A stretch of 64,000 nucleotides of DNA. It comes from Lentzea aerocolonigenes (GTDB lineage Bacteria; Actinomycetota; Actinomycetes; Mycobacteriales; Pseudonocardiaceae). The notes under the pieces are model-generated. The model worked only from the letters and a program-made list of their open reading frames with translations. It was not told the origin of the DNA and made no database searches. Of the stretch, positions 1 to 64,000 are shown piece after piece. Positions within the stretch are counted from its first letter, which is position 1, and each line of letters begins with the position of its first letter. The stretch spans positions 124,001-188,000 of the forward strand of contig NZ_BBOJ01000008.1 in NCBI RefSeq assembly GCF_000974445.1. Direction: 5' to 3'. A program made the translations under genes and the position numbers.

Positions 1-640
1 CCACGGTGTGCGCGGCCATCAGCACCGGATCGACGGCCGTCTCGGGAGCCGATCCGTGGCCGCCGCGCCCGAACAACGTGACGCGAACGGAGTCGGAGGC
101 CGCCATCACCGGGCCGCTGCCGTGCGCGATCATCCCGGCGGGCAACGGGCTGACGTGCTGCGCCAGCACGACTTCCGGCTTGCCGAACCGGTCGAACAGC
201 CCGTCCTCGACCATGTTCCGCGCGCCGCAGCCCAGTTCCTCCGCCGGCTGGAAGACCACGAGCAGCGTGCCCGACCACTCCGCACGGGTCCGCGCGAGCT
301 CCGCGGCCGCCCCGACCAGGCACGTGGCGTGCATGTCGTGCCCGCACGCGTGCGCCACCGGCACGTCCTCACCGTCGGCGTTGGTCGCACGGACGACCGA
401 CGCGTAGGGCAAGCCGGTCTTCTCCTGCACGGGCAACGCGTCGATGTCCGCCCTGAGCATGACGAGCGGGCCGTCCCCGTTGCGCAGCACTCCGGCGACA
501 CCGGTGCCGCCGATCCCGGTTGTGACGTCGAAACCCAAGGGGCGCAAGGCATCGGCGAGCACACCCGCCGTGCGGAACTCCTGCAGCGACAGTTCGGGGT
601 GGCGGTGCAGGTCGCGGTAGAGCTCGTGCAGGTCGGTCAT
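1..640 (-). CDS. M20 family metallopeptidase/amidohydrolase, partial
   Basis: The reverse strand from an ATG at 640 reads as the N-terminal 213 residues of an M20 (hippurate hydrolase or IAA-amino-acid hydrolase type) peptidase; the C-terminus lies outside the window. It opens with the family's LYRDLHRHPELS, followed by a metal-site segment around LRADIDALPVQE and the diagnostic HACGHDMHAT, which supplies Cys/His metal ligands. Later PAEELGCGA fits the catalytic Glu-Glu region. Members hydrolyse N-acyl or N-amidino amino acids in the cytoplasm with two divalent metals. The substrate cannot be told from this fragment. A terminator separates it from the lectin gene upstream, so it probably has its own promoter. 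Confidence 0.88.
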   Translation of the reverse strand, partial: MTDLHELYRDLHRHPELSLQEFRTAGVLADALRPLGFDVTTGIGGTGVAGVLRNGDGPLVMLRADIDALPVQEKTGLPYASVVRATNADGEDVPVAHACGHDMHATCLVGAAAELARTRAEWSGTLLVVFQPAEELGCGARNMVEDGLFDRFGKPEVVLAQHVSPLPAGMIAHGSGPVMAASDSVRVTLFGRGGHGSAPETAVDPVLMAAHTV

Positions 641-677
641 GGCCAGATCCTGACGACTGCGGACCGGCAACGCAAAA

Positions 678-705
678 GGCCCCGACCGGCGAACCGGTCG
701 GGGCC
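678..705 (-). terminator. Rho-independent terminator of the lectin gene
   Basis: A perfect 12-bp stem (arms 678-689 and 694-705) with a four-base loop. In the minus direction it is followed by TTTTGCG. It lies 18 bases beyond the stop of the secreted lectin gene and before the start of the amidohydrolase. Confidence 0.85.
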
Positions 706-722
706 CTCTCACATCAGGTCGA

Positions 723-1511
723 TCAGCCGATCAGACGCGTGCCACCCCAGCCCCAGCCGCGCTCGGTGCCGACCCACTCACCGGACTCGCCGGTCTGGAC
801 CCACGCGTACTCCATCAGGACGCCGTCGGTCCGGATGATCGTGAAGTGGTCGGCGTCGCCGCCCGCGATCAGTCGGATCCAGCGCCTGTCGCCACCCTCG
901 TGGAACTCCTGCAGGCCGGTCGAGCCGTTGACCCACCAGGAGAGGGAGTTCAGGGCGTCACCCTTGATCTCGATGAACAGGTACGGGTCGAGACCCGTGA
1001 TGCTCTTCGTGCCGCCCCAGCCCCAGCCCTTGATGACCTTGGAGAGGACGTTCGAGCCGTCGAACGTCCAGTAGGCCAGTTCGCCCTGGTTGTTGATCTC
1101 GATGAACTGGTTGCCGCTGACACCCGTGATCAGGCGGGCGTTGTTCCAGCCCCAGCCGACGACGTTCTCGGAGTAGGCACCGCCGTTCCACGTCCACTTG
1201 GACAGGCGGCCGTCGCCCTTGATCTCGAGGAACGTCTGCTCGTCGAGGGTTGTGATGGTGCGGGTGCCACCCCAGCCCCAGCCGCGGACCTGCTTGGCGT
1301 AGGACGAGCCCGAACGCTCCCAGTGGACGAGCTCACCCGCCCCGTTGATCTCGAGGAAGGACTGGCCGTTGGTCGTGGCGGTGGACATGCTCCGCTCACG
1401 CTCAACGCCCTTGAACGTCTTGTCCCCCTGCGCGAGGCTCGGGTTCGCAGTGACGACGGTGACCATCGCCGCGATGCCGAGCACAGCTGCCATTGCGCGC
1501 TTGAAACGCAT
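723..1511 (-). CDS. Secreted tachylectin-like beta-propeller lectin
   Basis: 262 residues. The chosen ATG at 1511 follows a GGGGG ribosome-binding site and starts a clear signal peptide (MRFKRAMAAVLGIAAM, likely cleaved near PSLAQ at about residue 29). The mature protein is built of about five repeats of roughly 45 residues. Each carries the pattern GWGWGGTR-I-(T/G), then F-(L/I)-EI---G-L--W. This is the layout of tachylectin-2-type propellers, which bind sugars such as GlcNAc through each blade. No catalytic motif is visible. A sugar-binding, defensive or adhesive exported lectin is inferred. A longer ORF reaching 1670 lacks a signal peptide at its N-terminus and is rejected as the start. 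Confidence 0.8.
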   Translation of the reverse strand: MRFKRAMAAVLGIAAMVTVVTANPSLAQGDKTFKGVERERSMSTATTNGQSFLEINGAGELVHWERSGSSYAKQVRGWGWGGTRTITTLDEQTFLEIKGDGRLSKWTWNGGAYSENVVGWGWNNARLITGVSGNQFIEINNQGELAYWTFDGSNVLSKVIKGWGWGGTKSITGLDPYLFIEIKGDALNSLSWWVNGSTGLQEFHEGGDRRWIRLIAGGDADHFTIIRTDGVLMEYAWVQTGESGEWVGTERGWGWGGTRLIG

Positions 1512-2052
1512 GATTCGACTGCCCCCATAAACATTCAGTCGTGTACTAGACGCAGGCCATCTTGGCCTGACAACGCGCAGGTCACAACACATTTGTGTGC
1601 TATGTGAAACGTAGGTGACGCCGAGAGCGATGGAAGAGGTGCGAGGGAGTCTGTGCAGCACTGGACACACGCGTGCAGACGGGCTTTGAGGCGCGTGAGT
1701 GGGGCGAGAAGTGGGCGAGACGAATCCGAACAGGCTTCCCCATGTACATCAACCGGGCTCGAACTCAATTCTCTGATCAAGTGCCCTCGGCTGAGCTTCC
1801 GTCATCCGGCCAGGTGATGTCCGCGCAAGGACCTGACGCTGGATATCGTGTTCGGCGATCGGTGGAGCCTGATGATGGGCGGACGGTGGCGACTTCACAG
1901 CTTCGCCGCTATCGGTGTGACCGACACCACAAATGTTACTCACCGTATCTCGAGGGTCACGCTCGTTAGACCGGTCGGTCGATTGTTCTGAAGAGAACGC
2001 TGGTTGAAGCTGGCTGTCGCTATGGGGGATGTGTTCGACTTGGGGGGCTTTG
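1512..2052. other. Divergent intergenic region, no gene seen
   Basis: 541 bases between the minus-strand lectin gene and the plus-strand LamG protein gene. It should hold both promoters. The only structured site noticed is the perfect palindrome GACCGGTCGGTC at 1969-1980, about 70 bases before the LamG gene start. A short ORF at 1673-1969 has no ribosome-binding site or recognisable content and is not called. Confidence 0.5.
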
Positions 2053-5000
2053 ATGCGCCACAGACCGGCGCGCGTTTTTGGCATGCGTGCATTCGCACTT
2101 GTCCTGGCTGTGTCAGCTGCGTCCATCGCACCAGTGGCGAACGCCGCTCCGGCGCCGAACGAGTTGCCGGACGGGGCGTCTGCCTTGGCGGCGGCGCGGA
2201 AGTTCGACAAGCCGGTGAAGGTTTCCGGGCTCACGACGGAAGCGTCGGAGACGGTGGCGAACCCGAACGGCACGATGACGTTCGCCCAGACGCTCAGGCC
2301 GGAGCGGGCCAAACGTGGTGGCAAGTGGGTGCCTGTTGATACCAAGTTGCGCAAGCATGCGGATGGCCTGATCCGCCCCGAGGCGACCTTGGTGGACCTC
2401 AGGCTCGCCGGAAAGGGCGAGGGCACGCCGCTTGCGGTGGTGGCCAAGGACGGCCTGGAGGTCGGCTTGAGCTGGCCCGAGGCGTTGCCGGAGCCGGTGG
2501 TCGACGGTGCAACGACGCGGTACTCGGAAGTGTGGCCCGGCGTTGACCTGAAGGTCATCGCGTCCGCTACCGGGTTCGGCCAGGTGCTGGTGGTGAAGAC
2601 CTCCGAGGCGGCGAAGTCGGAGAAGTTGCGCAAGATCACTTACGGCTCGCACGTCAAGGGAGGAGTGCTGAGCCAGATCGATGGTTTGCTGCAGGTGAAG
2701 GACGGCAACGGACAAGTCCGGTTCACCGGTGACGCCTCACAGATGTGGGATGCGACCGGACGCTCGGCAAAGATGGGTGTCGAGGTCGCAGGCGACACGA
2801 TCTCCGTCCTGCCCGATGAGGCGTTCCTGGCGTCGCCTGAGACGAAGTTCCCGGTGTCGATTGATCCGAGCTACAGGTGGGCCGGCTACAAGAATCACCA
2901 CGCGGTGGCACAGGAATTGGCCCCGGATGCGCCGAACTACGACCGTACCGACGGCGAGCTGGGGGATCTCAAAGCGGGCTGGCATCCCAAGACTGGTTTC
3001 TCGGTCTCCTACGTCGAGATGGACATCGCGCCGATGGTCGGTAAGAAGATCCACTCGGCGAAGCTTGCGATTAAGGTGATCAACTCCGCGAACTGCGACC
3101 TGGTCGAACCGACTGCCGCGTGGCACACCGGGCCGATCGGTCCGGGCACCACGTGGCGCACCGGACCCCAGTGGTACACCAAGCAGTCGACTACCAACAA
3201 GAAGAACAACCCCAACTTCTGTCCCACTGACGGGCTGACCGAGTTCGACGTGCGGGGACAGATGCAGTACCAGGTCGACAACGGGTACACGAGCATGACC
3301 GTTGGACTGTCAAGCGACAACTACGCGGTGAACGACACGGCGTGGCGCCGGTTCGATCTCAACCCCGTGCTGCGTGTGGAATTCAACTCGTACCCGCTCC
3401 CGGCATCTGATCGCAGCCTGGAGCGCGGCCTGTTGCCCTGCCGCGAAGGCGGGGCGGCCAACCTGGTCTACGTGCCGACCAGGACGCCCCGCATGCGCGC
3501 CAAGCTGCAGGACCCGGATGGCGGTTCGTTGTGGTCATACTTCCAGCTTTACAAGTGGGTCGACCGAGTACCCCAGCGGATCGCGGCTTACCAGAACCAG
3601 GACACGCCGTCAGGATCCTATTCGGAGGCTGAGGTACAGCCAGGCACCATCACCCAAGACGGTCACTACTTCTGGACCGTGAGCACCGGTGATGGTGAGC
3701 TCGAGACCGTGGCCGGAGGACTGGGAACTTCGTGCGAGTTCATCGTCGACACGGTCAATCCGGTTGTTCCGCAACTGAGTTCGGTCGAGTATCCCTCGTC
3801 GCAGCCTGGTGGCGGTGTCGGCGTGACCGGCACGTTCGAGCTGGACTCGGTGAAGTCTGCGAGCGGCGACGTGGCGAAGTTCATCTACTCGTTCACCTCG
3901 GACGGGAGTGACTCCCTCAACAAGGAGATGCCTGTCAACTCCGATGGACGAGCGACGATCCGCTGGACGCCGAAAACGGCGGGCCCGCAGACGCTGTTCG
4001 TCAAGACTGTGGATCGCGCGGGCCGCCTGTCCGACCTTCAACGCTACGGGTTCATCGTGCTGGCCGGTGGGCATCCCGTCGCGCACTGGCCGCTGGACGG
4101 CACGCTGACTGACACCAACGGTGGCAACGCGTTGATGCCGGGTGGCAACCCAAACCTCGCCGCCACCGGTTACGTGGGCAAGGGGGTGGGGTTGAACGGC
4201 ACGCAGGACTACTTCACCGGTGGCGCGGTGGACACCTCGAAAAACTTCACGTTGTCAGCATGGGCGAAGGCGGACAACGGTGGTTTCGACCGCACTGTTC
4301 TGTCTACTGTGGATTCATCTGTGCTCAGCTCGAGTCTGTACTACGACCAGGGGACCAAGCGCTGGACTTTCGGCATGACGGCCGCGGGTAACAAGGCCGA
4401 CCTCAAGGTGGTGCGCGCAAAGGGTGAGGCGCCGATCGGTGTCTGGACTCACCTCACTGGCACCTACGAAGCCACCACCAAGACGCTCACTCTTCACGTC
4501 GATGGCCTGAAGCAGGGTGAGGTCGCGGGAGTAGAAGGCTGGCAGGCTTCGCAGTTGCTGGTGGGGCGGCACCGTTGGAACGGCCAGGACGCCGGCGGTT
4601 TCGTCGGCACGATCGACGAGATCAAGATGTACAACCGGACGCTGAATGACTCTGAGATCAAAGTGCTGGCCAGGCAGGCAGGAATTCGCGCCCACTACAA
4701 GATCGGTGAGGCCGCTGGTACCTCGACCAAGGACGAGGTAACGGGCAGGAACGCCATTCTCGCTGGCAAGACCACTTGGGAGCAGGGCGGCAACTACACG
4801 TCGCTGCTCCTCAACGGACCTGACGCGGACGGCAATCCGCAGGATCTCGAGGCATATGTGTCGACTCCGAGCCCTGGAATCCGCACGGACCGTTCCTACA
4901 CGGTGTCCGCTTGGGCCAGGCTGGATCTGGAGGCGCACGAGGACAAGCCCAGGACAATCGTGAGCCTGGTGCAGAACGGCGCCTCGCAGTTCGATCTCCG

Positions 5001-5328
5001 CTACAGCGGCGCATCGAAGAAGTGGGAGTTCGTGATGGGCGGCACCACTGTGGAGACTGCCTACCGTGCGGGTCTGAAGAAGTGGGTCTATCTGACTGCC
5101 GTGCACGACACGACGGACTCCGAGATGCGGCTGTACCTCAACGGTGTGTACATCACCAGGGCGCCGTTCACCGGCGGGTCAGCGTCGACGGAGTCCACTT
5201 TGGAAATGGGCAGGCTCACCCCTACCACCGCCGCGGGCGCGTTCTGGAAGGGCGGCATCGACGACGTGCGGGTCTACGCCGGTGCGCTGTCGGACGAAGA
5301 GATCCTGGCCCAGGCAGTTCGCAGCTGA
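2053..5328 (+). CDS. Exported DNRLRE/LamG-domain protein, Rhs partner
   Basis: 1091 residues. The ATG at 2053 is preceded by GGGGGG at 2042-2047, and the N-terminus is a signal peptide ending near VANAAPAP. Region 1 to about 280 is a beta-rich segment typical of actinobacterial Rhs-associated proteins. Residues about 280-450 resemble a DNRLRE domain (paired strands, conserved Trp, FDVRGQMQYQVDNG). An Ig-like stretch follows at about 560-670. Two LamG/concanavalin-like domains close the protein, each with the W-H-L-G-Y and GTIDE/GGIDDVRVY signatures. Such proteins bind glycans or surfaces. It lies 30 bases upstream of the giant Rhs gene on the same strand, so they are probably one transcription unit; a role in displaying or delivering the Rhs toxin is inferred from position only. 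Confidence 0.82.
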   Translation: MRHRPARVFGMRAFALVLAVSAASIAPVANAAPAPNELPDGASALAAARKFDKPVKVSGLTTEASETVANPNGTMTFAQTLRPERAKRGGKWVPVDTKLRKHADGLIRPEATLVDLRLAGKGEGTPLAVVAKDGLEVGLSWPEALPEPVVDGATTRYSEVWPGVDLKVIASATGFGQVLVVKTSEAAKSEKLRKITYGSHVKGGVLSQIDGLLQVKDGNGQVRFTGDASQMWDATGRSAKMGVEVAGDTISVLPDEAFLASPETKFPVSIDPSYRWAGYKNHHAVAQELAPDAPNYDRTDGELGDLKAGWHPKTGFSVSYVEMDIAPMVGKKIHSAKLAIKVINSANCDLVEPTAAWHTGPIGPGTTWRTGPQWYTKQSTTNKKNNPNFCPTDGLTEFDVRGQMQYQVDNGYTSMTVGLSSDNYAVNDTAWRRFDLNPVLRVEFNSYPLPASDRSLERGLLPCREGGAANLVYVPTRTPRMRAKLQDPDGGSLWSYFQLYKWVDRVPQRIAAYQNQDTPSGSYSEAEVQPGTITQDGHYFWTVSTGDGELETVAGGLGTSCEFIVDTVNPVVPQLSSVEYPSSQPGGGVGVTGTFELDSVKSASGDVAKFIYSFTSDGSDSLNKEMPVNSDGRATIRWTPKTAGPQTLFVKTVDRAGRLSDLQRYGFIVLAGGHPVAHWPLDGTLTDTNGGNALMPGGNPNLAATGYVGKGVGLNGTQDYFTGGAVDTSKNFTLSAWAKADNGGFDRTVLSTVDSSVLSSSLYYDQGTKRWTFGMTAAGNKADLKVVRAKGEAPIGVWTHLTGTYEATTKTLTLHVDGLKQGEVAGVEGWQASQLLVGRHRWNGQDAGGFVGTIDEIKMYNRTLNDSEIKVLARQAGIRAHYKIGEAAGTSTKDEVTGRNAILAGKTTWEQGGNYTSLLLNGPDADGNPQDLEAYVSTPSPGIRTDRSYTVSAWARLDLEAHEDKPRTIVSLVQNGASQFDLRYSGASKKWEFVMGGTTVETAYRAGLKKWVYLTAVHDTTDSEMRLYLNGVYITRAPFTGGSASTESTLEMGRLTPTTAAGAFWKGGIDDVRVYAGALSDEEILAQAVRS

Positions 5329-5358
5329 TCCAGTACCTCCGCCTAACAGAGGAAATTC

Positions 5359-8300
5359 ATGCGTGCTCACGCGACGTGGTCACGCGCACTAGCCCTGTCG
5401 CTGGGCTGGGTCATGATCGCTGGTGTCGTCACTCCGACTCCGGCGCTTGCCCAGCCCACGGGCAGAGACGTGCGCAAACCCGACACCCAGACCGAGAAGA
5501 ACGTCCCTGGCGTGCCCGCGAAGTTGCGGCAGGCCAACCAGATCACGGCGACCAACGAGCCTGTCGCGAAGGTCGGCTGGCCCGTGCCGAGCAAGTCGGA
5601 CGTCGCCTCCTCTGGCGACTTCCGGCAGGCGGGCATTTCCCCGATCAAGGTGAGCAAGACGGATGCGACCCCGGTGCGGGTCGAGACCTTCAGCCAGGAC
5701 ACGTCGGCGAAGGTCGGCGTGGCCGGTGTGGTGCTGAAGGTGTCCGACAAGGCGGGTAAGTCGCCCGGCAAGACTTCGGTTCAGCTCGACTACGCCGGCT
5801 TCGACAACGCCTACGGCGGCGACTACGGCTCGCGGCTAAGGCTAGTGCAGCTGCCGGAGTGCGCTCTGTCCACACCGGACAAGGCAGAGTGCAGGACCCG
5901 GACACCATTGGCGTCACGCAACGACGTCAAAGCCAAGAGGCTGACCGCAACGGACGTCACTGCCACCTCGGGGCCGATGGTGTTGGCGGCCGAGCCTGCC
6001 GCGGGTGGTGCGGGTGGTTCGTTCCAGGCGACCACTCTGTCTCCTGCGGGCAGCTGGTCAGCAGGTGGTTCGAGCGGTGACTTCACCTACAACTACCCGA
6101 TCAAACTACCGGGTTCTGTCGGTGGAAATGCACCACAAGTGGCGCTGGGCTACTCGTCCAGTGGTGTCGACGGGCGCACCAGTGCGACGAACAACCAGGC
6201 GTCATCCGTCGGTGACGGGTGGGATCTCAGCGCGGGCGGGTTCATCGAGCGTCGGTACAAGGGCTGCGGCGAGGATGTGAACACCACGATCGGCCAGCAG
6301 AAAACGGCCGACCTGTGCTGGGCGACGGACAACGCCACGATCCAGCTCGCCGGCATCTCCTCGGAACTGGTGAACATCCCCGGCACGAACCAGTGGCGGG
6401 CCAAGAACGACGACGGTTCCATGATCGAGCGCCTCAACCGCGCGCCGGTGGCGGGCGGCGACGACAACGGCGAGTTCTGGAAGGTCACGACGCCGAACGG
6501 CACCCAGTACTTCCTGGGCTCCCGTGAAGCCGAGTCGACGTGGACCGTGCCGGTGTTCGGCAACCACCCCGGTGAGCCGTGCTGGGTGCAGGGCAAGCCG
6601 TTCAAAGAGCTGTCGTGCCGCCAGGCATGGCGGTGGAACGTCGACTACGTGGTGGATCCCAGGGGCAACGTCACCCGGTTCTACTACCAGACCGAGAAGA
6701 ACCGGTACGGCCGCAACCTGGACGCTGCCGACGGCGTGCAGTACGACCGTGCCGGACGACTGCACCGGATCGACTACGGCCTGCACAGCTCGGATGAGAA
6801 CGCGCCGGCACCGGGACGGGTCCAGCTCCACTACTCGGAGCGGTGCGTTCCGTCGAGTGGTTTCGACTGCAACCCGAGCAAGTTGAACAAGGACAACGCG
6901 AAGCAGTGGCCGGATGTGCCGTTCGACCAGATCTGCGCGCCTGGTGCGAGGTGCGAGAATCAGTACTCACCGACGTTCTTCTCCCAGCTGCGGCTGACGA
7001 AGATCAGCACTCACGTGCGCAGGGAGAACGTCGCGGCGGAGTGGCGCGATGTCGATCAGTGGGAGCTGGGCCAGAGCTTCCCTCCGTCCAACGACGGTCT
7101 CGACCCGGCGCTGTGGCTGGACAGCATCAAGCACACCGGCCTGGTGGGTGAGTCGAAGTCGTTGCCGGCGACGAAATTCGAGCGCATCACGCTGGCGAAC
7201 CGGGTGGATGGCGACGAGTACCCGCCACTGTTGCGCGGGCGGATCAAGCGTGTCCAGCACGAGGCAGGTGGCATCACCGAGGTCGAGTACACCGACAAGG
7301 ACTGCGTTCCCGGTCAGCGCATGCCCACCAAGGAGAATGCGCACCTCAACACGCTGCGGTGCTTCCCGTCGTACTGGACTCCGGAAGGCGCCCTGAAGCC
7401 GCAGCTGCACTGGTTCCACAAGTACGTGGTGCGCGCGGTGATCGCGGACGACCGCGTTCGTGAGCTCAGCGAGCAGACCAAGGTCTACTACGAGTACGAG
7501 AGCATCGCGAACGCTCCGCTGTGGCACTACGACGAGAACGACTTCGCCGACGCGACTTACCGGACGTGGTCGCAGTGGCGCGGCTACAACAAGGTCCGCA
7601 CGATCTCCGGTGACGTCAACGAGCCGGATCGGCCGGTGACCGAAAAGATCTACTTGCGCGGCATGGACGGCGACACGGAGCCGGACGGCAAGCGCGATGC
7701 TTGGGTCGAGTACGACGGTGAGCGGATCGAGGACGTCGAGCGTCTCAAGGGCTTCGAGTGGAAGACGATCGTCAGGAACGGCAACGCGGTGCACTCGAAG
7801 GCCACGAGCGAACCGTGGATGTCACCGCCCACCGCGCTCAACGGTGACGACAGGGCGTTGCTGCTCAACACCAAAACCGTGACGACCGCGAACCACCTCG
7901 GTGCTGACCGGTGGCGGACCAAACGGGCGAGCACGACGTTCGATGATGTTCACGGCCGCGCCCTCACCGTCCAGGACGAGGGTGACGTCGACGTCACCGG
8001 TGACGAACGGTGCACGATCACCACCTATGTGGCCAATGAGGCCGCGTGGATGTGGAACTACGCCAGCCGGATCCTCACCTATGCCGCGAAATGTGACGCT
8101 GCCGCAACGGATGACAACACCATCAGTGACACGGTTTCCGCCTACGACGGCAAGTCGTTCGGTGAGGCGCCGACCAAGGGCCTCGTGACTACCGCGTCGC
8201 GGTGGAACGGCGAGCGTACGAGCCCGCGTCTGTACCAAGCCGTCACGACAACCGAGTACGACATCTACGGCCGGGTCAAGAAGACGACTGACCCCGGACT

Positions 8301-11300
8301 CGGCGAGACCACCACGGTGAGCGAACCCGCGTTCGGCTTCCCGGTGCGCAAGGTGACCACCACCAACGCCAAGGGCCACGTCTCGATCGTCGAGTACGAT
8401 CCTGCGCTCGGACTGCCGATCGCCCAGATCGGCGCCAACGGTGAACGGACCGACGCGAAGTACGACGCGCTCGGCCGGCTGACCCACACCTGGTTGCCGC
8501 ACCGCGAGCGTGATCTGAGCGCCAGCGCGATGTACGAGTACGTCTACGACGAATCAACCGCGACCGTCGTGGAGGTCTCGAAGTCGTTGCGCGAGCGGGA
8601 CGAGGGGTACAACGTCTCGTACAAGATCTTCGACGGCCTGCTGCGCCCCCGGCAGACCCAGACTCCAGACGGCGAGCAGAAGGCCGGGGAGCTCGGACGG
8701 GTCATCACCGACACGTTCTACGACTCGCGCGCTCTGGTCACCAAGACCAACAACGCGTTCTTCAACAACCAGCCACCGGACGGCAAGTTGTTCGTGGTGC
8801 TGGACGTGCAGGTGCCGAACCAGGAGTTCACCAAGTACGACAAGCTGTCCCGCCCGGCCAGTGTGTCGTACCACAAGTTCGGCACGCCGCAGTGGAGCAC
8901 GACCACTGTCTACGCGGGCGACCGTGTCCATGTGACGCCGCCGCCGGGGCAGATCCCGACAACCGTCGTAACCGACGCACACGGCCGCGAGATCGAACGG
9001 CTCCAACACGACGGCCTCGGTGCCGACAGCACGAAGTCGAAGTACAACTTCAAGGGCCAGTTGGAGGAGGTCACCGATCCCTCAGGCAACAAATGGTCAT
9101 ACGAGTACGACCTGCTGGGCCGCAAGTGGAAGGAAACCGACCCGGACCGCGGTACGACCACTGTCGAGTACAACAATCTCGACCAGGTTGTGAAGACGAC
9201 CGACAGCGAAGGCCGGTCGATGTCGTTCAAGTACGACCAGCTCGGACGCAAGACCCAGATGCTCTCCGGCGGGACGAAGCTTGCGGAGTGGACGTACGAC
9301 GGACAGAAGAAGGGGCTGCTCGATTCGGCCACCCGGTTCTCCGGAGGACAGGCGTACGTCCAGCGGATCACCCAGTACGACGACTACAGCCGCATCCTCC
9401 AGTCCGAGGTCGAGATCCCTGCGTCCGAAGGGGCCCTGGGCGGCCGGACCTACAGGTTCGAGCGCGACTACACGCCGGTCAGCGGTGCACTCCTCTTCAC
9501 GCAGTCGCCAGCCGCTGGTGGGTTGGCTGTGGAAAGGGTTTCCACCGCCTACAACGACCAAGGCGCGCCGATCAAGACGGGCGGCCTGAACACCTATGTG
9601 AACGAGCACATCTACTCGAAGTTCGGTGAGACGCTTCGCCTGACCCTCGGTGCCGACCAGAGCCCCGACCAGCTGTGGCTGACGAACTACTTCGAGGAGG
9701 GCAGCCGCCGACTCGAACAGTCCATCGTGGACCGCTCGCGAGACACCGACTACCGGATCTCCAACCGGAAGTACTCTTACGACACCGGTGGGAACGTCAC
9801 GAGGATCGCGGACGAGCCGAGCAACAAGTCGGCGTGGGACACCCAGTGCTTCCGCTACGACAACCTGCGCAGGCTGACCAAGGCGTTCACGCCCAGCTCC
9901 GGTGACTGCGCCACGACTGCTGTCGGTGGTGTGGACCCATACCAGCAGGAGTACCAGTACGACAAGATCGGCAACCGGACGCTGGAGCGCACGACCACGG
10001 CATCGGGCGTGGCCAGCCGCAAGTACAACTACGATCCGGCGAACCAGCCGCACGTGGTCCGCTCGATCGACGAGACCGGCCCGTCCGGCACCGCTCGCGA
10101 CGAGTTCGGCTACGACAAGACGGGCAACACCCGCACTCGCAAGGTCGCGGGCAACACCCAGACGATCGCTTACGACGTCGAGGGCCGCACCGCCAAGGTG
10201 GTGGAAGCTTCCGGCAAGGAGTCGTCGTACCTGTACGACGCCGATGGCGGTCGCCTGATCAAGCGAGAGCAGGGCCGCACGACGCTCTATCTGCCCGAGG
10301 GCATGGAGTTGGTCAAGGATGATGCGACCAACCAGGTGTCCGGCAAGCGGTACTACGCGCACGGCGGCACCGTGGTGGCGGTCCGGCACTCGAACGGCCG
10401 GCTGTCCTACGAGGTCAGTGACCACCAGGGCACGCCGACGCTCTCGGTCAAGGCCGGGGACCTGACGTACCAGCGTCAGTACTTCGACCCGTTCGGCAAA
10501 GCACGTGGCCCGAACGGCGGCGCGTGGCCCGATGACAAGGGTTTTGTCGGCGGTACCCGTGACACCTCGGGCCTGACTCACCTTGGTGCTCGTGAATACG
10601 ACCCGGCGACCGGCCGGTTCCTGTCGGATGACCCGATCATGAACACGGCGAACCCGCAGCAGGTCAACGGTTACTCGTACAGCAACAACAACCCGGTGAC
10701 GTTCAGCGACCCGACAGGCATGTACCTGGAGGGTGGTGTCGAGAACGGCCAAAGCTACGGGATCGACAAAGAACGCAACATCATCGTCGGCAACTGGCCC
10801 GGCGGCGATGAGGCGTCTGCGGCGGCCTATCCGACGGCGACGAACAAGCGTCGCAAGGCTCACGCCGCTCACAACGCGCAGCAGCAGGCTCGTTATGACG
10901 CTGCCGGTGGCAAGGACAAGTACGAGGAGTATCTGCGCGAGGCGAACAACTCGCAGTCGTGGTGGGACGTCGTCGTCGCGGAGCTTCCTGAGTTGTTGAT
11001 GGACCTCACGGGCATCAACGACGTCAAGAACTGCTTCACGCAGTTCGACATCCTGGCGTGCGTCAGCCTGGTGCCGTGGGCGAAGGCGTTCAAGCTGGTG
11101 CAGGCCGGGGAGCGGATCGCCAAGGCGATCATGAAGGCCAACCGGATCATCGACAAGATCAAGGACTCGTGGGCTCGGCTTCGGAAGATTGAGGACAAGG
11201 CCGAGGAGGTCGCTGAGACTGCGACCGCGTGTCTGGTCAACAGTTTTGTGCCAGGTACGCGGGTGTTGATGGCCGACGGCTCGTCGAAACCGATCGAGCA

Positions 11301-12033
11301 GATAAAACTAGGCGACAAGCTTCTTGCCACAGATCCGGAGACCGGTGAAAGCCGGGAGCAGGACGTGGTGCGGACCATCGTCGGTGACGGCTCCAAGAAT
11401 CTCGTGGAACTGACCGTCGACGGTCAGGCCGAGAAGATCGTCGCCACCGACGGGCATCGGTTCTGGTTGCCGGAGCTCAAGGAGTGGGTGCGAGCGGACA
11501 AGCTCGTCGCCGGTGTCTGGCTGCAAACCTCTGCCGGCACCTGGGTGCAGGTCGTTCAGGTACGGCAGCGGACTGCTCAACAGCGCGTTCACAATCTGAC
11601 GGTCAACGGTGCCCACACCTACCATGTGCTTGCAGGCAGCACAGCGGTCCTTTCCCACAACTGCGGCACCTCGATCGGGCCGGTAGACCATCTCGCACTC
11701 GGCCGAGACAAGTACGACGTGACAGGTTTCGCGGAGCACGTCGAGGCACGGCACCTCATGGGTAACGTCGACGGTTGGCGTCAGGAGGTGTCCAAAGCGG
11801 TCCAGCGCACGGCAAATGGTGAAGGCCGCATTTCGTTCATGCTCGATGGTCTGCCAGGTGCGGGGCAGGGGCCGCAGGTTGCACTCAAGCGGGCCAGGGA
11901 AGCTGCGGCCGCGAACAATGGTAGTCTGATGCCCACGCAGTGGGAGCTGATCCAGGTGGCGGATGCTGGATTGATGGATTTTGTTCAGTTCTTCAGGCAC
12001 AACAAGCGTCTTGGTACTTGGGGGCCGGTGTGA
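5359..12033 (+). CDS. Rhs/YD-repeat polymorphic toxin with Hint domain
   Basis: 2224 residues; ATG preceded by AGAGGA. Signal peptide to about residue 31 (TPALA then Q). Residues about 220-310 form an SpvB-like N-terminal domain. YD repeats of the form YD--GR(L/V)----D run from about 960 to 1700. The Rhs core ends with YFDPFGKARG and LGAREYDPATGRFLSDDP, then NNNPVTFSDPTG near 1780. Residues 1958-2101 are a Hint (intein-like) autoprocessing module: Cys1958 in ACLVNSFVPGTRVL, the ATDGHRFW block, and terminal HN before Cys2102. The last 122 residues are a separate toxin domain (ALGRDKYDVTGFAEHVEARH, then PTQWELIQVADAGLMD). This recalls polymorphic toxin type 27 from memory, not confirmed. Expected action: contact-dependent or secreted toxin released from the Rhs cage. 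Confidence 0.9.
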   Translation: MRAHATWSRALALSLGWVMIAGVVTPTPALAQPTGRDVRKPDTQTEKNVPGVPAKLRQANQITATNEPVAKVGWPVPSKSDVASSGDFRQAGISPIKVSKTDATPVRVETFSQDTSAKVGVAGVVLKVSDKAGKSPGKTSVQLDYAGFDNAYGGDYGSRLRLVQLPECALSTPDKAECRTRTPLASRNDVKAKRLTATDVTATSGPMVLAAEPAAGGAGGSFQATTLSPAGSWSAGGSSGDFTYNYPIKLPGSVGGNAPQVALGYSSSGVDGRTSATNNQASSVGDGWDLSAGGFIERRYKGCGEDVNTTIGQQKTADLCWATDNATIQLAGISSELVNIPGTNQWRAKNDDGSMIERLNRAPVAGGDDNGEFWKVTTPNGTQYFLGSREAESTWTVPVFGNHPGEPCWVQGKPFKELSCRQAWRWNVDYVVDPRGNVTRFYYQTEKNRYGRNLDAADGVQYDRAGRLHRIDYGLHSSDENAPAPGRVQLHYSERCVPSSGFDCNPSKLNKDNAKQWPDVPFDQICAPGARCENQYSPTFFSQLRLTKISTHVRRENVAAEWRDVDQWELGQSFPPSNDGLDPALWLDSIKHTGLVGESKSLPATKFERITLANRVDGDEYPPLLRGRIKRVQHEAGGITEVEYTDKDCVPGQRMPTKENAHLNTLRCFPSYWTPEGALKPQLHWFHKYVVRAVIADDRVRELSEQTKVYYEYESIANAPLWHYDENDFADATYRTWSQWRGYNKVRTISGDVNEPDRPVTEKIYLRGMDGDTEPDGKRDAWVEYDGERIEDVERLKGFEWKTIVRNGNAVHSKATSEPWMSPPTALNGDDRALLLNTKTVTTANHLGADRWRTKRASTTFDDVHGRALTVQDEGDVDVTGDERCTITTYVANEAAWMWNYASRILTYAAKCDAAATDDNTISDTVSAYDGKSFGEAPTKGLVTTASRWNGERTSPRLYQAVTTTEYDIYGRVKKTTDPGLGETTTVSEPAFGFPVRKVTTTNAKGHVSIVEYDPALGLPIAQIGANGERTDAKYDALGRLTHTWLPHRERDLSASAMYEYVYDESTATVVEVSKSLRERDEGYNVSYKIFDGLLRPRQTQTPDGEQKAGELGRVITDTFYDSRALVTKTNNAFFNNQPPDGKLFVVLDVQVPNQEFTKYDKLSRPASVSYHKFGTPQWSTTTVYAGDRVHVTPPPGQIPTTVVTDAHGREIERLQHDGLGADSTKSKYNFKGQLEEVTDPSGNKWSYEYDLLGRKWKETDPDRGTTTVEYNNLDQVVKTTDSEGRSMSFKYDQLGRKTQMLSGGTKLAEWTYDGQKKGLLDSATRFSGGQAYVQRITQYDDYSRILQSEVEIPASEGALGGRTYRFERDYTPVSGALLFTQSPAAGGLAVERVSTAYNDQGAPIKTGGLNTYVNEHIYSKFGETLRLTLGADQSPDQLWLTNYFEEGSRRLEQSIVDRSRDTDYRISNRKYSYDTGGNVTRIADEPSNKSAWDTQCFRYDNLRRLTKAFTPSSGDCATTAVGGVDPYQQEYQYDKIGNRTLERTTTASGVASRKYNYDPANQPHVVRSIDETGPSGTARDEFGYDKTGNTRTRKVAGNTQTIAYDVEGRTAKVVEASGKESSYLYDADGGRLIKREQGRTTLYLPEGMELVKDDATNQVSGKRYYAHGGTVVAVRHSNGRLSYEVSDHQGTPTLSVKAGDLTYQRQYFDPFGKARGPNGGAWPDDKGFVGGTRDTSGLTHLGAREYDPATGRFLSDDPIMNTANPQQVNGYSYSNNNPVTFSDPTGMYLEGGVENGQSYGIDKERNIIVGNWPGGDEASAAAYPTATNKRRKAHAAHNAQQQARYDAAGGKDKYEEYLREANNSQSWWDVVVAELPELLMDLTGINDVKNCFTQFDILACVSLVPWAKAFKLVQAGERIAKAIMKANRIIDKIKDSWARLRKIEDKAEEVAETATACLVNSFVPGTRVLMADGSSKPIEQIKLGDKLLATDPETGESREQDVVRTIVGDGSKNLVELTVDGQAEKIVATDGHRFWLPELKEWVRADKLVAGVWLQTSAGTWVQVVQVRQRTAQQRVHNLTVNGAHTYHVLAGSTAVLSHNCGTSIGPVDHLALGRDKYDVTGFAEHVEARHLMGNVDGWRQEVSKAVQRTANGEGRISFMLDGLPGAGQGPQVALKRAREAAAANNGSLMPTQWELIQVADAGLMDFVQFFRHNKRLGTWGPV

Positions 12034-12473
12034 AGCGCTTTCCTGCGGGGTTCGATCTCCGCGACGGGCGATCATTTTCTTTGATCGACTATCGGCATGG
12101 TCATGGCTACGTGCTCTTGCGCGGGTTCCCTGAAATCGATGACGACCTTCCAGGCGGAGCTTCCTTGCGGGTCCTGGATGTGCTCTTCTCTGGTGTCATC
12201 AGGCTGTCCTGCTGGAAGGACGCCGGCGAGCTCCACCTCAGGGAAGCGACTGTCGCTCAGCGGACTGGGATCGAAGCCAGGGTTGGCGGATTCCGCGCTG
12301 GGCAGAGAGTGTTCCTGCTCAGGTCGGACTCGCTTGAAGAGTACATTGTCTCCTATGGCATTCAATGGGCGGAGTTCGAATTGCCTGGCGGTGCTCAGAG
12401 TCCTCTCGTCTCCGAGGATCCTGAATACCGAAAGGCGTATCCTCCGACTGCAGGAGTGATCTGTACCGCTTAG
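12030..12473 (+). CDS. Candidate immunity protein to the Rhs toxin
   Basis: 147 residues starting at a GTG that overlaps the Rhs stop codon (GTGA, 12030-12033), with GGGG at 12021-12024 as ribosome-binding site. It is a small soluble protein with no signal peptide, rich in acidic and aromatic residues (GHGYVLLRGFPEIDDDLPGG, LEEYIVSYGIQWAEFELPGG). I do not recognise the family. Translational coupling directly behind the C-terminal toxin domain is the standard position of a cognate immunity gene, so immunity is inferred from context. A hairpin follows the gene, closing the toxin operon. Confidence 0.7.
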   Translation: MKRFPAGFDLRDGRSFSLIDYRHGHGYVLLRGFPEIDDDLPGGASLRVLDVLFSGVIRLSCWKDAGELHLREATVAQRTGIEARVGGFRAGQRVFLLRSDSLEEYIVSYGIQWAEFELPGGAQSPLVSEDPEYRKAYPPTAGVICTA

Positions 12474-12531
12474 CTTAGGTCATCTCGTTACTGGGGTTGC
12501 ACCGGAAAGGCTGGACCCTTTCACCTGAAAC

Positions 12532-12568
12532 CTGCGGCCCGGACACGATCAAGGTGCCCGGCCCGCAG
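12532..12568 (+). terminator. Hairpin terminator of the Rhs operon
   Basis: A 15-bp stem with two mismatches (arms about 12532-12546 and 12554-12568, loop GATCAAG) between the immunity gene and the convergent BtrH-like gene. It has no T tract, as is common for GC-rich actinobacterial terminators. Confidence 0.55.
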
Positions 12569-12608
12569 AGCGATGGAGAGGGTGCGCGGAAGTCCGCGCG
12601 GCCCCCGC

Positions 12609-13595
12609 TCAGACGTCGGCCAGCACCTGCGTGGCGTGGCGTTCCGCGGCTTCGAGTCCGATGAGGATCTGCGAGGCGCGGGCCAGGTGAGCAGGGTCAC
12701 CGGTCTTTCCCGCCGCCGTCACGAGGTCGGCTACTTCGGTCCACAACGGAGCGATCTCGGCGTACAGCCGGTGCCCGAGGCGGATGTCGTCGTCACCGGT
12801 GATCTCGGCGGCCTCGGCGAGGAAGTCGCGGTACAGCGCGCGGAACAGCGAGCCGCCGGTGCCGCCGCGTTCCATCAGCGTCGCGGCGAGCGGCAGATCG
12901 TGGGCCGGCTCGCGGGAGCGGTCGAGCCACTTCGTCACCTGCCGGGCCGCCTTGCCGATGCCGCGGTGGCCGAGGTTCGCGATGGGCGGGTTGAGGAAGG
13001 CACGCGCGTTGCCGGCAATCGCTTTCCGGACGGCGTCGCGCAGATCGACCTCCACGGCGCCGGAGATCGTGAACGAGAGGTTGCGGGCGGTCATCGGCCC
13101 TCGTTCGCCGCGCGCCCGTGCCAGGCTCTCCAGCGTGGTCGTCACGGCGCCGCCCTGCTGTGCGGTGTCGATCAGGTGGGCGTGGGTGTCGTCGTAGCCG
13201 CGCATCGCGACGAAGTGGCCCCCGAAGTGCACTTTCGTGCCGAAGTACTCCAGGTGGTAGCAGTCCAGCTGGAGCCCGACCGGCCGTCCTTCGGCGAGCG
13301 CGGTGGTCACGTTCTGCCAGGCCTTGCGGGGTGAAGTGGTCTCCTGGACGTGCAGCGTCAGGCCCAGCCGGTCCGCGGCGGTCCGGGTGAGCGCCATCGG
13401 TTTGACGCGACCGCCGAGGAACGGGAAGTCCATGTTCTTCGCGTCCCAGTAGACGAAGCCCAGCCCCTCGCCGAGGCCGAACAACATCGGCTCGGAGCGT
13501 TCGAGACCCTCGTGGCGCAGCAGGGCGCCGAGCGTGGTGGTCTCGCAGTGCAGGCCGCCGGGGAACGCGACGTTCTCGATGATCACGCGGTCCAT
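12609..13595 (-). CDS. BtrH N-terminal/DUF4872 domain protein
   Basis: 328 residues from an ATG at 13595 with AGAGGG upstream. The N-terminus carries PGGLHCETTTLGALLRHEG, characteristic of the BtrH N-terminal domain, a cysteine-protease-like fold first known from the acyltransferase of butirosin synthesis. Cys17, His127 (GGHFVAMRGYDD) and Asp143 (HLIDT) could form a papain-like triad; this assignment is inferred. The C-terminal half, helical with a conserved P-A--LGHRGIGKA segment, matches the usual DUF4872 partner. No butirosin-like genes are nearby, so its substrate is unknown; a stand-alone acyl transfer or peptidase function is plausible. Divergent from the sigma-factor gene across 114 bases. 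Confidence 0.75.
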   Translation of the reverse strand: MDRVIIENVAFPGGLHCETTTLGALLRHEGLERSEPMLFGLGEGLGFVYWDAKNMDFPFLGGRVKPMALTRTAADRLGLTLHVQETTSPRKAWQNVTTALAEGRPVGLQLDCYHLEYFGTKVHFGGHFVAMRGYDDTHAHLIDTAQQGGAVTTTLESLARARGERGPMTARNLSFTISGAVEVDLRDAVRKAIAGNARAFLNPPIANLGHRGIGKAARQVTKWLDRSREPAHDLPLAATLMERGGTGGSLFRALYRDFLAEAAEITGDDDIRLGHRLYAEIAPLWTEVADLVTAAGKTGDPAHLARASQILIGLEAAERHATQVLADV

Positions 13596-13709
13596 GCTCG
13601 ACCCTCTCACGGTGTGAGGGTCAACTTCTGGGAGATCGGATGCAACGTTGGAGGCCACTTCTCCATTAGGGGTGCGAAATCGAGGTCGAGCGACGATCGG
13701 GAGTGGCCG

Positions 13710-14201
13710 GTGGAGTTTGCTGAGTACGTGGCGAGGCAGCGTCCCGCGCTGATGCGGTTCGCCATGGTCCTGACCTGCCGGACGTGGCTGGCCGAGGACC
13801 TGGTGAGCGACGTGTTGGGCCGGGCGTTCGAGCGCTGGGAACGGATCTCGGTGATGGAGGAGCCGAACGCCTACGTGCGGCGGATGATCGTCAACGAGTA
13901 CCTGTCCTGGCGCAGGATGCTGAGCCGCACGTTCCCGCGCGCCGAGGTCGAGCCGTCGGTGATCTCCGACGGCGCGGACGAGCGGGCCGAGCGGGACGCG
14001 ATGATCAACCGCCTCGCCGGCCTGCCGAAGAAGCAACGCGCGGCCGTGGTCCTGCGCTACTACGCGGGCCTGTCCGACAGGGAGATCGCCACGCAGTTGG
14101 GGTGCCGGGAGCCGACAGTGCGCAGCCAGATCCACCGGGCGCTCACCGTTCTGCGCATCGACCTCACGGCCACCGCACCCAACTTCCAGGAGACCTCATG
14201 A
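13710..14201 (+). CDS. SigE-family ECF RNA polymerase sigma factor
   Basis: 163 residues. The chosen start is the GTG at 13710 with GGGAG six bases upstream. Region 2 includes FAMVLTCRTWLAEDLVSDVLGRAFERW and region 4 LPKKQRAAVVLRYYAGLSDREIATQLGC followed by EPTVRSQIHRAL, the recognition helix. Length and sequence fit the compact actinobacterial SigE-type ECF factors of about 165-175 residues. The downstream membrane-protein gene starts inside its stop codon (ATGA), so the two are translationally coupled. The partner may control or be controlled by this factor, as for other ECF/membrane pairs. Confidence 0.9.
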   Translation: MEFAEYVARQRPALMRFAMVLTCRTWLAEDLVSDVLGRAFERWERISVMEEPNAYVRRMIVNEYLSWRRMLSRTFPRAEVEPSVISDGADERAERDAMINRLAGLPKKQRAAVVLRYYAGLSDREIATQLGCREPTVRSQIHRALTVLRIDLTATAPNFQETS

Positions 14202-14986
14202 GCGACCTTCGCACCCTCCACGACGCCTTCGCAGAGTTGGAACGACGCGTCGACGCCGCAACCGCGGGCGTGGCACCGGTCGTGCGCCCGCGGCGAGCAG
14301 TGCGGCTGGTCCCCGTGATGGCCACCGTAGTCGCGGTGGCGGCCCTGTTCGCGGGCGCGGTGTGGCTCGTACCGGGCAACTCCAGCACGCCCGCCGGCCC
14401 ACCGACCCCGGCACCGGCCACGACCACGGCGCGCAACCCGGTCCCCGCCACACCGGACGACCTGATCGCCCGGTTCAAGGTGGTGCTCGGCGACACCGCG
14501 ACGGTCGAGGTGACCCAGAAGCACACCTTCTCAGGAGCGCCCGCGTCCTCGGGGAACAACGCGCCACCCGGTGGAGGAGTGGTCCTCGTCCCCGAGACAG
14601 TGAACCCGAACTACCCCAGCTACGCGCTCGTCGGCGGGACTCTGACCTCGGCAGGCATCAAGGGGAGCTTCGGCCTCCTGATGTACCCCGGCCACGACTC
14701 CGAGCCCCGCAATTGGTGCAGGAACGCCAAGCCGGCGGACTGTGTCGTCAGCACACTGCCCGACGGCTCCCGGCTGGCGGCCGAGACCGCGCGGCCGGAT
14801 CAGGGCGCGGTGTCGTACATGGTGTGCATCAAGCGGCCCGACGGGACGATGATCCGGTTGCAGATCAGCAACCAGGAGGACCCCGCGGGCGCGGTGATCG
14901 GCACGCCGGGCGGCCTGTTCTACGCGTCGCAGCCGCCGCTGACCCTCGAGCAGCTGAAGGCGATCGTCACCTCCGACAAGTGGTGA
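14198..14986 (+). CDS. Single-pass membrane protein coupled to the ECF sigma factor
   Basis: 262 residues. A cytoplasmic N-terminus of about 35 residues (MSDLRTLHDAFAELERRVDA) precedes one membrane segment (about 36-58, VMATVVAVAALFAGAVWLV), then a Pro/Thr-rich linker and an extracytoplasmic domain with paired cysteines (NWCRNAKPADCVV, YMVCIKR). It overlaps the sigma gene by four bases. This topology resembles anti-sigma or sigma-associated sensors, but no zinc-binding anti-sigma motif (HXXXCXXC) is visible, so I call it only a candidate sigma-linked regulator. Confidence 0.7.
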   Translation: MSDLRTLHDAFAELERRVDAATAGVAPVVRPRRAVRLVPVMATVVAVAALFAGAVWLVPGNSSTPAGPPTPAPATTTARNPVPATPDDLIARFKVVLGDTATVEVTQKHTFSGAPASSGNNAPPGGGVVLVPETVNPNYPSYALVGGTLTSAGIKGSFGLLMYPGHDSEPRNWCRNAKPADCVVSTLPDGSRLAAETARPDQGAVSYMVCIKRPDGTMIRLQISNQEDPAGAVIGTPGGLFYASQPPLTLEQLKAIVTSDKW

Positions 14987-15345
14987 CGATGATGGCCGGC
15001 CACCTCGGTGGCCGGCCATTCGCCGAAATGCAGAAAAGCAGGCAGAGACGAATCTCTACCTGCTTCTCTGGAGTACGCCGCCAGGGACTCGAACCCCGGA
15101 CCCGCTGATCAAGAGTCCTCGGGTGGGGCCCGTTGGGGGTGCCGGTTGATGTCGGTGGGTGCCGTTTCCGCACTTCGAGGTCAAGCAGCGCCGGGTGTCC
15201 CTGTCTCGTCATGTCGCCTTGTGTCGCAACAGGTCGGGGATCTCGGGCGCGGCTCGGGCTCCCGAGGCACCGCTTCGGGGGCCTGCACGATGTCGAGCGG
15301 ACAGGTGAGTGGCGGCGTCGTAGTCGTCGGAGCCGACCTGGACGC
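14987..15345. other. Intergenic region holding the left tRNA-Lys duplication
   Basis: 359 bases between the membrane-protein gene and the carboxylesterase. 15037-15117 is the partial tRNA-Lys copy described separately. The remaining 228 bases up to the esterase stop show no ribosome-binding site, no recognisable protein and no recombinase remnant on either strand. Confidence 0.5.
15037..15117 (-). repeat. Left direct repeat: 3' half of tRNA-Lys plus terminator (att-like)
   Basis: 81 bases matching 17915-17995 with only two differences (15043 and 15110). It contains the tRNA-Lys 3' part from the anticodon loop to the acceptor end and the following terminator hairpin, but the 5' half of the tRNA is absent: after 15117 the sequence diverges completely. 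This is what integration into a tRNA 3' end leaves at the far junction. One of the two changes puts a mismatch in the terminator stem. Confidence 0.85.
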
Positions 15346-16836
15346 TCACGAGAGGTCGAAGGGGGAGGGGGAGTGGTTCTCCCAGATCTGGCGGGATGCC
15401 TGTTCTGGGTAGGGCAGAGTCTTGGACTCGGTGTCCAGGACACGGGTGAGGTGCTCGCCAGGCCGGTGTGCGGACCAGCCCGCGTCGCCGGTGGTGACGA
15501 AGCGGACCCACGTTTCCCGGAGTTCGCGGGAGAGCGCGACGGCGTCGGGAGTGGGCTCCTCGCCGATGAGTTGGGTGCCGACGGGGCTGTCCAGCGTGCC
15601 GAACGCCAAGGGCATGTCGAGGCTGTGGCAGGCGCCCAGGATGCCGCCGAGGGCTGGGGCGGTCCAGCACAGTTCGAACAGGTACGAGGTGCCCCCGGCT
15701 GCGGCGTTCGCCTCGGCCAGCTGCTGTGACGGCATGCGGAAGAGGGCGTCGGAGTACACCGCCTCGACCAGTTCCTCCGGGCCTGCCTGCGGGAACGCGG
15801 CGCGGTAGGCCCGCGCGCCGTCCGGCTGCGGGGCGAGCAGTTCCAAGGCTGCGTGGGCATCCTCCTCGGTGAAGGTGCCATGCCGTCCGCTCATGACGCT
15901 GAAGTACCGGAATTCGTCCTGGGCGTGGCCGACGAGCAGTTCGGTCCCGCTCGCACGCCCGCCGGTCAGCGCGGGCCATGGTGTTTCCGGGAAGACCTCT
16001 CCGTCGACGACGGGGCACAGCGCGGCGCCGGTCTCCGTGAGGCGTCCCCAGCTCTCCCGGTACGCGTGGAGGCCGGCGTTGAAAGAGGTGAGCTCCGCGG
16101 CCAGGTGCCACGGGTCGATGTCGCGCAAGGCCTCGACGGTGGGGCCCGCCGCGCCGACCCGGTCCGCGAACACGGCGGTGACCTGCCGTGCCAGCGCGGG
16201 GGTGCTGTACAGCCCCGGCACCGAATGGGCGATGGCCCGCCGGAACAGACCGCGCGCGGACTTCATCGTCAGCAGGGCGGCGACCGAGCCCGCACCGGCC
16301 GACACCCCGCCCACGGTGACCCGGCCGGGATCGCCACCAAAGGCAGCGATGTTGCGCTGCACCCACTCCAGCGCTGCGATCTGGTCGAGGAATCCGCGGT
16401 TGGGTGGCGCGTCGTCGAGGAATGCGAATCCCTCCGCACCCACGCGGCAGTTGATGGTCACCACGACGATTCCCGACTCGGCCAGCGCTGCCGGGTCGAA
16501 CATCGGGTCGCTCGACGCCGCCGAGAGGTAGCCGCCCACGGGAATCCACACCAGCACCGGCAGTCCCGCCGCGCCGGGATCCGGAGTGCCGATGTTGAGC
16601 GTCAGCCAGTCGGTTCCCTGCGGGGCCACGGCGATCGGCAGGGACAGCGGCACCACGGGGCCGAACTCGACCGCCTGCCTGGTCCCCTCCCAGTGGTGCG
16701 GCGGCGCCGGCGCGGCGAAGCGGAGCGCCCCGACCGGGGGCTGGGCGTAGGGAATGCCGCGGAACACCGTGTGCCCCTGCCGCCGGCGCCCCTGCACCAC
16801 GCCTTCCGTAGTCCGTGCTTTCGGCTCTTCGGTCAT
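15346..16836 (-). CDS. Type-B carboxylesterase
   Basis: 496 residues; ATG at 16836 behind GGGAGGGA (a longer ORF to 16863 has no ribosome-binding site). It has the family N-terminus (VFRGIPYAQPPVGALRFAAP), the nucleophile elbow GGVSAGAGS with Ser179, and the catalytic-His segment GACHSLDMPLAFGT. The oxyanion-hole segment is unusual: family members have HGGG, whereas here it reads PVLVWIPVGGY, retaining only the GG. Length is normal for the family (about 490-530). It hydrolyses ester bonds of small substrates, presumably in the cytoplasm since no signal peptide is seen. The divergent TetR gene 98 bases away is the likely regulator. Both sit inside the tRNA-Lys-flanked islet. Confidence 0.88.
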   Translation of the reverse strand: MTEEPKARTTEGVVQGRRRQGHTVFRGIPYAQPPVGALRFAAPAPPHHWEGTRQAVEFGPVVPLSLPIAVAPQGTDWLTLNIGTPDPGAAGLPVLVWIPVGGYLSAASSDPMFDPAALAESGIVVVTINCRVGAEGFAFLDDAPPNRGFLDQIAALEWVQRNIAAFGGDPGRVTVGGVSAGAGSVAALLTMKSARGLFRRAIAHSVPGLYSTPALARQVTAVFADRVGAAGPTVEALRDIDPWHLAAELTSFNAGLHAYRESWGRLTETGAALCPVVDGEVFPETPWPALTGGRASGTELLVGHAQDEFRYFSVMSGRHGTFTEEDAHAALELLAPQPDGARAYRAAFPQAGPEELVEAVYSDALFRMPSQQLAEANAAAGGTSYLFELCWTAPALGGILGACHSLDMPLAFGTLDSPVGTQLIGEEPTPDAVALSRELRETWVRFVTTGDAGWSAHRPGEHLTRVLDTESKTLPYPEQASRQIWENHSPSPFDLS

Positions 16837-16864
16837 GTCGATTCCCTCCCTCGATCGAACCACC

Positions 16865-16910
16865 AGGGTTATAGGTCAGGTGTATTATGTCAACTGTATT
16901 GGATAATTCT
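16865..16910. promoter_or_regulatory. Divergent esterase/TetR control region
   Basis: An AT-rich patch in GC-rich surroundings, between the divergent starts. It contains TTGACA on the minus strand (16893-16888), TATAAC on the minus strand (16873-16868, spacer only 14) and GATAAT on the plus strand (16902-16907). ATTAT and ATAAT bracket the centre as an imperfect palindrome, a plausible TetR operator. The precise promoter assignment is weak. Confidence 0.4.
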
Positions 16911-16934
16911 CGGGTGCGAGGGAGAGGGCTGGCG

Positions 16935-17534
16935 ATGCCGAAACAGGTGGATCACCGCGGACGCCGCGAAGCGATTGCTCGCGCACTGTGGCGCGTGGTG
17001 GAGCGGCGCGGCGTCACACAGCTGACGATGCGCGTGGTGGCGCAGGAGGCAGGCATGTCACTCGGGCAGCTGCAGCACTACTTCGCCTCCCGGACCGCCA
17101 TGCTCTCCTTCGCCATGGATCTCGCGTCCGAGCAGACCTCGATGCGCATACAGCAGGGCCTCGATCAGCTCGGTGACCGCCCGCACCCCCGTGCCGTGCT
17201 GCGACTGACGCTCGCCGAAATGCTCCCCCTGCACGCCGACGCCCGCGCGACCAGTCGGATGAGCGCCGCCTACGTCCTGGAGGCGCTGCACGACGAAGCC
17301 GTGCACGAGCAGGCGCGCCGCGGCCTCGTCGAAGGGCGGGCCCTCGTCGAGCAGTTGGTCCGCCAGGCGATCGCCGACGGGCACATCGACTCCAGCTACG
17401 AGCCGGCGACTGAGACCAATCTGCTTCTCGCCCTCACCGGCTTCACCTCCTTGATCGAACTCGACGTGATCGAGCCCCAGGACGCGCTCGCGGCGATCGA
17501 CGTGCACTTGGACCGGCTGTTCAGCTGCACGTGA
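16935..17534 (+). CDS. TetR-family transcriptional regulator
   Basis: 199 residues from the ATG at 16935, with GGAGAGGG at 16921-16928; an upstream ATG at 16887 would include the promoter patch and is less likely. The N-terminal helix-turn-helix is clear: RRGVTQLTMRVVAQEAGMSL followed by GQLQHYFASRTAML. The C-terminal half is a helical ligand-binding domain (ending TGFTSLIELDVIEPQDALAA). By position it should control the divergent carboxylesterase, with the ester or its product as inducer; this is inference. Confidence 0.9.
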   Translation: MPKQVDHRGRREAIARALWRVVERRGVTQLTMRVVAQEAGMSLGQLQHYFASRTAMLSFAMDLASEQTSMRIQQGLDQLGDRPHPRAVLRLTLAEMLPLHADARATSRMSAAYVLEALHDEAVHEQARRGLVEGRALVEQLVRQAIADGHIDSSYEPATETNLLLALTGFTSLIELDVIEPQDALAAIDVHLDRLFSCT

Positions 17535-17951
17535 CCTGCCCCAGGGCGGACGGATGGGCAGGATCAGCTCTGATCCGGCGGCATTCGAGCGTGACGTCCT
17601 GCTGCCCGAGGTCAAGGTCGTGTTGTGCTGGGCACGACCTTCTTGCCGGAGCACCAAGCACCCGATCACGCGCACCTGAGCTACTACGGCGGGTTGGACG
17701 CGAGACCTCGTCCACGGACTTACCCGACTCGCCGGCCTCTTGCGTCGCGGGCGATCAAAATCGGGTCGCGCGGTGCTGTGGCGGCCGCCTCGGATCGCCT
17801 GTGCGTGCCACGCCGCCGACTCGCAGGCCTTAACCCCAGGGATGTCTCGGGCTCGCAAACCATGATCCAGAACCACGAAAGGGAGAATTCGGATGCGCAC
17901 CCGAAAAGCAAAGAAGCAGGTAGAGACGAATCTCTACCTGCTTCTCTGGAG
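17535..17951. other. Islet tail without a recognisable gene
   Basis: 417 bases between the TetR gene and the tRNA-Lys 3' end. It holds a small hairpin at 17536-17563 (arms CCTGCCC/GGGCAGG, likely the TetR-gene terminator), the palindrome GATCAGCTCTGATC at 17563-17576, and the right copy of the duplication from 17915. Short ORFs in it look random. Confidence 0.5.
17915..17942 (-). terminator. tRNA-Lys terminator
   Basis: A perfect 12-bp stem (arms 17915-17926 and 17931-17942) around a CGAA loop (TTCG in the transcript direction). In the minus direction it is followed by TCTTTGCTTTT. It begins 10 bases after the tRNA 3' end. Confidence 0.85.
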
Positions 17952-17995
17952 TACGCCGCCAGGGACTCGAACCCCGGACCCGCTGATTAAGAGTC
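17915..17995 (-). repeat. Right direct repeat: native tRNA-Lys 3' half and terminator
   Basis: Matches 15037-15117 at 79 of 81 positions. Here it is continuous with the 5' half of the tRNA, so this end keeps the functional gene, as expected for the end of an element that inserts in the tRNA 3' region. Confidence 0.85.
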
Positions 17996-18025
17996 AGCTG
18001 CTCTAACCAACTGAGCTAGCGGCGC
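17952..18025 (-). tRNA. tRNA-Lys (anticodon CTT)
   Basis: 74 nt cloverleaf on the minus strand: acceptor GCGCCGC paired with GCGGCGT (one G-T at the first pair), D arm with AGCTCAGTTGGTTAGAGC, anticodon stem GCTGA/TCAGC with loop CTCTTAA giving CTT, and T arm with GGTTCGAGTCC. Discriminator A; CCA is not encoded. It is the apparent integration target of the adjacent islet. Confidence 0.95.
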
Positions 18026-18252
18026 TTGTTTGTGTGCCGGTCACTTGCCGTTCCGACGTGGAGAACGTTAGCACACGCCGAACGCGCGCTCCCAATCGGC
18101 TGGTCAGCACCGGTTTTGGTGCATCGGGAGCGTAACGATCCGGCCACTCGCGCAACTTCGGACCACCTCCTGTCGTCCCCTGATCGGGGGACGCTGAAAC
18201 GACTTCGTGCAGGCAGTCTCGGGAGTGGCGACAAGAGATCGGAAGTACGTCG

Positions 18253-19437
18253 ATGGGGATGTGGGGCAGGCGCGGTCGTGGGGTGGTCGCAGCGGGAATC
18301 GCTGTGATGCTGATCGCAGGCTGTTCAGGTGGAGGCGAGGGGGCCAAGGGCGCTGCGGGTGAGTCGTCGGCTGCTCCTCCGCCGCCGAAGCCCGTCACTC
18401 TGACGCTGGCGTTGAACAACGGCGCGGCGGACGTGTCGCCCGGCCTGCCCGTCATCGCGACGGCGGCGGACGGGAAGCTGACCGAGGTCAAGCTGACCAA
18501 CCCAGAGGGCAAGGTCGTCGAGGGGAAGATGAACCCCGAGTCGACGCAGTGGACCAACACCGAGCCGCTCGGGTACGCGAAGACCTACAAGCTGGTGGCC
18601 ACGGCGACCGGCGAGGACGGCAAGCCGCAGACCAAGGAGTCGTCCTTCACCACGGTGAAGCCGCGCACGCTCACGTACGTGTCGACGAACCCGCAGGACG
18701 GCACCACGATCGGCGTGGGTCAGCCGCTCGCCTTCTACTTCGACGAGCCGGTGGCCGACAAGGTCGCGGCCGAGAAGATGCTGGAGATCACCACCGAGCC
18801 CAAGGTCGAGGGCGCCTTCTACTGGTTCAACAAGAAGGAGGTGCACTGGCGTCCGGAGAAGTTCTGGAAGCCGGGCACCAAGATCACCATGCACATCAAG
18901 GTCTACGGCAAGCACGTCGGTGACGGCATCTACGGCCAGGAAGACCGCACGATCACCACGACGGTCGGCGACGAGGTCATCTACGAGGCGGACGGCCAGA
19001 CCCACCAGGTCAACGTCAAGGTCAACGGCCAGGTCGTGCGGACCATGCCGACCTCGATGGGCAACGCGGCCAACACCACCCCCACCGGCACGTACGTGCT
19101 GATGGAGAAGCACGACCGCATGATCATGGACTCGACCACGTACGGCTTGGCGCTGGAGAACGGCGGCTACAAGACGCCGGTCAGCTGGGCGTACCGCATG
19201 TCGAACAGCGGCATCTTCTTCCACCAGGCCGAGTGGTCCATCGGTGACCAGGGCCGCCGCAACGTGAGCCACGGCTGCCTCAACCTCTCGCCGGAGAACG
19301 CCAAGTGGGTGTTCGACACCAGCAAGCAGGGCGACGTGGTCGTCGTCACCAACTCGGGCGGCCCGCCGCTGGAGCCGTGGGACGGCTTCGGCGACTGGCA
19401 GGTGCCGTGGAACCAGTGGGTGCAGGGCAACCGCTGA
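18253..19437 (+). CDS. L,D-transpeptidase lipoprotein (YkuD, Ig-like domains)
   Basis: 394 residues; ATG with GGAAG seven bases upstream. Lipobox LIAGC with Cys24, then a flexible Ala/Pro-rich linker. Residues about 48-140 and 141-240 are the two Ig-like domains usual in actinobacterial Ldt proteins, and about 250-370 is the YkuD catalytic domain. His324 (SGIFFH) and the SHGCLN motif with Cys342 form the active site. The enzyme makes 3-3 cross-links in peptidoglycan outside the membrane, using a tetrapeptide donor stem, and such enzymes are targets of carbapenems. The size and layout match LdtMt2-like proteins. Confidence 0.95.
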   Translation: MGMWGRRGRGVVAAGIAVMLIAGCSGGGEGAKGAAGESSAAPPPPKPVTLTLALNNGAADVSPGLPVIATAADGKLTEVKLTNPEGKVVEGKMNPESTQWTNTEPLGYAKTYKLVATATGEDGKPQTKESSFTTVKPRTLTYVSTNPQDGTTIGVGQPLAFYFDEPVADKVAAEKMLEITTEPKVEGAFYWFNKKEVHWRPEKFWKPGTKITMHIKVYGKHVGDGIYGQEDRTITTTVGDEVIYEADGQTHQVNVKVNGQVVRTMPTSMGNAANTTPTGTYVLMEKHDRMIMDSTTYGLALENGGYKTPVSWAYRMSNSGIFFHQAEWSIGDQGRRNVSHGCLNLSPENAKWVFDTSKQGDVVVVTNSGGPPLEPWDGFGDWQVPWNQWVQGNR

Positions 19438-19451
19438 CGTGCCCTGCGGCA

Positions 19452-19480
19452 GGCAGGCGGGCGGTCGTCGCTCGCCTGCC
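19452..19480. terminator. Hairpin between converging ldt and ABC-F genes
   Basis: Arms GGCAGGCG (19452-19459) and CGCCTGCC (19473-19480) with a 13-base loop, 14 bases after the L,D-transpeptidase stop. No T run. Confidence 0.5.
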
Positions 19481-19594
19481 CGGTTCCGTTCCACGGTCAG
19501 CGTCAGCAGCTTTCACTCCGTGCCGTGGTCCGCGTGCAGGCAGCCTCTGCGACGAAGTGAGTTTGACGCACGTCCACGTGCCGCCTGGACACTC

Positions 19595-21220
19595 TCAGGA
19601 CACCGTGACCCGGCCGCCCTCCACGGTCAGGTGGCGGTTCACCCGCACCGCCTCCAGCATCCGCCGGTCGTGCGTCACCAGCAGCAACGTGCCGGGGTAG
19701 TTGTCCAGCGCCGACTCCAGCTGTTCGATCGCCGGCAGGTCGAGGTGGTTCGTCGGCTCGTCGAGCACCAGCAGGTTCACCCCGCGGCCCTGCAGCAACG
19801 CCAGCGCGGCCCGCGTCCGTTCGCCCGGCGACAGGGAAGAAGCGGTCCGCAGCACGTGTGCCGCCTTGAGGCCGAACTTCGCCAGCAACGTCCGCACGTC
19901 GGCCGGGTTCATCTCCGGCACGGCCTCCTGGAACGCGTCCACCAGCGGCAGGTCGCCGAGGAACAGGCCGCGGGCCTGGTCGACCTCGCCGACCACGACG
20001 CCGGAGCCCAGGGTCGCGTAGCCCGACGCCAGTTCTGCCCTTCCGAGCAGTGCCGCGAGCAACGTCGACTTGCCCGCGCCGTTCGCGCCGGTGATCGCGA
20101 CGCGGTCCGCCCAGTCGATCTGCAGGTCCACCGGGCCGAGCGTGAACTCCCCGCGTGACACGACCGCCGCGCGCAGGGAGGCCACCACGGCGCCGGAACG
20201 CGGGGCGGAGGCGATCTCCATCCGCAGCTCCCACTCCTTGCGGGGCTCCTCGACGACGTCCAGGCGTTCGATCATGCGGTCGGTCTGGCGGGCCTTCGAG
20301 GCCTGCTTCTCGGTGGCGTCGGCGCGGAACTTGCGGGCGTTCTTGTCGTTGTCGCCCGCCTTGCGCCGCGCGTTCTTCACGCCCTTCTCCATCCACGACC
20401 GCTGCATGCGGGCGCGGGCCTCCAGCGAGGCCTTGGTGTCGGCGTACTCCTCGTAGTCGTCCCGTGCGTGCTGGCGGGCACGCGCGCGCTCTTCGAGGTA
20501 CGACTCGTAGCCGCCGCCGTACAACCGCACCTGGTTCTGGTGCAGGTCGAGCTCCAGCACGCTCGTCACCGTGCGGGCGAGGAACTCGCGGTCGTGCGAC
20601 ACCAGGACCGTGCCGGCGCGCAGTCCTGTGACGAACTTCTCCAACCGCTCCAGGCCGTCGAGGTCGAGGTCGTTGGTGGGTTCGTCGAGCAGGAAGATGT
20701 CGTACCGGCTCAGCAGCAACGACGCCATGCCCGCCCGTGCGGCCTGACCACCGGACAGCGAGGTCATCAACGCGTCCAGGCCCACGGTCAGCCCGAGGTC
20801 GTCGACGACCTCCAACGACCGTTCCTCCAGGTCGGCACCGCCCAGGGCGAGCCACTGGTCCAACGCCTCGGAGTAGCCCTCGTCGTTGCCCGCCGTCAGC
20901 GCCTCGGTGGCCACGTCCAGCGCCGTCTGAGCCGCGGCGACACCGGTGCGGCGGGCCAGGAACTCCCGCACGGTCTCGCCCTCGAGACGCTCCGGCTCCT
21001 GGGCGAGGTGGCCGACGTTCGCCGAGGGCGGGTTCAGCGAGACGCGCCCTGACTCGGCGGGGATGAGGCCGGCCAGCGTGCGGAGCAGCGTCGACTTGCC
21101 CGCGCCGTTCACGCCGACGAGGCCGATCACGTCACCGGGAGCGACCACGAGGTCGAGGCCGGAGAACAGGACTCGGTCACCGTGACCTGCGGCGAGATCC
21201 TTGGCGACGAGCGTGGTCAT
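19595..21220 (-). CDS. ABC-F family ATPase
   Basis: 541 residues from the ATG at 21220 (MTTLVAKDLAAGHGDRVLF). Two ABC domains without membrane segments: Walker A GVNGAGKST and GANGAGKST, signatures LSGGQAARAGMA and LSPGERTRAALA, and Walker B FLLDEPTNDLD and LVLDEPTNHLD. The charged inter-domain linker (about 250-330, rich in Arg/Lys/Asp) is the ABC-F hallmark. Such proteins act at the ribosomal E site, either as translation factors or as antibiotic-resistance proteins protecting the ribosome. Nothing nearby indicates which. The ORF extends to 21307 through GC-rich repeat sequence, which is rejected as coding. Confidence 0.9.
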   Translation of the reverse strand: MTTLVAKDLAAGHGDRVLFSGLDLVVAPGDVIGLVGVNGAGKSTLLRTLAGLIPAESGRVSLNPPSANVGHLAQEPERLEGETVREFLARRTGVAAAQTALDVATEALTAGNDEGYSEALDQWLALGGADLEERSLEVVDDLGLTVGLDALMTSLSGGQAARAGMASLLLSRYDIFLLDEPTNDLDLDGLERLEKFVTGLRAGTVLVSHDREFLARTVTSVLELDLHQNQVRLYGGGYESYLEERARARQHARDDYEEYADTKASLEARARMQRSWMEKGVKNARRKAGDNDKNARKFRADATEKQASKARQTDRMIERLDVVEEPRKEWELRMEIASAPRSGAVVASLRAAVVSRGEFTLGPVDLQIDWADRVAITGANGAGKSTLLAALLGRAELASGYATLGSGVVVGEVDQARGLFLGDLPLVDAFQEAVPEMNPADVRTLLAKFGLKAAHVLRTASSLSPGERTRAALALLQGRGVNLLVLDEPTNHLDLPAIEQLESALDNYPGTLLLVTHDRRMLEAVRVNRHLTVEGGRVTVS

Positions 21221-21253
21221 AAGAGGGCGCTCCGGCAGGAATGGGAGGGGGGT

Positions 21254-21298
21254 CCGGGGGCTTGCCCCCGGCGTGGGGTCTGGGGGCTCGGCCCCCAG
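21254..21298. repeat. Tandem G/C-run hairpins
   Basis: Two consecutive perfect 8-bp hairpins: CCGGGGGC-TT-GCCCCCGG (21254-21271) and CTGGGGGC-TCG-GCCCCCAG (21280-21298). They lie between the tRNA-His terminator and the ABC-F gene. Such GGGGGC/GCCCCC elements recur in actinomycete intergenic DNA. It could act in termination or processing. Confidence 0.6.
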
Positions 21299-21310
21299 AA
21301 AACACAACGA

Positions 21311-21351
21311 AGCCTGGCTATGTTTGCGCCTTTTGCAAACATAGCCAGGCT
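21311..21351 (-). terminator. tRNA-His terminator
   Basis: A perfect 17-bp stem (21311-21327 with 21335-21351) and a seven-base loop, unusually AT-rich for the region, starting six bases after the tRNA-His 3' end. Confidence 0.85.
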
Positions 21352-21356
21352 GTCAG

Positions 21357-21430
21357 GGTGAGTGACGGGACTTGAACCCGCGACACCTGGGATCACAACC
21401 CAGTGCTCTGCCAGCTGAGCTACACCCACC
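21357..21430 (-). tRNA. tRNA-His (anticodon GTG)
   Basis: Minus-strand cloverleaf with acceptor GTGGGTG/CACTCAC, the extra G at -1 facing C73 that identifies tRNA-His, anticodon stem CTGGG/CCCAG and loop TTGTGAT giving GTG, and T arm GGGTTCAAGTCCC. CCA is not encoded. Confidence 0.95.
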
Positions 21431-21494
21431 ACGTACCGGCGTTCACCGGCGGGGAAAGCATAGCAACGACAGCTACCGATATTGAAATCGGGGG

Positions 21495-22097
21495 TCAGTC
21501 GGCGTTCTTCAGCAGCTCAGCGGCCACGGCCTGCGCCTGCTCCGTCGTCGGACCGGGCTGCGGCACGAACGCCGTCCGCCGGTAGTACGCGAGCTCCCGG
21601 ATCGACTCGACGATGTCCGCGAGCGCCCGGTGCGCGAGGCCCTTGCCCGGCTGCGCGTAGTAGATGCGCGGGTACCAGCGCCGGCACAGCTCCTTGATCG
21701 ACGACACGTCGACCATGCGGTAGTGCAGGTGCGCGTCCAGCGCCGGCATGTCGCGGGCGATGAAGCCGCGGTCGGTGGCGATGGAGTTGCCGGCCAGGGG
21801 AGCGGTCCGCGGGTCCGGGACCCACTCCTTGATGTAGGCCAGGACGGCGGCTTCGGCTTCCTCCATCGAGACCGTGGAGGCGCGCACCTCCTCCGTCAGA
21901 CCTGACTTGGCGTGCATCTCCATGACGACTTCCGGCATCGAGGCCAGCACTTCGTCGGAAGCGTGGATCACTATGTCCACGCCGTCGCCGAGCACGTTCA
22001 GCTCGGCGTCCGTGACCAGTGCCGCGATCTCGATCAGGGCGTCCTTGCCCAGGTCGAGTCCGGTCATCTCGCAGTCGATCCACACCAGACGATCCAT
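21495..22097 (-). CDS. orn: Oligoribonuclease
   Basis: 200 residues; ATG at 22097 behind CGAGG (a GTG one codon earlier is also possible). DEDDh exonuclease: [14 protein letters not shown] supplies Asp and Glu, [15 protein letters not shown] the second Asp, and [10 protein letters not shown] the His and last Asp. Length and sequence match Orn, which degrades 2-5-mer RNAs and linear pGpG to mononucleotides in the cytoplasm. The gene is divergent from the HerA-like ATPase gene by 75 bases. Confidence 0.96.
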
Positions 22098-22172
22098 CAC
22101 GCCTCGAACATTACTGCGCCGGGGCTCAACTTCGAGTGGCGGCGTGCAGCAACCTGGTTACGCTCCTCGTGC

Positions 22173-23693
22173 ATGACGGTTCAAGCTGAGATCGCTGCTG
22201 GATACGCGTCCGAGAGCGCGGCCATCGAACTCGGCGCTGTGCTGGTCGACGGAGCAGTCGAATCGACCGCACACGTCCGCATCCCGTTGTCCATGGTCAA
22301 CCGCCACGGACTTGTCGCGGGCGCAACGGGAACGGGCAAGACGAAGACGTTGCAGCTGCTCGCCGAACAGCTGTCGAACAACGGCGTGCCGGTGCTGATG
22401 GCGGACGTCAAGGGCGACTTGTCCGGTCTGTCGCGGGAAGGCGAGCGCAGCGACCGGACGGACACCCGCGCCAAGGACACCGGCGACGACTGGCAGCCGC
22501 AGTCGTACCCGATCCAGTTCCTGTCGATCGGCACGGGCGGCATCGGGGTGCCGCTGCGGGCGACGATAACGAGCTTCGGGCCGATCCTGCTGTCGAAGGT
22601 GCTGGGCCTGAACGACACCCAGGAGTCGACCCTGGGACTGATCTTCCACTGGGCGGACTCGAAGGGGCTGCCGCTGCTCGACACCAAGGACCTGCGCAGC
22701 GTCATCCAGCACCTCACGAGCGACGAGGGCAAGGAAGACCTCAAGGGCATCGGTGGCGTGTCGAGCTCGACGGCGGGTGTGATCCTGCGGGCGCTGGTCA
22801 ACCTGGAGGCGCAGGGCGGCGACAGGTTCTTCGGCGAACCGGAGCTGGACCCGGCCGACCTGATGCGGCAGCGCGACGGCAAGGGTGTCGTCAGCCTGCT
22901 CGAACTGGCCGAGCTGCAGGGCAATCCCGCGTTGTTCTCGACGTTCCTGATGTGGCTGCTCGCGGAACTGTTCGAGACGCTGCCGGAAGAGGGCGACGTC
23001 GAGAAGCCCAAGCTCGTCTTCTTCTTCGACGAGGCGCACTTGCTGTTCTCGAACGCGTCGAAGGCGTTCCTCGACCAGATCACCCAGACCGTGAAGCTCA
23101 TCCGGTCCAAGGGAATCGGCGTCTTCTTCTGCACGCAGCTGCCGACCGACATTCCGAACGACGTGCTGTCACAGCTCGGCGCGCGCGTACAGCACGCACT
23201 GCGGGCCTTCACGCCAGACGACCAGAAGGCGTTGTCGCGCACGGTGAAGACGTACCCGAACACACCGCACTACGACCTGGAGAAGGCGCTCACGTCGCTC
23301 GGCATCGGCGAGGCGATCATCACCGTGCTGAGCGAGAAGGGCGCACCGACCCCGGTCGCGTGGACTCGGCTGCGGGCGCCGCGCTCGTTGATGGACACCA
23401 TCGGCAACGACGCGATCAAGCAGGCGGCCCAGCAGAGCGACCTCCACGGCAAGTACTCCGAGACCGTGGACCGCGAGTCGGCCTACGAGCAGCTCATGCG
23501 GAAAGTCGCGCCACCTCAGCAGGAACAGCAAGCCCCGGAACCCCCTCCGCAAAGGCACGAGAAGGAGGAACCGGGACTCGTCGAGAAGGTGCTCGGCAAC
23601 AGCGCGGTGAAGTCGTTCCTGCGGTCAGCCGGCAGCGCCCTGGCGCGCGAGATCACGCGGGGCATCTTCGGCACCTCGCGCAAGCGACGCTGA
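22173..23693 (+). CDS. HerA-like bacterial ATPase (DUF853 family)
   Basis: 506 residues. Walker A GATGTGKTKTLQLL, a Walker B-like KLVFFFDEAHLLFSNASKAF, a sensor region IGVFFCTQLPTDIPNDVLSQLG with a downstream Arg (GARVQHALRAF). The tail from about 440 is low complexity (PPQQEQQAPEPPPQ), then LVEKVLGNSAVKSFLRSAGSALAREITRGIFG. It matches the YjgR/DUF853 group of HerA-FtsK-type P-loop NTPases, whose cellular role is poorly defined. There is no good ribosome-binding site before the ATG, while TACGCT at 22159-22164 sits eight bases upstream, so the mRNA may be leaderless. The 3' end overlaps the convergent MFS gene by 69 bases. Confidence 0.88.
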   Translation: MTVQAEIAAGYASESAAIELGAVLVDGAVESTAHVRIPLSMVNRHGLVAGATGTGKTKTLQLLAEQLSNNGVPVLMADVKGDLSGLSREGERSDRTDTRAKDTGDDWQPQSYPIQFLSIGTGGIGVPLRATITSFGPILLSKVLGLNDTQESTLGLIFHWADSKGLPLLDTKDLRSVIQHLTSDEGKEDLKGIGGVSSSTAGVILRALVNLEAQGGDRFFGEPELDPADLMRQRDGKGVVSLLELAELQGNPALFSTFLMWLLAELFETLPEEGDVEKPKLVFFFDEAHLLFSNASKAFLDQITQTVKLIRSKGIGVFFCTQLPTDIPNDVLSQLGARVQHALRAFTPDDQKALSRTVKTYPNTPHYDLEKALTSLGIGEAIITVLSEKGAPTPVAWTRLRAPRSLMDTIGNDAIKQAAQQSDLHGKYSETVDRESAYEQLMRKVAPPQQEQQAPEPPPQRHEKEEPGLVEKVLGNSAVKSFLRSAGSALAREITRGIFGTSRKRR

Positions 23694-24890
23694 CAGCACA
23701 GCCGCGCCGAGGCAGAGGGCGCCCGCGACGTACCAGGCCAGGTCGTAGCTGCCCAGGTGGTCCCGGGTGAGCCCGGCCGCGGACGCCGCCAGTGCCGCGC
23801 CGAGCTGGTGCGACGCGAACACCCAGCCGAACACCACGGGCCCGGACATGCCGAAGTACTGGCGGCACAACGCCACGGTCGGCGGCACCGTCGCGACCCA
23901 GTCCAGGCCGTAGAAGATGATGAACACCAGCATCGACGGGTGTGCCGACGCGCCGAACAGCTGAGGAAGCAGCATCAGCGAGAGGCCGCGCAACGCGTAG
24001 TAGGCGGCGAGCAGCAGCCGTGAGTCGACACGGTCCGTCAGCCATCCGGACGCGATAGTGCCCACGATGTCGAACACACCGACCAATGCGAGCAGTCCGG
24101 CCGCAGTCGTCGTCGGCATGCCGTGGTCGTGCGCGGCGGGAATGAAGTGCGTGCCCACCAGACCGTTCGTGGACGCACCGCAGATGGCGAACCCACCGGC
24201 CAGCAACCAGAACGGCCGTGTGCGAGCAGCGGAACCCAACGCGGTCAGAGCACGACGAGCCGCACCACCGGACGGCGGCGGGGGAGTGTCCTCGGTCGCG
24301 CCGAGCGGCAAGAGCCCCACGTCCCGCGGGTACTCGCGCAGGAAGAACGCCGCCAGTGGCACCACGGCCAGCGCGGCGATGCAGATCACCAGCGACGCGG
24401 GCCGCCAGCCGTAGCTCTCGGACAGCCACGCCACGGTCGGCAGGAACACCAGCTGACCGGCCGCACCACCCGCCGTCAGCACGCCCGTGACCAGGCCCCG
24501 GTGCCGCACGAACCAGCGCCCGGTGATCGTCGCGACGAACGCGAGCGCCATCGAGCCCGTGCCGAGCCCGACCACGACACCCCAGAGCAGGACCAGCTGC
24601 CACGACGCCGTCATGAACACCGTCAGCCCGCTGCCGACGGCGACCATGGTCAACGCGTACGTCACCACGACCCGCACGCCGAACCGGTCCATCAGCGCGG
24701 CCGCGAACGGCGCGGTCAACCCGTACAGCAAGAGGTTGATCGAGATGGCGAGCGAGATCGTGCCGGTCGTCCAGCCGAACTCCGCCCGCAACGGCTCGAT
24801 CAACGCGCCGGGTGCCGCGCGGAACGACGCGGCACCCACCAAGGCGATGAAGGACACACCTGCGACAACCCAGGCCCAATGGAGTCTCAC
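23625..24890 (-). CDS. MFS transporter
   Basis: 421 residues from a GTG at 24890. Twelve hydrophobic segments with the MFS A-motif variant AAALMDRFGVRVVV after helix 2 and a second-half repeat SGWLTDRVDSRLLL. It resembles the oxalate/formate antiporter-like (OFA) and monocarboxylate-type group. The substrate is not evident. The divergent GlxA/FtrA-type regulator 71 bases away is the likely controller. The last 69 bases overlap the end of the HerA-like gene in antisense. Confidence 0.88.
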   Translation of the reverse strand: MRLHWAWVVAGVSFIALVGAASFRAAPGALIEPLRAEFGWTTGTISLAISINLLLYGLTAPFAAALMDRFGVRVVVTYALTMVAVGSGLTVFMTASWQLVLLWGVVVGLGTGSMALAFVATITGRWFVRHRGLVTGVLTAGGAAGQLVFLPTVAWLSESYGWRPASLVICIAALAVVPLAAFFLREYPRDVGLLPLGATEDTPPPPSGGAARRALTALGSAARTRPFWLLAGGFAICGASTNGLVGTHFIPAAHDHGMPTTTAAGLLALVGVFDIVGTIASGWLTDRVDSRLLLAAYYALRGLSLMLLPQLFGASAHPSMLVFIIFYGLDWVATVPPTVALCRQYFGMSGPVVFGWVFASHQLGAALAASAAGLTRDHLGSYDLAWYVAGALCLGAAVLSASLARGAEDAPRDLARQGAAG

Positions 24891-24961
24891 GCCGACAAGG
24901 TTCGGTGATGGCCGACCCTGCGACCAGTGGCCCGATGGCCAACATGTGAAAGAATCCGGCC

Positions 24962-25897
24962 ATGCACCGGATCGCCGTTCTCGCGCTCGAGCAGTCGGTG
25001 GCGTTCGACATCGGCAGCTCGACGCACATGTTCGCCCGGCTCGCGGACCGCTACGAGGTCGTCGTCTGCTCGCCGGACCGCCGTCCGATCCCCACGACCG
25101 GCGGCTTCACCATCGCGCCCGAGTACGGCTTGGAGGTCCTCCAAGACGCGGACACGGTGCTCGTGCCGGGCACCCACTACCCGCCGGCGCGCGAAGGCAG
25201 GCTCGAACCCGCCGTCCGGGAGGCCCTCACGACGACGAACGCGTCCCGGATCATGTCGATCTGCACCGGCGCGTTCGTGCTCGCCGCCGCCGGGCTGCTC
25301 GACGGCAGGCCCGCGACCACGCACTGGGGCACCACTGACCAGTTCCGCGCGCTGTACCCGAAGGTGCGCCTCAACCCGGACGTGCTGTTCATCGACGACG
25401 GCGACATCCTCACCTCGGCGGGCGTCGCCGCGGGCATCGACCTGTGCCTGCACGTCATCAGGTCCGACCACGGCAGCGAGGTGGCGAACTGGATCGCCCG
25501 CTACTGCGTGGTCCCCGCGTGGCGGCAGGGCGGCCAGTCCCAGTTCGTCGACCGCCCGGTGCCGAGCTACCCGGACACCTCCACCGCGCTCGCCCGCGAG
25601 TGGGCCTTGGAACGCCTCCAAGAACCGCTCGACCTCGCCGCGATGGCCGCCCAGGTGCGGATGAGCGTGCGCACGTTCACCCGCCGGTTCCGCGCGGAGA
25701 CCGGCATGTCACCGGGCCAGTGGCTGACGCAGCAGCGCGTCGACCGGGCCCGGCACCTGCTCGAGTCCACCGACCTGCCGATCGACCAGGTCGCGAGGCA
25801 CGCGGGGTTCGGGACGGGAGCGGCGTTGCGGCAGCAGCTGGCGGCGTCGATCGGGGTGTCGCCGAGCGCCTACCGTCAGACGTTCCGTTCCGCTTGA
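24962..25897 (+). CDS. GlxA/FtrA-type AraC regulator with DJ-1/PfpI domain
   Basis: 311 residues. Residues 1-185 form a class I glutamine amidotransferase-like (DJ-1/PfpI) domain with the elbow SICTGAFVLAAAGLLDG (Cys101). Residues about 215-308 are an AraC DNA-binding domain (DLAAMAAQVRMSVRTFTRRF and DQVARHAGFGTGAALRQQL). Such regulators sense small metabolites through the amidotransferase-like domain. It is divergent from the MFS gene, which it presumably regulates. Its end overlaps the convergent PH-domain gene by 22 bases. Confidence 0.93.
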   Translation: MHRIAVLALEQSVAFDIGSSTHMFARLADRYEVVVCSPDRRPIPTTGGFTIAPEYGLEVLQDADTVLVPGTHYPPAREGRLEPAVREALTTTNASRIMSICTGAFVLAAAGLLDGRPATTHWGTTDQFRALYPKVRLNPDVLFIDDGDILTSAGVAAGIDLCLHVIRSDHGSEVANWIARYCVVPAWRQGGQSQFVDRPVPSYPDTSTALAREWALERLQEPLDLAAMAAQVRMSVRTFTRRFRAETGMSPGQWLTQQRVDRARHLLESTDLPIDQVARHAGFGTGAALRQQLAASIGVSPSAYRQTFRSA

Positions 25898-27426
25898 CCC
25901 TCCACAGTGGACTGCTCTGGGGACACCTCGACCAGGAACGGCCGCAGCAGGTCCGGCACGGCGGCGTCGGCCAGCGCCAGGCCGTCGGACTCGCCGACGT
26001 CCGTCACGTGGTACACGCCCGCACCCGCCGCGGTCGTCGCGCCGATCGTCATCAAACCGCTGCGGCGCTGGAAGAACGACCTCCGGATGCGCCAGCCGAT
26101 GATGCCGGTGCGCTGCAACGCGACCGTGCTGCGGACCAGAGAGTTGTTGCGCGTCACCAGATAACGCTCGTCGAGCGCGTTGCCGAGCGAGCGGTAGTTG
26201 TCCCAGCCGATCAGCGCGGCGAACGGGATGATCGCCACGGGGATCGGCCACGCCCACGACGGCGCCCAGGCCGCGAGGCCGGCCGCGATCACGACCCACG
26301 GCACCACGTGCCGGACCACGCTGCGGCGCAACGCGGCGAACGGGTGCTTGCGGAGCTTGCGCAGAGTCGGGTCGTCGGCGACTTTCAGCACGTCCTGGGA
26401 GACCTGGTGCGCCACGGACAACGGCGCTGGCGGCAGCAGCAGGTTGCTCTCGCCCTTCGAACCCAGTCCCGTCGTCACCGCGGCCAGCTTGGCGCCCCTG
26501 CCGGCACGGACCAGCAGCGGTTCCTGGATGTCGACGCCGCGCAGCCGTTGCTCCTCCACGGAAACCGACCTCGTGGTGAGCAGACCTCGTTGCACCCGCA
26601 GGGTTCCGTCCGGCTCACGGGTCAGCCGGTAGTTCCAGAACTGCAGGACGTAGAGCGGCACCGACAGCACGAGCCCCGCCACGACGAGCGCCACCGCGAA
26701 CGCGCCGAACAACGTCAGGCTCGGGTGCTCGAACAGCCACTCCCACAGGTCCTGCACCGGGTGCAGGCCGAGGTCGTCCGCGTAGTTCGACAGCACGCCG
26801 AACAGGGCACCGATCGCGACCAGGCCCGACAGCGACAGCGGCGCGAACTTCAGCCACTTCAGGTCGAGCTGCGAGATGACCGCGGACTCCGGCAGCACCG
26901 GCACCGCGTGCGCCTCACCCCGGGGCACGACCGCCTTCTGCAGCAACAGGACCCGCAGCCGTTCGGCCTCCTCCTGCGTCACCGCGTCGAGCGTGAGGCC
27001 GTCGGTGCCGGGGGTGTCCTGCTGGCCCGTGCCGATCCGCACCGCTGAAAGCCCGAAGACGCGGTGACCCGGCTTCGAGGTGAGGTCGACCGTCCTGATG
27101 CGATCACGCGGGACCGCGAGCTGCTTGCGGGTCAGCAACCCGGTGTGCAGCTCGACCTGGTCGTCGGTGATGCGGTACTTCGTGGTGCGCCAGATGAAGT
27201 AGCTGAACGCGAGGATCGCCGCGACGGTGACACCGCTGGCGATCAGCCGCCACTTCTCGCCGTTGCCGGTGAACAGCAGCACGAGGATCGGCACCAGCAT
27301 CGCGATGCCCTCGTTGAGCGGACGCACGACCAGCATCCGCACGTGCAGGCGGTGCCACTCGGCCAGCGGCTCGGTGAACTCCGGCGCCGCGGGCAGGCCT
27401 GCCGGCAACTCGGCTGGAGTGCTCAC
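25876..27426 (-). CDS. Membrane protein with two bPH2 (DUF304) domains
   Basis: 516 residues; GTG at 27426 overlapping the stop of the upstream gene by four bases. Hydrophobic pairs at about 40-85, 200-280 and 385-420 separate bacterial PH-like domains (YRITDDQVELHTGLLTRKQL with PRDRIRTVDL; a second at WNYRLTREPDGTLRVQRGLL; ERYLVTRNNSLVRSTVALQR). This is the YdbT type. With the smaller YdbS-type protein encoded just upstream it forms the usual two-gene membrane module; members have been linked to envelope stress or peptide sensitivity, though the biochemical role is unclear. Confidence 0.9.
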   Translation of the reverse strand: MSTPAELPAGLPAAPEFTEPLAEWHRLHVRMLVVRPLNEGIAMLVPILVLLFTGNGEKWRLIASGVTVAAILAFSYFIWRTTKYRITDDQVELHTGLLTRKQLAVPRDRIRTVDLTSKPGHRVFGLSAVRIGTGQQDTPGTDGLTLDAVTQEEAERLRVLLLQKAVVPRGEAHAVPVLPESAVISQLDLKWLKFAPLSLSGLVAIGALFGVLSNYADDLGLHPVQDLWEWLFEHPSLTLFGAFAVALVVAGLVLSVPLYVLQFWNYRLTREPDGTLRVQRGLLTTRSVSVEEQRLRGVDIQEPLLVRAGRGAKLAAVTTGLGSKGESNLLLPPAPLSVAHQVSQDVLKVADDPTLRKLRKHPFAALRRSVVRHVVPWVVIAAGLAAWAPSWAWPIPVAIIPFAALIGWDNYRSLGNALDERYLVTRNNSLVRSTVALQRTGIIGWRIRRSFFQRRSGLMTIGATTAAGAGVYHVTDVGESDGLALADAAVPDLLRPFLVEVSPEQSTVEGQAERNV

Positions 27427-27911
27427 GTGGCATCACCGGGCGTGGCCTGCGTGGTGTTCGTCAGCTCCACCACGAGCTGCTGCGCCGTCACGTGGTCCAG
27501 GCCCTCGATCTCCACGGGACCCGCGGCCGACGCCGTCGTCACCGTGACCGTCGCGAGGCCGAGCAACTGCTGGAACGGCCCGCGTTTGGTGTCGATCGTC
27601 TGGATCCGCGAGACCGGGGCGACGCGCCACTCCTGGTTGAGCCAGCCGGAGAGCGTGTACACCGCGTCCGGCGTCGTCTCCCAGCGGTGGACGCGGTAGC
27701 GCCACGTCGGTTCGACCGCGGTGTGCACGAGTCCGACGACCAGCGTGGCGATCAGGAGTGCGAGCTCCCACGTCGGTGGTTCGTTCACCAGCAGGAACAC
27801 GACGAGCTGTGGCACGAAGAGCACGAGCCAGAAGAAGGCAGCCTGCATCGTCCACAACAGGACGGACTTCGGGCTCACCTGGTGACGAGGCGTGCGCAGT
27901 TGCAGAGTCAC
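27423..27911 (-). CDS. Small bPH2 (DUF304) membrane protein
   Basis: 162 residues from the GTG at 27911, chosen because the conserved family start (LRTPRHQVSPKSVLLW) follows at once; a GTG at 27935 is an alternative. Two membrane helices (about 15-60), then one bacterial PH-like domain (YRVHRWETTPDAVYTLSGWL, RIQTIDTKRGPFQQLLGLAT). This is the YdbS-type partner of the next gene, with stop and start overlapping as GTGA. Confidence 0.87.
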   Translation of the reverse strand: MTLQLRTPRHQVSPKSVLLWTMQAAFFWLVLFVPQLVVFLLVNEPPTWELALLIATLVVGLVHTAVEPTWRYRVHRWETTPDAVYTLSGWLNQEWRVAPVSRIQTIDTKRGPFQQLLGLATVTVTTASAAGPVEIEGLDHVTAQQLVVELTNTTQATPGDAT

Positions 27912-27977
27912 CCCACAAGGGTGCCTCACCCGCACCTGGTGGTGTGGCCAGGTGGGTCAATTCGGGTGGTGACGGCG

Positions 27978-28012
27978 AGGTGGTCTTGCTTGCGAGGGAG
28001 GCAAGACCACCT
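27978..28012 (-). terminator. Terminator of the small secreted-peptide gene
   Basis: A perfect 12-bp stem (27978-27989 with 28001-28012) with an 11-base loop, 16 bases after the peptide gene stop and before the PH-domain operon. No T tract. Confidence 0.65.
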
Positions 28013-28028
28013 CGACCGGCCGGTTCGA

Positions 28029-28160
28029 TCAGGGCTTGGCGCAGTACGGGGGTGTGAAGGTGTCAGGGGTGTCGGCGGATGCCGCACCCGCCACCGTCAC
28101 GAGCGCCCCCAAACTGAGGATCACCGCGGCGATGGTTCGAGCGATAGTGTTCAACTTCAT
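28029..28160 (-). CDS. Short secreted peptide precursor (43 aa)
   Basis: A 43-codon gene missed by length cut-offs. ATG at 28160 with GGAG eight bases upstream. MKLNTIARTI then a hydrophobic core AAVILSLGALVTVAGAASA form a textbook signal peptide with an AxA site after residue 29. The predicted released product is only 14 residues, DTPDTFTPPYCAKP, proline-rich with one Cys. Its start codon lies 29 bases from that of the divergent HTH-TPR regulator, and it has its own terminator. The family is not recognised. A peptide signal read by the neighbouring regulator is the attractive inference; an alternative is a tiny exported structural or metal-binding peptide. Confidence 0.7.
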   Translation of the reverse strand: MKLNTIARTIAAVILSLGALVTVAGAASADTPDTFTPPYCAKP

Positions 28161-28189
28161 TGAGGTGCTCCGTTCGATAGGTGGCGGCC

Positions 28190-29428
28190 GTGGATGAGGG
28201 CAGGAAGTCGTTGACGAGGTTCGGCGCGCGGTTGCGGACGGTCCGGCTGCAACGCGGCCTGTCGCAAAAGGACCTCGCGTGCCCCGGTGTCTCCATGAGC
28301 TACGTGTCGCGGCTGGAGTCCGGCGAACGGGTGCCGTCGCCCGCCGTCGTGCGCAGGCTCGCGGAGGTGCTCGGCGTCGACCCGTCCGAGCTGATGGTCG
28401 ACGAGGACCGCACCGCCATGCAGGACGAGGCGCTGGCGTGGTGCGAGGCGCTGCTCGCCTACCACGACGGCGACCTGGTGATGGCCGTCGACCTGCTGGA
28501 AACGCTGGGAAAGCGGTCGGACGAGGAGATGTTCGGCTGGTGCGTGCGGTGGACTCGCCTGGTGATGCTGGCGAGGCAGCGCGACCACGAGGGTCTGCTG
28601 CTGGCGGCGGCGAAGCTGCGCAAGTCGTGGTCTCCAGGTCCGGCGGTGGACGCGCTGGTGGAGATCCTGCGCGCATCCTCGTTGCGGCGCCTCGCCCGGA
28701 CGGCCGAATCCGTGAAAGCCGCGACGGAGGCCGTAGAGCTGGCCAGTGGTGACGGCGAACGGGTGCGCCGGGTCAACACGCGCGCGCTCATCTCGTTGTG
28801 CGCGGAGCTGACGGCGGCCGGACGTCTCGCCGACGCGGAGCAGGTCGTGGACCAGCTTTCCGCGCGGCTGCCCGAACTCGGGCGCGACCGGCTCGCGATC
28901 TCCACGTGGTGGGCGCGGGCCAAGGTCGCCGACCGGCTGGGCGACCGCACGGAGGCCGCGCACTGCATCCGCGAGGCCGTCGCGATGCTCGACGACTACG
29001 ACGGCGATCCCGAGTACCGGTGCCGGATTCGGCTGGCCGGTGCGTCCATCGGGTTGCGCACGCCCGGTGCGAACCTCGACGAAGTCGTTGCGTTGCTGGA
29101 CAAAGTGGAGACGACCGTCGCGGCGATGCGCCGGCAGGGCGGCCTGCTCGCGCACGCCCGCGCGTTGCGGGCGGAACTCGCGTTGCGCGACGGCGAGGTC
29201 GACCGGGCGCGTGAGCTCGCCGAGAGCGCGCTCTCGACCGGACAGCTCGACGCCGAGCAGCAGCTGCGGTGCCACCTGCTGCTCGTGCGGGCGGCGGACG
29301 AGGTCGACCCGGACGGCAGCACCTCCGCGCGCACGGCACTGGCCGCGCTGCTGGAACACATCAACCCCGAGGGCGTCGACCCGCTCCTGTGGCGCGACGT
29401 GGCTCGCATCGCGCTGCGCAAGCACTGA
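28190..29428 (+). CDS. XRE-type HTH regulator with TPR-like C-terminal domain
   Basis: 412 residues; GTG at 28190 with AGGTGG five bases upstream (a GTG at 28181 is an alternative). Residues about 9-63 are a Cro/C1-type helix-turn-helix (RFGARLRTVRLQRGLSQKDL and SYVSRLESGERVPSPAVVRR). The remaining 340 residues are all-helical with TPR-like spacing (AWCEALLAYHDGDLVMAVDL, TKVADRLGDRTEAAHCIREA-type segments). This HTH plus TPR build is that of peptide-sensing RRNPP regulators and of many uncharacterised actinobacterial regulators. The divergent secreted-peptide gene shares its 29-bp start region, suggesting mutual control. Confidence 0.88.
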   Translation: MDEGRKSLTRFGARLRTVRLQRGLSQKDLACPGVSMSYVSRLESGERVPSPAVVRRLAEVLGVDPSELMVDEDRTAMQDEALAWCEALLAYHDGDLVMAVDLLETLGKRSDEEMFGWCVRWTRLVMLARQRDHEGLLLAAAKLRKSWSPGPAVDALVEILRASSLRRLARTAESVKAATEAVELASGDGERVRRVNTRALISLCAELTAAGRLADAEQVVDQLSARLPELGRDRLAISTWWARAKVADRLGDRTEAAHCIREAVAMLDDYDGDPEYRCRIRLAGASIGLRTPGANLDEVVALLDKVETTVAAMRRQGGLLAHARALRAELALRDGEVDRARELAESALSTGQLDAEQQLRCHLLLVRAADEVDPDGSTSARTALAALLEHINPEGVDPLLWRDVARIALRKH

Positions 29429-29642
29429 GGGCGCAAGCTCTGCGGCTGGGCGACGTTGCCCGGTCATGACCGCCCCTCGCTCGTTAACTGGACACCTTGT
29501 TAACGGAGCATGACACACACCGGATACCCCTCACATCACCCAATTCCACCCTGTGAGCATGGGTAAAACACCCAAGAACCGGCAGTAACCGGTAGGCGGC
29601 AAGCGACCGAACGGGCGATTGATCGGCGGGCCTCTCGGAGTA

Positions 29643-29662
29643 ATTGTCAATTACTTGACAAT
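29643..29662 (-). terminator. AT-rich hairpin at the end of the LuxR-type gene
   Basis: A perfect 8-bp inverted repeat (ATTGTCAA at 29643-29650, TTGACAAT at 29655-29662) spanning the stop codon of the minus-strand regulator. It could terminate transcription; the AT content is strikingly unlike the surroundings. Confidence 0.4.
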
Positions 29663-30979
29663 GGATGCCTCGGTGGTGGTCAAGTTCATCCACCACACCA
29701 CGGCTCCGGCGCGTCCCTTGACGTCAAGGGTCGTGTAGATGCGCTGGAGGTGGTTCTGCACCGTCTTGGGGGACAGACCGAGCGTCTCCGCGATCATCGC
29801 GGTGCTCGCGCCGGCGGCCACGAGCCGCAGCACCTCGATGCCGCGTTTGGTGAGCCCGGCCCGCAGCGCGCGGGCGATCCGGGTGTTCGTGTGCTCCGCG
29901 GTACCGGCGTCGTGCAGCTCTCCCGGCTGCGGGACGCGTATCACGGCGTCCTCGCGCTTGGGCTCGAAACGCCTGTGCGCCAACTGTTCCACGAGTCGTG
30001 ACGACAGGTCGTGCTCGCGCATCCTGAGCAGGTCGCGGCCTTCCTGCAGCTCCCACAACCGGTACTGCTCCAGCTGGAGGCGTGCGTGCCGCAACGCGCG
30101 TTCGAGGTCGCCGGACCGTTCGTGCGCCTCGCTCAACTGCTGGTGCGCGTGCACCGCGACTTCCCGTGCCAGACAGCTCATCGCGAGCTCGGCGGCCTGG
30201 GTCAGCTGGGTGATCTGCTCCGGGTAGCGCCCCCGCGCCCCGCTCAGCCGGGCGCGCGCCATCAACGCCTCCGCCCTCGCGACCGGGCGGGTCCTTCCGG
30301 CAAGCAACTGGTCAGCGCGCTGCCAGCTGCGGTGCGCGCGGTCAAGTTCACCCAGATCGATGCGCACGTGTGTCAGCAGCACGTTGACCATCGCCATCCG
30401 CACCGGGTCGCCGACCTGCTTCCACCGGTCGCGCACCTGTGCGCACAACGCTTCCGCGCGCCGGAGCTTGCGCACGCACGGCTCGCCGTCGAGGCTGCAG
30501 CGGTTCTCCGCGGTCCGGATCATGCAGTGCTCGTGGTACTGCACGCGCAGCACCTTCGCCTGTTCGAACAGCACCGAGCCGATCAGCTCGCTGTCGCCGG
30601 TGAGCTCCGCGAGGCCCAGCGCGCGGGCGAACGAGTGGAAGCTCCGTTCCCGCGAGTCGAGCCGCAGTTCCACCACGGCACGGGAAAAGCTGCACCGCGC
30701 CTGCAGTCCGATGTGGCGGTTCGCCGCCGCGATCTCCTGCACCTTGTCGATCGTGTCGAGCGCGCTGGGCCACAACCCGCGTTTGCCGAGCGCCACGGAC
30801 TGCGTCAGCACGCCCTCCGCGACGCCCTCGACGTCGTCCAGCCACGTGAACGCGGCAACCGCTTTCTCCGCGTACTCCAACGCATCGCCTGGTCTGCCCT
30901 CGTCCAGTGCGATGCGCGCCTCGCGCAGGTTGTGCACGGCGTTGGACCGCGGATCCGCCGTCCTGCCGGGAACCGTCAT
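29651..30979 (-). CDS. TPR-containing LuxR-type regulator
   Basis: 442 residues from the ATG at 30979. Residues about 15-330 are TPR-like helical repeats (EARIALDEGRPGDALEYAEK, HAHQQLSEAHERSGDLERAL). Residues about 370-432 are a LuxR/GerE helix-turn-helix (LTKRGIEVLRLVAAGASTAM and SPKTVQNHLQRIYTTLDVKG). It lacks the AAA+ domain of the large LAL/MalT regulators. A short cysteine patch (HCMIRTAENRCSLDGEPC) around residues 151-168 could bind metal or respond to redox state; this is inference. It converges on the HTH-TPR regulator gene. Target genes are unknown. Confidence 0.87.
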   Translation of the reverse strand: MTVPGRTADPRSNAVHNLREARIALDEGRPGDALEYAEKAVAAFTWLDDVEGVAEGVLTQSVALGKRGLWPSALDTIDKVQEIAAANRHIGLQARCSFSRAVVELRLDSRERSFHSFARALGLAELTGDSELIGSVLFEQAKVLRVQYHEHCMIRTAENRCSLDGEPCVRKLRRAEALCAQVRDRWKQVGDPVRMAMVNVLLTHVRIDLGELDRAHRSWQRADQLLAGRTRPVARAEALMARARLSGARGRYPEQITQLTQAAELAMSCLAREVAVHAHQQLSEAHERSGDLERALRHARLQLEQYRLWELQEGRDLLRMREHDLSSRLVEQLAHRRFEPKREDAVIRVPQPGELHDAGTAEHTNTRIARALRAGLTKRGIEVLRLVAAGASTAMIAETLGLSPKTVQNHLQRIYTTLDVKGRAGAVVWWMNLTTTEASIVK

Positions 30980-31008
30980 GGGTGTTGCCCCCTCACTCGG
31001 GGGCGAGC

Positions 31009-32508
31009 CTACTGCTGTTCCCGCAGTTGACGTTTCAACACTTTTCCGGCCGCGTTGCGTGGCAGCTCCTCGAGGAAGAAGACATCACGCGGAACGGAGA
31101 ACCGCGCGAGGTTCGCCCTCACGTGGTCCCGCACCTGTTCCGCGGTCAGGGTTTTCGCGCCGACGACGAACGCGGCGAGGCGCTGCCCCCACTCGTCGTC
31201 CGGCACGCCGAGCACCGCGACCTCCGTGACGCCGTCGAGGTTCGAGAGGAGGTCCTCGACCTCGCGCGGGTAGACGTTCTCGCCGCCGGAGATGATCATC
31301 TCGTCGTCGCGGCCCGCCACGAACAGCAGGCCGTCGCGGACGTAGCCGAGATCACCGGTCGACATCAGGCCGTTCAACGACTCCTTGCTGGTGCCGTTGG
31401 TGTAGCCGTCGAAGAGCATCTCGTTGCCGACGAAGATCCGCCCGGTCTCGCCGGGCGCGACTGGGTTGCCCCTGTCGTCCACAATGGCCAGACGGGTGCC
31501 GAGCGGTGGTTGTCCCGCCGTGCCGGGCTCGCGGAGCATCTCCTCTGGTGTCGCGATGCTCGCCCAGCTCACTTCCGTTGAGCCGTAGAGGTTGTAGAGC
31601 ACCGGCCCGAACTCCTCCAGCGTGCGGGTGGCCACGCGCGGGGGCAGGGCGGACCCGCTGGAGGCGATGATCCGCAGCTTGGGCCGGTGCGGGGTCTCCA
31701 GCATGCGTTGCAGCATCACGGGAACGACGAACATCGCGGTGCACTGCTCCGCGTCCTTCAGCGCCTGTGCGGGATCGAACTTCCGGCGCAGCACCAGCGT
31801 CGCCCCGAGTACGAGCCCGAGCTGGAACGCGGCGAGGCCCCAGGCGTGGAAGAGCGGGGAGGTGATCGAGATGACGTCGCCGTGCCTGAGCGGGATCCGC
31901 GACAGCAGTGCGGCGGCGGGGGCGAGGCTCGCGGGTTCCGGGCGTTTGGCGCCCTTGGGCGCACCGGTTGTGCCGGAGGTGAGGATGATCAGCCGGCCGC
32001 GCGGAGGCCTGCGGGGCAGTGGCGTCGTGGGCCCGTTGAGGATGAGCGACTCGAGCTCGTCGCTGAAGTACGTGGGGACGTCGGGCAGCAGGTCGGCGAA
32101 CTCGCGGTCGGCGACGATCCTGTCGATCTTCTGGTCCTGCGCGACCTGGGCCAGTTGTCCTTTGCTCAGGCCGGTGTTGAGCAGGACGGCGTCAGCGCCG
32201 ATCTTGGTGCAGGCGGTCATCGTCTCGATGAACCCGCGGTGGTTGCGGCACAGCAGGCCGACGCGTTCCCTGGCGCGGAAGGCGTGCGCGAGCCGGCTGG
32301 TGCGCTCGTGGACCTCGGCGTAGGTGAGAGTGCCGTCGTCGTCGACGATCGCCGCGCGGTCGGGGTGTCGTCCCGCGCCCGTCTGGTAACCCCAGGCGAG
32401 CGTGATGTCCCACTGCACGTAGCCGCGCACGGTGCCGGAGAGCCCTCGCGGGCCCAACGGCCGGATCACTCCGGCTTTGACCAGGGTCAGCAGCACGCGG
32501 GTCAGCAT
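31009..32508 (-). CDS. Acyl-CoA synthetase (FadD-like AMP-forming ligase)
   Basis: 499 residues from the ATG at 32508; a GTG three codons earlier is also possible. The adenylation motifs are all present: ILTSGTTGAPKGAKRP (P-loop), YNLYGSTEVSWAS, STGDLGYVRDGLLFVAGRDD with IISGGENVYPREVE, and the C-terminal catalytic lysine in LPRNAAGKVLKRQLRE. It activates a carboxylic acid, probably a medium or long fatty acid, to its CoA thioester via an acyl-AMP. The 23-bp palindrome just upstream suggests control by a TetR-type lipid regulator encoded elsewhere. Confidence 0.92.
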   Translation of the reverse strand: MLTRVLLTLVKAGVIRPLGPRGLSGTVRGYVQWDITLAWGYQTGAGRHPDRAAIVDDDGTLTYAEVHERTSRLAHAFRARERVGLLCRNHRGFIETMTACTKIGADAVLLNTGLSKGQLAQVAQDQKIDRIVADREFADLLPDVPTYFSDELESLILNGPTTPLPRRPPRGRLIILTSGTTGAPKGAKRPEPASLAPAAALLSRIPLRHGDVISITSPLFHAWGLAAFQLGLVLGATLVLRRKFDPAQALKDAEQCTAMFVVPVMLQRMLETPHRPKLRIIASSGSALPPRVATRTLEEFGPVLYNLYGSTEVSWASIATPEEMLREPGTAGQPPLGTRLAIVDDRGNPVAPGETGRIFVGNEMLFDGYTNGTSKESLNGLMSTGDLGYVRDGLLFVAGRDDEMIISGGENVYPREVEDLLSNLDGVTEVAVLGVPDDEWGQRLAAFVVGAKTLTAEQVRDHVRANLARFSVPRDVFFLEELPRNAAGKVLKRQLREQQ

Positions 32509-32525
32509 GAACCACACTCTGCCAC

Positions 32526-32548
32526 TAACCTACTTGCGAGTAGGTAAC
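32526..32548. promoter_or_regulatory. TetR-type operator candidate before the acyl-CoA synthetase
   Basis: A 23-bp near-palindrome with arms TAACCTACT and AGTAGGTAA around TGCG, 18 bases upstream of the synthetase start. Such palindromes are typical binding sites of TetR repressors of fatty-acid genes. No TetR gene is adjacent. Confidence 0.55.
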
Positions 32549-32561
32549 GCTGTGACTGCGG

Positions 32562-32762
32562 TCACATCTCGGTGTCGGACGCGGCGACGACGGCTTCCCT
32601 CAGCGCTGCCCGCAAACGGCCGACTTCCAGCGGTGTCAGCACGGCGGCCTCTCCCGGCGGCACGTTGATCACGATGTGCCCCTGGCTGACGAACACCGTC
32701 AAGTCCCGTCGGCGCGAAGCGATGTCGCGGCAGCTCACCTGCCACTCCTCTTTGGCTCCCAC
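32562..32762 (-). CDS. Small conserved protein of unknown function (66 aa)
   Basis: 66 residues from the GTG at 32762, chosen because GAGGAA stands six bases upstream; the open frame continues to 32837 without a ribosome-binding site. The sequence (WQVSCRDIASRRRDLTVFVS, IVINVPPGEAAVLTPLEVGR) looks like a single small soluble beta-alpha domain of the type found widely as short hypotheticals in Pseudonocardiales. No function is recognised. Confidence 0.6.
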   Translation of the reverse strand: MGAKEEWQVSCRDIASRRRDLTVFVSQGHIVINVPPGEAAVLTPLEVGRLRAALREAVVAASDTEM

Positions 32763-32951
32763 GGGTTTCTTCCTCCAGCTCACTCGGCGCGCCGGGCCCG
32801 GTCGTCCCGGCGCTCGCGTCGGTGAGACGCGCGCCACCGGTGGTCATGACGAAGGTTTCCCGTTCGGGGGAACCGTCTTCGCCGAGCGACCGTGCCGAGC
32901 TGCGGATAGCGTCGCACGTGGGACGAGTTCTGGTCACCAGGAGGGGTGAAA

Positions 32952-34139
32952 ATGGCGGAACCGCAACGCATCGTGATCGCAGGGACGGGCCTCGCCGGTG
33001 CCTCCGCGGCGGGCGCGCTCCGGGAGCGCGGCTACGGCGGCAAGATCACCATGTTCGGCACCGAGCACCACCGGCCCTACGAACTGCCCGCGCTGTCCAA
33101 AGACCTGCTGCTGGGAAAGGCCTCCGAACCCACGTGGGTGCACGAGCCGAGTTTCTACGCCGACAACGAGATCGACCTCCAGCTCGGCGTCTCGGTGCTG
33201 GAGGTGCGGCCCGGCGATCACGCGATCGTTGACTCCGATGGAGCAGTGCGTTCCTACGATCGGCTCTTGCTCGCGACCGGATCGCGCCCCCGCGTTCTGC
33301 CTGGCGCGCAAGGACATGTGCTGCGCACGCTGGACGACTCGCTCGCGTTGAAGTCGGCGTTGCGCGAGGGCAGGCACGTCGTGATCATCGGCGCGGGCTG
33401 GATCGGCTGCGAGGTGGCGTCCGCGGCCCGCACGCACGGCTGCCGCGTCACGGTGGTCGATCCGCTGTCCGAACCGCTGGTGCGCGTGCTCGGCACCGAG
33501 ATGGGCGCGATGTTCCGCGGCCTGCACACCGAACACGGCGTCGAGTTCAAGCTCGGCACCGGAGTGCAGGGCTTCACCCCGTCCGGCCCGCGCCTCGACG
33601 ACGGCACCGAACTGATCCCGGACGTGACGGTGCTGGCGGTGGGCGCGACACCACGACTCGAACTGGCCGAGGCCGCCGGACTGGACCTGGCCGACGGGGG
33701 CGTGGCCGTCGACGCCACGTTGCGCACCTCCGCGCCGGACGTGTTCGCGGCCGGCGACATCGCGGCGCACGACCACCCCCGCTACGACGGCCGGGTCCGG
33801 GTCGAGCACTGGGCCAACGCGAAGGACCAGGGCACCTACGTCGCCGGTCCGCTGCTCGGGGAGGACGAGCCGTACGAGAAGTCGCCGTACTTCTTCACCG
33901 ACCAGTACGACCTCGGCATGGAGTACCGCGGTCTCGCCGGTCCCGACGACGAGGTGGTGGTGCGCGGCGACCTGGCCGCGCGGCAGTTCATCGCGTTCTG
34001 GCTGCGGGACGGGCGGGTGCGGGCCGCCATGAACGTCAACGTCTGGGACGACGGCGCGGCGTTGAAGGCGTTGGTGGACGCGCAGGCGACCACGACGCCG
34101 GATCAGCTGCGCGAGGCGGAGCTGAGTTCGCTGGTCTAG
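32952..34139 (+). CDS. FAD-dependent ferredoxin/rubredoxin reductase-like protein
   Basis: 395 residues; ATG at 32952 with GAGGGG five bases upstream. The N-terminal FAD site RIVIAGTGLAGASAAGALRE, the PYELPALSKDLLLGK segment typical of dioxygenase-type ferredoxin reductases, a second GxGxxG for NAD(P)H (VVIIGAGWIGCEVASAART), the FAD-binding TSAPDVFAAGDIA, and a C-terminal reductase-type domain. It passes electrons from NAD(P)H to a ferredoxin or rubredoxin feeding an oxygenase such as a P450; no partner gene lies alongside. Its stop codon overlaps that of the convergent MarR gene by four bases. Confidence 0.9.
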   Translation: MAEPQRIVIAGTGLAGASAAGALRERGYGGKITMFGTEHHRPYELPALSKDLLLGKASEPTWVHEPSFYADNEIDLQLGVSVLEVRPGDHAIVDSDGAVRSYDRLLLATGSRPRVLPGAQGHVLRTLDDSLALKSALREGRHVVIIGAGWIGCEVASAARTHGCRVTVVDPLSEPLVRVLGTEMGAMFRGLHTEHGVEFKLGTGVQGFTPSGPRLDDGTELIPDVTVLAVGATPRLELAEAAGLDLADGGVAVDATLRTSAPDVFAAGDIAAHDHPRYDGRVRVEHWANAKDQGTYVAGPLLGEDEPYEKSPYFFTDQYDLGMEYRGLAGPDDEVVVRGDLAARQFIAFWLRDGRVRAAMNVNVWDDGAALKALVDAQATTTPDQLREAELSSLV

Positions 34140-34618
34140 ATGCAGGACCCGTGCACGGGGCTCTCGCCCTCGGCCAGTTCGCTGAGGGCCTTGCGGAGGA
34201 CCACCATCTCCTGATGGGAGAAGCGGGTGCGGAAGGAGCGCTCGACGTCGGCCAGCGCGTCGCCCGCCTCCTTCTGCAGCTCGCGACCCTTGTCGGTGAT
34301 CACCGGCGTGCGCACCCGGCGGTCCTTGGGGTCGGGCACCCGCATGATCAGGCCGGCCCGTTCGAGCTTGTCGAGCTCGCTCATCAGCGTGGTCTTGTCC
34401 AGGCCGAGCATCGCCCCGAGCTTGAGCTGGGTGCGCGCGGCCTCCTCGTCGCTCGCGAGCGCCTGGAGCACCAGCTGCCCGCGCAGGGAGATGCCGAACT
34501 TCGCGATCTCGTCGGCGAACGCGGACCCGACCCGCTGGGCGGCGCGGTGCAGCAGCCAGTTGAAGTCCCACTTCTCGACGCACGCGGCGATCGGTTGCTG
34601 CACCTCCATGTGGTCCAT
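34136..34618 (-). CDS. MarR-family transcriptional regulator
   Basis: 160 residues from the ATG at 34618 (GGGA six bases upstream; an ATG at 34609 is an alternative). Winged helix-turn-helix: AARTQLKLGAMLGLDKTTLM and SELDKLERAGLIMRVPDPKD followed by RRVRTPVITDKGRELQ. Divergent from the azoreductase gene by 73 bases. A perfect 10-bp inverted repeat covers the azoreductase -35 box, so it is expected to repress that gene and itself. The ligand is unknown, quinones or azo compounds being likely given the partner. Confidence 0.92.
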   Translation of the reverse strand: MDHMEVQQPIAACVEKWDFNWLLHRAAQRVGSAFADEIAKFGISLRGQLVLQALASDEEAARTQLKLGAMLGLDKTTLMSELDKLERAGLIMRVPDPKDRRVRTPVITDKGRELQKEAGDALADVERSFRTRFSHQEMVVLRKALSELAEGESPVHGSCI

Positions 34619-34632
34619 CCTACATCCCGGCG

Positions 34633-34658
34633 AAGATGTTCTTGGTTGAGAACATCTT
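34633..34658. promoter_or_regulatory. MarR operator candidate
   Basis: A perfect inverted repeat AAGATGTTCT (34633-34642) and AGAACATCTT (34649-34658) with a 6-base centre, between the marR-like and azoreductase genes. It overlaps the first bases of the azoreductase -35 box, a position fit for repression. Confidence 0.75.
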
Positions 34659-34685
34659 GACTCGGAACTTCTCCACTCGTATGTT
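34657..34685 (+). promoter_or_regulatory. Azoreductase promoter, probably leaderless
   Basis: TTGACT (34657-34662), a 17-base spacer and TATGTT (34680-34685). The expected transcription start is about six to seven bases on, at the ATG at 34692, so the mRNA would have no leader; no ribosome-binding site is present. Confidence 0.65.
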
Positions 34686-34691
34686 CTGGGT

Positions 34692-35273
34692 ATGACCAAT
34701 CTGCTGCACATCGACTCGAGCATCCGCCACGAGGGCTCCGTGACCCGCGAGATCACCGGTGCGTTCGCCGACGTCTGGAGGTCCGTCAACCCCCAGGGCG
34801 GCTACACCCACCGCGACCTGGCCGCGGCGCCGATCCCGCACGTGGACGGCACGGCGCAGGACATCAAGACCGACCTGGTCGCCGAGGTCAGGGCCGCGGA
34901 CGTGATCCTCATCGGCGCACCGATGTACAACTTCTCGATCCCGTCGACGCTCAAGGCGTGGATCGACCAGATCGCGAGCCCGGAGTTCTTCCCGCGCGAG
35001 GACGGCACCTTCGAGCTCGGCGGCAAGCGGGTGGTCGTCGTGACGGCTCGCGGTGGCTCGTACAAGCCGGGCACGCCGCGCGAGGGTTTCGACTTCCAGG
35101 AGCCGTACCTGCGGGCCGTGCTGTCGATGATCGGGCTGGACCAGCACCTGGAGTTCGTCCACGCAGAGCTGACCATGGCCGAGGTGAACCCGCAGCTGCA
35201 CGAGTTCCGCGAGCTGGCGGTCGAGTCGCTGGCCGACGCGCACCGCGTGGTGAAGGAACTCGCGTCCGCCTAA
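34692..35273 (+). CDS. azoR: FMN-dependent NADH:quinone oxidoreductase/azoreductase
   Basis: 193 residues with the flavodoxin-like AzoR fold: LLHIDSSIRHEGSVTREITG binds FMN phosphate, APMYNFSIPSTLKAWIDQI is the family hallmark, and VVVVTARGGSYKPGTPREGF forms the third loop. It reduces quinones or azo bonds by two electrons with NADH, in the cytoplasm. Length is near the usual 195-210. Controlled most likely by the divergent MarR protein through the palindrome at 34633-34658. Confidence 0.92.
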   Translation: MTNLLHIDSSIRHEGSVTREITGAFADVWRSVNPQGGYTHRDLAAAPIPHVDGTAQDIKTDLVAEVRAADVILIGAPMYNFSIPSTLKAWIDQIASPEFFPREDGTFELGGKRVVVVTARGGSYKPGTPREGFDFQEPYLRAVLSMIGLDQHLEFVHAELTMAEVNPQLHEFRELAVESLADAHRVVKELASA

Positions 35274-35283
35274 TGTCGGTCGG

Positions 35284-35670
35284 GTGATCGACAAGGTTGC
35301 TTGGGTTCACGTCCTCGACGGACGGGTGCTCGTCGCCCGTTCGCACGGCAAGGACACGTTCTACGTGCCCGGCGGCAAGCGCGAGCCGGGTGAGTCCGAC
35401 GTCGAGACGCTCGTGCGCGAGATCCGCGAGGAGCTGTCCGTCGACGTCTCCGCCGCCGAGCTGCTCGGTGTGTTCGAGGCTCAGGCGCACGGTCGCGCCG
35501 AGGGGGAGACCGTGCGGATGACCTGCTACACGGCGTCTTTCGCGGGAGAGCTGAAGCCGGCGAGCGAGATCGCCGAGCTGGCGTGGTTCACCGCCGCCGA
35601 CGCGGACCGGGTCTCACCGGTCACGCGGATCATCTTCACCCATCTGCACGAGGCCGGACTGCTGGCCTAG
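35284..35670 (+). CDS. NUDIX hydrolase
   Basis: 128 residues from a GTG at 35284. The Nudix box GGKREPGESDVETLVREIREEL is complete apart from the usual spacing freedom, with the REIREEL metal-binding glutamates present. It hydrolyses a nucleoside diphosphate linked to another moiety; the substrate is not predictable. No ribosome-binding site precedes the GTG, but TAATGT (35271-35276) stands seven bases upstream, consistent with a leaderless message. Confidence 0.9.
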   Translation: MIDKVAWVHVLDGRVLVARSHGKDTFYVPGGKREPGESDVETLVREIREELSVDVSAAELLGVFEAQAHGRAEGETVRMTCYTASFAGELKPASEIAELAWFTAADADRVSPVTRIIFTHLHEAGLLA

Positions 35671-35713
35671 TCTGGTAAGCGCTTTCCGGGCAGCGGGTGG
35701 CCACTCCATCTGG

Positions 35714-36835
35714 TCAGCCGCTTCGCGCGGGGGCTCGACGCGCTGTGAAGCGGCGCGTCCGGCTCCCGTGCGCCCAGAAGGCGGCGGCCGTGCTGAGCAC
35801 GGCGATGATCACGTAGATCGCCGTGAAGCCGAGGTGCGCGACGAGCACCGCGCCCACCGCGAGGCCGAGCGGCCCCGCGGTGAACACGATGCTGATCGCG
35901 GTGGCGCTGACCCGGCCGATCACCGCGGGCGGCGTGCGCTGCTGGACGAGGGTGGCGACCGCGATCACGGCCCAGGCGAGACCTGCACCGTGCACGAACC
36001 CGGCCGCGAGGACCGCGGGCAGCCAGGCCGTCGTGCGGGCCAGCGCCGCGACCGCGATCAGGGCGAGTCCCACCGCGACGTTCGCGCGTCGTCCCAGCAG
36101 GCCCGCGACGACCGATCCGGCGCCCTGGGCGGCGGTCAGCACGCCGAGGAACTCCGGTCCGTGGTGCAGGCCCTTCTCCACCAGTGAGAACGCCGCCGCG
36201 GTGTGCAGTGAGCCCGCGAACAACGCCGTTGCCGCACCAGCGATCGGCCAGATCAGGGCCTTCAGGTGCGGCCAGCTGGGTGACTCGTGCGGTGCGGGCG
36301 GTGGTTCGGCGACGCGGATCATGCTGGTGGCCGCCGCGGCGAACAGGAACGACAGGGCGTCGATCGCCACCACCGGCCACGCGCCGTACGCGGCGAACAG
36401 GGCCGCGCCCGCCAGCGGTGCGACGAGCTTCATGCCTTCCTGCAACGACATCCGCAGTCCGTTGATCCTCGCGAGCCGGTCCGGTGGCAGCAACGCCACG
36501 AGCAACGCCGGTTCGGCGGCGCTCACCAGCACTGCTTTCGTGCCGTAGACCAGCAGCACCGCGAAGACCACCCAGATCTCGTCGGTGAAGAACAGCACGG
36601 CGAGCACCGGGACGATCGCCAGGTCGGTCCAGACGAGCAGGGGCTTCTTGCGGCGCGCGTCCACGAACCTGCCGAGCCACGGCGAGAGCACACCCGGCGC
36701 GTACACGCACAGCAGCGCGAGAGTCGCGAGGGCGTCGCTGCCCGTCAGCGTCTTCACCCAGACTCCGGCGACCAGGTACATCGCGCTCGTTCCGAAGAAG
36801 GACAGCGCAAGACCCGCGAAGTACCACCGCACCAC
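35714..36835 (-). CDS. MFS efflux transporter, divergent from rifampin monooxygenase
   Basis: 373 residues from a GTG behind a G-run seven bases upstream. About ten to twelve membrane segments with an MFS loop motif GRFVDARRKKPLLVWTDLAI after helix 2. It belongs to the compact MFS_3-like drug-exporter group. The gene is divergent from the rifampin monooxygenase gene. A candidate promoter (TTGCCG on the minus strand 36922-36917, 17-base spacer, TATATG 36899-36894) puts its -35 box inside the shared palindrome, so export of rifamycins or their breakdown products is a reasonable inference, not shown by sequence alone. Confidence 0.85.
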   Translation of the reverse strand: MVRWYFAGLALSFFGTSAMYLVAGVWVKTLTGSDALATLALLCVYAPGVLSPWLGRFVDARRKKPLLVWTDLAIVPVLAVLFFTDEIWVVFAVLLVYGTKAVLVSAAEPALLVALLPPDRLARINGLRMSLQEGMKLVAPLAGAALFAAYGAWPVVAIDALSFLFAAAATSMIRVAEPPPAPHESPSWPHLKALIWPIAGAATALFAGSLHTAAAFSLVEKGLHHGPEFLGVLTAAQGAGSVVAGLLGRRANVAVGLALIAVAALARTTAWLPAVLAAGFVHGAGLAWAVIAVATLVQQRTPPAVIGRVSATAISIVFTAGPLGLAVGAVLVAHLGFTAIYVIIAVLSTAAAFWAHGSRTRRFTARRAPARSG

Positions 36836-36893
36836 GTCGCAACCCCCCCAGATACGACGGAAGGAGGCGAGCAGCGCTCTCCTCCCACTTCAA

Positions 36894-38409
<1,516 letters not shown>

Positions 38410-38475
38410 CCGCTCCAATCGCCAGGCCGAGGTCACCCGTTCGGGGGCCGGGGGCGCGCTGTCACACTGTGCGGC

Positions 38476-39426
38476 GTGTCCGAGCCGACGAACGCCGTGC
38501 TGCTCCGCGCAGCCGAGCTCACCGCCTCGGGGAAGCCTCGGCAGGCCATCGACCTGCTGCGGCCCCTCGTGGCGGCGAACCCTCGGCACGCCGAGGCGTG
38601 GTGCCGGCTCGCGGCCGCCCACCTCGACCTCGGTGAGGCGGACCGGGCACTCGACTCGGCCAAGCGGGCGATGACCCTCGACGGCGAGCCCGCCTGGCCG
38701 CAGCGGCTGGCGGCGCTCGCGTTGAGCGACCTCGGCCGGCACCAGGAGGCGGCGGTCGCGGCACGCGAGTCCGTGCGCCGCAAGCCCGGCGACTGGCGGT
38801 GCTACGTCGTGCTGGCCGAGGTGCTCGCCGACGCTCCGGACGGTGCCGTGGAGGCGTTCGACTCGGCCCTGCACGCTTCCCAGCTCGCGCCGAGCGAGGC
38901 GCGGGCGTTCCAGGTGCTCGGCGACGCGGCCCTGCGTCTGCGCGACTGGGGCACCGCGGAGCACGCGTACCGCACGGCGATCAAGCTCGACCCGTCCGAC
39001 GCCGACTCCAAGGCGAACCTCGCGACCGTGCAACGGCGGCGTTCGGCCAAGCCCGCGCCGGTGCAGTTGAACAAGCTCCAGGTGTGGCGCGCGCTGCGCA
39101 TGCTGTCGTTGCTGCTCGTCGGCGGCGGTTTACTCGCGTTGATCGCGGGCATGCCGCGGCCCACGCCCTACCTCGGGTTCTTCACCGCCGCCCTGGTGCT
39201 GTGCTGCCTGGTCGTGGCGTTGCGCCTGCGGCCGTTCAGGATGCTGTTCGGCCTGCGCAAGCTTGCCGTGACGGTGTCGCTGCTCGCCGCGTCGGCTCTC
39301 ATCCTGACGGCGTGGACGGTCGCGTTGCTGTTCGGCGCAACCACGATGCAGCCGCTTGTGCTTTCCTGGTTGTGCGCTGTCGTGGGGGGAGCGCTCGTCT
39401 ACGTCGGAGGAGGCAGGAAGCGGTGA
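38476..39426 (+). CDS. TPR-repeat membrane protein
   Basis: 316 residues from a GTG at 38476. About five TPR units in residues 5-190 (AEAWCRLAAAHLDLGEADRAL, ARAFQVLGDAALRLRDWGTA), then four hydrophobic segments (about 205-235, 235-250, 260-285, 295-312). So it is a TPR domain anchored in the membrane, probably a scaffold. The next gene starts within its stop codon (TGATG), and the SecDF gene follows, suggesting one operon linked to the envelope. No specific function is recognised. Confidence 0.8.
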   Translation: MSEPTNAVLLRAAELTASGKPRQAIDLLRPLVAANPRHAEAWCRLAAAHLDLGEADRALDSAKRAMTLDGEPAWPQRLAALALSDLGRHQEAAVAARESVRRKPGDWRCYVVLAEVLADAPDGAVEAFDSALHASQLAPSEARAFQVLGDAALRLRDWGTAEHAYRTAIKLDPSDADSKANLATVQRRRSAKPAPVQLNKLQVWRALRMLSLLLVGGGLLALIAGMPRPTPYLGFFTAALVLCCLVVALRLRPFRMLFGLRKLAVTVSLLAASALILTAWTVALLFGATTMQPLVLSWLCAVVGGALVYVGGGRKR

Positions 39427-39752
39427 TGCGTCGCAACGCGGTCGCGCTCGCGTTCCTGCTGTTCCTCGGACAGCTGTTCATCGTCGCCGCGCCCGCGGAG
39501 CCCGCGCCCGCCTCCGGTTCCGTCGTCCGCCACGGCCACGACTTCGCGAACCTGCCCGGCGCCGCGCCCAAACCGCACAACCGCAACGCGGCGCAGGTCC
39601 CGCAGTCCCAGCTGCCGATGGACTCCCCGCCGGTCGCGAAGCCCTCGCTGCCCGTCCGCTTCATCGTCTCCTTCGCCCGGCGCGTGCACCGCACGCCCGA
39701 CGGCATCCGCTGGACCCCGCAGCGGGACCGCTCTCCGCCTTCCGGTCGCTGA
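39426..39752 (+). CDS. Small exported protein of unknown function
   Basis: 108 residues starting one base inside the previous stop codon, with AGGAAG upstream. The N-terminus is a signal peptide or anchor (MRRNAVALAFLLFLGQLFIV), then a Pro/Ala-rich region and a basic tail (RVHRTPDGIRWTPQRDRSPP). No recognisable domain. Its place between a TPR membrane protein and SecDF suggests an envelope role. Confidence 0.6.
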   Translation: MRRNAVALAFLLFLGQLFIVAAPAEPAPASGSVVRHGHDFANLPGAAPKPHNRNAAQVPQSQLPMDSPPVAKPSLPVRFIVSFARRVHRTPDGIRWTPQRDRSPPSGR

Positions 39753-39793
39753 AACCCGTTTCCAGCAACCAATTCCGGAAGGCTTTCCCAACC

Positions 39794-41947
39794 ATGTCGC
39801 GTGACAACGCGCGACGGGGTCTCCTCGTGCGCGCACTGGCAGCGCTCGGGGTCCTCGTCGCGTCCACTTTCCTGCTGCTCACCACCGATCCCCGCCTCGG
39901 CCTCGACCTGCGCGGCGGAACCCAGATCGTCCTCGAGGCCAAGGGCGACGCCGACGCCGCCGACCGCTCACTGGAGGTGTTGAGGCGCCGGGTCGACGCT
40001 TTGGGCGTCGCCGAACCGGTGATCGCCCGCTCCGGCGAGAACCGCATCGTCGTCGAACTGCCCGGCGTCCAGGACCCCGAGGAGGCCGTGAAGGTCCTCG
40101 GCCGCACCGCGCAGCTCCTGGTGCAGCGCAACGGCCAGACCGTCATGACCGGCGAGGGCATCTCGGACGCCACGTCCGTGCGCAACCCGCAGGGCGCGGG
40201 TTTCCTGGTCAACATCCAGTTCCGCGGCGACGCGCCGTCGAAGTGGCAGAAGGTCACCGGTGAGGCGGCCTGCGAACCGTCCGGCACGCCCGGCCGCCAG
40301 ATCGCGTTCGTGCTGGACGGCAAGCCGATCTCGTCGCCGGAGGTCAGCCTCGACACGCCGTGCGGCGCCGGCCAGGCGGGTGGTGCCACGTCGATCACCG
40401 GCCGGTTCTCCCAGGAGGAGGCCAAGGAACTGGCCCTGGTCATCCGTTCCGGCGCGCTGCCCGTGCCGGTCGAGGTGATCGAACAGCGCACCGTCGGGGC
40501 GACGCTCGGTGCCGAGGCGATCGAGGCCAGCGCTCAGGCCGCGATCATCGGCATCGCGCTCACCTCGGTGTTCCTGATCTTCGCCTACCGGTTGGCGGGG
40601 TTCCTCGCCGTGGTGGCTCTGGCCGGTTACGCGGCCGTCGCCTACGCGGGGCTGCTGGCCGTGGGCGCGACGTTGACGTTGCCAGGCCTGGCCGGTTTCG
40701 TGCTCGCGATCGGCATGGCGGTCGACGCGAACGTCCTGATCTTCGAACGGGCGCGGGAGGAGTACGCCCGCAAACCGAACCTGCGGCGCGCCGCGGAGGG
40801 AGGTTTCCGCGGTGCGCTGAGCGCGATCGCCGACTCGAACGTGACGACCCTGCTGGCGGCCGGTCTGCTGTTCTGGCTGGCCACGGGCCCGGTGCGCGGC
40901 TTCGGCGTCACGTTGACCATCGGTGTGCTGGCGTCGATGTTCAGCGCCCTCGTGCTGTCGCGCGTGCTGGTGCTGTGGCTGTTCGGCACCCGGTTCGTGG
41001 CGAAGCGCCCGCGGTTGAGCGGCCTGCACACGTTGGGCTGGGTGCGCCGGCGGCTGTCCGTCGTGCTGTACCGCCGTCCGTCGTTGTGGCTGATCAGCGC
41101 CGGTGCCGTGGTGCTGGTGGCGGTCGCGGGCCTGTTCGTGCGCGGCCTGAACCTGGGCGTCGAGTTCACCGGCGGCCGCATGCTCGACTTCACCGCGGGC
41201 GGCCCGATCGACGCCGGCAGGGTGCGCACCGCGTTGTCCGACGCGGGTTTCCCGGACGTGGTCGTCTCGTCCTCTGGCTCCGAGGTCTCCCTGCGCACCG
41301 GCCCGATCGACGACGCGCAGTCGTCCCGCATCGGCCAGGTCGTCTCCTCGGCGGTGGACGGCGGCGCCCGCCAGTCGAGCAACGAGCTGATCGGCCCGTC
41401 GCTGTCGTCCGAACTGCGCCGCAACGCCGTCATCGGCCTGGCCATCGCCGTGCTCGCCCAGCTCGGCTACCTGGCCGTCCGCTTCGACTGGCGCCTGGGC
41501 CTCGCCACGGTCGCCGCCCTGCTCAGCGACGTGCTGGTCCTGATCGGCGTGTTCGCGTGGCTGGGCAAGACGGCCGACGGCGTGTTCCTCGCGGCCCTGC
41601 TGACCGTGATCGGCTACTCGGTGAACGACTCGGTGGTGGTCTTCGACCGCCTGCGCTCGTTGCGCGGCTCCCGGTTGAAGGCGCCTTACCCGGACGTGGT
41701 CTCGGACGCGGTCGTGCAGACCGTGCCCCGCACCGTGAACACGGGCATCGGCGTGCTCTTCGTGCTGTCGGCGTTGCTGGTGCTCGGCGACGGCTCGTTG
41801 GCCAACTTCGCGACGGCGCTGCTCATCGGACTGATCGCCGGCACCGCGTCCACAGTGGTCACCGCAGCCCCGGTCGCCCTCTGGCTGGAGTCGCGCTGGC
41901 CGCGTCGAGCAGTTTCGAAGAAGCGCGTCTCGGAGGTGCGGGCCTAG
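39794..41947 (+). CDS. secDF: Fused SecDF protein-export membrane protein (paralogue)
   Basis: 717 residues from the ATG at 39794. The SecD half has LGLDLRGGTQIVLEAKG, a compact P1 domain, and membrane segment motif AIGMAVDANVLIFERAREEY. The SecF half has LGVEFTGGRMLDFTAGG and VIGYSVNDSVVVFDRLRSLR. SecDF uses the proton gradient to pull proteins out of the Sec channel. The natural fusion and the short periplasmic region, away from yajC/secD/secF neighbours, indicate a secondary SecDF such as many actinomycetes carry besides separate SecD and SecF; the absence of yajC here supports that. Confidence 0.9.
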   Translation: MSRDNARRGLLVRALAALGVLVASTFLLLTTDPRLGLDLRGGTQIVLEAKGDADAADRSLEVLRRRVDALGVAEPVIARSGENRIVVELPGVQDPEEAVKVLGRTAQLLVQRNGQTVMTGEGISDATSVRNPQGAGFLVNIQFRGDAPSKWQKVTGEAACEPSGTPGRQIAFVLDGKPISSPEVSLDTPCGAGQAGGATSITGRFSQEEAKELALVIRSGALPVPVEVIEQRTVGATLGAEAIEASAQAAIIGIALTSVFLIFAYRLAGFLAVVALAGYAAVAYAGLLAVGATLTLPGLAGFVLAIGMAVDANVLIFERAREEYARKPNLRRAAEGGFRGALSAIADSNVTTLLAAGLLFWLATGPVRGFGVTLTIGVLASMFSALVLSRVLVLWLFGTRFVAKRPRLSGLHTLGWVRRRLSVVLYRRPSLWLISAGAVVLVAVAGLFVRGLNLGVEFTGGRMLDFTAGGPIDAGRVRTALSDAGFPDVVVSSSGSEVSLRTGPIDDAQSSRIGQVVSSAVDGGARQSSNELIGPSLSSELRRNAVIGLAIAVLAQLGYLAVRFDWRLGLATVAALLSDVLVLIGVFAWLGKTADGVFLAALLTVIGYSVNDSVVVFDRLRSLRGSRLKAPYPDVVSDAVVQTVPRTVNTGIGVLFVLSALLVLGDGSLANFATALLIGLIAGTASTVVTAAPVALWLESRWPRRAVSKKRVSEVRA

Positions 41948-41956
41948 CGTTTGCGC

Positions 41957-42328
41957 ATGATTACTCACGCGCACTCGATGACCATCAACGTCGGGGACCT
42001 GGACGAGGGCCTGCGGTTCTACGTGGACGTGCTGGGTTGGGAGAAGCGGCAGGACAACAACGAGGCCGGCCTGCGCTGGCTGACCGTCGCTCCTCCCGGC
42101 GCCCAGACGGCGTTCGCGCTGACGGTTTCCGACACGCCCAACGTGTCGTTCTCGACGGGCTGTGGGGTCTCGCTGATCACCGACGACATCGACGCCGACG
42201 TCGCGGCGTTCGAGCGGGAGGGGGTGCGGGTGAAGGCGGCGCCGGAGACCATGCCGTGGGGTGATCGGGCGACCTGGTTCAGCGACCCGTTCGGCAACGA
42301 GTTCTTCCTCGTTCAGCCCGCTTCGTAG
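41957..42328 (+). CDS. VOC-family (glyoxalase-like) protein
   Basis: 123 residues; one vicinal-oxygen-chelate module (THAHSMTINVGDLDEGLRFY, DVLGWEKRQ, RATWFSDPFGNEFFLVQP). The ATG at 41957 has TAGCGT six bases upstream and no ribosome-binding site, suggesting a leaderless mRNA. Members include glyoxalases, dioxygenases and resistance proteins; the substrate is unknown. Confidence 0.85.
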   Translation: MITHAHSMTINVGDLDEGLRFYVDVLGWEKRQDNNEAGLRWLTVAPPGAQTAFALTVSDTPNVSFSTGCGVSLITDDIDADVAAFEREGVRVKAAPETMPWGDRATWFSDPFGNEFFLVQPAS

Positions 42329-42341
42329 CAGAGTGGGCGGC

Positions 42342-43502
42342 ATGACCTCTTTCGCCGCGTACCAGAACGAGATCTACCTGCAGGGGCTCGGCGGCGCGGT
42401 GCCGCCGTTCACCACCGACCCGGACGCGCTGGAGCAGTCGGCGCGCGAGCGGCTGGGGCCGGGTCCGTTCTGGTACGTGGCGGGAGGCGCGGGCTCCGGC
42501 GCCACCGTGCGGGCGAACCGGGACGCGTTCGAGCGGGTGCGGATCGTGCCGCGGATGCTCACCAACGCGACCGAACGCCACCTCGGTGTCTCGGTGCTGG
42601 GCACGGAGCTGCCCGCGCCGGTGATGCTCGCACCCGTTGGCGTGCAGTCGATCCTGCACCCGGACGGCGAGCTGGCCACCGCCCGTGCCGCGGCCGAGCT
42701 CGGGGTGCCGATGGTGCTGTCGACGGCGTCCTCGCACACCATCGAGGAGGTCGCCGAGGCGTCCGGCGACGGGCCGCGCTGGTACCAGCTGTACTGGCCG
42801 AACGACCCGGACGTGTGCGCATCGCTGCTGGAGCGGGCGAAGAAGGCCGGGTACACGGCGTTGGTCGTCACGCTCGACACGTGGACGCTGGCGTGGCGGC
42901 CGCACGACCTCGACCAGGCGTACCTGCCGTTCCTGCGCGGGGTGGGCACGGCGATCCCGTTCAGCGACCCGGTTTTCCGCGCCGGGCTGCAGAAGTCGCC
43001 CGAGGAGGATCTGCCGATGGCGATCCTGCGGTGGGTGCAGCTCTTCACCGGCACCGACAAGTCGTGGGACCAGCTCGCGTTCCTGCGCGAGCACTGGGAC
43101 GGGCCGATCGTCCTCAAAGGAATCCAGCACCCGGACGACGCGCGCAAGGCCGTCGAGTCCGGAATGGACGGTGTCGTCGTGTCGAACCACGGCGGGCGGC
43201 AGGTCGACGGCGCGGTCGGGTCGCTGGACGTGCTGCCGTCGATCGTCGAGGCGGTGGGGGAGCAGGTCGACGTGCTGTTCGACTCCGGGATCCGCTCCGG
43301 TGCCGACATCGTGAAGGCGCTGGCGCTGGGCGCCAAGGCCGTGATGGTCGGGCGGCCGTTCGCCTACGGACTGGCGCACGGCGGGCAGGTCGGTGTGAAG
43401 CACGTGCTGAGGAGCCTGCTCGCCGACTTCGACCTGACGCTGGGACTGTCGGGTCACCGCAGCCCGGCCGAGCTGGGCCCGGACGCGCTGCGGTTCACCT
43501 GA
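42342..43502 (+). CDS. FMN-dependent alpha-hydroxy-acid oxidase/lactate 2-monooxygenase-like
   Basis: 386 residues from the ATG at 42342. TIM-barrel flavoenzyme: PVMLAPVGVQSILHPDGELA, WYQLYWPNDPD, VTLDTWTLAWRPHDLDQAYL, the active-site VVSNHGGRQVDGAVGSLD (His base and substrate-binding Arg), and FDSGIRSGADIVKALALGAK for FMN phosphate. The RPHDLD segment and length around 390 resemble lactate 2-monooxygenase more than glycolate oxidase. It oxidises L-2-hydroxy acids to keto acids or, with O2, to the decarboxylated acid. Confidence 0.88.
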   Translation: MTSFAAYQNEIYLQGLGGAVPPFTTDPDALEQSARERLGPGPFWYVAGGAGSGATVRANRDAFERVRIVPRMLTNATERHLGVSVLGTELPAPVMLAPVGVQSILHPDGELATARAAAELGVPMVLSTASSHTIEEVAEASGDGPRWYQLYWPNDPDVCASLLERAKKAGYTALVVTLDTWTLAWRPHDLDQAYLPFLRGVGTAIPFSDPVFRAGLQKSPEEDLPMAILRWVQLFTGTDKSWDQLAFLREHWDGPIVLKGIQHPDDARKAVESGMDGVVVSNHGGRQVDGAVGSLDVLPSIVEAVGEQVDVLFDSGIRSGADIVKALALGAKAVMVGRPFAYGLAHGGQVGVKHVLRSLLADFDLTLGLSGHRSPAELGPDALRFT

Positions 43503-43512
43503 CGAACGAGTA

Positions 43513-44292
43513 CTACGGCATCGTCGCGGTCATCCGGGCGAGCGTGGCGAAGTCGGCTGGCTGCACCCGCAGCCAGCCCTCGCTCTTCGCCGCGAGGTAC
43601 CGCCCGCTCGGCGTGTCGATGTACGAGAGCGGAGCGAGGCAACGCTGCTTGCGGCCCCGGTGGTCGCGCTTGGCCGAGTAGACCTGACCGGCACCGGTGC
43701 GCGGCTGGCCCATGATCTCCTTGAGCTGCGCCACCAGCTGGTCGTTCGGCGTGCTCGTCGGACGGCTCTGCTGCATGAACGAGCCCGTGTCCTCATAGGA
43801 CGGCTGACGCTTCTGCTTCAGCGCGTCCTCCGGCACCGTGATCGGGTTGCCCTTGCCGGCCGGCGTGGGCGGCAGCGCGCCGACGAGCGCCTGCGGTGCC
43901 TCCTCCGGGCGGACGGGCTCCAGCACGAACTGCTGGTCCGGCGTCAGCACGATGCGCAGCGCGTCCTGGCCGTTCGACACGACCAGCGCGCTCTGCTGCG
44001 GGCCGTCCTTCACGCTGAAGTACGCCCAGTACTCGACGCCCGCCTCCACCACGAGCCGCAGCGCGCCGGCCAGGTCCGGGTGGACCTGGCTGCCGCGCGC
44101 GAGCCCGGTCTGTTCGAGTTGCGCCCACGCCGTGCGCTGCAACTGGTCGAGCTCGCTCAGGTCGCCCGACTCGAGGCGTTCCTCGTCGTAGTCGACCTGG
44201 GCGAGCAGCGCACGGTGCAACGACGGCAGGCCCGCCGCCTGCCACGCCTGGTAGAGCGCGGTGACTGGAATGGCGACCCTGCTTCTCAGCAC
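43513..44292 (-). CDS. espG: ESX secretion-associated protein EspG
   Basis: 259 residues from a GTG with GGAG upstream. N-terminus AIPVTALYQAWQAAGLPSLHRAL, middle VVEAGVEYWAYFSVKDGPQQ, and C-terminal basic segment VYSAKRDHRGRKQRCLAPLSYIDT are typical of the EspG family. EspG is the cytoplasmic chaperone that binds the tip of PE-PPE-type substrate dimers and takes them to the type VII secretion ATPase. It ends the four-gene ESX substrate cluster, directly after the PPE-like gene. Confidence 0.88.
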   Translation of the reverse strand: MLRSRVAIPVTALYQAWQAAGLPSLHRALLAQVDYDEERLESGDLSELDQLQRTAWAQLEQTGLARGSQVHPDLAGALRLVVEAGVEYWAYFSVKDGPQQSALVVSNGQDALRIVLTPDQQFVLEPVRPEEAPQALVGALPPTPAGKGNPITVPEDALKQKRQPSYEDTGSFMQQSRPTSTPNDQLVAQLKEIMGQPRTGAGQVYSAKRDHRGRKQRCLAPLSYIDTPSGRYLAAKSEGWLRVQPADFATLARMTATMP

Positions 44293-44302
44293 GACTTTCT
44301 CC

Positions 44303-45595
44303 TCATCCGCCGATGACGGGCGGAGCCACCATCGTTCCGTCACCGAAGATGTCCTCGGTCTCCTGCAGGTAGGACGCGGACTTGTGTTCCTTGTCCTCGT
44401 CTCCCTCACCTTTGCCACCGTGGCCGCCCATGCCGCCACCCATGCCCGCGGCGCCACCGCGCCCGGCCGCACCAGCAGCGCCGGACCCGGCAGGCCCGAA
44501 GCCGCCGGCGCCACGCCCCTGCTCACCGGCGACACCGGCCGCGCCACCGAACCCGCTGCCCATGCCACCGGGACCGCCGAGGCCACGGGCCGCCGCGGCA
44601 CCACCGAGGCCACCGCCGCCGCCACCACGACCACCGCCCGTGCCACCACCGGGCCCGCCGAGCCCACGACCACCGGGGCCGCCACCCTGACGGTTGCGCG
44701 GGTCGTTGGGGTCGAACCGGCCGCGGTTGCGCGGGTCGTTCGGGTTGTTCGGATCCCACCGGCCACCGGGCGGAATGCCCTGGTCGGAGCCGGGAGGCCG
44801 GTTGCGCGGGTCGTTGGGGTCGGTGCCGGGCGGGAACTGGGTCTGCGGGGGACCCGGTTCGAGCCACGACGGGTTGGTGGTGTCACCCGGCGGCTTCCAG
44901 CCGGACTTGTTGGTGTCGTCACCGGGACCGCCCGTGCCGGGCGGCTGGCCGGTACCGGGAGGCTGGCCCGTGCCGGGAGGCGTGTACGGATCTCCCGAGC
45001 CGTTGCGGTCGACCTGGTTGATGTTCTTGTCGCCGCCGCCCTGCTGCTCCATGCCCGCATCGCCGGCGGTCGGCGAGATGAAGGTCGGCATGGTGCTGAC
45101 GGTCGCCGCGGCGGCGTCCCGGTACTGGTTGTACGCCCGGATGTTCTGCTCGTTGGACTGCTGGTTCTTCTTGACCGCCTCGTCGTAGTCGGTCTCCCAC
45201 CACGCCAGGTCGTTGAAGTACGGCTTGTCCGGCACCTTCGGAGGTTCCGACATCGAGTTCTTGGCGTTGACGTACGCCTCACCGAGGGCTTCGGTGTTCT
45301 TTCCCGCGGTGCCCGCGGACTCGCCGGTGACGTCGGCCCAGGTCGCGAGCGGCGACGTCGCGCCACGGGCCGCGTCACCTGCCGAGCCCTCCCAGCTGGC
45401 GCCGGAGTCGCTCACCGCCTTGTTGATGAGAGCCGACACGTCGACGTGGCCGTTGGCGAGGTCCGTCCAGGCCTGCGCGGCCGGTGTGGTGCTCTGGTTC
45501 GGCCCCTTGCCCTTGTCGAACCACTTGTAGACAGTTTCGCCGTCCGCGCAGGGAATCAGCGCGAAGCCGGCAGTACTCGACGCGTCCCCAGCCAT
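44303..45595 (-). CDS. PPE-like ESX substrate with Gly/Pro-rich tail
   Basis: 430 residues; ATG with AGGGG upstream. Residues 1-180 are helical with a WEGSAGDAARG turn around residue 68 (the WxG-type bend) and a helix pair ending before FISPTAGDAG. Residues 180-400 are extreme low complexity: PGTGQPP and DPNDPRNR repeats, then Gly-rich runs. The C-terminus (SASYLQETEDIFGDGTMVAP) is again ordered and acidic, as often seen in this group. Expected to pair with the PE-like protein encoded two genes upstream and be recognised by EspG. Probably exported to the cell surface. Confidence 0.82.
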   Translation of the reverse strand: MAGDASSTAGFALIPCADGETVYKWFDKGKGPNQSTTPAAQAWTDLANGHVDVSALINKAVSDSGASWEGSAGDAARGATSPLATWADVTGESAGTAGKNTEALGEAYVNAKNSMSEPPKVPDKPYFNDLAWWETDYDEAVKKNQQSNEQNIRAYNQYRDAAAATVSTMPTFISPTAGDAGMEQQGGGDKNINQVDRNGSGDPYTPPGTGQPPGTGQPPGTGGPGDDTNKSGWKPPGDTTNPSWLEPGPPQTQFPPGTDPNDPRNRPPGSDQGIPPGGRWDPNNPNDPRNRGRFDPNDPRNRQGGGPGGRGLGGPGGGTGGGRGGGGGGLGGAAAARGLGGPGGMGSGFGGAAGVAGEQGRGAGGFGPAGSGAAGAAGRGGAAGMGGGMGGHGGKGEGDEDKEHKSASYLQETEDIFGDGTMVAPPVIGG

Positions 45596-45599
45596 CTCC

Positions 45600-46178
45600 C
45601 TACCCCTTCAGGTTCGTGATGATCAACTGCGCGACTCGCTCGCTCTCAGGGCACGGCTTCTTGGCGGTTCGCTCGTCCGCGGCGGTGGAGACCTGAACCA
45701 TGACCGAGTCGGTCTTGGAGGCCTGGACGACGGTCGCGCACGCCAGCTCGCCACCACCCCGGTCATAGGAGACCACCCGTACACCGTCGATCTTCTTGTC
45801 GGTGAAGTTGGGAGTGTCCTTGACGTTGTTTACCGCGTCTTCGAAGTCCTGGCCCTCGGTCACCGTGACCACGTAGGTCGAGTTCTTGATGACGTCCTTG
45901 CCTTGATAGGTGCAGTTCGGGCCGAGCACGCCCGTGCCGGGCGTGGTGGCGCGCAGCGTGCCGAGTGTGGCCACCTGGTCCGGCTTGAGGACGCTGCACG
46001 GGGCGGACACGTACTTGGCGATGCTCAGGCCCGGTCCGCCACTCGTGGGCTCACTGGTCGTCGTCTGGCCGCCGGTCGCAGGCGGAGTCGTGGGGTTTCC
46101 GCCGGTCTGGCTGCTCGTACATCCTGCGAGCGCACCGAAGGCGAACACCGTGGCCAGCAGAGCGGTCATGCGCTTCAA
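45600..46178 (-). CDS. DUF3558 lipoprotein
   Basis: 192 residues; the open frame starts with TTG at 46178 (MKRMTALLATVFAFGALAGC), which gives a lipoprotein signal with positive N-terminus and lipobox LAGC (Cys20); the ATG at 46169 would lose the Lys-Arg. After a Thr/Pro/Gly-rich linker comes a DUF3558 domain with conserved Cys pairs (APCSVLKPDQVATL, GPNCTYQ, ACATVVQ, KKPCPES). Surface-anchored proteins of this family frequently accompany ESX substrates in actinomycetes; their function is unknown. Confidence 0.83.
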   Translation of the reverse strand: MKRMTALLATVFAFGALAGCTSSQTGGNPTTPPATGGQTTTSEPTSGGPGLSIAKYVSAPCSVLKPDQVATLGTLRATTPGTGVLGPNCTYQGKDVIKNSTYVVTVTEGQDFEDAVNNVKDTPNFTDKKIDGVRVVSYDRGGGELACATVVQASKTDSVMVQVSTAADERTAKKPCPESERVAQLIITNLKG

Positions 46179-46185
46179 GATCGTG

Positions 46186-46578
46186 TCAGCCCTTCACCGC
46201 GGCCTCTGCCGCCTCGTCGGTGCCCCGGTACTCGGCCAGAGCCTTTTCGATGTTCTTGATGGTCTGCTCGAGCGCCTTCTGCGCTTCGATGTTCGCCCAC
46301 ACGTAGCCACCTTCAGCACCGCTGGCAGCCCTGACCACGGAGTTCTTCGCAGCCTCGCTGACCGGGTCGGGGCCGGGAGCGCCCAATCGCTCGAGGTCGT
46401 TGCCCTTGCGCTGCAGGTCCATCAACTTTTCGATCGCAAGCCTCAAGCCGTCGATCATCTTCTGCGCCTGGTCAGGATCGACACTGAACTTCGTGACTCC
46501 GCCACCTGCGGCCGCGCCTGCCGCCGCTCCAGCGGCCGCACCGGCTCTCACGGGCACGAGTGCATCGAACATCAGCAT
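46186..46578 (-). CDS. PE/WXG100-like ESX substrate
   Basis: 130 residues from the ATG at 46578 with GGGGAG upstream. An Ala/Gly-rich head, then FSVDPDQAQKMIDGLRLAIE and a second helix ALEQTIKNIEKALAEYRGTD. It ends with YRGTD followed by EAAEAAVKG, which fits the YxxxD/E type VII secretion signal at the end of the second helix. No central WxG is visible, so it is closer to PE or EspC-like substrates. First gene of the cluster PE-like, DUF3558, PPE-like, EspG. Confidence 0.75.
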   Translation of the reverse strand: MLMFDALVPVRAGAAAGAAAGAAAGGGVTKFSVDPDQAQKMIDGLRLAIEKLMDLQRKGNDLERLGAPGPDPVSEAAKNSVVRAASGAEGGYVWANIEAQKALEQTIKNIEKALAEYRGTDEAAEAAVKG

Positions 46579-46675
46579 CTCAGCCAGCTCCCCTCAGAAC
46601 TCAACACCCCGGTTAGAGGATTTTTACACAGGCGAGGTTCCCCTTGGAGGCGATCGAATCAGCTGATCAGGTCAC

Positions 46676-47554
46676 ATGGCCGATTCGTTCAAGACCACGC
46701 GGAGCAACCGGCCTACGGTCGAGGACATGATCGAACGAGCGAGGAACTTCATCTGGCTGAACGCCCGCACGCTGGAACAACGCTGGTTCGAGCACGCCTT
46801 CGACGGTGGCGCGGCGCACGCCGTCGTCCAGGCCGTGCTGGCCTTCCGCAACGACGACGGTGGTTATGGTCACGCCCTCGAACCCGACCACCGCGGGCCC
46901 ACCAGCCAGCCGCTGCACGTCCTGCGCGCCCTCCAGATGTTCGGCGAGGTCAACGCTCCCGAGCACGCCGAACCGGTGTTGGCCTGGCTCGAGGCGACCT
47001 GTCCCGACGGGAGTGTCCCGTTCGGCATGTCGACGTCGAAGGGTCACCCGATGGCGCCGTGGGTCACCGCCGACGACCAGGGCGGACTGCTGCTGACCTC
47101 CCAGATCGCCGCCGCGCTGCACGCTCTGGAGCTGAACCACCCCTGGCTCGACCGGGCGACCGACTACTGCTGGCAGGAGATCGAGAAGCTCGACCACACC
47201 CATCCGTATGAGCTGCGCGGGGCGGTGATGTTCCTGGACGAGGTGCCCGACCGGGCGCGCGCCGAGCTCGCCGCCGAGAAGATCAAGCACCTCAAGCCGA
47301 GCACCGAGGGGTACGCGGAGGGCGAATCCCTTCCGCTGCACGAGTACGCGCGGAAGCCCTCCAGCGTCGCCAGGACCTGGTTCTCCGAGGAGGAGCTCGA
47401 GAACGACCTCGACGAGTTGCAGAACGGACAGCAGGAGGACGGCGGCTGGAACTTCGGCTTCCCCGCCTTCACTCCGATCACCCACTTCGAATGGCGCTCC
47501 ATCGCCACGATCGACGCCCTGCTGACGCTGCGCCGTTACGGCCGGATCAGCTGA
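46676..47554 (+). CDS. Prenyltransferase/squalene-cyclase-like alpha-toroid protein
   Basis: 292 residues (ATG at 46676; an ATG at 46727, beginning MIERARNFIWLNAR, is an alternative that better matches relatives). The repeated QN-DGG(Y/W) motifs (FRNDDGGYGHALEPD, QQEDGGWNFGFPAF) mark an alpha/alpha-toroid of the terpene cyclase/prenyltransferase superfamily. The DXDD catalytic motif of class II cyclases is not seen, so enzymatic cyclisation is doubtful. Its end overlaps the convergent AraC gene by 19 bases. Confidence 0.75.
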   Translation: MADSFKTTRSNRPTVEDMIERARNFIWLNARTLEQRWFEHAFDGGAAHAVVQAVLAFRNDDGGYGHALEPDHRGPTSQPLHVLRALQMFGEVNAPEHAEPVLAWLEATCPDGSVPFGMSTSKGHPMAPWVTADDQGGLLLTSQIAAALHALELNHPWLDRATDYCWQEIEKLDHTHPYELRGAVMFLDEVPDRARAELAAEKIKHLKPSTEGYAEGESLPLHEYARKPSSVARTWFSEEELENDLDELQNGQQEDGGWNFGFPAFTPITHFEWRSIATIDALLTLRRYGRIS

Positions 47555-48216
47555 CCCAGCGGCACGCCGGCCAACGCGCGAACCTCGCGGGCCAGGTGCG
47601 CCTGGTCCGCGTAGCCGGCTTCGACAGCCACCGAGGCGAACGGCAGCCCGCTCCACGCCAGGCGCATCGCCGCGTCGAACCGCAGCACGCGCTGCAACAC
47701 CTTGGGCGGATAGCCGAACGCGTCCAGGCACCGGCGCCGCAGCTGCCGCGAGCTCAGGCCGATCTCCCACGCCGCCGCGGCGACGTCGACGGTTCGCAGC
47801 AACGAGGCCGTGCCGCTCAGCACGGGATCCACCACCACCCGCGTGGCGCAGAACGCCACCATGTCCGAGAAGGACTCGAGCCGGGCGGAAGGCACCAGTT
47901 CCGGCAACGGAACCCGCAGATCCCGCACCGCGTGCGCGGGCACGCCGAACACCGACGGGAACGCCCCCGGTGGCAGCCGCACGCCGTACAACGTCCCGGG
48001 CGCGACGTGAGCGAGCTGCGCCCGCGTGTCCGGGCCTGCCACGAACAACGCGCCGGAAGCGGGTGTCCACATCAGATCGGTGCAGCCGTCCGGCACCACG
48101 CGCTGCACGGTCGGCGTGGAGACCGTGCGCGTCCACAGGCAGGCGAGGCCCGCGGGGGCGGGACGTTCCGCGTACACAGGTCCATCATCCACCCGTGGCA
48201 GGATGATCAACGACAT
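47536..48216 (-). CDS. AraC-family transcriptional regulator
   Basis: 226 residues. The N-terminal about 120 residues form a small beta-rich sensor domain (VVPDGCTDLMW, GVRLPPGAFPSVFGVPAHAV). The C-terminal DNA-binding domain has AAWEIGLSSRQLRRRCLDAF and ASVAVEAGYADQAHLAREVR. It starts 18 bases from the divergent small secreted-protein gene, which it may regulate. Confidence 0.88.
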   Translation of the reverse strand: MSLIILPRVDDGPVYAERPAPAGLACLWTRTVSTPTVQRVVPDGCTDLMWTPASGALFVAGPDTRAQLAHVAPGTLYGVRLPPGAFPSVFGVPAHAVRDLRVPLPELVPSARLESFSDMVAFCATRVVVDPVLSGTASLLRTVDVAAAAWEIGLSSRQLRRRCLDAFGYPPKVLQRVLRFDAAMRLAWSGLPFASVAVEAGYADQAHLAREVRALAGVPLGQLIRP

Positions 48217-48234
48217 CTACTGGGAGGAATGTCG

Positions 48235-48471
48235 ATGAAGTGAATCCTGTCCACGGCAGCAGCGGTTTCGGTCGCTCTGGGCGTGATCCTCGCCGGCGCG
48301 GGCACTGCGTCCGCGCAGGAGCCCTACAAGAAGTACCCGACGAAGTCCGCGTGCGAGACGGCGGGCTTCCAGTACTACGCGACCGGCAAGACGGTGCGCT
48401 GGGACTGCACCGGGCCGCACTCCGCGAGCCCCGCCGGCCAGAAGTACTGGCTCTACCTGCTGCCCAGGTGA
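48235..48471 (+). pseudogene. Small secreted protein gene with in-frame TGA at codon 3
   Basis: A strong ribosome-binding site (GGGAGGA, 48222-48228) precedes an ATG at 48235, but the reading frame runs ATG AAG TGA. Beyond the TGA the same frame is a normal signal peptide (ILSTAAAVSVALGVILAGAG, TASA then Q) and a mature domain of 51 residues with two Cys (ETAGFQYY, RWDCTGPH). A single C-to-T change from CGA (Arg, giving MKRILS) explains it. The gene is thus a recent nonsense pseudogene, a sequencing error, a readthrough case, or is rescued from the GTG at 48283 with a shortened leader. Followed by a strong terminator. Confidence 0.75.
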
Positions 48472-48475
48472 AACG

Positions 48476-48518
48476 ACCGGAAGCCCTGCTCCTCGCGCTG
48501 AGGAGCAGGGCTTCCGGT
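48476..48518. terminator. Strong bidirectional terminator
   Basis: A perfect 19-bp stem (48476-48494 with 48500-48518) with loop GCGCT, followed by TTCC on the plus strand. It separates the small secreted-protein gene from the convergent tRNA-Val 3' end at 48525 and can serve both. Confidence 0.88.
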
Positions 48519-48524
48519 TTCCTG

Positions 48525-48596
<72 letters not shown>

Positions 48597-48647
48597 GTGC
48601 AGGACGAGATTCTAGCCCAGAGCCGCCGGGACATGCGCACGCAGGGG

Positions 48648-50027
48648 TCAGGTTCCGAACTTCACCCAGTTCACGCTCACGTACGGCGCGGGCTGCCCCG
48701 AAGTGAACGTCACGTAGACGTCGTGCACCCCGCTGATGTCGGAGATGTTGGCCGGAATGGTTCTCCACGCGTCCCAGCCACCGGTGTTGCCCACCGCGAA
48801 CGAGCCGACGGGAGCCGCCGTCCGCGAACCCAGCCGCACCTCGACCAGGCCGCTCACGCCGCCACTCGCACCGGAGGCGACCCGCGCGTAGAACTGTCGG
48901 GCCGGACCGGAGCCGAAGTCGACGCCGGAGAACTTCAGGTAGCCGCCGTTCGCGATCTGGTGCACGCCCGAACCGCCCTCGGCCGGGGCGATCGAGCCGC
49001 CGGAACGCTCGGACGCGTTCTCCGCCTGGAGTTCGGAGTACGCGCTTCCGCCGCCACCAGGGGGAGTGGTGGTCGTGGTGGTGGTGGTCGTCGGGGGAGT
49101 GCCGCCAGCCGTGTAGACGGCCACGTAGTCCACGACCAGCGAGTGCCCGGACTGAGTGGCCGCGACAGGGGTCGGCTGGTTGTTGTTCAGCGCGTTCGGG
49201 AACGCGCCGCCCATCGCGAGGTTCAGCAGGATGAAGTAGCCCGCGTGCGACGTCATCTGGTCCCACACGCCGGCGCCGACGCGGTCCCTCGTCACCTGGT
49301 GGTACGACTGGCCGTCGACGAACCACGTGAACGTCTTCGCGGCGTCGTCCCACTCGAAGCGGTAGGTGTGGAAGGCGGACTGGCAGGACGGGCCGGGGCA
49401 CGTTCGCGAGTTGCCGATGCCGGTGAACTCGCCGCAGGCACCGCCGGGCGCGACGTCGCAGTGCAGCACGCCCCAGACGGAGTTGATGCCGTTGACGTTC
49501 TCCATGATGTCGAACTCGCCGATGCCCGGCCAGTTCCAGTAGTTGCCGCGGAACGGCGAGCCCAGCGCCCAGAACGCCGGCCAGTAGCCGAGTGCGGCCT
49601 GGCCGGTGACGTTCGGCATCTGGATGCGGCCCTCGATCGCGAGCTTCCCGCCCACCGCCGGCTTGAAGTTCGCGCGCTGGGTCTCGATGCGCGACGACGT
49701 CCAGTTGCCCGCGCCGTCCTTCAGCGCGGTGATGCGCAGGTTGCCCGCGCCGTCGAGTTTGATGTTCTGCGTGCTGTTGGTGTAGTTCTGGATCTCGCCC
49801 GTGCCCCAGTTGGCAGGACCGCCGGGGTAGGCGTGACCGAGGTCGAAGATCCAGTTGGAGCTCGACGGCAGCGAACCGTTCGGGCCGTTGAAGTCGTCAC
49901 CCCACACCTGCGTCCATCCCGCGGCAGGGGGTGGGATCGAAGCGTTGGCGGACATGGCGGCGATCGCCAGGGGTACCGCGGCAAGAAGAGCTGTCGTGGC
50001 CGCGAGGACGCGGCGGCGTTGCTTCAT
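48648..50027 (-). CDS. Secreted GH16 beta-glucanase with CBM6-type module
   Basis: 459 residues. Signal peptide to about residue 29 (AMSANAS). GH16 domain about 35-310 with the catalytic GEFDIMENVNG: Glu171 nucleophile, Asp173, Glu176 acid/base, and the WPAFWALG and FHTYRFEWDD segments typical of laminarinase-like endo-1,3(4)-beta-glucanases. A poly-Thr linker (nine consecutive Thr) follows, then a C-terminal CBM6-like beta-sandwich (YSELQAENASERSGGSIAP, GGYLKFSGVDFG, VSVNWVKFG). It digests fungal or plant beta-1,3-glucan outside the cell. The LacI/CebR-like palindrome 39 bases upstream suggests sugar-dependent repression. Confidence 0.93.
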   Translation of the reverse strand: MKQRRRVLAATTALLAAVPLAIAAMSANASIPPPAAGWTQVWGDDFNGPNGSLPSSSNWIFDLGHAYPGGPANWGTGEIQNYTNSTQNIKLDGAGNLRITALKDGAGNWTSSRIETQRANFKPAVGGKLAIEGRIQMPNVTGQAALGYWPAFWALGSPFRGNYWNWPGIGEFDIMENVNGINSVWGVLHCDVAPGGACGEFTGIGNSRTCPGPSCQSAFHTYRFEWDDAAKTFTWFVDGQSYHQVTRDRVGAGVWDQMTSHAGYFILLNLAMGGAFPNALNNNQPTPVAATQSGHSLVVDYVAVYTAGGTPPTTTTTTTTTPPGGGGSAYSELQAENASERSGGSIAPAEGGSGVHQIANGGYLKFSGVDFGSGPARQFYARVASGASGGVSGLVEVRLGSRTAAPVGSFAVGNTGGWDAWRTIPANISDISGVHDVYVTFTSGQPAPYVSVNWVKFGT

Positions 50028-50065
50028 GCGCGAGTGACCTCCTCGTCACGGGTGCAGTCCATTTA

Positions 50066-50079
50066 TGAGAGCGCTCTCA
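50066..50079. promoter_or_regulatory. LacI/CebR-type operator before the glucanase gene
   Basis: Perfect 14-bp palindrome TGAGAGCGCTCTCA, the classic centre GAGCGCTC of LacI-family sites controlling glycoside hydrolases in actinomycetes (for example CebR sites). The regulator gene is not in the window. Confidence 0.8.
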
Positions 50080-50313
50080 CGGCGTAAGAACAAGCGCCCG
50101 TTCGGACCAACGCTCGTCAATGCGCCAGGTTGCGCCGCGTCTCGTTTGGACTGGGCAGATCAGGTCGAGGGTGGCGGGCAGATCCAGCGGCGCGGTTCGG
50201 AGAGCGGACGTTCGTGCAGCTGCTGCCAGACGCCACCTCATGCGTCTCGCTCAACCCGCCGTGATCTGAAACGCCCTGCGCCACAAGCAAAGCCCAGACT
50301 TCAGCTGAAACGA

Positions 50314-51957
50314 TCACTTGGCGTCCGCGTAGCACGTCACCGGCACCGCGTTCATCGGGAACCGCACCGCGGTCTCGCCGAACAGCAACCGCGTCGCCTC
50401 GCGCCCGGCGTCCGCGATCGCCTCGATCACCGCCTCCGCGTCCTCACGAGGGCAGTGCACGAGCACCTCGTCGTGCTGGAAGAACACGAGATGCGCATCC
50501 GCGGGCAACCGGTTGCGCAGCACGCCGAGCAGCGCCGCCGTCCAGTCCGCCGCGCTGCCCTGCACGACGAAGTTGCGGGTGAACCGGCCCCAGTTCCTGG
50601 CCGCCTGCCGCGACGAGCTCGACACCTCGCCCGAGTCGTCGGCGCCGCCGGTCAGCTCGCGCCACGCCTCCGAGGGGGAGGGGGAGGTGCGCCCGAGCCG
50701 TGTGCGCACCATCCGGCCCTGTTCACCGGCCTGCGCCGCCGCTTCCACGTAGCCGACTGCGACGGGAAACCTCCTGCGCAGCACGGCGAGCAGCGGCCCC
50801 GCCTCACCGGACGTGCCGCCGTACATCGCCGACAGCATCGCGATCTTCGCGCGCGGTCTCTCGCCGGAGAACGAGTCGGCGGCCAGCGCGGAGTACAGGT
50901 CGTCGTCCCCGCACACCTCGATCAACCTCTGATCTCCCGACAGCGCCGCGAGAATGCGCGGTTCGAGTTGCGACGCGTCCGCCGCCACCAGGCACCAGCC
51001 CTCGTCCGCGATCACGGCCTTGCGCATCAGCCGTGGAATCTGCAGCGCCGCACCGCCCCGCGACGCCCATCGGCCCGAAACCACCCCTCCCACAACGTAA
51101 TCAGGCCGGAACCGCCCGTCCCGCACCCACGCGTCGAGCCACGTCCAGCCGTGCGCCACCCACAGCCGTGCACGCTCCTTGTACTCCAGCAACGGTTCCA
51201 CGGCGGGATGGTCGATCTTCTTCAGCACCCACCGCCGCGCGGACGGCACGTCGATGCCCTCCCGCGCGAACGCCCGCACGATGCTCGCCGGCGCGTCCGG
51301 GTTGACCTCCTTGCCGCCGAACGCCTCACGGATCTGGTCCGCGAGCGCCTGCAACACCTTCGGCCGCACGCCCGGCGCGGTCCGCGGGCCGAGCATCTCC
51401 TCCAGGATCTCGTTGTGCACGTCCTCCCGCCACGGCAGTCCGTGGTGCGTCATCTCCGCGGCCACCAGCGCCGACGCCGACTCCGCCGCGATGAGCAACC
51501 CCAGGGCCGGATTCCGTTGCTGGGCGCGGAAAACGAGCGACAACGCCGCCACCGCGTCCGTGCCGCCCGGCAGCACCACCGGCTCCGGCTCGAACAACGT
51601 CAGCTCGACGTCCTTCTTGCGCGGTCCCAGATCCGCCGGTGCGGGCAGTCCCAGCTCCCGCGCCAGCGCCGCGGGGAGCTCTCGCGGTTCGCGGTGCCTG
51701 CCCTCGGCGCCGAGCAGCAACGCCTCGGTCAGGTGGAGGTCCCAGCACCGGTCCACCCGCACCCCTTCGGCCAGCAGCGCCGGGTAGATCTCGCCGGTGT
51801 CGGCCCACACCCACCTCGGCCTGTGGGCGCGTTCCAGCGACGTGACGGCGGAGGCCAGCGACGAAGCCGTCATCACGGGACCGGCGGGCGTCCCGTCGTC
51901 GTGCAGCTTCTGCCACCGGCCCGCGCCGTCCGCTTCCGGGACGAGGGCGACCAGCAC
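50314..51957 (-). CDS. DNA polymerase I-like protein (3'-5' exonuclease-like/polymerase)
   Basis: 547 residues from a GTG at 51957. The C-terminal half is a family A polymerase: motif A LVAADASQLEPRILAALSGD (usual DYSQIELR), motif B RAKIAMLSAMYGG, motif C FFQHDEVLVHCP with the catalytic His-Asp-Glu. The N-terminal about 200 residues resemble a degenerate 3'-5' exonuclease domain. There is no 5' nuclease domain, and the protein is about 350 residues shorter than true PolA. It matches the actinobacterial stand-alone 'bifunctional 3'-5' exonuclease/DNA polymerase' type, of unknown repair role. Divergent from the NTPase-TPR gene by 64 bases. Confidence 0.88.
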   Translation of the reverse strand: MLVALVPEADGAGRWQKLHDDGTPAGPVMTASSLASAVTSLERAHRPRWVWADTGEIYPALLAEGVRVDRCWDLHLTEALLLGAEGRHREPRELPAALARELGLPAPADLGPRKKDVELTLFEPEPVVLPGGTDAVAALSLVFRAQQRNPALGLLIAAESASALVAAEMTHHGLPWREDVHNEILEEMLGPRTAPGVRPKVLQALADQIREAFGGKEVNPDAPASIVRAFAREGIDVPSARRWVLKKIDHPAVEPLLEYKERARLWVAHGWTWLDAWVRDGRFRPDYVVGGVVSGRWASRGGAALQIPRLMRKAVIADEGWCLVAADASQLEPRILAALSGDQRLIEVCGDDDLYSALAADSFSGERPRAKIAMLSAMYGGTSGEAGPLLAVLRRRFPVAVGYVEAAAQAGEQGRMVRTRLGRTSPSPSEAWRELTGGADDSGEVSSSSRQAARNWGRFTRNFVVQGSAADWTAALLGVLRNRLPADAHLVFFQHDEVLVHCPREDAEAVIEAIADAGREATRLLFGETAVRFPMNAVPVTCYADAK

Positions 51958-52021
51958 AGCTCAGATTGTGCAGCGGGGGTCTGACAATTTCAGTTCAGGC
52001 TGAAACGCAGGCCGCTAGTCG

Positions 52022-54529
52022 TTGGAGCTTCTCCATGCCAGTCAGCAAAGGAGTGAAGGAAAAACGGGAAAAGACCACGATGGTGTGGTCTTCCTACCCC
52101 TCGCCCACACCCCAGCCGACTATGAAGCCGTGGACCGAGCACTCAGCGTCGCCGCATTGCTGGATCCCACCCACCAGGTGGTCCCCTTTCACGGCAGAGA
52201 AACCGAGCTGCAGACCCTCACGCACTGGCGCGACAGCCCCGCGCCACAGGCGTCCCTGCTGCTGCACGCACCGGCCGGCGCGGGCAAGACCAGGCTCCTG
52301 CAGCACTTCCAGCAGGAGCACTGGGACGACGACGAGCACGGCAGGCTGCTGCTGATCGACGACGCCGACCGCCTGGCGTGGCAGGACGTCTTCCGGAAAC
52401 TGCAGGACACCCTCCGGCACGGACCGGCGCGCACGCGCGTGCTGCTGGCGGCGAGGGCCACGGGCTGGTGGTGGTCCTCCACCCGCCAGCGCATCGCGGA
52501 CTTCGACCACGAGGTCACCGACCTCGAGCTCGCCCCCACCCTCGACGACCGCGCGGAGTCGTTCACCCTGGCCTGCCAGCACTTCGCCAAGCAGCTCAGC
52601 GTCACCGCCCCCGACGAGCCACCGCCGAACATCGCCCACGAAACGGTCCTCGACCTGCACCTCGCCGCGCTGACCTCGGTCCGCGGCGACCCGTGCGACG
52701 TGAACCGCACCCAGCTCGTCCGTCAGCTCCTCGACCACGGCCCGGCCACCGGCCGCCTGGCAGAGGACTTCCTCGCGGTCACCACGCCGAACACCCCGGA
52801 CCCCGACTTGCTCGCCCGCGCGGCCCCGCGCTGGCCCCAGCTGCGCCAGAAGCTCGACGAGGTCGTCGCCACGAACCCGGCGATCGCGCTCGTCCTCGCC
52901 CCGGACAGCCTCCGCATCGCCGCCGAGATCGGTTCCCAGGCCACGCTCGACCACCTCGCCCGCCAGGTCTTCCGCTCCGAACGGTTCGCCGTCGACGCGA
53001 TCGGATCGTTGCTCACCCGCAGGTTGGTCGAGCGCGCCACCAGCACCCTCGAACGCGCCGAGATGTACGGGATGCTCAGCGCCCGCACGATGCTCTGCGG
53101 CCTGCGCCAGGAGTCCGTCGAGGCCTCCCAGAACGAGGTCGAGTGCTACCGCGAGCTCGTGCGGCAGGACCCCGAGAACCGGCCGTTGCTCGCGGACGCG
53201 CTCGGAGACCTGGGCCTGAGGCTCATCAACGCCGGGCGGCGGGACGAGGTGCTGGCGGTCTCCGAGGAGGCCATCGCGCTCTGGCACGAGATCGCGCTCG
53301 ACGACCCGGAAACCACCCCGCAGCTCGCCTCCGCCCTCGAACAGATCAGCTACCGCTACCAGGCGCTCGGCCAGGACGAGGCCGCGATGACCGCCATCAG
53401 CCGCGCCACCCTGCTCTTCCAGGAACTGTCGAAGAACCACCCGGCCCTGTTCCGCTCCGACTTCGCGCGGGTCGCGGCCGCCATGGCCCGCCGCTTCCAC
53501 GTCGAGGGCCAGAAACAGCACGCGGCGGACTCGATGCAGCTCTCCATCGCGAACTGGCGGGTGCTCGCCCAGGAGGATCCGCGCTACGAACCGGAGCTCG
53601 CCCGCAACCTCGTCGTCGCCGCCACCATGCTCATCGACCTGAGCAGGGCCGAAGCGGCGCGCGAGGCGGTGAAGGAGGCCGTCGACCTCTTCCGCAGGCT
53701 CGCTGTCGTCAACCCCGAGACGTTCCGCGCCGAGCTCGCCGGTGCGCTGGTGCGGCACAGCCAGGCGCTGGGCGAGGGCCTGGACGCCGAGCTCACCGCG
53801 CGCGAAGCCGTGATGGCGTGGCGCGAGACCGGCGACAGGAAGGGCCTCGGCGCGGCACTGCTCAACGTCGCCCAGATCGCCCGCGACCTCGGCGCGGCGG
53901 AGGAAGCCGTCGAGGTGTACCGGGAACTGGTGGCGGAGGACCTCGTCTGGAACCAGGTCGACCTCGTGGTCGCCCTGGCGGCCCTCGTCGAGCAGCAGCT
54001 CCGGCACGACCTGGACGACGAGGCGTTGCGCACCGCCGACGAGTGTCTCGACATCTGCCACCGGCTGCCGTCGCAGCTCGTCGACTTCTTCGGCGCGAAA
54101 CTGGCTCCCGCCCTGCAGTCCGCGGCGCGCGCACTGTCCGATTCGGACCACCACGTCCGCGCGGTGCGGGCGTCCGAGTTCGCGGTCGAGGTCTGCTGTG
54201 TGCTCATTCCGAAGACGTCACCCGCCGTCTACCCCGCCGCTGTCCAGCAGCACGCGTGCCGGCTCCGTGGCGCGGAACGCAAGGACGAGGCGCGCAACAC
54301 CGCGCACACGGCCCTCGTGATGTGGCACCTGAGCGGGCTGGACCTCGACCGGCAACCCGACTACGCCGATGCGTTGACGATCTACGGACGGCTCTGCGCG
54401 GAGACGAGTTACGAGACGGACAAAGCACTTCGGCTCACCCACCGCGCGGTCGAGATCCTCCGCGAGGCGGGTGAGCCGGTGAAGCTGGAGTTTGCCCTCG
54501 AAACGGTCGAGGCGCTCAGCTCTTGGTGA
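52022..54529 (+). CDS. P-loop NTPase with long TPR-like C-terminal region
   Basis: Up to 835 residues; the start is uncertain (TTG at 52022 opens the frame, with other candidates such as the GTG at 52085). Residues about 55-160 hold an AAA/STAND-type P-loop: VPFHGRETELQTLTHWRD then LLLHAPAGAGKTRLLQHF (Walker A) and LLLIDDADRLAWQD (Walker B), with RTRVLLAARATGWWW as a sensor segment. From about 360 to the end are TPR repeats (ECYRELVRQDPENRPLLADA, EEAIALWHEIALDDPETTPQ). No DNA-binding domain or effector is recognised. The layout is that of signalling STAND NTPases. The end overlaps the convergent proline dehydrogenase gene by 14 bases. Confidence 0.78.
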   Translation: MELLHASQQRSEGKTGKDHDGVVFLPLAHTPADYEAVDRALSVAALLDPTHQVVPFHGRETELQTLTHWRDSPAPQASLLLHAPAGAGKTRLLQHFQQEHWDDDEHGRLLLIDDADRLAWQDVFRKLQDTLRHGPARTRVLLAARATGWWWSSTRQRIADFDHEVTDLELAPTLDDRAESFTLACQHFAKQLSVTAPDEPPPNIAHETVLDLHLAALTSVRGDPCDVNRTQLVRQLLDHGPATGRLAEDFLAVTTPNTPDPDLLARAAPRWPQLRQKLDEVVATNPAIALVLAPDSLRIAAEIGSQATLDHLARQVFRSERFAVDAIGSLLTRRLVERATSTLERAEMYGMLSARTMLCGLRQESVEASQNEVECYRELVRQDPENRPLLADALGDLGLRLINAGRRDEVLAVSEEAIALWHEIALDDPETTPQLASALEQISYRYQALGQDEAAMTAISRATLLFQELSKNHPALFRSDFARVAAAMARRFHVEGQKQHAADSMQLSIANWRVLAQEDPRYEPELARNLVVAATMLIDLSRAEAAREAVKEAVDLFRRLAVVNPETFRAELAGALVRHSQALGEGLDAELTAREAVMAWRETGDRKGLGAALLNVAQIARDLGAAEEAVEVYRELVAEDLVWNQVDLVVALAALVEQQLRHDLDDEALRTADECLDICHRLPSQLVDFFGAKLAPALQSAARALSDSDHHVRAVRASEFAVEVCCVLIPKTSPAVYPAAVQQHACRLRGAERKDEARNTAHTALVMWHLSGLDLDRQPDYADALTIYGRLCAETSYETDKALRLTHRAVEILREAGEPVKLEFALETVEALSSW

Positions 54530-55439
54530 GCATCGACCGCACGAAGAACGCCACGTTGGCCGGACGCTCCGCCAGACGACGCATGAAGTAGCCGTACCAC
54601 TCGTCGCCGTACGGCACGTACACGCGCATGCGGTTGCCCTCGGCGGCGATGCGGCGCTGCTCCTCGGGCCGGATGCCGTACAGCATCTGGAACTCGTAGG
54701 AGTCCTTCGACCGCGCGGAGGCCAGGTCGGCGGCGATCGCGATCAGCCGCGGGTCGTGCGAGGCCACCATCGGGTAGCCCTGACCCTCCATCAGCACCTT
54801 GAGGCACCGCACGTACGACAGGTCGACGTCGTGCTTGTCCTGGTACGCAACGGAAGCAGGCTCCTGGTACGCACCCTTGCACAGCCGCACACGCGAACCG
54901 GAGTACGCGAGATCCCGGCAGTCCTGCTCGGTGCGCCGCAAGTACGCCTGCAGCACCGCGCCGACCCAGGGGAAGTCCACGCGGAGCTCACGCAGGATCC
55001 CCAGCGTGGAGTCCGTGGTGGTGTGGTCCTCCATGTCCAGCGTCACGGTCGTGCCGACGACAGCGGCGGCGGCACAGATCCGCCGCGCGTTCTCCAGCGC
55101 GATCTTCTCGCCGTCGACCGGCAGCGACTGGCCGACGGCGGACAGCTTCACCGACACCTCGGCGCCGTCCGTCAGACCGTGCGACTCCAGCCGCGCGAGC
55201 AGCGTCAGGTACGCCTCGACGGTGTCGTTGGCCTGCGATTCCTCGACGGTGTCCTCACCGAGGTGGTCCAGCGTCACCAGGCGCCCGTCGGCGAGCACCT
55301 CGGCCGTCGCGCGGATCGCCGACGAGACGTCCGCACCGGCGACGAACCGCTCGACGACCGGCCGGGTCAGCGGCGTCGACTCGACGAGCTTGCGCGTGCC
55401 CGCGCTGCGGGACGCCAGAAGAAGGCTGTTGCGCAACAT
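54516..55439 (-). CDS. putB: Proline dehydrogenase
   Basis: 307 residues, monofunctional FAD TIM-barrel enzyme. Motifs: VSVKLSAVGQSL, VTLDMEDHTTTDSTLGILRE, GSRVRLCKGAYQEPASVAYQ, and the C-terminal substrate-binding YVPYGDEWYGYFMRRLAERP with paired arginines. It oxidises L-proline to pyrroline-5-carboxylate, passing electrons to the respiratory chain. The start codon overlaps the stop of pruA by one base (TGATG), so the two enzymes of proline catabolism are coupled. Confidence 0.95.
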   Translation of the reverse strand: MLRNSLLLASRSAGTRKLVESTPLTRPVVERFVAGADVSSAIRATAEVLADGRLVTLDHLGEDTVEESQANDTVEAYLTLLARLESHGLTDGAEVSVKLSAVGQSLPVDGEKIALENARRICAAAAVVGTTVTLDMEDHTTTDSTLGILRELRVDFPWVGAVLQAYLRRTEQDCRDLAYSGSRVRLCKGAYQEPASVAYQDKHDVDLSYVRCLKVLMEGQGYPMVASHDPRLIAIAADLASARSKDSYEFQMLYGIRPEEQRRIAAEGNRMRVYVPYGDEWYGYFMRRLAERPANVAFFVRSMLTKS

Positions 55440-57067
55440 CAGAGCCCCTGGTGCGGGTGGAGGTGGTTGGTGGGCGCCGCGAAGGTCTCCTTGATGGAAC
55501 GCGGGCTGACCCAGCGGAGCAGGTTGTGGACCGACCCCGCCTTGTCGTTCGTGCCGGACGCGCGGCCGCCGCCGAACGGCTGCTGACCCACGACGGCACC
55601 GGTCGGCTTGTCGTTGACGTAGAAGTTGCCGGCGGCGAACCGCAGCTCCTCCTGCGCGTGCGCGACGGCGGACCGGTCACGAGCGATGATCGAACCGGTC
55701 AGCCCGTACGGCGCCGCGCTCTCCATCTGCCGCAGGACCTTCAGGTAGTCCGCGTCCTCGAAGACGTGGACCGCGAGCACCGGGCCGAAGAACTCGGTGG
55801 TGAACACGGAGTTCGTGGGGTCGGAACCGACGAGCACGGTCGGGCGGACGAAGAAGCCGTCCGAGTCGTCCGCGGTGCCGCCGGCGGCGATCTCCAGCGA
55901 CGAGTCGGCGCGAGCGGCCTGCAGCACACCCGACAGCTTGTCGAACGAACGGCGGTCGATCACCGCGCCACCGAAGTTCGAGAAGTCGGTGACGTCGCCG
56001 TAGGTCAGCGCCTCGACCTCGGCCAGGAACTGGTCGGAGATCTTGTTCCACACCGACCGCGGCACGTAGGCGCGCGACGCGGCGGAGCACTTCTGGCCCT
56101 GGTACTCGAAGGCACCGCGGAGCAGGGCGACGCGCAGCACGTCCGGGTCGGCCGACGGGTGCGCCAGGACGAAGTCCTTGCCGCCGGTCTCTCCGACGAT
56201 CCGCGGGTACGAGCGGTAGTTGGCGATGTTCGCGCCGACCTGCGCCCACAGCTTCTGGAACGTCGCGGTGGAACCGGTGAAGTGGATGCCCGCGAGGTCA
56301 GGGGAGCTCAGCGCCACCTCGGACACGGCGAGACCGTCGCCGGGCAGCAGGTTGATGACGCCGGGCGGCATGCCCGCCTCTTCCAGCAGCCGCATGGTGA
56401 GGTGCGCGGCGAACGACTGGGTCGGCGACGGCTTCCACAGCACCACGTTGCCCATCAGCGCGGGCGCGGTCGGCAGGTTGCCGGCGATGGCGGTGAAGTT
56501 GAACGGCGTGATCGCGTAGACGAAACCCTCGAGCGGACGGTGGTCCGTGCGGTTCCACACGCCGGGGGACGAGATCGGCTGCTCGGCCAGCAGGTTGCGG
56601 GCGAACTGCACGTTGAAGCGCCAGAAGTCGATCAGCTCGCACGCCGAGTCGATCTCCGCCTGGATCGCGGTCTTCGACTGGCCGAGCATCGTGGCGGCGT
56701 TCAGCGTCTGTCGCCACGGGCCGGCGAGCAGGTCGGCGGCACGCAGCAGGATCGCCGCGCGGTCGTCGAACGACATCGCGCGCCACGCCGGAGCGGCCTC
56801 ACGAGCGGTGCGCAGAGCGTCCTGGGTGTCCTGCTGGGTCGCGCCGGCCAGCGTGCCGAGGACCGAGCGGTGGTTGTGCGGCTGGACGACGTCGAACCGC
56901 GCGCCGCCACCCATGCGCTGCTCGCCACCGATGGTCATCGTCAGCTCGAGCGGCTCCTTCTGCAGCTCGGCCAGCTTGGCCTGCAGTTCGGCGCGCTCCG
57001 GGGTGCCGGGGGCGTACTGCAGGACCGGCTCGTTGACCGGGGCGGGAACCTGGGTGACAGCGTCCAC
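55439..57067 (-). CDS. pruA: L-glutamate gamma-semialdehyde (P5C) dehydrogenase
   Basis: 542 residues; GTG at 57067 with GAGGAG upstream. Aldehyde dehydrogenase of the P5C group: NAD-site FNFTAIAGNLPTAPALMGNV, catalytic Glu in RIVGETGGKDFVLAHPSADP, catalytic Cys in GAFEYQGQKCSAASRAYVPR, and C-terminal PFGGGRASGTNDKAGSVHNL. It converts glutamate semialdehyde, the product of proline dehydrogenase, to glutamate with NAD+. First gene of the pruA-putB operon, divergent from a PucR-type regulator. Confidence 0.96.
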   Translation of the reverse strand: MDAVTQVPAPVNEPVLQYAPGTPERAELQAKLAELQKEPLELTMTIGGEQRMGGGARFDVVQPHNHRSVLGTLAGATQQDTQDALRTAREAAPAWRAMSFDDRAAILLRAADLLAGPWRQTLNAATMLGQSKTAIQAEIDSACELIDFWRFNVQFARNLLAEQPISSPGVWNRTDHRPLEGFVYAITPFNFTAIAGNLPTAPALMGNVVLWKPSPTQSFAAHLTMRLLEEAGMPPGVINLLPGDGLAVSEVALSSPDLAGIHFTGSTATFQKLWAQVGANIANYRSYPRIVGETGGKDFVLAHPSADPDVLRVALLRGAFEYQGQKCSAASRAYVPRSVWNKISDQFLAEVEALTYGDVTDFSNFGGAVIDRRSFDKLSGVLQAARADSSLEIAAGGTADDSDGFFVRPTVLVGSDPTNSVFTTEFFGPVLAVHVFEDADYLKVLRQMESAAPYGLTGSIIARDRSAVAHAQEELRFAAGNFYVNDKPTGAVVGQQPFGGGRASGTNDKAGSVHNLLRWVSPRSIKETFAAPTNHLHPHQGL

Positions 57068-57136
57068 TCGTCAACTCCTCTTTGAGATGGGGTGCCCAAA
57101 CCGTAAGTCCGCACCCTCTCCTCCTCTTTGTGCAAC

Positions 57137-57178
57137 CGGCCAAGATTCACCATGCCAGATGTAGAATCGGCCAACATT
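57137..57178. promoter_or_regulatory. Paired sites in the pruA/regulator intergenic region
   Basis: Two direct copies of CGGCCAA(G/C)ATT at 57137-57147 and 57168-57178, 31 bases apart (three helical turns, same DNA face). A plausible binding array for the PucR-type proline regulator between the divergent genes. Confidence 0.5.
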
Positions 57179-57186
57179 GAAGTGCA

Positions 57187-57231
57187 CGCGGGGAGCTTTC
57201 GTGTCGTAAAAGGACACGCGGGGTCCCCGCG
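57187..57231 (+). promoter_or_regulatory. Leader with alternative hairpins before the pucR-type gene
   Basis: CGCGGGG occurs at 57187-57193 and 57217-57223, and one complementary CCCCGCG at 57225-57231. The first copy would enclose an inner hairpin CGTGTC/GACACG (57200-57205 with 57213-57218); the second forms a 15-base palindrome. The two folds exclude each other. The gene starts 22 bases later. Confidence 0.45.
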
Positions 57232-57252
57232 TACCGGAAAGGCAGGGCGGGG

Positions 57253-58776
57253 ATGAGCCTGCGTCACATCCTGATCGCGCTCGGCGATCCCCTCGTCGAA
57301 CTGCAGGTCGCGCCCAACGGCCTGGAGGTCGACGTGCGCGATGTCGTGATCATGGATCCGGACGACCCGCCGGATGCGGCTGCCGGAGATCTGGCCTTGC
57401 TCATCGGGGCACGTGGCCGGGCCGCGTTGCCGCTGATCAGGGCCGCCGGACGAGCGAAAGCAGCGGCCGTCGCGGTCAAGGAGTCGTCGCAGGCGCTCGA
57501 ACAGGCGGCGACCGACGCGGGCGTGGCCTTGCTGGAGGTCCGGCCCGAGGTGCGCTGGGGGCACCTGGAGTCGTTGGCCAAGGGCGTGCTGACCACCACG
57601 ACCGACGACGGCGAGGTCCTCGGTGACCTGTTCGCGCTCGCGCAAACGATTGCGACCCTGACCGGCGGCATCGTCAGCATCGAGGACACCGCGAGCCGCG
57701 TGCTGGCCTACTCGCGGTCCTCCGACGAGGTCGACGAACTGCGGCGGCTGTCCATCCTGGGCCGCCAGGGCCCCGAGCCGTACCTGAAGATGCTGCGCGA
57801 GTGGGGCGTCTACAACCTGCTGCGGTCGTCGGAAGAGGTCGTCCGGATCGACGAACGCCCGGAGCTCGGCATCCGGCGCCGCATCGCCGTCGGCATCCAC
57901 GCGGGACGGCAGCCCCTCGGCGCGATCTGGGTGCAGGAGGGCGACCAGCCGTTGACCGAGCAGGCGGAACGGGCGTTGCTCGGCGCCGCCCGCGTCACCG
58001 CTCCGCACCTGATCCACCAGCGCAACCAGCCTGCGTCACGGTTCCGCGAGAACCTCCTCGCCGCGCTGCTGACCGGCCGGATGGACGCCGCCACCGTCGC
58101 CGGCCAGATCGGCGCCGATCCGCGCAAGCCCGCCGCCGTGGTGGTCTTCGCGCTGCGAGGTGGCGAAGGCGACCGCAGCGAGCACGAGCTCCGGCGCGCC
58201 GAGATGACCGGGCTGATCTCCGTGCACGCGGCGGCGTACCGGCGCAGCGCGTTGGTGAGCGAGTCCGGCGGCCGCACCTACGTGCTGCTCCCGGACCTCG
58301 CGCCGAACGCCCAGCTGCTGAACCTGACCAGGGAGATCGTCACCACCGCACGACGGCACCTGCACACGGCCGTCCAGGCGGCCGTCGGCTCGACGGTGTC
58401 CACGTTGGACGAGGTGCAGATCTCCCGGCAGGAGGCCGAACGCGTGCTCGACGCGATGGCCCGCGACCTCGACGACGAGGTGGCGACGCTGGCCGACGTC
58501 CGGTCGCAGGTCCTCGTCAGCGAGATCCTGGCGCTGCTCCAGGACAATCCGCGGATCCGCGATCCCCGGATCGACGCGCTCGACCCGGAGCTCGCGAAGT
58601 CACTGCTGGCGTACCTCGACGCGTTGGGTGACGTGCGCGCGGCGGCAGACCGTCTGCACGTACACCCGAACACGTTGCGGTACCGGTTGAAGCGTGCCAA
58701 AGAGAGTGGTGATGGCCTGGACCTCGACGACCCGCTCGTCCGGCTCGTCGCCCAGCTTCAGCTCAGGATGCGGTAG
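57253..58776 (+). CDS. PucR-family regulator of proline catabolism (PruC-like)
   Basis: 507 residues. N-terminal PucR-type ligand domain (ELQVAPNGLEVDVRDVVIMD, LALLIGARGRAALPLI), a GAF/GGDEF-like middle (about 115-300), and the C-terminal PucR helix-turn-helix (AYLDALGDVRAAADRLHVHP then NTLRYRLKRAKE). It is divergent from pruA-putB. PucR-type PruC proteins activate these genes in mycobacteria, probably sensing P5C or proline, so the same job is inferred here. It may also control its own gene through the paired CGGCCAA sites. Its end overlaps the YidC-like gene by 19 bases. Confidence 0.88.
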   Translation: MSLRHILIALGDPLVELQVAPNGLEVDVRDVVIMDPDDPPDAAAGDLALLIGARGRAALPLIRAAGRAKAAAVAVKESSQALEQAATDAGVALLEVRPEVRWGHLESLAKGVLTTTTDDGEVLGDLFALAQTIATLTGGIVSIEDTASRVLAYSRSSDEVDELRRLSILGRQGPEPYLKMLREWGVYNLLRSSEEVVRIDERPELGIRRRIAVGIHAGRQPLGAIWVQEGDQPLTEQAERALLGAARVTAPHLIHQRNQPASRFRENLLAALLTGRMDAATVAGQIGADPRKPAAVVVFALRGGEGDRSEHELRRAEMTGLISVHAAAYRRSALVSESGGRTYVLLPDLAPNAQLLNLTREIVTTARRHLHTAVQAAVGSTVSTLDEVQISRQEAERVLDAMARDLDDEVATLADVRSQVLVSEILALLQDNPRIRDPRIDALDPELAKSLLAYLDALGDVRAAADRLHVHPNTLRYRLKRAKESGDGLDLDDPLVRLVAQLQLRMR

Positions 58777-59375
58777 AGCAGCGCCCGTTCCGCGATCGTC
58801 CACGTCGTCGTGGTGAGCAGGTAGAGGCCTGCTGCCAGCGGCAGGTAGGCCGCCACCAGGATCGTGCCGAACGGCAGCACCTTGATCAGCCCGGTCATGA
58901 ACCCCGGCGTGGGAGTCGTCGTCATCCGCGACTGTTGCCAGCGCACGGTCAGATAGGCCACGACGGCGAGCAGGCCGAACAGCACGAAGAAGACCCACGC
59001 GAAACTGCTCATGAAATGAGCACTTAGCGAAACCCCGAAAACAGTGCCATCCAGGAGGGGGTTGGGGGTCGTGACGACCTGGTAAATGACCATGAAGAAC
59101 GGCATCGTGGCGAGCATCGGCAGCATGCCGGCGAACATCGACACACCGTTGCGCTTGTAGACCTTCTGGGACTCCTCGGAGAGTCGCACGAGGTCCTTGC
59201 CGTACTTCTTCTGCAGCTTCTGGATCTCGGGGGCGAGCTTGGCCTTGGCCTTCTCGCCGCGCACGGCGGCGCGGTACAGCGGGTGCAGCATCAGCCGCAC
59301 CGCGATGGTGAACAGGACGATGGCGAGCGCGGGCATGCCGAAGCTCGCCAGGGCAGCGCCCAGGTCAGCGAACAA
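58758..59375 (-). CDS. YidC/Oxa1-type membrane insertase paralogue
   Basis: 205 residues, TTG start at 59375 behind GGAG. The Oxa1/YidC core: LHPLYRAAVRGEKAKAKLAPEI, KYGKDLVRLSEESQKVYKRN (cytoplasmic hairpin), and SMFAGMLPMLATMPFFMVIY, with five hydrophobic segments. Much shorter than the main actinobacterial YidC, which sits beside rnpA/jag/rsmG; none of those are here, so this is a secondary insertase. It and the next small membrane protein (DUF6412-like) form a recurring pair. Confidence 0.88.
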   Translation of the reverse strand: MFADLGAALASFGMPALAIVLFTIAVRLMLHPLYRAAVRGEKAKAKLAPEIQKLQKKYGKDLVRLSEESQKVYKRNGVSMFAGMLPMLATMPFFMVIYQVVTTPNPLLDGTVFGVSLSAHFMSSFAWVFFVLFGLLAVVAYLTVRWQQSRMTTTPTPGFMTGLIKVLPFGTILVAAYLPLAAGLYLLTTTTWTIAERALLYRILS

Positions 59376-59414
59376 GGGTTGGTTCTCCGTATCGAGTTGG
59401 GATTTCGGGGGACG

Positions 59415-59699
59415 TCAGAACGTCCCGCATCCCGGTGCTCGAGGACGGGCCCTGCCTGCGGCGTCGGGATTGCGCAGCCGCAGTTGTGCTGTGCGTTGTG
59501 CTCGTTCCCGGATCGAGAGCGACCTCGCCGGTGCCACCGACAGCGGCACCAGCGAGACGATCACGATCAACGCCAGGGCGAGCGCGGTCACGGCCGCGAC
59601 GACCTCGGTGGGCGAGGAGAACAACGTGAAGGCGTAGAGGGCAGGCAGGAAGACCGCGAGCATCAAGAGCGCTCGATTCCTGGTCTCCGGCCGCCACAT
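59415..59699 (-). CDS. DUF6412-like small membrane protein
   Basis: 94 residues; two membrane helices (about 9-27 and 32-55), then SLSIRERAQRTAQLRLRNPD and AAGRARPRAPGCGTF, the conserved tail of small proteins encoded directly upstream of YidC paralogues in actinomycetes. Likely a partner or cargo regulator of the insertase; function unproven. Confidence 0.78.
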   Translation of the reverse strand: MWRPETRNRALLMLAVFLPALYAFTLFSSPTEVVAAVTALALALIVIVSLVPLSVAPARSLSIRERAQRTAQLRLRNPDAAGRARPRAPGCGTF

Positions 59700-59709
59700 G
59701 CCTTGCAGA

Positions 59710-60423
59710 CTACCGGGTAGGGAGCGGCTCGGTGCCGAGAACGTTGCCCTGGTGGTCGTACAACGTGACGAGCGTCGCGTCCTCCTTGCTGGGCCACCAC
59801 GCGAGCAGCCAGTCCCTGCCGATGGTCGCCGTCACCTTCAGGCCGTCCCTGGTCTCGATGAGGGCCTTGCCGACTTTCGGGCTCACCCTTGCGCTGAAGA
59901 AACGCATGGGGTTGCTGCCGTCACGGTCCGAATGAAGGCTCGCTCCGTACGAGAGGACCAGCCTCGACCCGAGTTCTTCGAGGCCTTCCGCTCGTCCGCT
60001 GCCCGTGAGACTGGCGTGGCCGCCCTGGACGTGGCGGCACAGCAACTCGCTCTGCGGGCCGGTGAACAGCGCCAGCGTCATGATCCCGCGCTGGTCGACG
60101 ACTGACACTTCGGTGGGAGCCTCGGGGAAGTTCGGCGGTTTCTCTCGCCGGTCGCTCGCCTCGATCATCTCCCGGCACTCCGCGAGCGCGGCCTCGGTGT
60201 CCGCGCCGGGCGCCCTGGGCTCGGCCGTCCACGACGCCGAGGCGTTCGGGTTGGTCGGCGTCCAGAGCACCAGCGTCACGGCGACGGCGGCCACGAGCGC
60301 GGTCGCGGGCACGGCGAGGCGCCACCAGCGGCGGGACGGTTTCGTGCTGATCTCGTTGAGCAGCGCGTGTTTGCGGACCTGCACGCGCAACGGGTCGAGC
60401 TGCGGGATGTCAGGGGTGATCAC
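59710..60423 (-). CDS. Membrane protein coupled to an ECF sigma factor
   Basis: 237 residues from a GTG overlapping the sigma-factor stop by four bases (GTGA). A cytoplasmic N-terminus of about 37 residues (VITPDIPQLDPLRVQVRKHA), one membrane segment (about 38-57, WWRLAVPATALVAAVAVTLV) and an extracytoplasmic domain with two Cys (ALAECREM, SELLCRHV). The topology mirrors the protein at 14198-14986. It has no zinc anti-sigma motif. A sigma-linked sensor is inferred from coupling only. Confidence 0.72.
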   Translation of the reverse strand: MITPDIPQLDPLRVQVRKHALLNEISTKPSRRWWRLAVPATALVAAVAVTLVLWTPTNPNASASWTAEPRAPGADTEAALAECREMIEASDRREKPPNFPEAPTEVSVVDQRGIMTLALFTGPQSELLCRHVQGGHASLTGSGRAEGLEELGSRLVLSYGASLHSDRDGSNPMRFFSARVSPKVGKALIETRDGLKVTATIGRDWLLAWWPSKEDATLVTLYDHQGNVLGTEPLPTR

Positions 60424-60977
60424 AGTGCCTCCTCCACGAATGCGCCACGCACGGTGCGTTGCGCACGAGCGAGTCGGGACTTCACCGTGCCGACCGGGAT
60501 GCCGAGCACCTGGGCGATCTGCGCCTGGCTCAGGTCCGACCACGCGGACATCTCCAGCACCTCGCGGTCCCCGGCGGGCAGCTTCTCGAGCTCGGCGATC
60601 ACCGCTCTGGTCCTGGTCTCCGCGTCCACCCGCCACGCCACGTCGTCGGCGTGGTCGTCGTCGGTGTCGTGCCGCGGAACCCTGCCGAGCGCTGCCCGGT
60701 ACCGCGTGCGGGAGCGCTGGTGGTTGCGGGTGGCTCCGAGCGCGACCGTGTACAACCACGGCAGCAGTGACCACGGTTGGGATCCCTCAACCACGACTGA
60801 CGTGCGTTTGCGCCACGTTTCCATGAACACCACGGACACCAGGTCCTCGGCGACCGCCCACGTGCCGGTGCGGCGCAGGCAGTAGGCGAACACGGCTCGG
60901 GCGTGGCGTTCGAACAGCTGCCCGAACGCCTCGCTCCCGCCGGCCCGGACCTGCCCCCAGAGTTCTTCGTCGGTCAC
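60420..60977 (-). CDS. ECF RNA polymerase sigma factor
   Basis: 185 residues; GTG with GGAGGG upstream. Region 2 RHARAVFAYCLRRTGTWAVA and EDLVSVVFMETWRKR; region 4 LEKLPAGDREVLEMSAWSDL and SQAQIAQVLGIPVGTVKSRL with the recognition helix. Translationally coupled to the membrane protein that follows. The operon upstream (monooxygenase, DUF402, kinase-like) ends 46 bases before its start. Confidence 0.93.
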   Translation of the reverse strand: MTDEELWGQVRAGGSEAFGQLFERHARAVFAYCLRRTGTWAVAEDLVSVVFMETWRKRTSVVVEGSQPWSLLPWLYTVALGATRNHQRSRTRYRAALGRVPRHDTDDDHADDVAWRVDAETRTRAVIAELEKLPAGDREVLEMSAWSDLSQAQIAQVLGIPVGTVKSRLARAQRTVRGAFVEEAL

Positions 60978-61023
60978 GGACCCTCCTCTCTGCTCCGTTC
61001 ATGTCCGCAGGGGGAGGGCCGGT

Positions 61024-61611
61024 TCACGCCTCGACCAGGCCGGGCCGTTCCGGGTGGTCGTAGCGCACGAAGAGGTCGGCCACCGGGTCGTAGTCGTCGA
61101 ACGCGGGCAGCGTCCACTCCTCGGCGGTCTTGCGCCTGAGCGCGCTGGGGGAGAGCCACAGGTGCACCGTGAGCTCGGCGGGCAGCCAACGGTCGAGCAT
61201 CAGGGTGCCGTCGACGAGCACGACACCGTTCTCCGGCAGGTCGACGTACTCCGCGCGGCTCGCCCGGTCGGTGGCCGCGTTCCACAGCGACGGCAGCACC
61301 TTGCCGTCCGGCGCGGGGTCGAGGACCTCGCGCTGTAGGCCCTTGTAGTCGAACCAGTCGTGCCGGTAGGAGTACGGGTCGGTGCGGCCGTGTTCCAGCC
61401 GCACCGACGCCGGGCGCAGGAAGTCCTGAATGGACACTCGCTGGACCGTGCGGCCCAAGGAGCGCAACGGTTCCACGACGGCGTCCGCGAGCCTCCCCGG
61501 CTCGGCGGCGGGTGCCGCGTCGATCAGCACCCGCACCCGGCCGTCCATCTCGCCGATGCGGTCGACGATCTCCGTCACGAGCGTGTCGAACGTGAGAGGC
61601 CGGACCTTCAC
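61024..61611 (-). CDS. Uridine-kinase-like protein with degenerate P-loop
   Basis: 195 residues from a GTG overlapping the DUF402 stop codon (GTGA). The fold is that of uridine/phosphoribulokinase-like proteins: RVLIDAAPAAEPGRLADAVV at the P-loop position, VSIQDFLRPASVRLEHGR, SYRHDWFDYKGLQREVLDP, and NGVVLVDGTLMLDRWLPAEL. The P-loop lacks the canonical GxxGxGK(S/T): the lysine and preceding glycines are missing. So ATP binding is doubtful and it may be a catalytically altered member. The substrate is unknown. Confidence 0.75.
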   Translation of the reverse strand: MKVRPLTFDTLVTEIVDRIGEMDGRVRVLIDAAPAAEPGRLADAVVEPLRSLGRTVQRVSIQDFLRPASVRLEHGRTDPYSYRHDWFDYKGLQREVLDPAPDGKVLPSLWNAATDRASRAEYVDLPENGVVLVDGTLMLDRWLPAELTVHLWLSPSALRRKTAEEWTLPAFDDYDPVADLFVRYDHPERPGLVEA

Positions 61612-62150
61612 GGCTGCCAGTCCGCCCAGGCCGTGTCCCACCAGATGTCACCGGAGGCGAGCATCTTCTCGATCTTGATGCCCTCCGCCCGGATCGACTC
61701 GGCCTCCTCTGCGGAGTACTTGCCCGAGGCGACCTGCTCCTCGAACTCGTCGAGGTCGCGCTGCTCCCAGGTGCCGTCGGGAGCCAGGGTGTAGTCCAGC
61801 GCGTGGTCGAGGGTCTCGAACCCGTCCTCGACGCGCCGGTAGGGCGCCTGGAGGTTCAGGTAGTAGTTGCCGAAGACCCGGTCGTCGCCCTTCCAGAACA
61901 GGTCGACGGAGTAGGCGTCGCCCGGCCGGTGCAGCATGAGCTTGCCGTGGCCTCGCCAGAAGCCGCGGTCGGGCTTGTCCCACGGGTGCGGGTGGTGGTG
62001 GTCGGGGTAGGTGAGCCGGGTACCCGGTTCCACGAACACCGCGAGCAGCCCCGGCTCGTCGACGATCACCCTCGTCGGCATCTCCGACCAGACCTTGCCG
62101 TGCAGCACCTCACGCCGCACCACGACCTCACCCGGCGTGAACCACCTCAT
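61608..62150 (-). CDS. DUF402-domain protein
   Basis: 180 residues. DUF402 (nucleoside di/triphosphate phosphatase-like) features: GKLMLHRPGDAYSVDLFWKG, FGNYYLNLQAPYRRVEDGFE, TLDHALDYTLAPDGTWEQRD and a C-terminal helical segment. The Asp/Lys/Tyr cluster in YYLNLQ--YRR--D-FETLDH-LD fits the metal-dependent phosphatase site of this family. Its start overlaps the monooxygenase end by 23 bases, and its stop overlaps the kinase-like gene start, so the three are one coupled operon. Confidence 0.85.
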   Translation of the reverse strand: MRWFTPGEVVVRREVLHGKVWSEMPTRVIVDEPGLLAVFVEPGTRLTYPDHHHPHPWDKPDRGFWRGHGKLMLHRPGDAYSVDLFWKGDDRVFGNYYLNLQAPYRRVEDGFETLDHALDYTLAPDGTWEQRDLDEFEEQVASGKYSAEEAESIRAEGIKIEKMLASGDIWWDTAWADWQP

Positions 62151-63402
62151 GGGCTGAACTTACGTGATCACGCCGCGCCGCGTCCTGGGCCATCATCCTC
62201 CGCTTGAGCGCGGGCACGGCGTTGGTCACGCGCAGGAACGTCCGCAGGAACGCGAGCACGATCCGTCCGATGACGGGCTTGTGGATCGCGCCGTTGCCGT
62301 CCATCTGCGCGCGCGAGGCCAGCACCGCCTCGAACCCGTACTGGATCATCTCCCGCTCGTACTCGGAGATCGCCTGGACGACGTCCTTGCCGTGGTGGGC
62401 CTCCGTGAGCTTGCGGCAGAGCAGTTCCGCGTCCCGCAACGCCGTGTTCGCGCCGATGCCGCGGCCGGGCGTCATGAGGTGGATCGAGTCGCCGATCATC
62501 GTGACGTTGCTCGCCTCCCACGGTTCCAGCGGTTCGGACGTGCGGACCTTGATCGGGAACACGGTCGCGGGGTCGGCCAGCGCGAAGAGCTTGCGCAGGT
62601 TCGGGTGGAACTTCGGCGTCATGTCCAGCACGACCTGCTTGAGCTGCTCCTGGCTCAGGCCCTTGAGGTCCCCGAACTTGTCGTGCGAGGCCGCGTAGCC
62701 CCACATGATGTAGTCGTCCTCGGCGCTCCTCCCGTCGAAGCGCATGACGTGGATGATCACGAACGCGCCCTTCGGCCCGTACAGCAACGTCACGCCGCCG
62801 TCGGCCTGCGGCGGCAGGAGGTTCGCGTTCTCCGGCGTGAGCGGCAGCTTGGCCGCGATCGACGTGATGCCGGTGTCCACGATCTTCGCGTGCGGCAGGT
62901 ACTGCCTGCGCACCTTGGACTGCGCCCCGTCCGCGCCGACCAGCACGTCACCGGTCTCGGACGTGCCGTCGTCGAAGAACGCCGTGACCGAGCCGTCGTC
63001 GTTGCGGCTGAAGTGCGTGAACGTCTTGTCGAACCGGACGACGTCGTCCAGGCCGTTCAGCAGCGCCGTCCGCATCGCGATCCGGCTGACCGAGTTCTCC
63101 CGGTGGGCGGGGTCCTTGGCCTGAGGGATCTCGCCGACCAGCAGCTCCCCGTACTTCTCGGTCCGCATGTTGATCCGCACCGCCGGTCGCGCGGTGGTGC
63201 GGACGAACTCGGCGAACACGTCCGGCGGCAAGCAGCTCTGCAACGCCTTGCTGCCGTCCGGGCTGATCCCGACCCGGAACCCGATCAACATGCTGCGCGG
63301 CGTGCGGTCGCGTTCGAACAGCGCCACCTCCACGCCGGCCTTCTTCAGCCCGTGCGCCAGGCACAGGCCACCTGTCCCCGCTCCGATGATGAGCACCCGC
63401 AT
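62128..63402 (-). CDS. FAD-dependent monooxygenase (aromatic hydroxylase type)
   Basis: 424 residues from the ATG at 63402 behind GGGGAGG. FAD site VLIIGAGTGGLCLAHGLKKA, Glu-Arg after the second strand (VALFERDR), the middle DG motif VLVGADGAQSKVRR, and VTMIGDSIHLMTPGRGIGAN with NTALRDAELLCRKL. Resembles class A hydroxylases acting on aromatic polyketides or tetracycline-like compounds. The substrate is unknown. A 13-bp TetR-type palindrome sits just before the start. Confidence 0.88.
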   Translation of the reverse strand: MRVLIIGAGTGGLCLAHGLKKAGVEVALFERDRTPRSMLIGFRVGISPDGSKALQSCLPPDVFAEFVRTTARPAVRINMRTEKYGELLVGEIPQAKDPAHRENSVSRIAMRTALLNGLDDVVRFDKTFTHFSRNDDGSVTAFFDDGTSETGDVLVGADGAQSKVRRQYLPHAKIVDTGITSIAAKLPLTPENANLLPPQADGGVTLLYGPKGAFVIIHVMRFDGRSAEDDYIMWGYAASHDKFGDLKGLSQEQLKQVVLDMTPKFHPNLRKLFALADPATVFPIKVRTSEPLEPWEASNVTMIGDSIHLMTPGRGIGANTALRDAELLCRKLTEAHHGKDVVQAISEYEREMIQYGFEAVLASRAQMDGNGAIHKPVIGRIVLAFLRTFLRVTNAVPALKRRMMAQDAARRDHVSSAHEVVHAG

Positions 63403-63414
63403 GACAGCCTCCCC

Positions 63415-63431
63415 TACTAAGTCTCTTAGCA
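63415..63431. promoter_or_regulatory. TetR-type operator candidate before the monooxygenase operon
   Basis: CTAAG-TCT-CTTAG perfect inverted repeat (63417-63429), 14 bases upstream of the monooxygenase start, in an AT-rich patch. No TetR gene is in view on this side. Confidence 0.5.
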
Positions 63432-63532
63432 AGAAAGATATTCAGTTCGTGAGACTCTTGTCAAACACTTCTAGTGGGGCAGCTGGCTCGCCACGTCGGA
63501 GAGCTGCACGAATGGATCCCGCGCCTGGGCGA

Positions 63533-63555
63533 AGGAGTGCGAGACACGCACTCCT
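63533..63555 (-). terminator. Hairpin after the GAF-regulator gene
   Basis: A 9-bp perfect stem AGGAGTGCG/CGCACTCCT with a five-base loop, about 110 bases after the minus-strand partial gene and before the monooxygenase promoter. Confidence 0.45.
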
Positions 63556-63662
63556 GGCGGTGGGTCGCGTGTTCGAGGTGTTCAGCAGTGGCCCCGCAGC
63601 GCCTCTCCTGAGGGGCGGTCCTCCGCTCGCGGTGACCGACTGGGCCACAAGGCGGCGCGATC

Positions 63663-64000
63663 TCAGAAGTCGTCGCTGCCGAGCCGCTTCAACCGCGCCG
63701 ACCCGATCGAACGCCGCACGTCGTCCGCCGGCAGCAGCCTGACCAGCTGTTCCAGCGCCTCGACGTCGTGCTCGCCGGAGTCGGTCTGCGTGAACGTCCA
63801 CAGCGCGTTCGCGTCCCCGCGCGAAAGCACGGCCTTGCGCACGCCGGTCGCGAGGTCGTCCCGCTCGGCCAGCACGAACGGTGCCTCGGAGCGGCGCAGC
63901 AGGGAGCCGCGGTAGCGGGAGGCGGCCAGCGGGACGTCGCCGTCCTTGAGCGCGGCACGGACGGCGAGGAAGTCCGCCTCGACGTCCGCGGTGAGCCGGT
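63663..64000 (-). CDS. C-terminus of a GAF-domain-type transcriptional regulator, partial
   Basis: About 112 C-terminal residues; the 5' part lies beyond the window. The reading LTADVEADFLAVRAALKDGD followed by YRGSLLRRSEAPFVLAERDD and DVEALEQLVRLLPADDVRRS, ending RLKRLGSDDF, is the conserved tail of actinobacterial GAF-domain DNA-binding regulators (the LT-DVE-----YRGPLLPRS-AP type), often next to aldehyde dehydrogenase genes. The DNA-binding part is not visible. Confidence 0.7.
   Translation of the reverse strand, partial: RLTADVEADFLAVRAALKDGDVPLAASRYRGSLLRRSEAPFVLAERDDLATGVRKAVLSRGDANALWTFTQTDSGEHDVEALEQLVRLLPADDVRRSIGSARLKRLGSDDF

Follow-up and report, generated by a model that had tools for sequence, protein, structure and literature searches.

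A conserved peptide-regulator gene pair of Lentzea appears to be one branch of an actinomycete family with RRNPP-like layout

The window analysed here is a stretch of 64,000 nucleotides from Lentzea aerocolonigenes (contig NZ_BBOJ01000008.1), in which a small open reading frame (ORF) and a regulator gene are divergent (Table 1). The first-pass annotation had described the former as a gene with its own ribosome-binding site and terminator, encoding a signal peptide and a predicted secreted product, and the latter as a 412-residue regulator with a Cro/C1-type HTH and a TPR-like C-terminus, whose start codon lies 29 bases away. Most of this description proved accurate. The whole translation of the small ORF, MKLNTIARTIAAVILSLGALVTVAGAASADTPDTFTPPYCAKP, can be split by eye at an AxA motif into a Sec-type leader and a product, MKLNTIARTIAAVILSLGALVTVAGAASA/DTPDTFTPPYCAKP, and the probable ribosome-binding site GGAG ends 7 nt ahead of the ATG. 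The distance of 29 nt between the start codons is counted with the GTG at 28190 as the regulator start; AGGTGG lies 5 nt upstream of it. The terminator stood only in part: the hairpin that follows the peptide gene is strong (−31.8 kcal/mol over a 71-nt stretch, z −3.95), but a terminator search found no T-run terminator after the gene (0 matches).

Table 1. Positions of the genes and sequence features of the Lentzea locus, numbered from the first letter of the window
Feature	Position	Strand	Remarks
Propeptide gene	28029..28160	−	43 aa (43 codons); ATG at 28160, stop at 28029
Sec-type signal sequence MKLNTIARTIAAVILSLGALVTVAGAASA	28074..28160	−	Assigned by eye; pN/pS 0.50 in 24 genomes
Signal core FTPPY, residues 35-39	28044..28058	−	pN/pS 0.29; FxPP[YF] across the genus
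Probable ribosome-binding site of the peptide gene, GGAG	28168..28171	−	CTCC on the + strand; sequence and alignment
Hairpin 3' of the peptide gene, terminator-like without T-run	27976..28014	−	Folding and terminator scan
TAGTGT, candidate −10 of the regulator promoter	28145..28150	+	Inside the peptide coding region
HTH-TPR regulator	28190..29428	+	412 aa from GTG; alternative start at an in-frame GTG at 28181, frame open, 415 aa
Cro/C1-type HTH domain (HTH_31)	28217..28393	+	Pfam
18-bp palindrome TTGTCAATTACTTGACAA, possible operator of the regulator	29644..29661		Unique in the genome at ≤1 mismatch

Pfam recognises the HTH of the regulator (HTH_31, E 1e-15; HTH_3, E 3e-13), and the best TPR match lies just below the cut-off (TPR_2, 26.1 bits versus 27). 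The AlphaFold model (mean pLDDT 88.7) shows the HTH followed by a helical solenoid of the TPR type, and its first Foldseek match is PlcR-PapR, PlcR being an RRNPP receptor. LGN and MalT stand above Rap in the ranking of fold matches, and TPR solenoids bind many kinds of ligand. A profile of the regulator likewise reaches PlcR (E 4e-8, profile positions 16-240), partly via the HTH. In NCBIfam the regulator reached no cut-off and no RRNPP model was among the matches. It resembles the TPR regulators of the NsdA family (NF053720), which we take to be a Streptomyces family, in joining an HTH to a TPR-like part, and scores 14.2 bits against the cut-off of 75 for that model, over residues 4-78 only. 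The Lentzea neighbours of the pair encode PH-domain proteins and a LuxR regulator, as judged by Pfam. The LuxR-type gene (29651-30979, − strand) is convergent with the HTH-TPR gene and its product has weak N-terminal TPR matches.

The available part of PMC10075063 sets out five sequence criteria for RRNPP systems, and by its sequence the Lentzea pair lies within, or nearly within, their bounds. The propeptide has 43 residues (range 10-100), the receptor has 412 (range 250-500) and carries predicted TPRs of the peptide-binding type, and the two genes are adjacent, 29 nt separating their start codons. The genome contains 13 Opp-type binding proteins.

The small ORF was found in 24 of the 24 Lentzea genomes examined, the source genome among them. 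A profile search with the peptide ORF gave one strong match per genome (E ≤ 1e-18), the next best being at 1e-5. The propeptide varies in length from 43 to 53 residues, and the n-region, h-region and AxA c-region seen by eye are kept in the 24 genomes. Its core is FTPPY in most genomes and FxPP[YF] in all of them. Among the 24 ORFs, the FTPPY columns have a pN/pS of 0.29, compared with 0.89 for the spacer and 1.07 for the tail; the leader stands at 0.50, and its first codons at 0.29. Because the first codons coincide with a conserved block that holds TAGTGT on the regulator strand, a part of their constraint may be conservation of the promoter. TAGTGT itself, whose counterpart is TAGAGT in Umezawaea and Solihabitans and TAGGGT in Gandjariella, would by its sequence be the −10 element of the regulator promoter. 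A Lentzea-type pair is also present in a record titled Nocardia sp. NRRL S-836 (L079), which groups with Lentzea and is probably misnamed.

The full regulator is present in 22 of the 24 genomes, with 84-100% identity. The two other genomes, G003 and G013, contain regulator remnants with large internal deletions beside an intact peptide gene (loci L027 and L026, respectively), and between these two genomes the peptide ORF has a pN/pS of 0.42. Since the remnant-only genomes retain an intact and constrained ORF, the peptide may have a role independent of this receptor, and this is the chief point against its serving this regulator alone.

A contig scan for the regulator yielded 34 loci, namely 20 Lentzea-type loci, 8 orthologues from outside the genus (47-57% regulator identity) and 6 short HTH-only matches (L095-L100), which were set aside, with L095, L097, L099 and L100 used as controls. 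A precursor was found beside 6 of the 8 outside orthologues. It stands head to head with the regulator in Umezawaea (end ...VFTPPYQAN), Solihabitans (...VAGIDWPEDT...) and Gandjariella (...SIDWPPRAATQSGAAPAAIDWPTRAS, with IDWP twice), and in the last two IDWP is the equivalent of the FTPPY core. In Longimycelium (99 aa, five GIEWPD copies) and in two Streptoalloteichus (single CGIEWPDP ends) it is instead downstream of the regulator and convergent with it. Hence, the small ORF passed the conservation check that had been proposed for it, with 24 of 24 Lentzea genomes and orthologous pairs in 5 further genera. No precursor was found by the strict rule given below in 13 kb around the Goodfellowiella and Saccharothrix coeruleofusca orthologues, and the Goodfellowiella matches to a relaxed rule look like chance. 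Two other genera of the same family, g38 and g56, have regulators of 29-34% identity and a divergent precursor in 8 of 8 loci. Their cores are DITNP (six copies), D[IL]GHP (five), DLTHP (four, in two genomes), a DVxYP type (six) and [IV]xWP (three to four, in three genomes); a single Pseudonocardiaceae genus has DITNP, DIGHP, DLTHP or DVxYP cores. The start codons at L102 are 27 nt apart. Of seven loci around other HTH-TPR proteins of this family, a single one had a candidate (L108, DIDWPK).

In a tree of 65 regulator rows, the FTPPY group (four Lentzea-clade rows and Umezawaea) forms one clade (100/99), nested with the WP-bearing Longimycelium, Streptoalloteichus, Gandjariella and Solihabitans, and the DITNP/DIGHP/DLTHP/DVxYP group forms another (96/81), beside the WP-bearing g56. 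We read FTPPY as probably derived from IDWP-like cores. No motif-bearing ORF accompanies 18 of the 65 rows, including the Goodfellowiella and S. coeruleofusca orthologues. The signal labels change 14 times on the tree as opposed to a shuffled mean of 24.8 (0 of 200 shuffles as low), a result favoured by near-copies. The co-variation of signal and receptor that the first-pass annotation had proposed as a check is visible as clade-wise signal types, but shared ancestry alone could produce the same pattern.

Homologous HTH-TPR regulators in Actinomycetota often stand beside small precursors with the motif x-[ILV]-[D/E/G]-W-P, in one copy or in 2-6 copies. Profile searches gave a match in 11 of 397 genomes of the order and 4 of 396 of the phylum, the source genome being in both sets, and follow-up searches did so in 13 of 61 genomes around G637 and 4 of 61 around G407; the genera brought in by these searches we take to be Streptomyces and Nocardia. 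Near many such regulators, ORFs end in DIDWP, EIDWP, EIEWP, SIEWP, NVDWP, ELDWP, PIDWP or DLEWP, with DIDWP as the form in Nocardia-like genomes. The strict rule, which was set after the first examples were known, requires an ORF of 15-150 residues with [IVL][DEG]WP within the last 8 residues or at least twice. It picked out precursors at 6 of 11 order and phylum loci, 5 of 11 Streptomyces loci, the 1 extra Nocardia-like locus and 12 of 19 plasmid loci, and in 532.6 kb of control sequence (19 pieces of 20 kb from same-search genomes, two of 50 kb from two of the plasmids and 7 other XRE loci) it gave 2 matches, which are copies of a single element. In this tally L120 and L109 are one place counted in two groups, and the Streptomyces count leaves aside L133 (the same place as L128) and L141 and L143 (two pieces in G995). 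The G995 precursor was not a fully blind find, as L143 covers it and had been scanned before with a narrower pattern, which did not pick it up. One strict-rule match in L107 is a chance ORF and not its precursor, and a relaxed motif rule was dropped on account of its 49 matches in the same control. C-terminal [IV][DE]WP occurs in 6 of 3641 stop-ended segments from 26 regulator loci, but in none of the 1821 segments of the window, the 4832 from 14 other loci or the 40514 Markov segments. Phages gave no match to the L128 regulator and plasmids none to the L114 regulator.

Among Streptomyces and Kitasatospora plasmids, 28 records had a match, of which 19 were viewed and 9 were not. A motif ORF is present in 15 of the 19 viewed records if longer flanks are counted. 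The precursors are annotated as hypothetical proteins, and at L150, L151, L155, L163 and L165 the ORF is absent from the (incomplete) gene table. The motif is present six times in Kitasatospora NBC_01266, three times (IDWP) in NBC_00158, five times in NBC_00316 and four times ([ND]IGWP) in NBC_00342, a near relative of which, ITFR-6, has two copies, one of them NIGWS. Such differences in copy number and core residues between close relatives are what signal "dialects" would show. On the related Streptomyces plasmids of L158 (4527-4787, four copies) and L159 (4506-4649, two copies, the final one NIGWS), the precursors have a common leader and differ by repeat loss or gain. At L205 (G1032), motif-bearing ORFs lie at 2468 and 7098, one with three IDWP copies and the other ending in DIGWPKR. 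There is no clear precursor at L152, L153, L167 (which is ambiguous) and L168, although the palindrome described below precedes the regulator there. A small ORF overlaps the regulator's end at L152 (4281-4418), L153 (4284-4517) and L168 (4281-4418) and is possibly a different partner peptide. The plasmid neighbours include NRPS-type, ketosynthase, acyl carrier and phosphopantetheinyl transferase genes, SARP regulators and metK. By eye, Sec-type leaders are present in the Lentzea, Umezawaea, Gandjariella, Longimycelium and many Streptomyces precursors, and the Streptomyces precursors at L129, L132, L151, L155, L163 and L165 have no signal sequence.

A palindrome, TTGGCAAnnnnTTGCCAA, recurs in Streptomyces ahead of the regulator, of the peptide gene and of further genes in the cluster. 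GCAAn4TTGC occurs in 15 of 24 regulator upstream regions of 260 bp and in 0 of 540 control windows, figures that overstate independence as the 24 loci include near relatives. The density of GGCAAAn2TTTGCC (≤2 mismatches) is 22 per 100 kb in 20 loci versus 1.25 per 100 kb (6 matches) in a 480-kb control, in which the 18-mer at ≤3 mismatches has 2 matches. The palindrome is also found ahead of the peptide gene where that gene stands apart from the regulator. The 18-mer lies 35 nt from the peptide gene at L154, about 80 nt at L155, L164 and L166, 124 nt at L157, 291 nt at L208 and about 320 nt at L158-L160 and L209. An exact search for the palindrome in 61 Streptomyces genomes returned three sites: L213, next to part of a regulator and a precursor that has DIGWP three times; L212, by a regulator-like remnant; and L214, with neither regulator nor precursor of the family. 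At four Streptomyces loci, the upstream regions of regulator and peptide gene had no longer words in common than shuffled sequences did; the palindrome emerged from the comparison of the 24 loci.

The shared promoter of the Lentzea pair has no TTGTCAA-type site at ≤3 mismatches. The Lentzea palindrome, TTGTCAAnnnnTTGACAA, has the form TTGTCAAn4TTGACAA, equal in geometry to the Streptomyces TTGGCAAn4TTGCCAA, and is a single site in the 10.7-Mb genome at ≤1 mismatch, 215 bp beyond the regulator. It lies between convergent genes, covers the stop codon of the LuxR-type gene and, by its sequence, may be an operator of the regulator. With up to 3 mismatches allowed, all 22 regulator-bearing genomes have it (L022 only at 3), and the two regulator-less ones, which keep the conserved blocks before its position, do not. 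In G003 the palindrome is gone and the end of the LuxR gene is intact, a clean co-loss, whereas in G013 both are gone and the loss is confounded, being part of a larger change; the tree is weak on the independence of the two losses. The palindrome was also considered as a hairpin terminator, but most genomes keep the arms exactly and vary the centre, which would better fit a protein site. The window stretch 29450-29625 is highly conserved non-coding DNA in Lentzea, with blocks TTGTTAACGGAGCATGACACA, CACATCACCCAATT and GGGTAAAACACCC, which are largely retained even beside a regulator remnant. A conserved RNA in the gap after the regulator was rejected, with two-sided changes in 0 of 40 predicted pairs, and a search of this gap in Rfam gave one match, far under the gathering score.

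The Lentzea pair is real and conserved, and the RRNPP-like layout proposed for it is supported both by the retention of the ORF in relatives and by the fit to the ranges of PMC10075063. We estimate at roughly 0.7 the probability that the pair is a one-component peptide signalling system that works like RRNPP quorum sensing. Sequence shows the two genes and their conservation, the repetition of the motif, the palindrome held in common and the fold of the model, and the scheme built on these would run as follows. The small gene would give a Sec-exported precursor, which would be trimmed outside the cell to a short peptide around FTPPY and returned by an Opp-type importer. Inside the cell the peptide would bind the TPR solenoid of the divergent regulator and alter its binding to an operator, putatively the palindrome, in a direction that we can only infer. 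The pair appears to be the Lentzea/Umezawaea branch of an actinomycete-wide family with x-[ILV]-[D/E/G]-W-P cores, often in multiple copies. In Streptomyces, with the probable operator ahead of the regulator gene, the peptide gene and further genes of the cluster, the system would form a feedback circuit. With somewhat better than even odds, these pairs make up an actinomycete quorum-sensing family of their own, so far undescribed, in which HTH-TPR receptors respond to an often-tandem W-P signal that has drifted to DITNP, DIGHP or FTPPY, and which, also on Streptomyces linear plasmids, acts through the TTGGCAAn4TTGCCAA operator on antibiotic-type clusters.

The head-to-head genes and the shared palindromes fit equally well a peptide that is an output only, a secreted effector (for example bioactive or morphogenetic) under the regulator's control, with the TPR domain sensing something else. 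The constrained ORF that persists in two genomes without an intact regulator also speaks for such a role. Nevertheless, we find it unlikely: many precursors amount to a signal sequence and one to six five-residue motifs with variable spacers, some have no export signal, the signal types track receptor clades, and the first Foldseek match is an RRNPP receptor. Next to several regulators of Streptomyces and Nocardia-like genomes, short ORFs with the motif at their end have no leader, which would suit a peptide that stays in the cell that makes it and serves there as a co-ligand, produced together with the regulator. Such a role is improbable given the Sec-type leaders in Lentzea, Umezawaea, Gandjariella, Longimycelium and many Streptomyces; moreover, according to the available part of PMC10075063, the SHP signals of Rgg are exported even though SignalP predicts no Sec export for them. 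We give even less credence to a RiPP reading, in which the small ORF would encode the starting peptide of a modified natural product and the regulator would govern that cluster. The short leader-plus-repeat precursors and the biosynthetic surroundings on Streptomyces plasmids would suit it, as would a gene for a PqqD-family peptide modification chaperone (L154, 980-1279), about 2 kb before the six-copy Kitasatospora regulator; however, the Lentzea neighbours are PH-domain proteins and a LuxR regulator, and NCBIfam gave no match for 8 precursors and Pfam no model at cut-off for 7. That the small ORF is a chance frame or an artefact of promoter conservation, as the overlap of its first codons with a promoter-like block might suggest, is already refuted for the genus Lentzea by its presence in 24 of 24 genomes, the near absence of the motif from controls and the constraint on a core 100 nt away in an open frame of varying length.

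The likeness of the actinomycete pairs to PlcR-PapR and NprR-NprX lies in a small exported-type precursor beside an HTH-TPR regulator of 250-500 residues. They differ from these systems in belonging to another phylum, in their cores (x-[ILV]-[DEG]-W-P or FTPPY), in having up to six copies per precursor, in the TTGGCAAn4TTGCCAA palindrome and, for the Streptomyces members, in the biosynthetic cluster context. The Rgg-SHP systems of streptococci also place a short peptide gene beside an HTH regulator, sometimes divergently, and their signals, like some of the Streptomyces relatives here, have no Sec leader; their signal sequences are unrelated, and the Lentzea pair has a Sec-type leader. In its available part, PMC10075063 surveys RRNPP systems in Firmicutes and viruses and describes actinomycete signals as typically small molecules, such peptide signals being a matter of Firmicutes. 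The accessible portion of PMC4748050 tabulates TPR proteins among the quorum-sensing-related domains of Streptomyces and, by bioinformatics, of Rhodococcus, Saccharopolyspora and Thermobifida, with no peptides there, and that of PMC9765709 does not mention actinobacteria. Among the matches listed in our literature search, there was no report of an HTH-TPR/peptide pair in actinomycetes, and IDWP occurred only as a string in unrelated fields; many subscription papers and all bioRxiv preprints were outside its scope, and the novelty of the pairs is provisional.

If the proposed signalling is correct, a gene-encoded short peptide that controls antibiotic-type clusters would be a simple chemical key to silent clusters, as synthetic peptides are cheap and the genome itself gives the sequence to make. 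With the motif, the palindrome and the natural losses of the regulator as starting points, ordinary soil strains can serve for a direct test of the idea. The gamma-butyrolactone (ScbR-type) systems are similar in exerting cell-cell control over Streptomyces antibiotic clusters, but they employ a small-molecule signal and another class of receptor rather than a peptide and an HTH-TPR protein. At L208, on a plasmid of NBC_00503, the HTH-TPR regulator is found near two ScbR-family receptor genes and two SARP genes, and peptide and butyrolactone-type control may meet at this locus.
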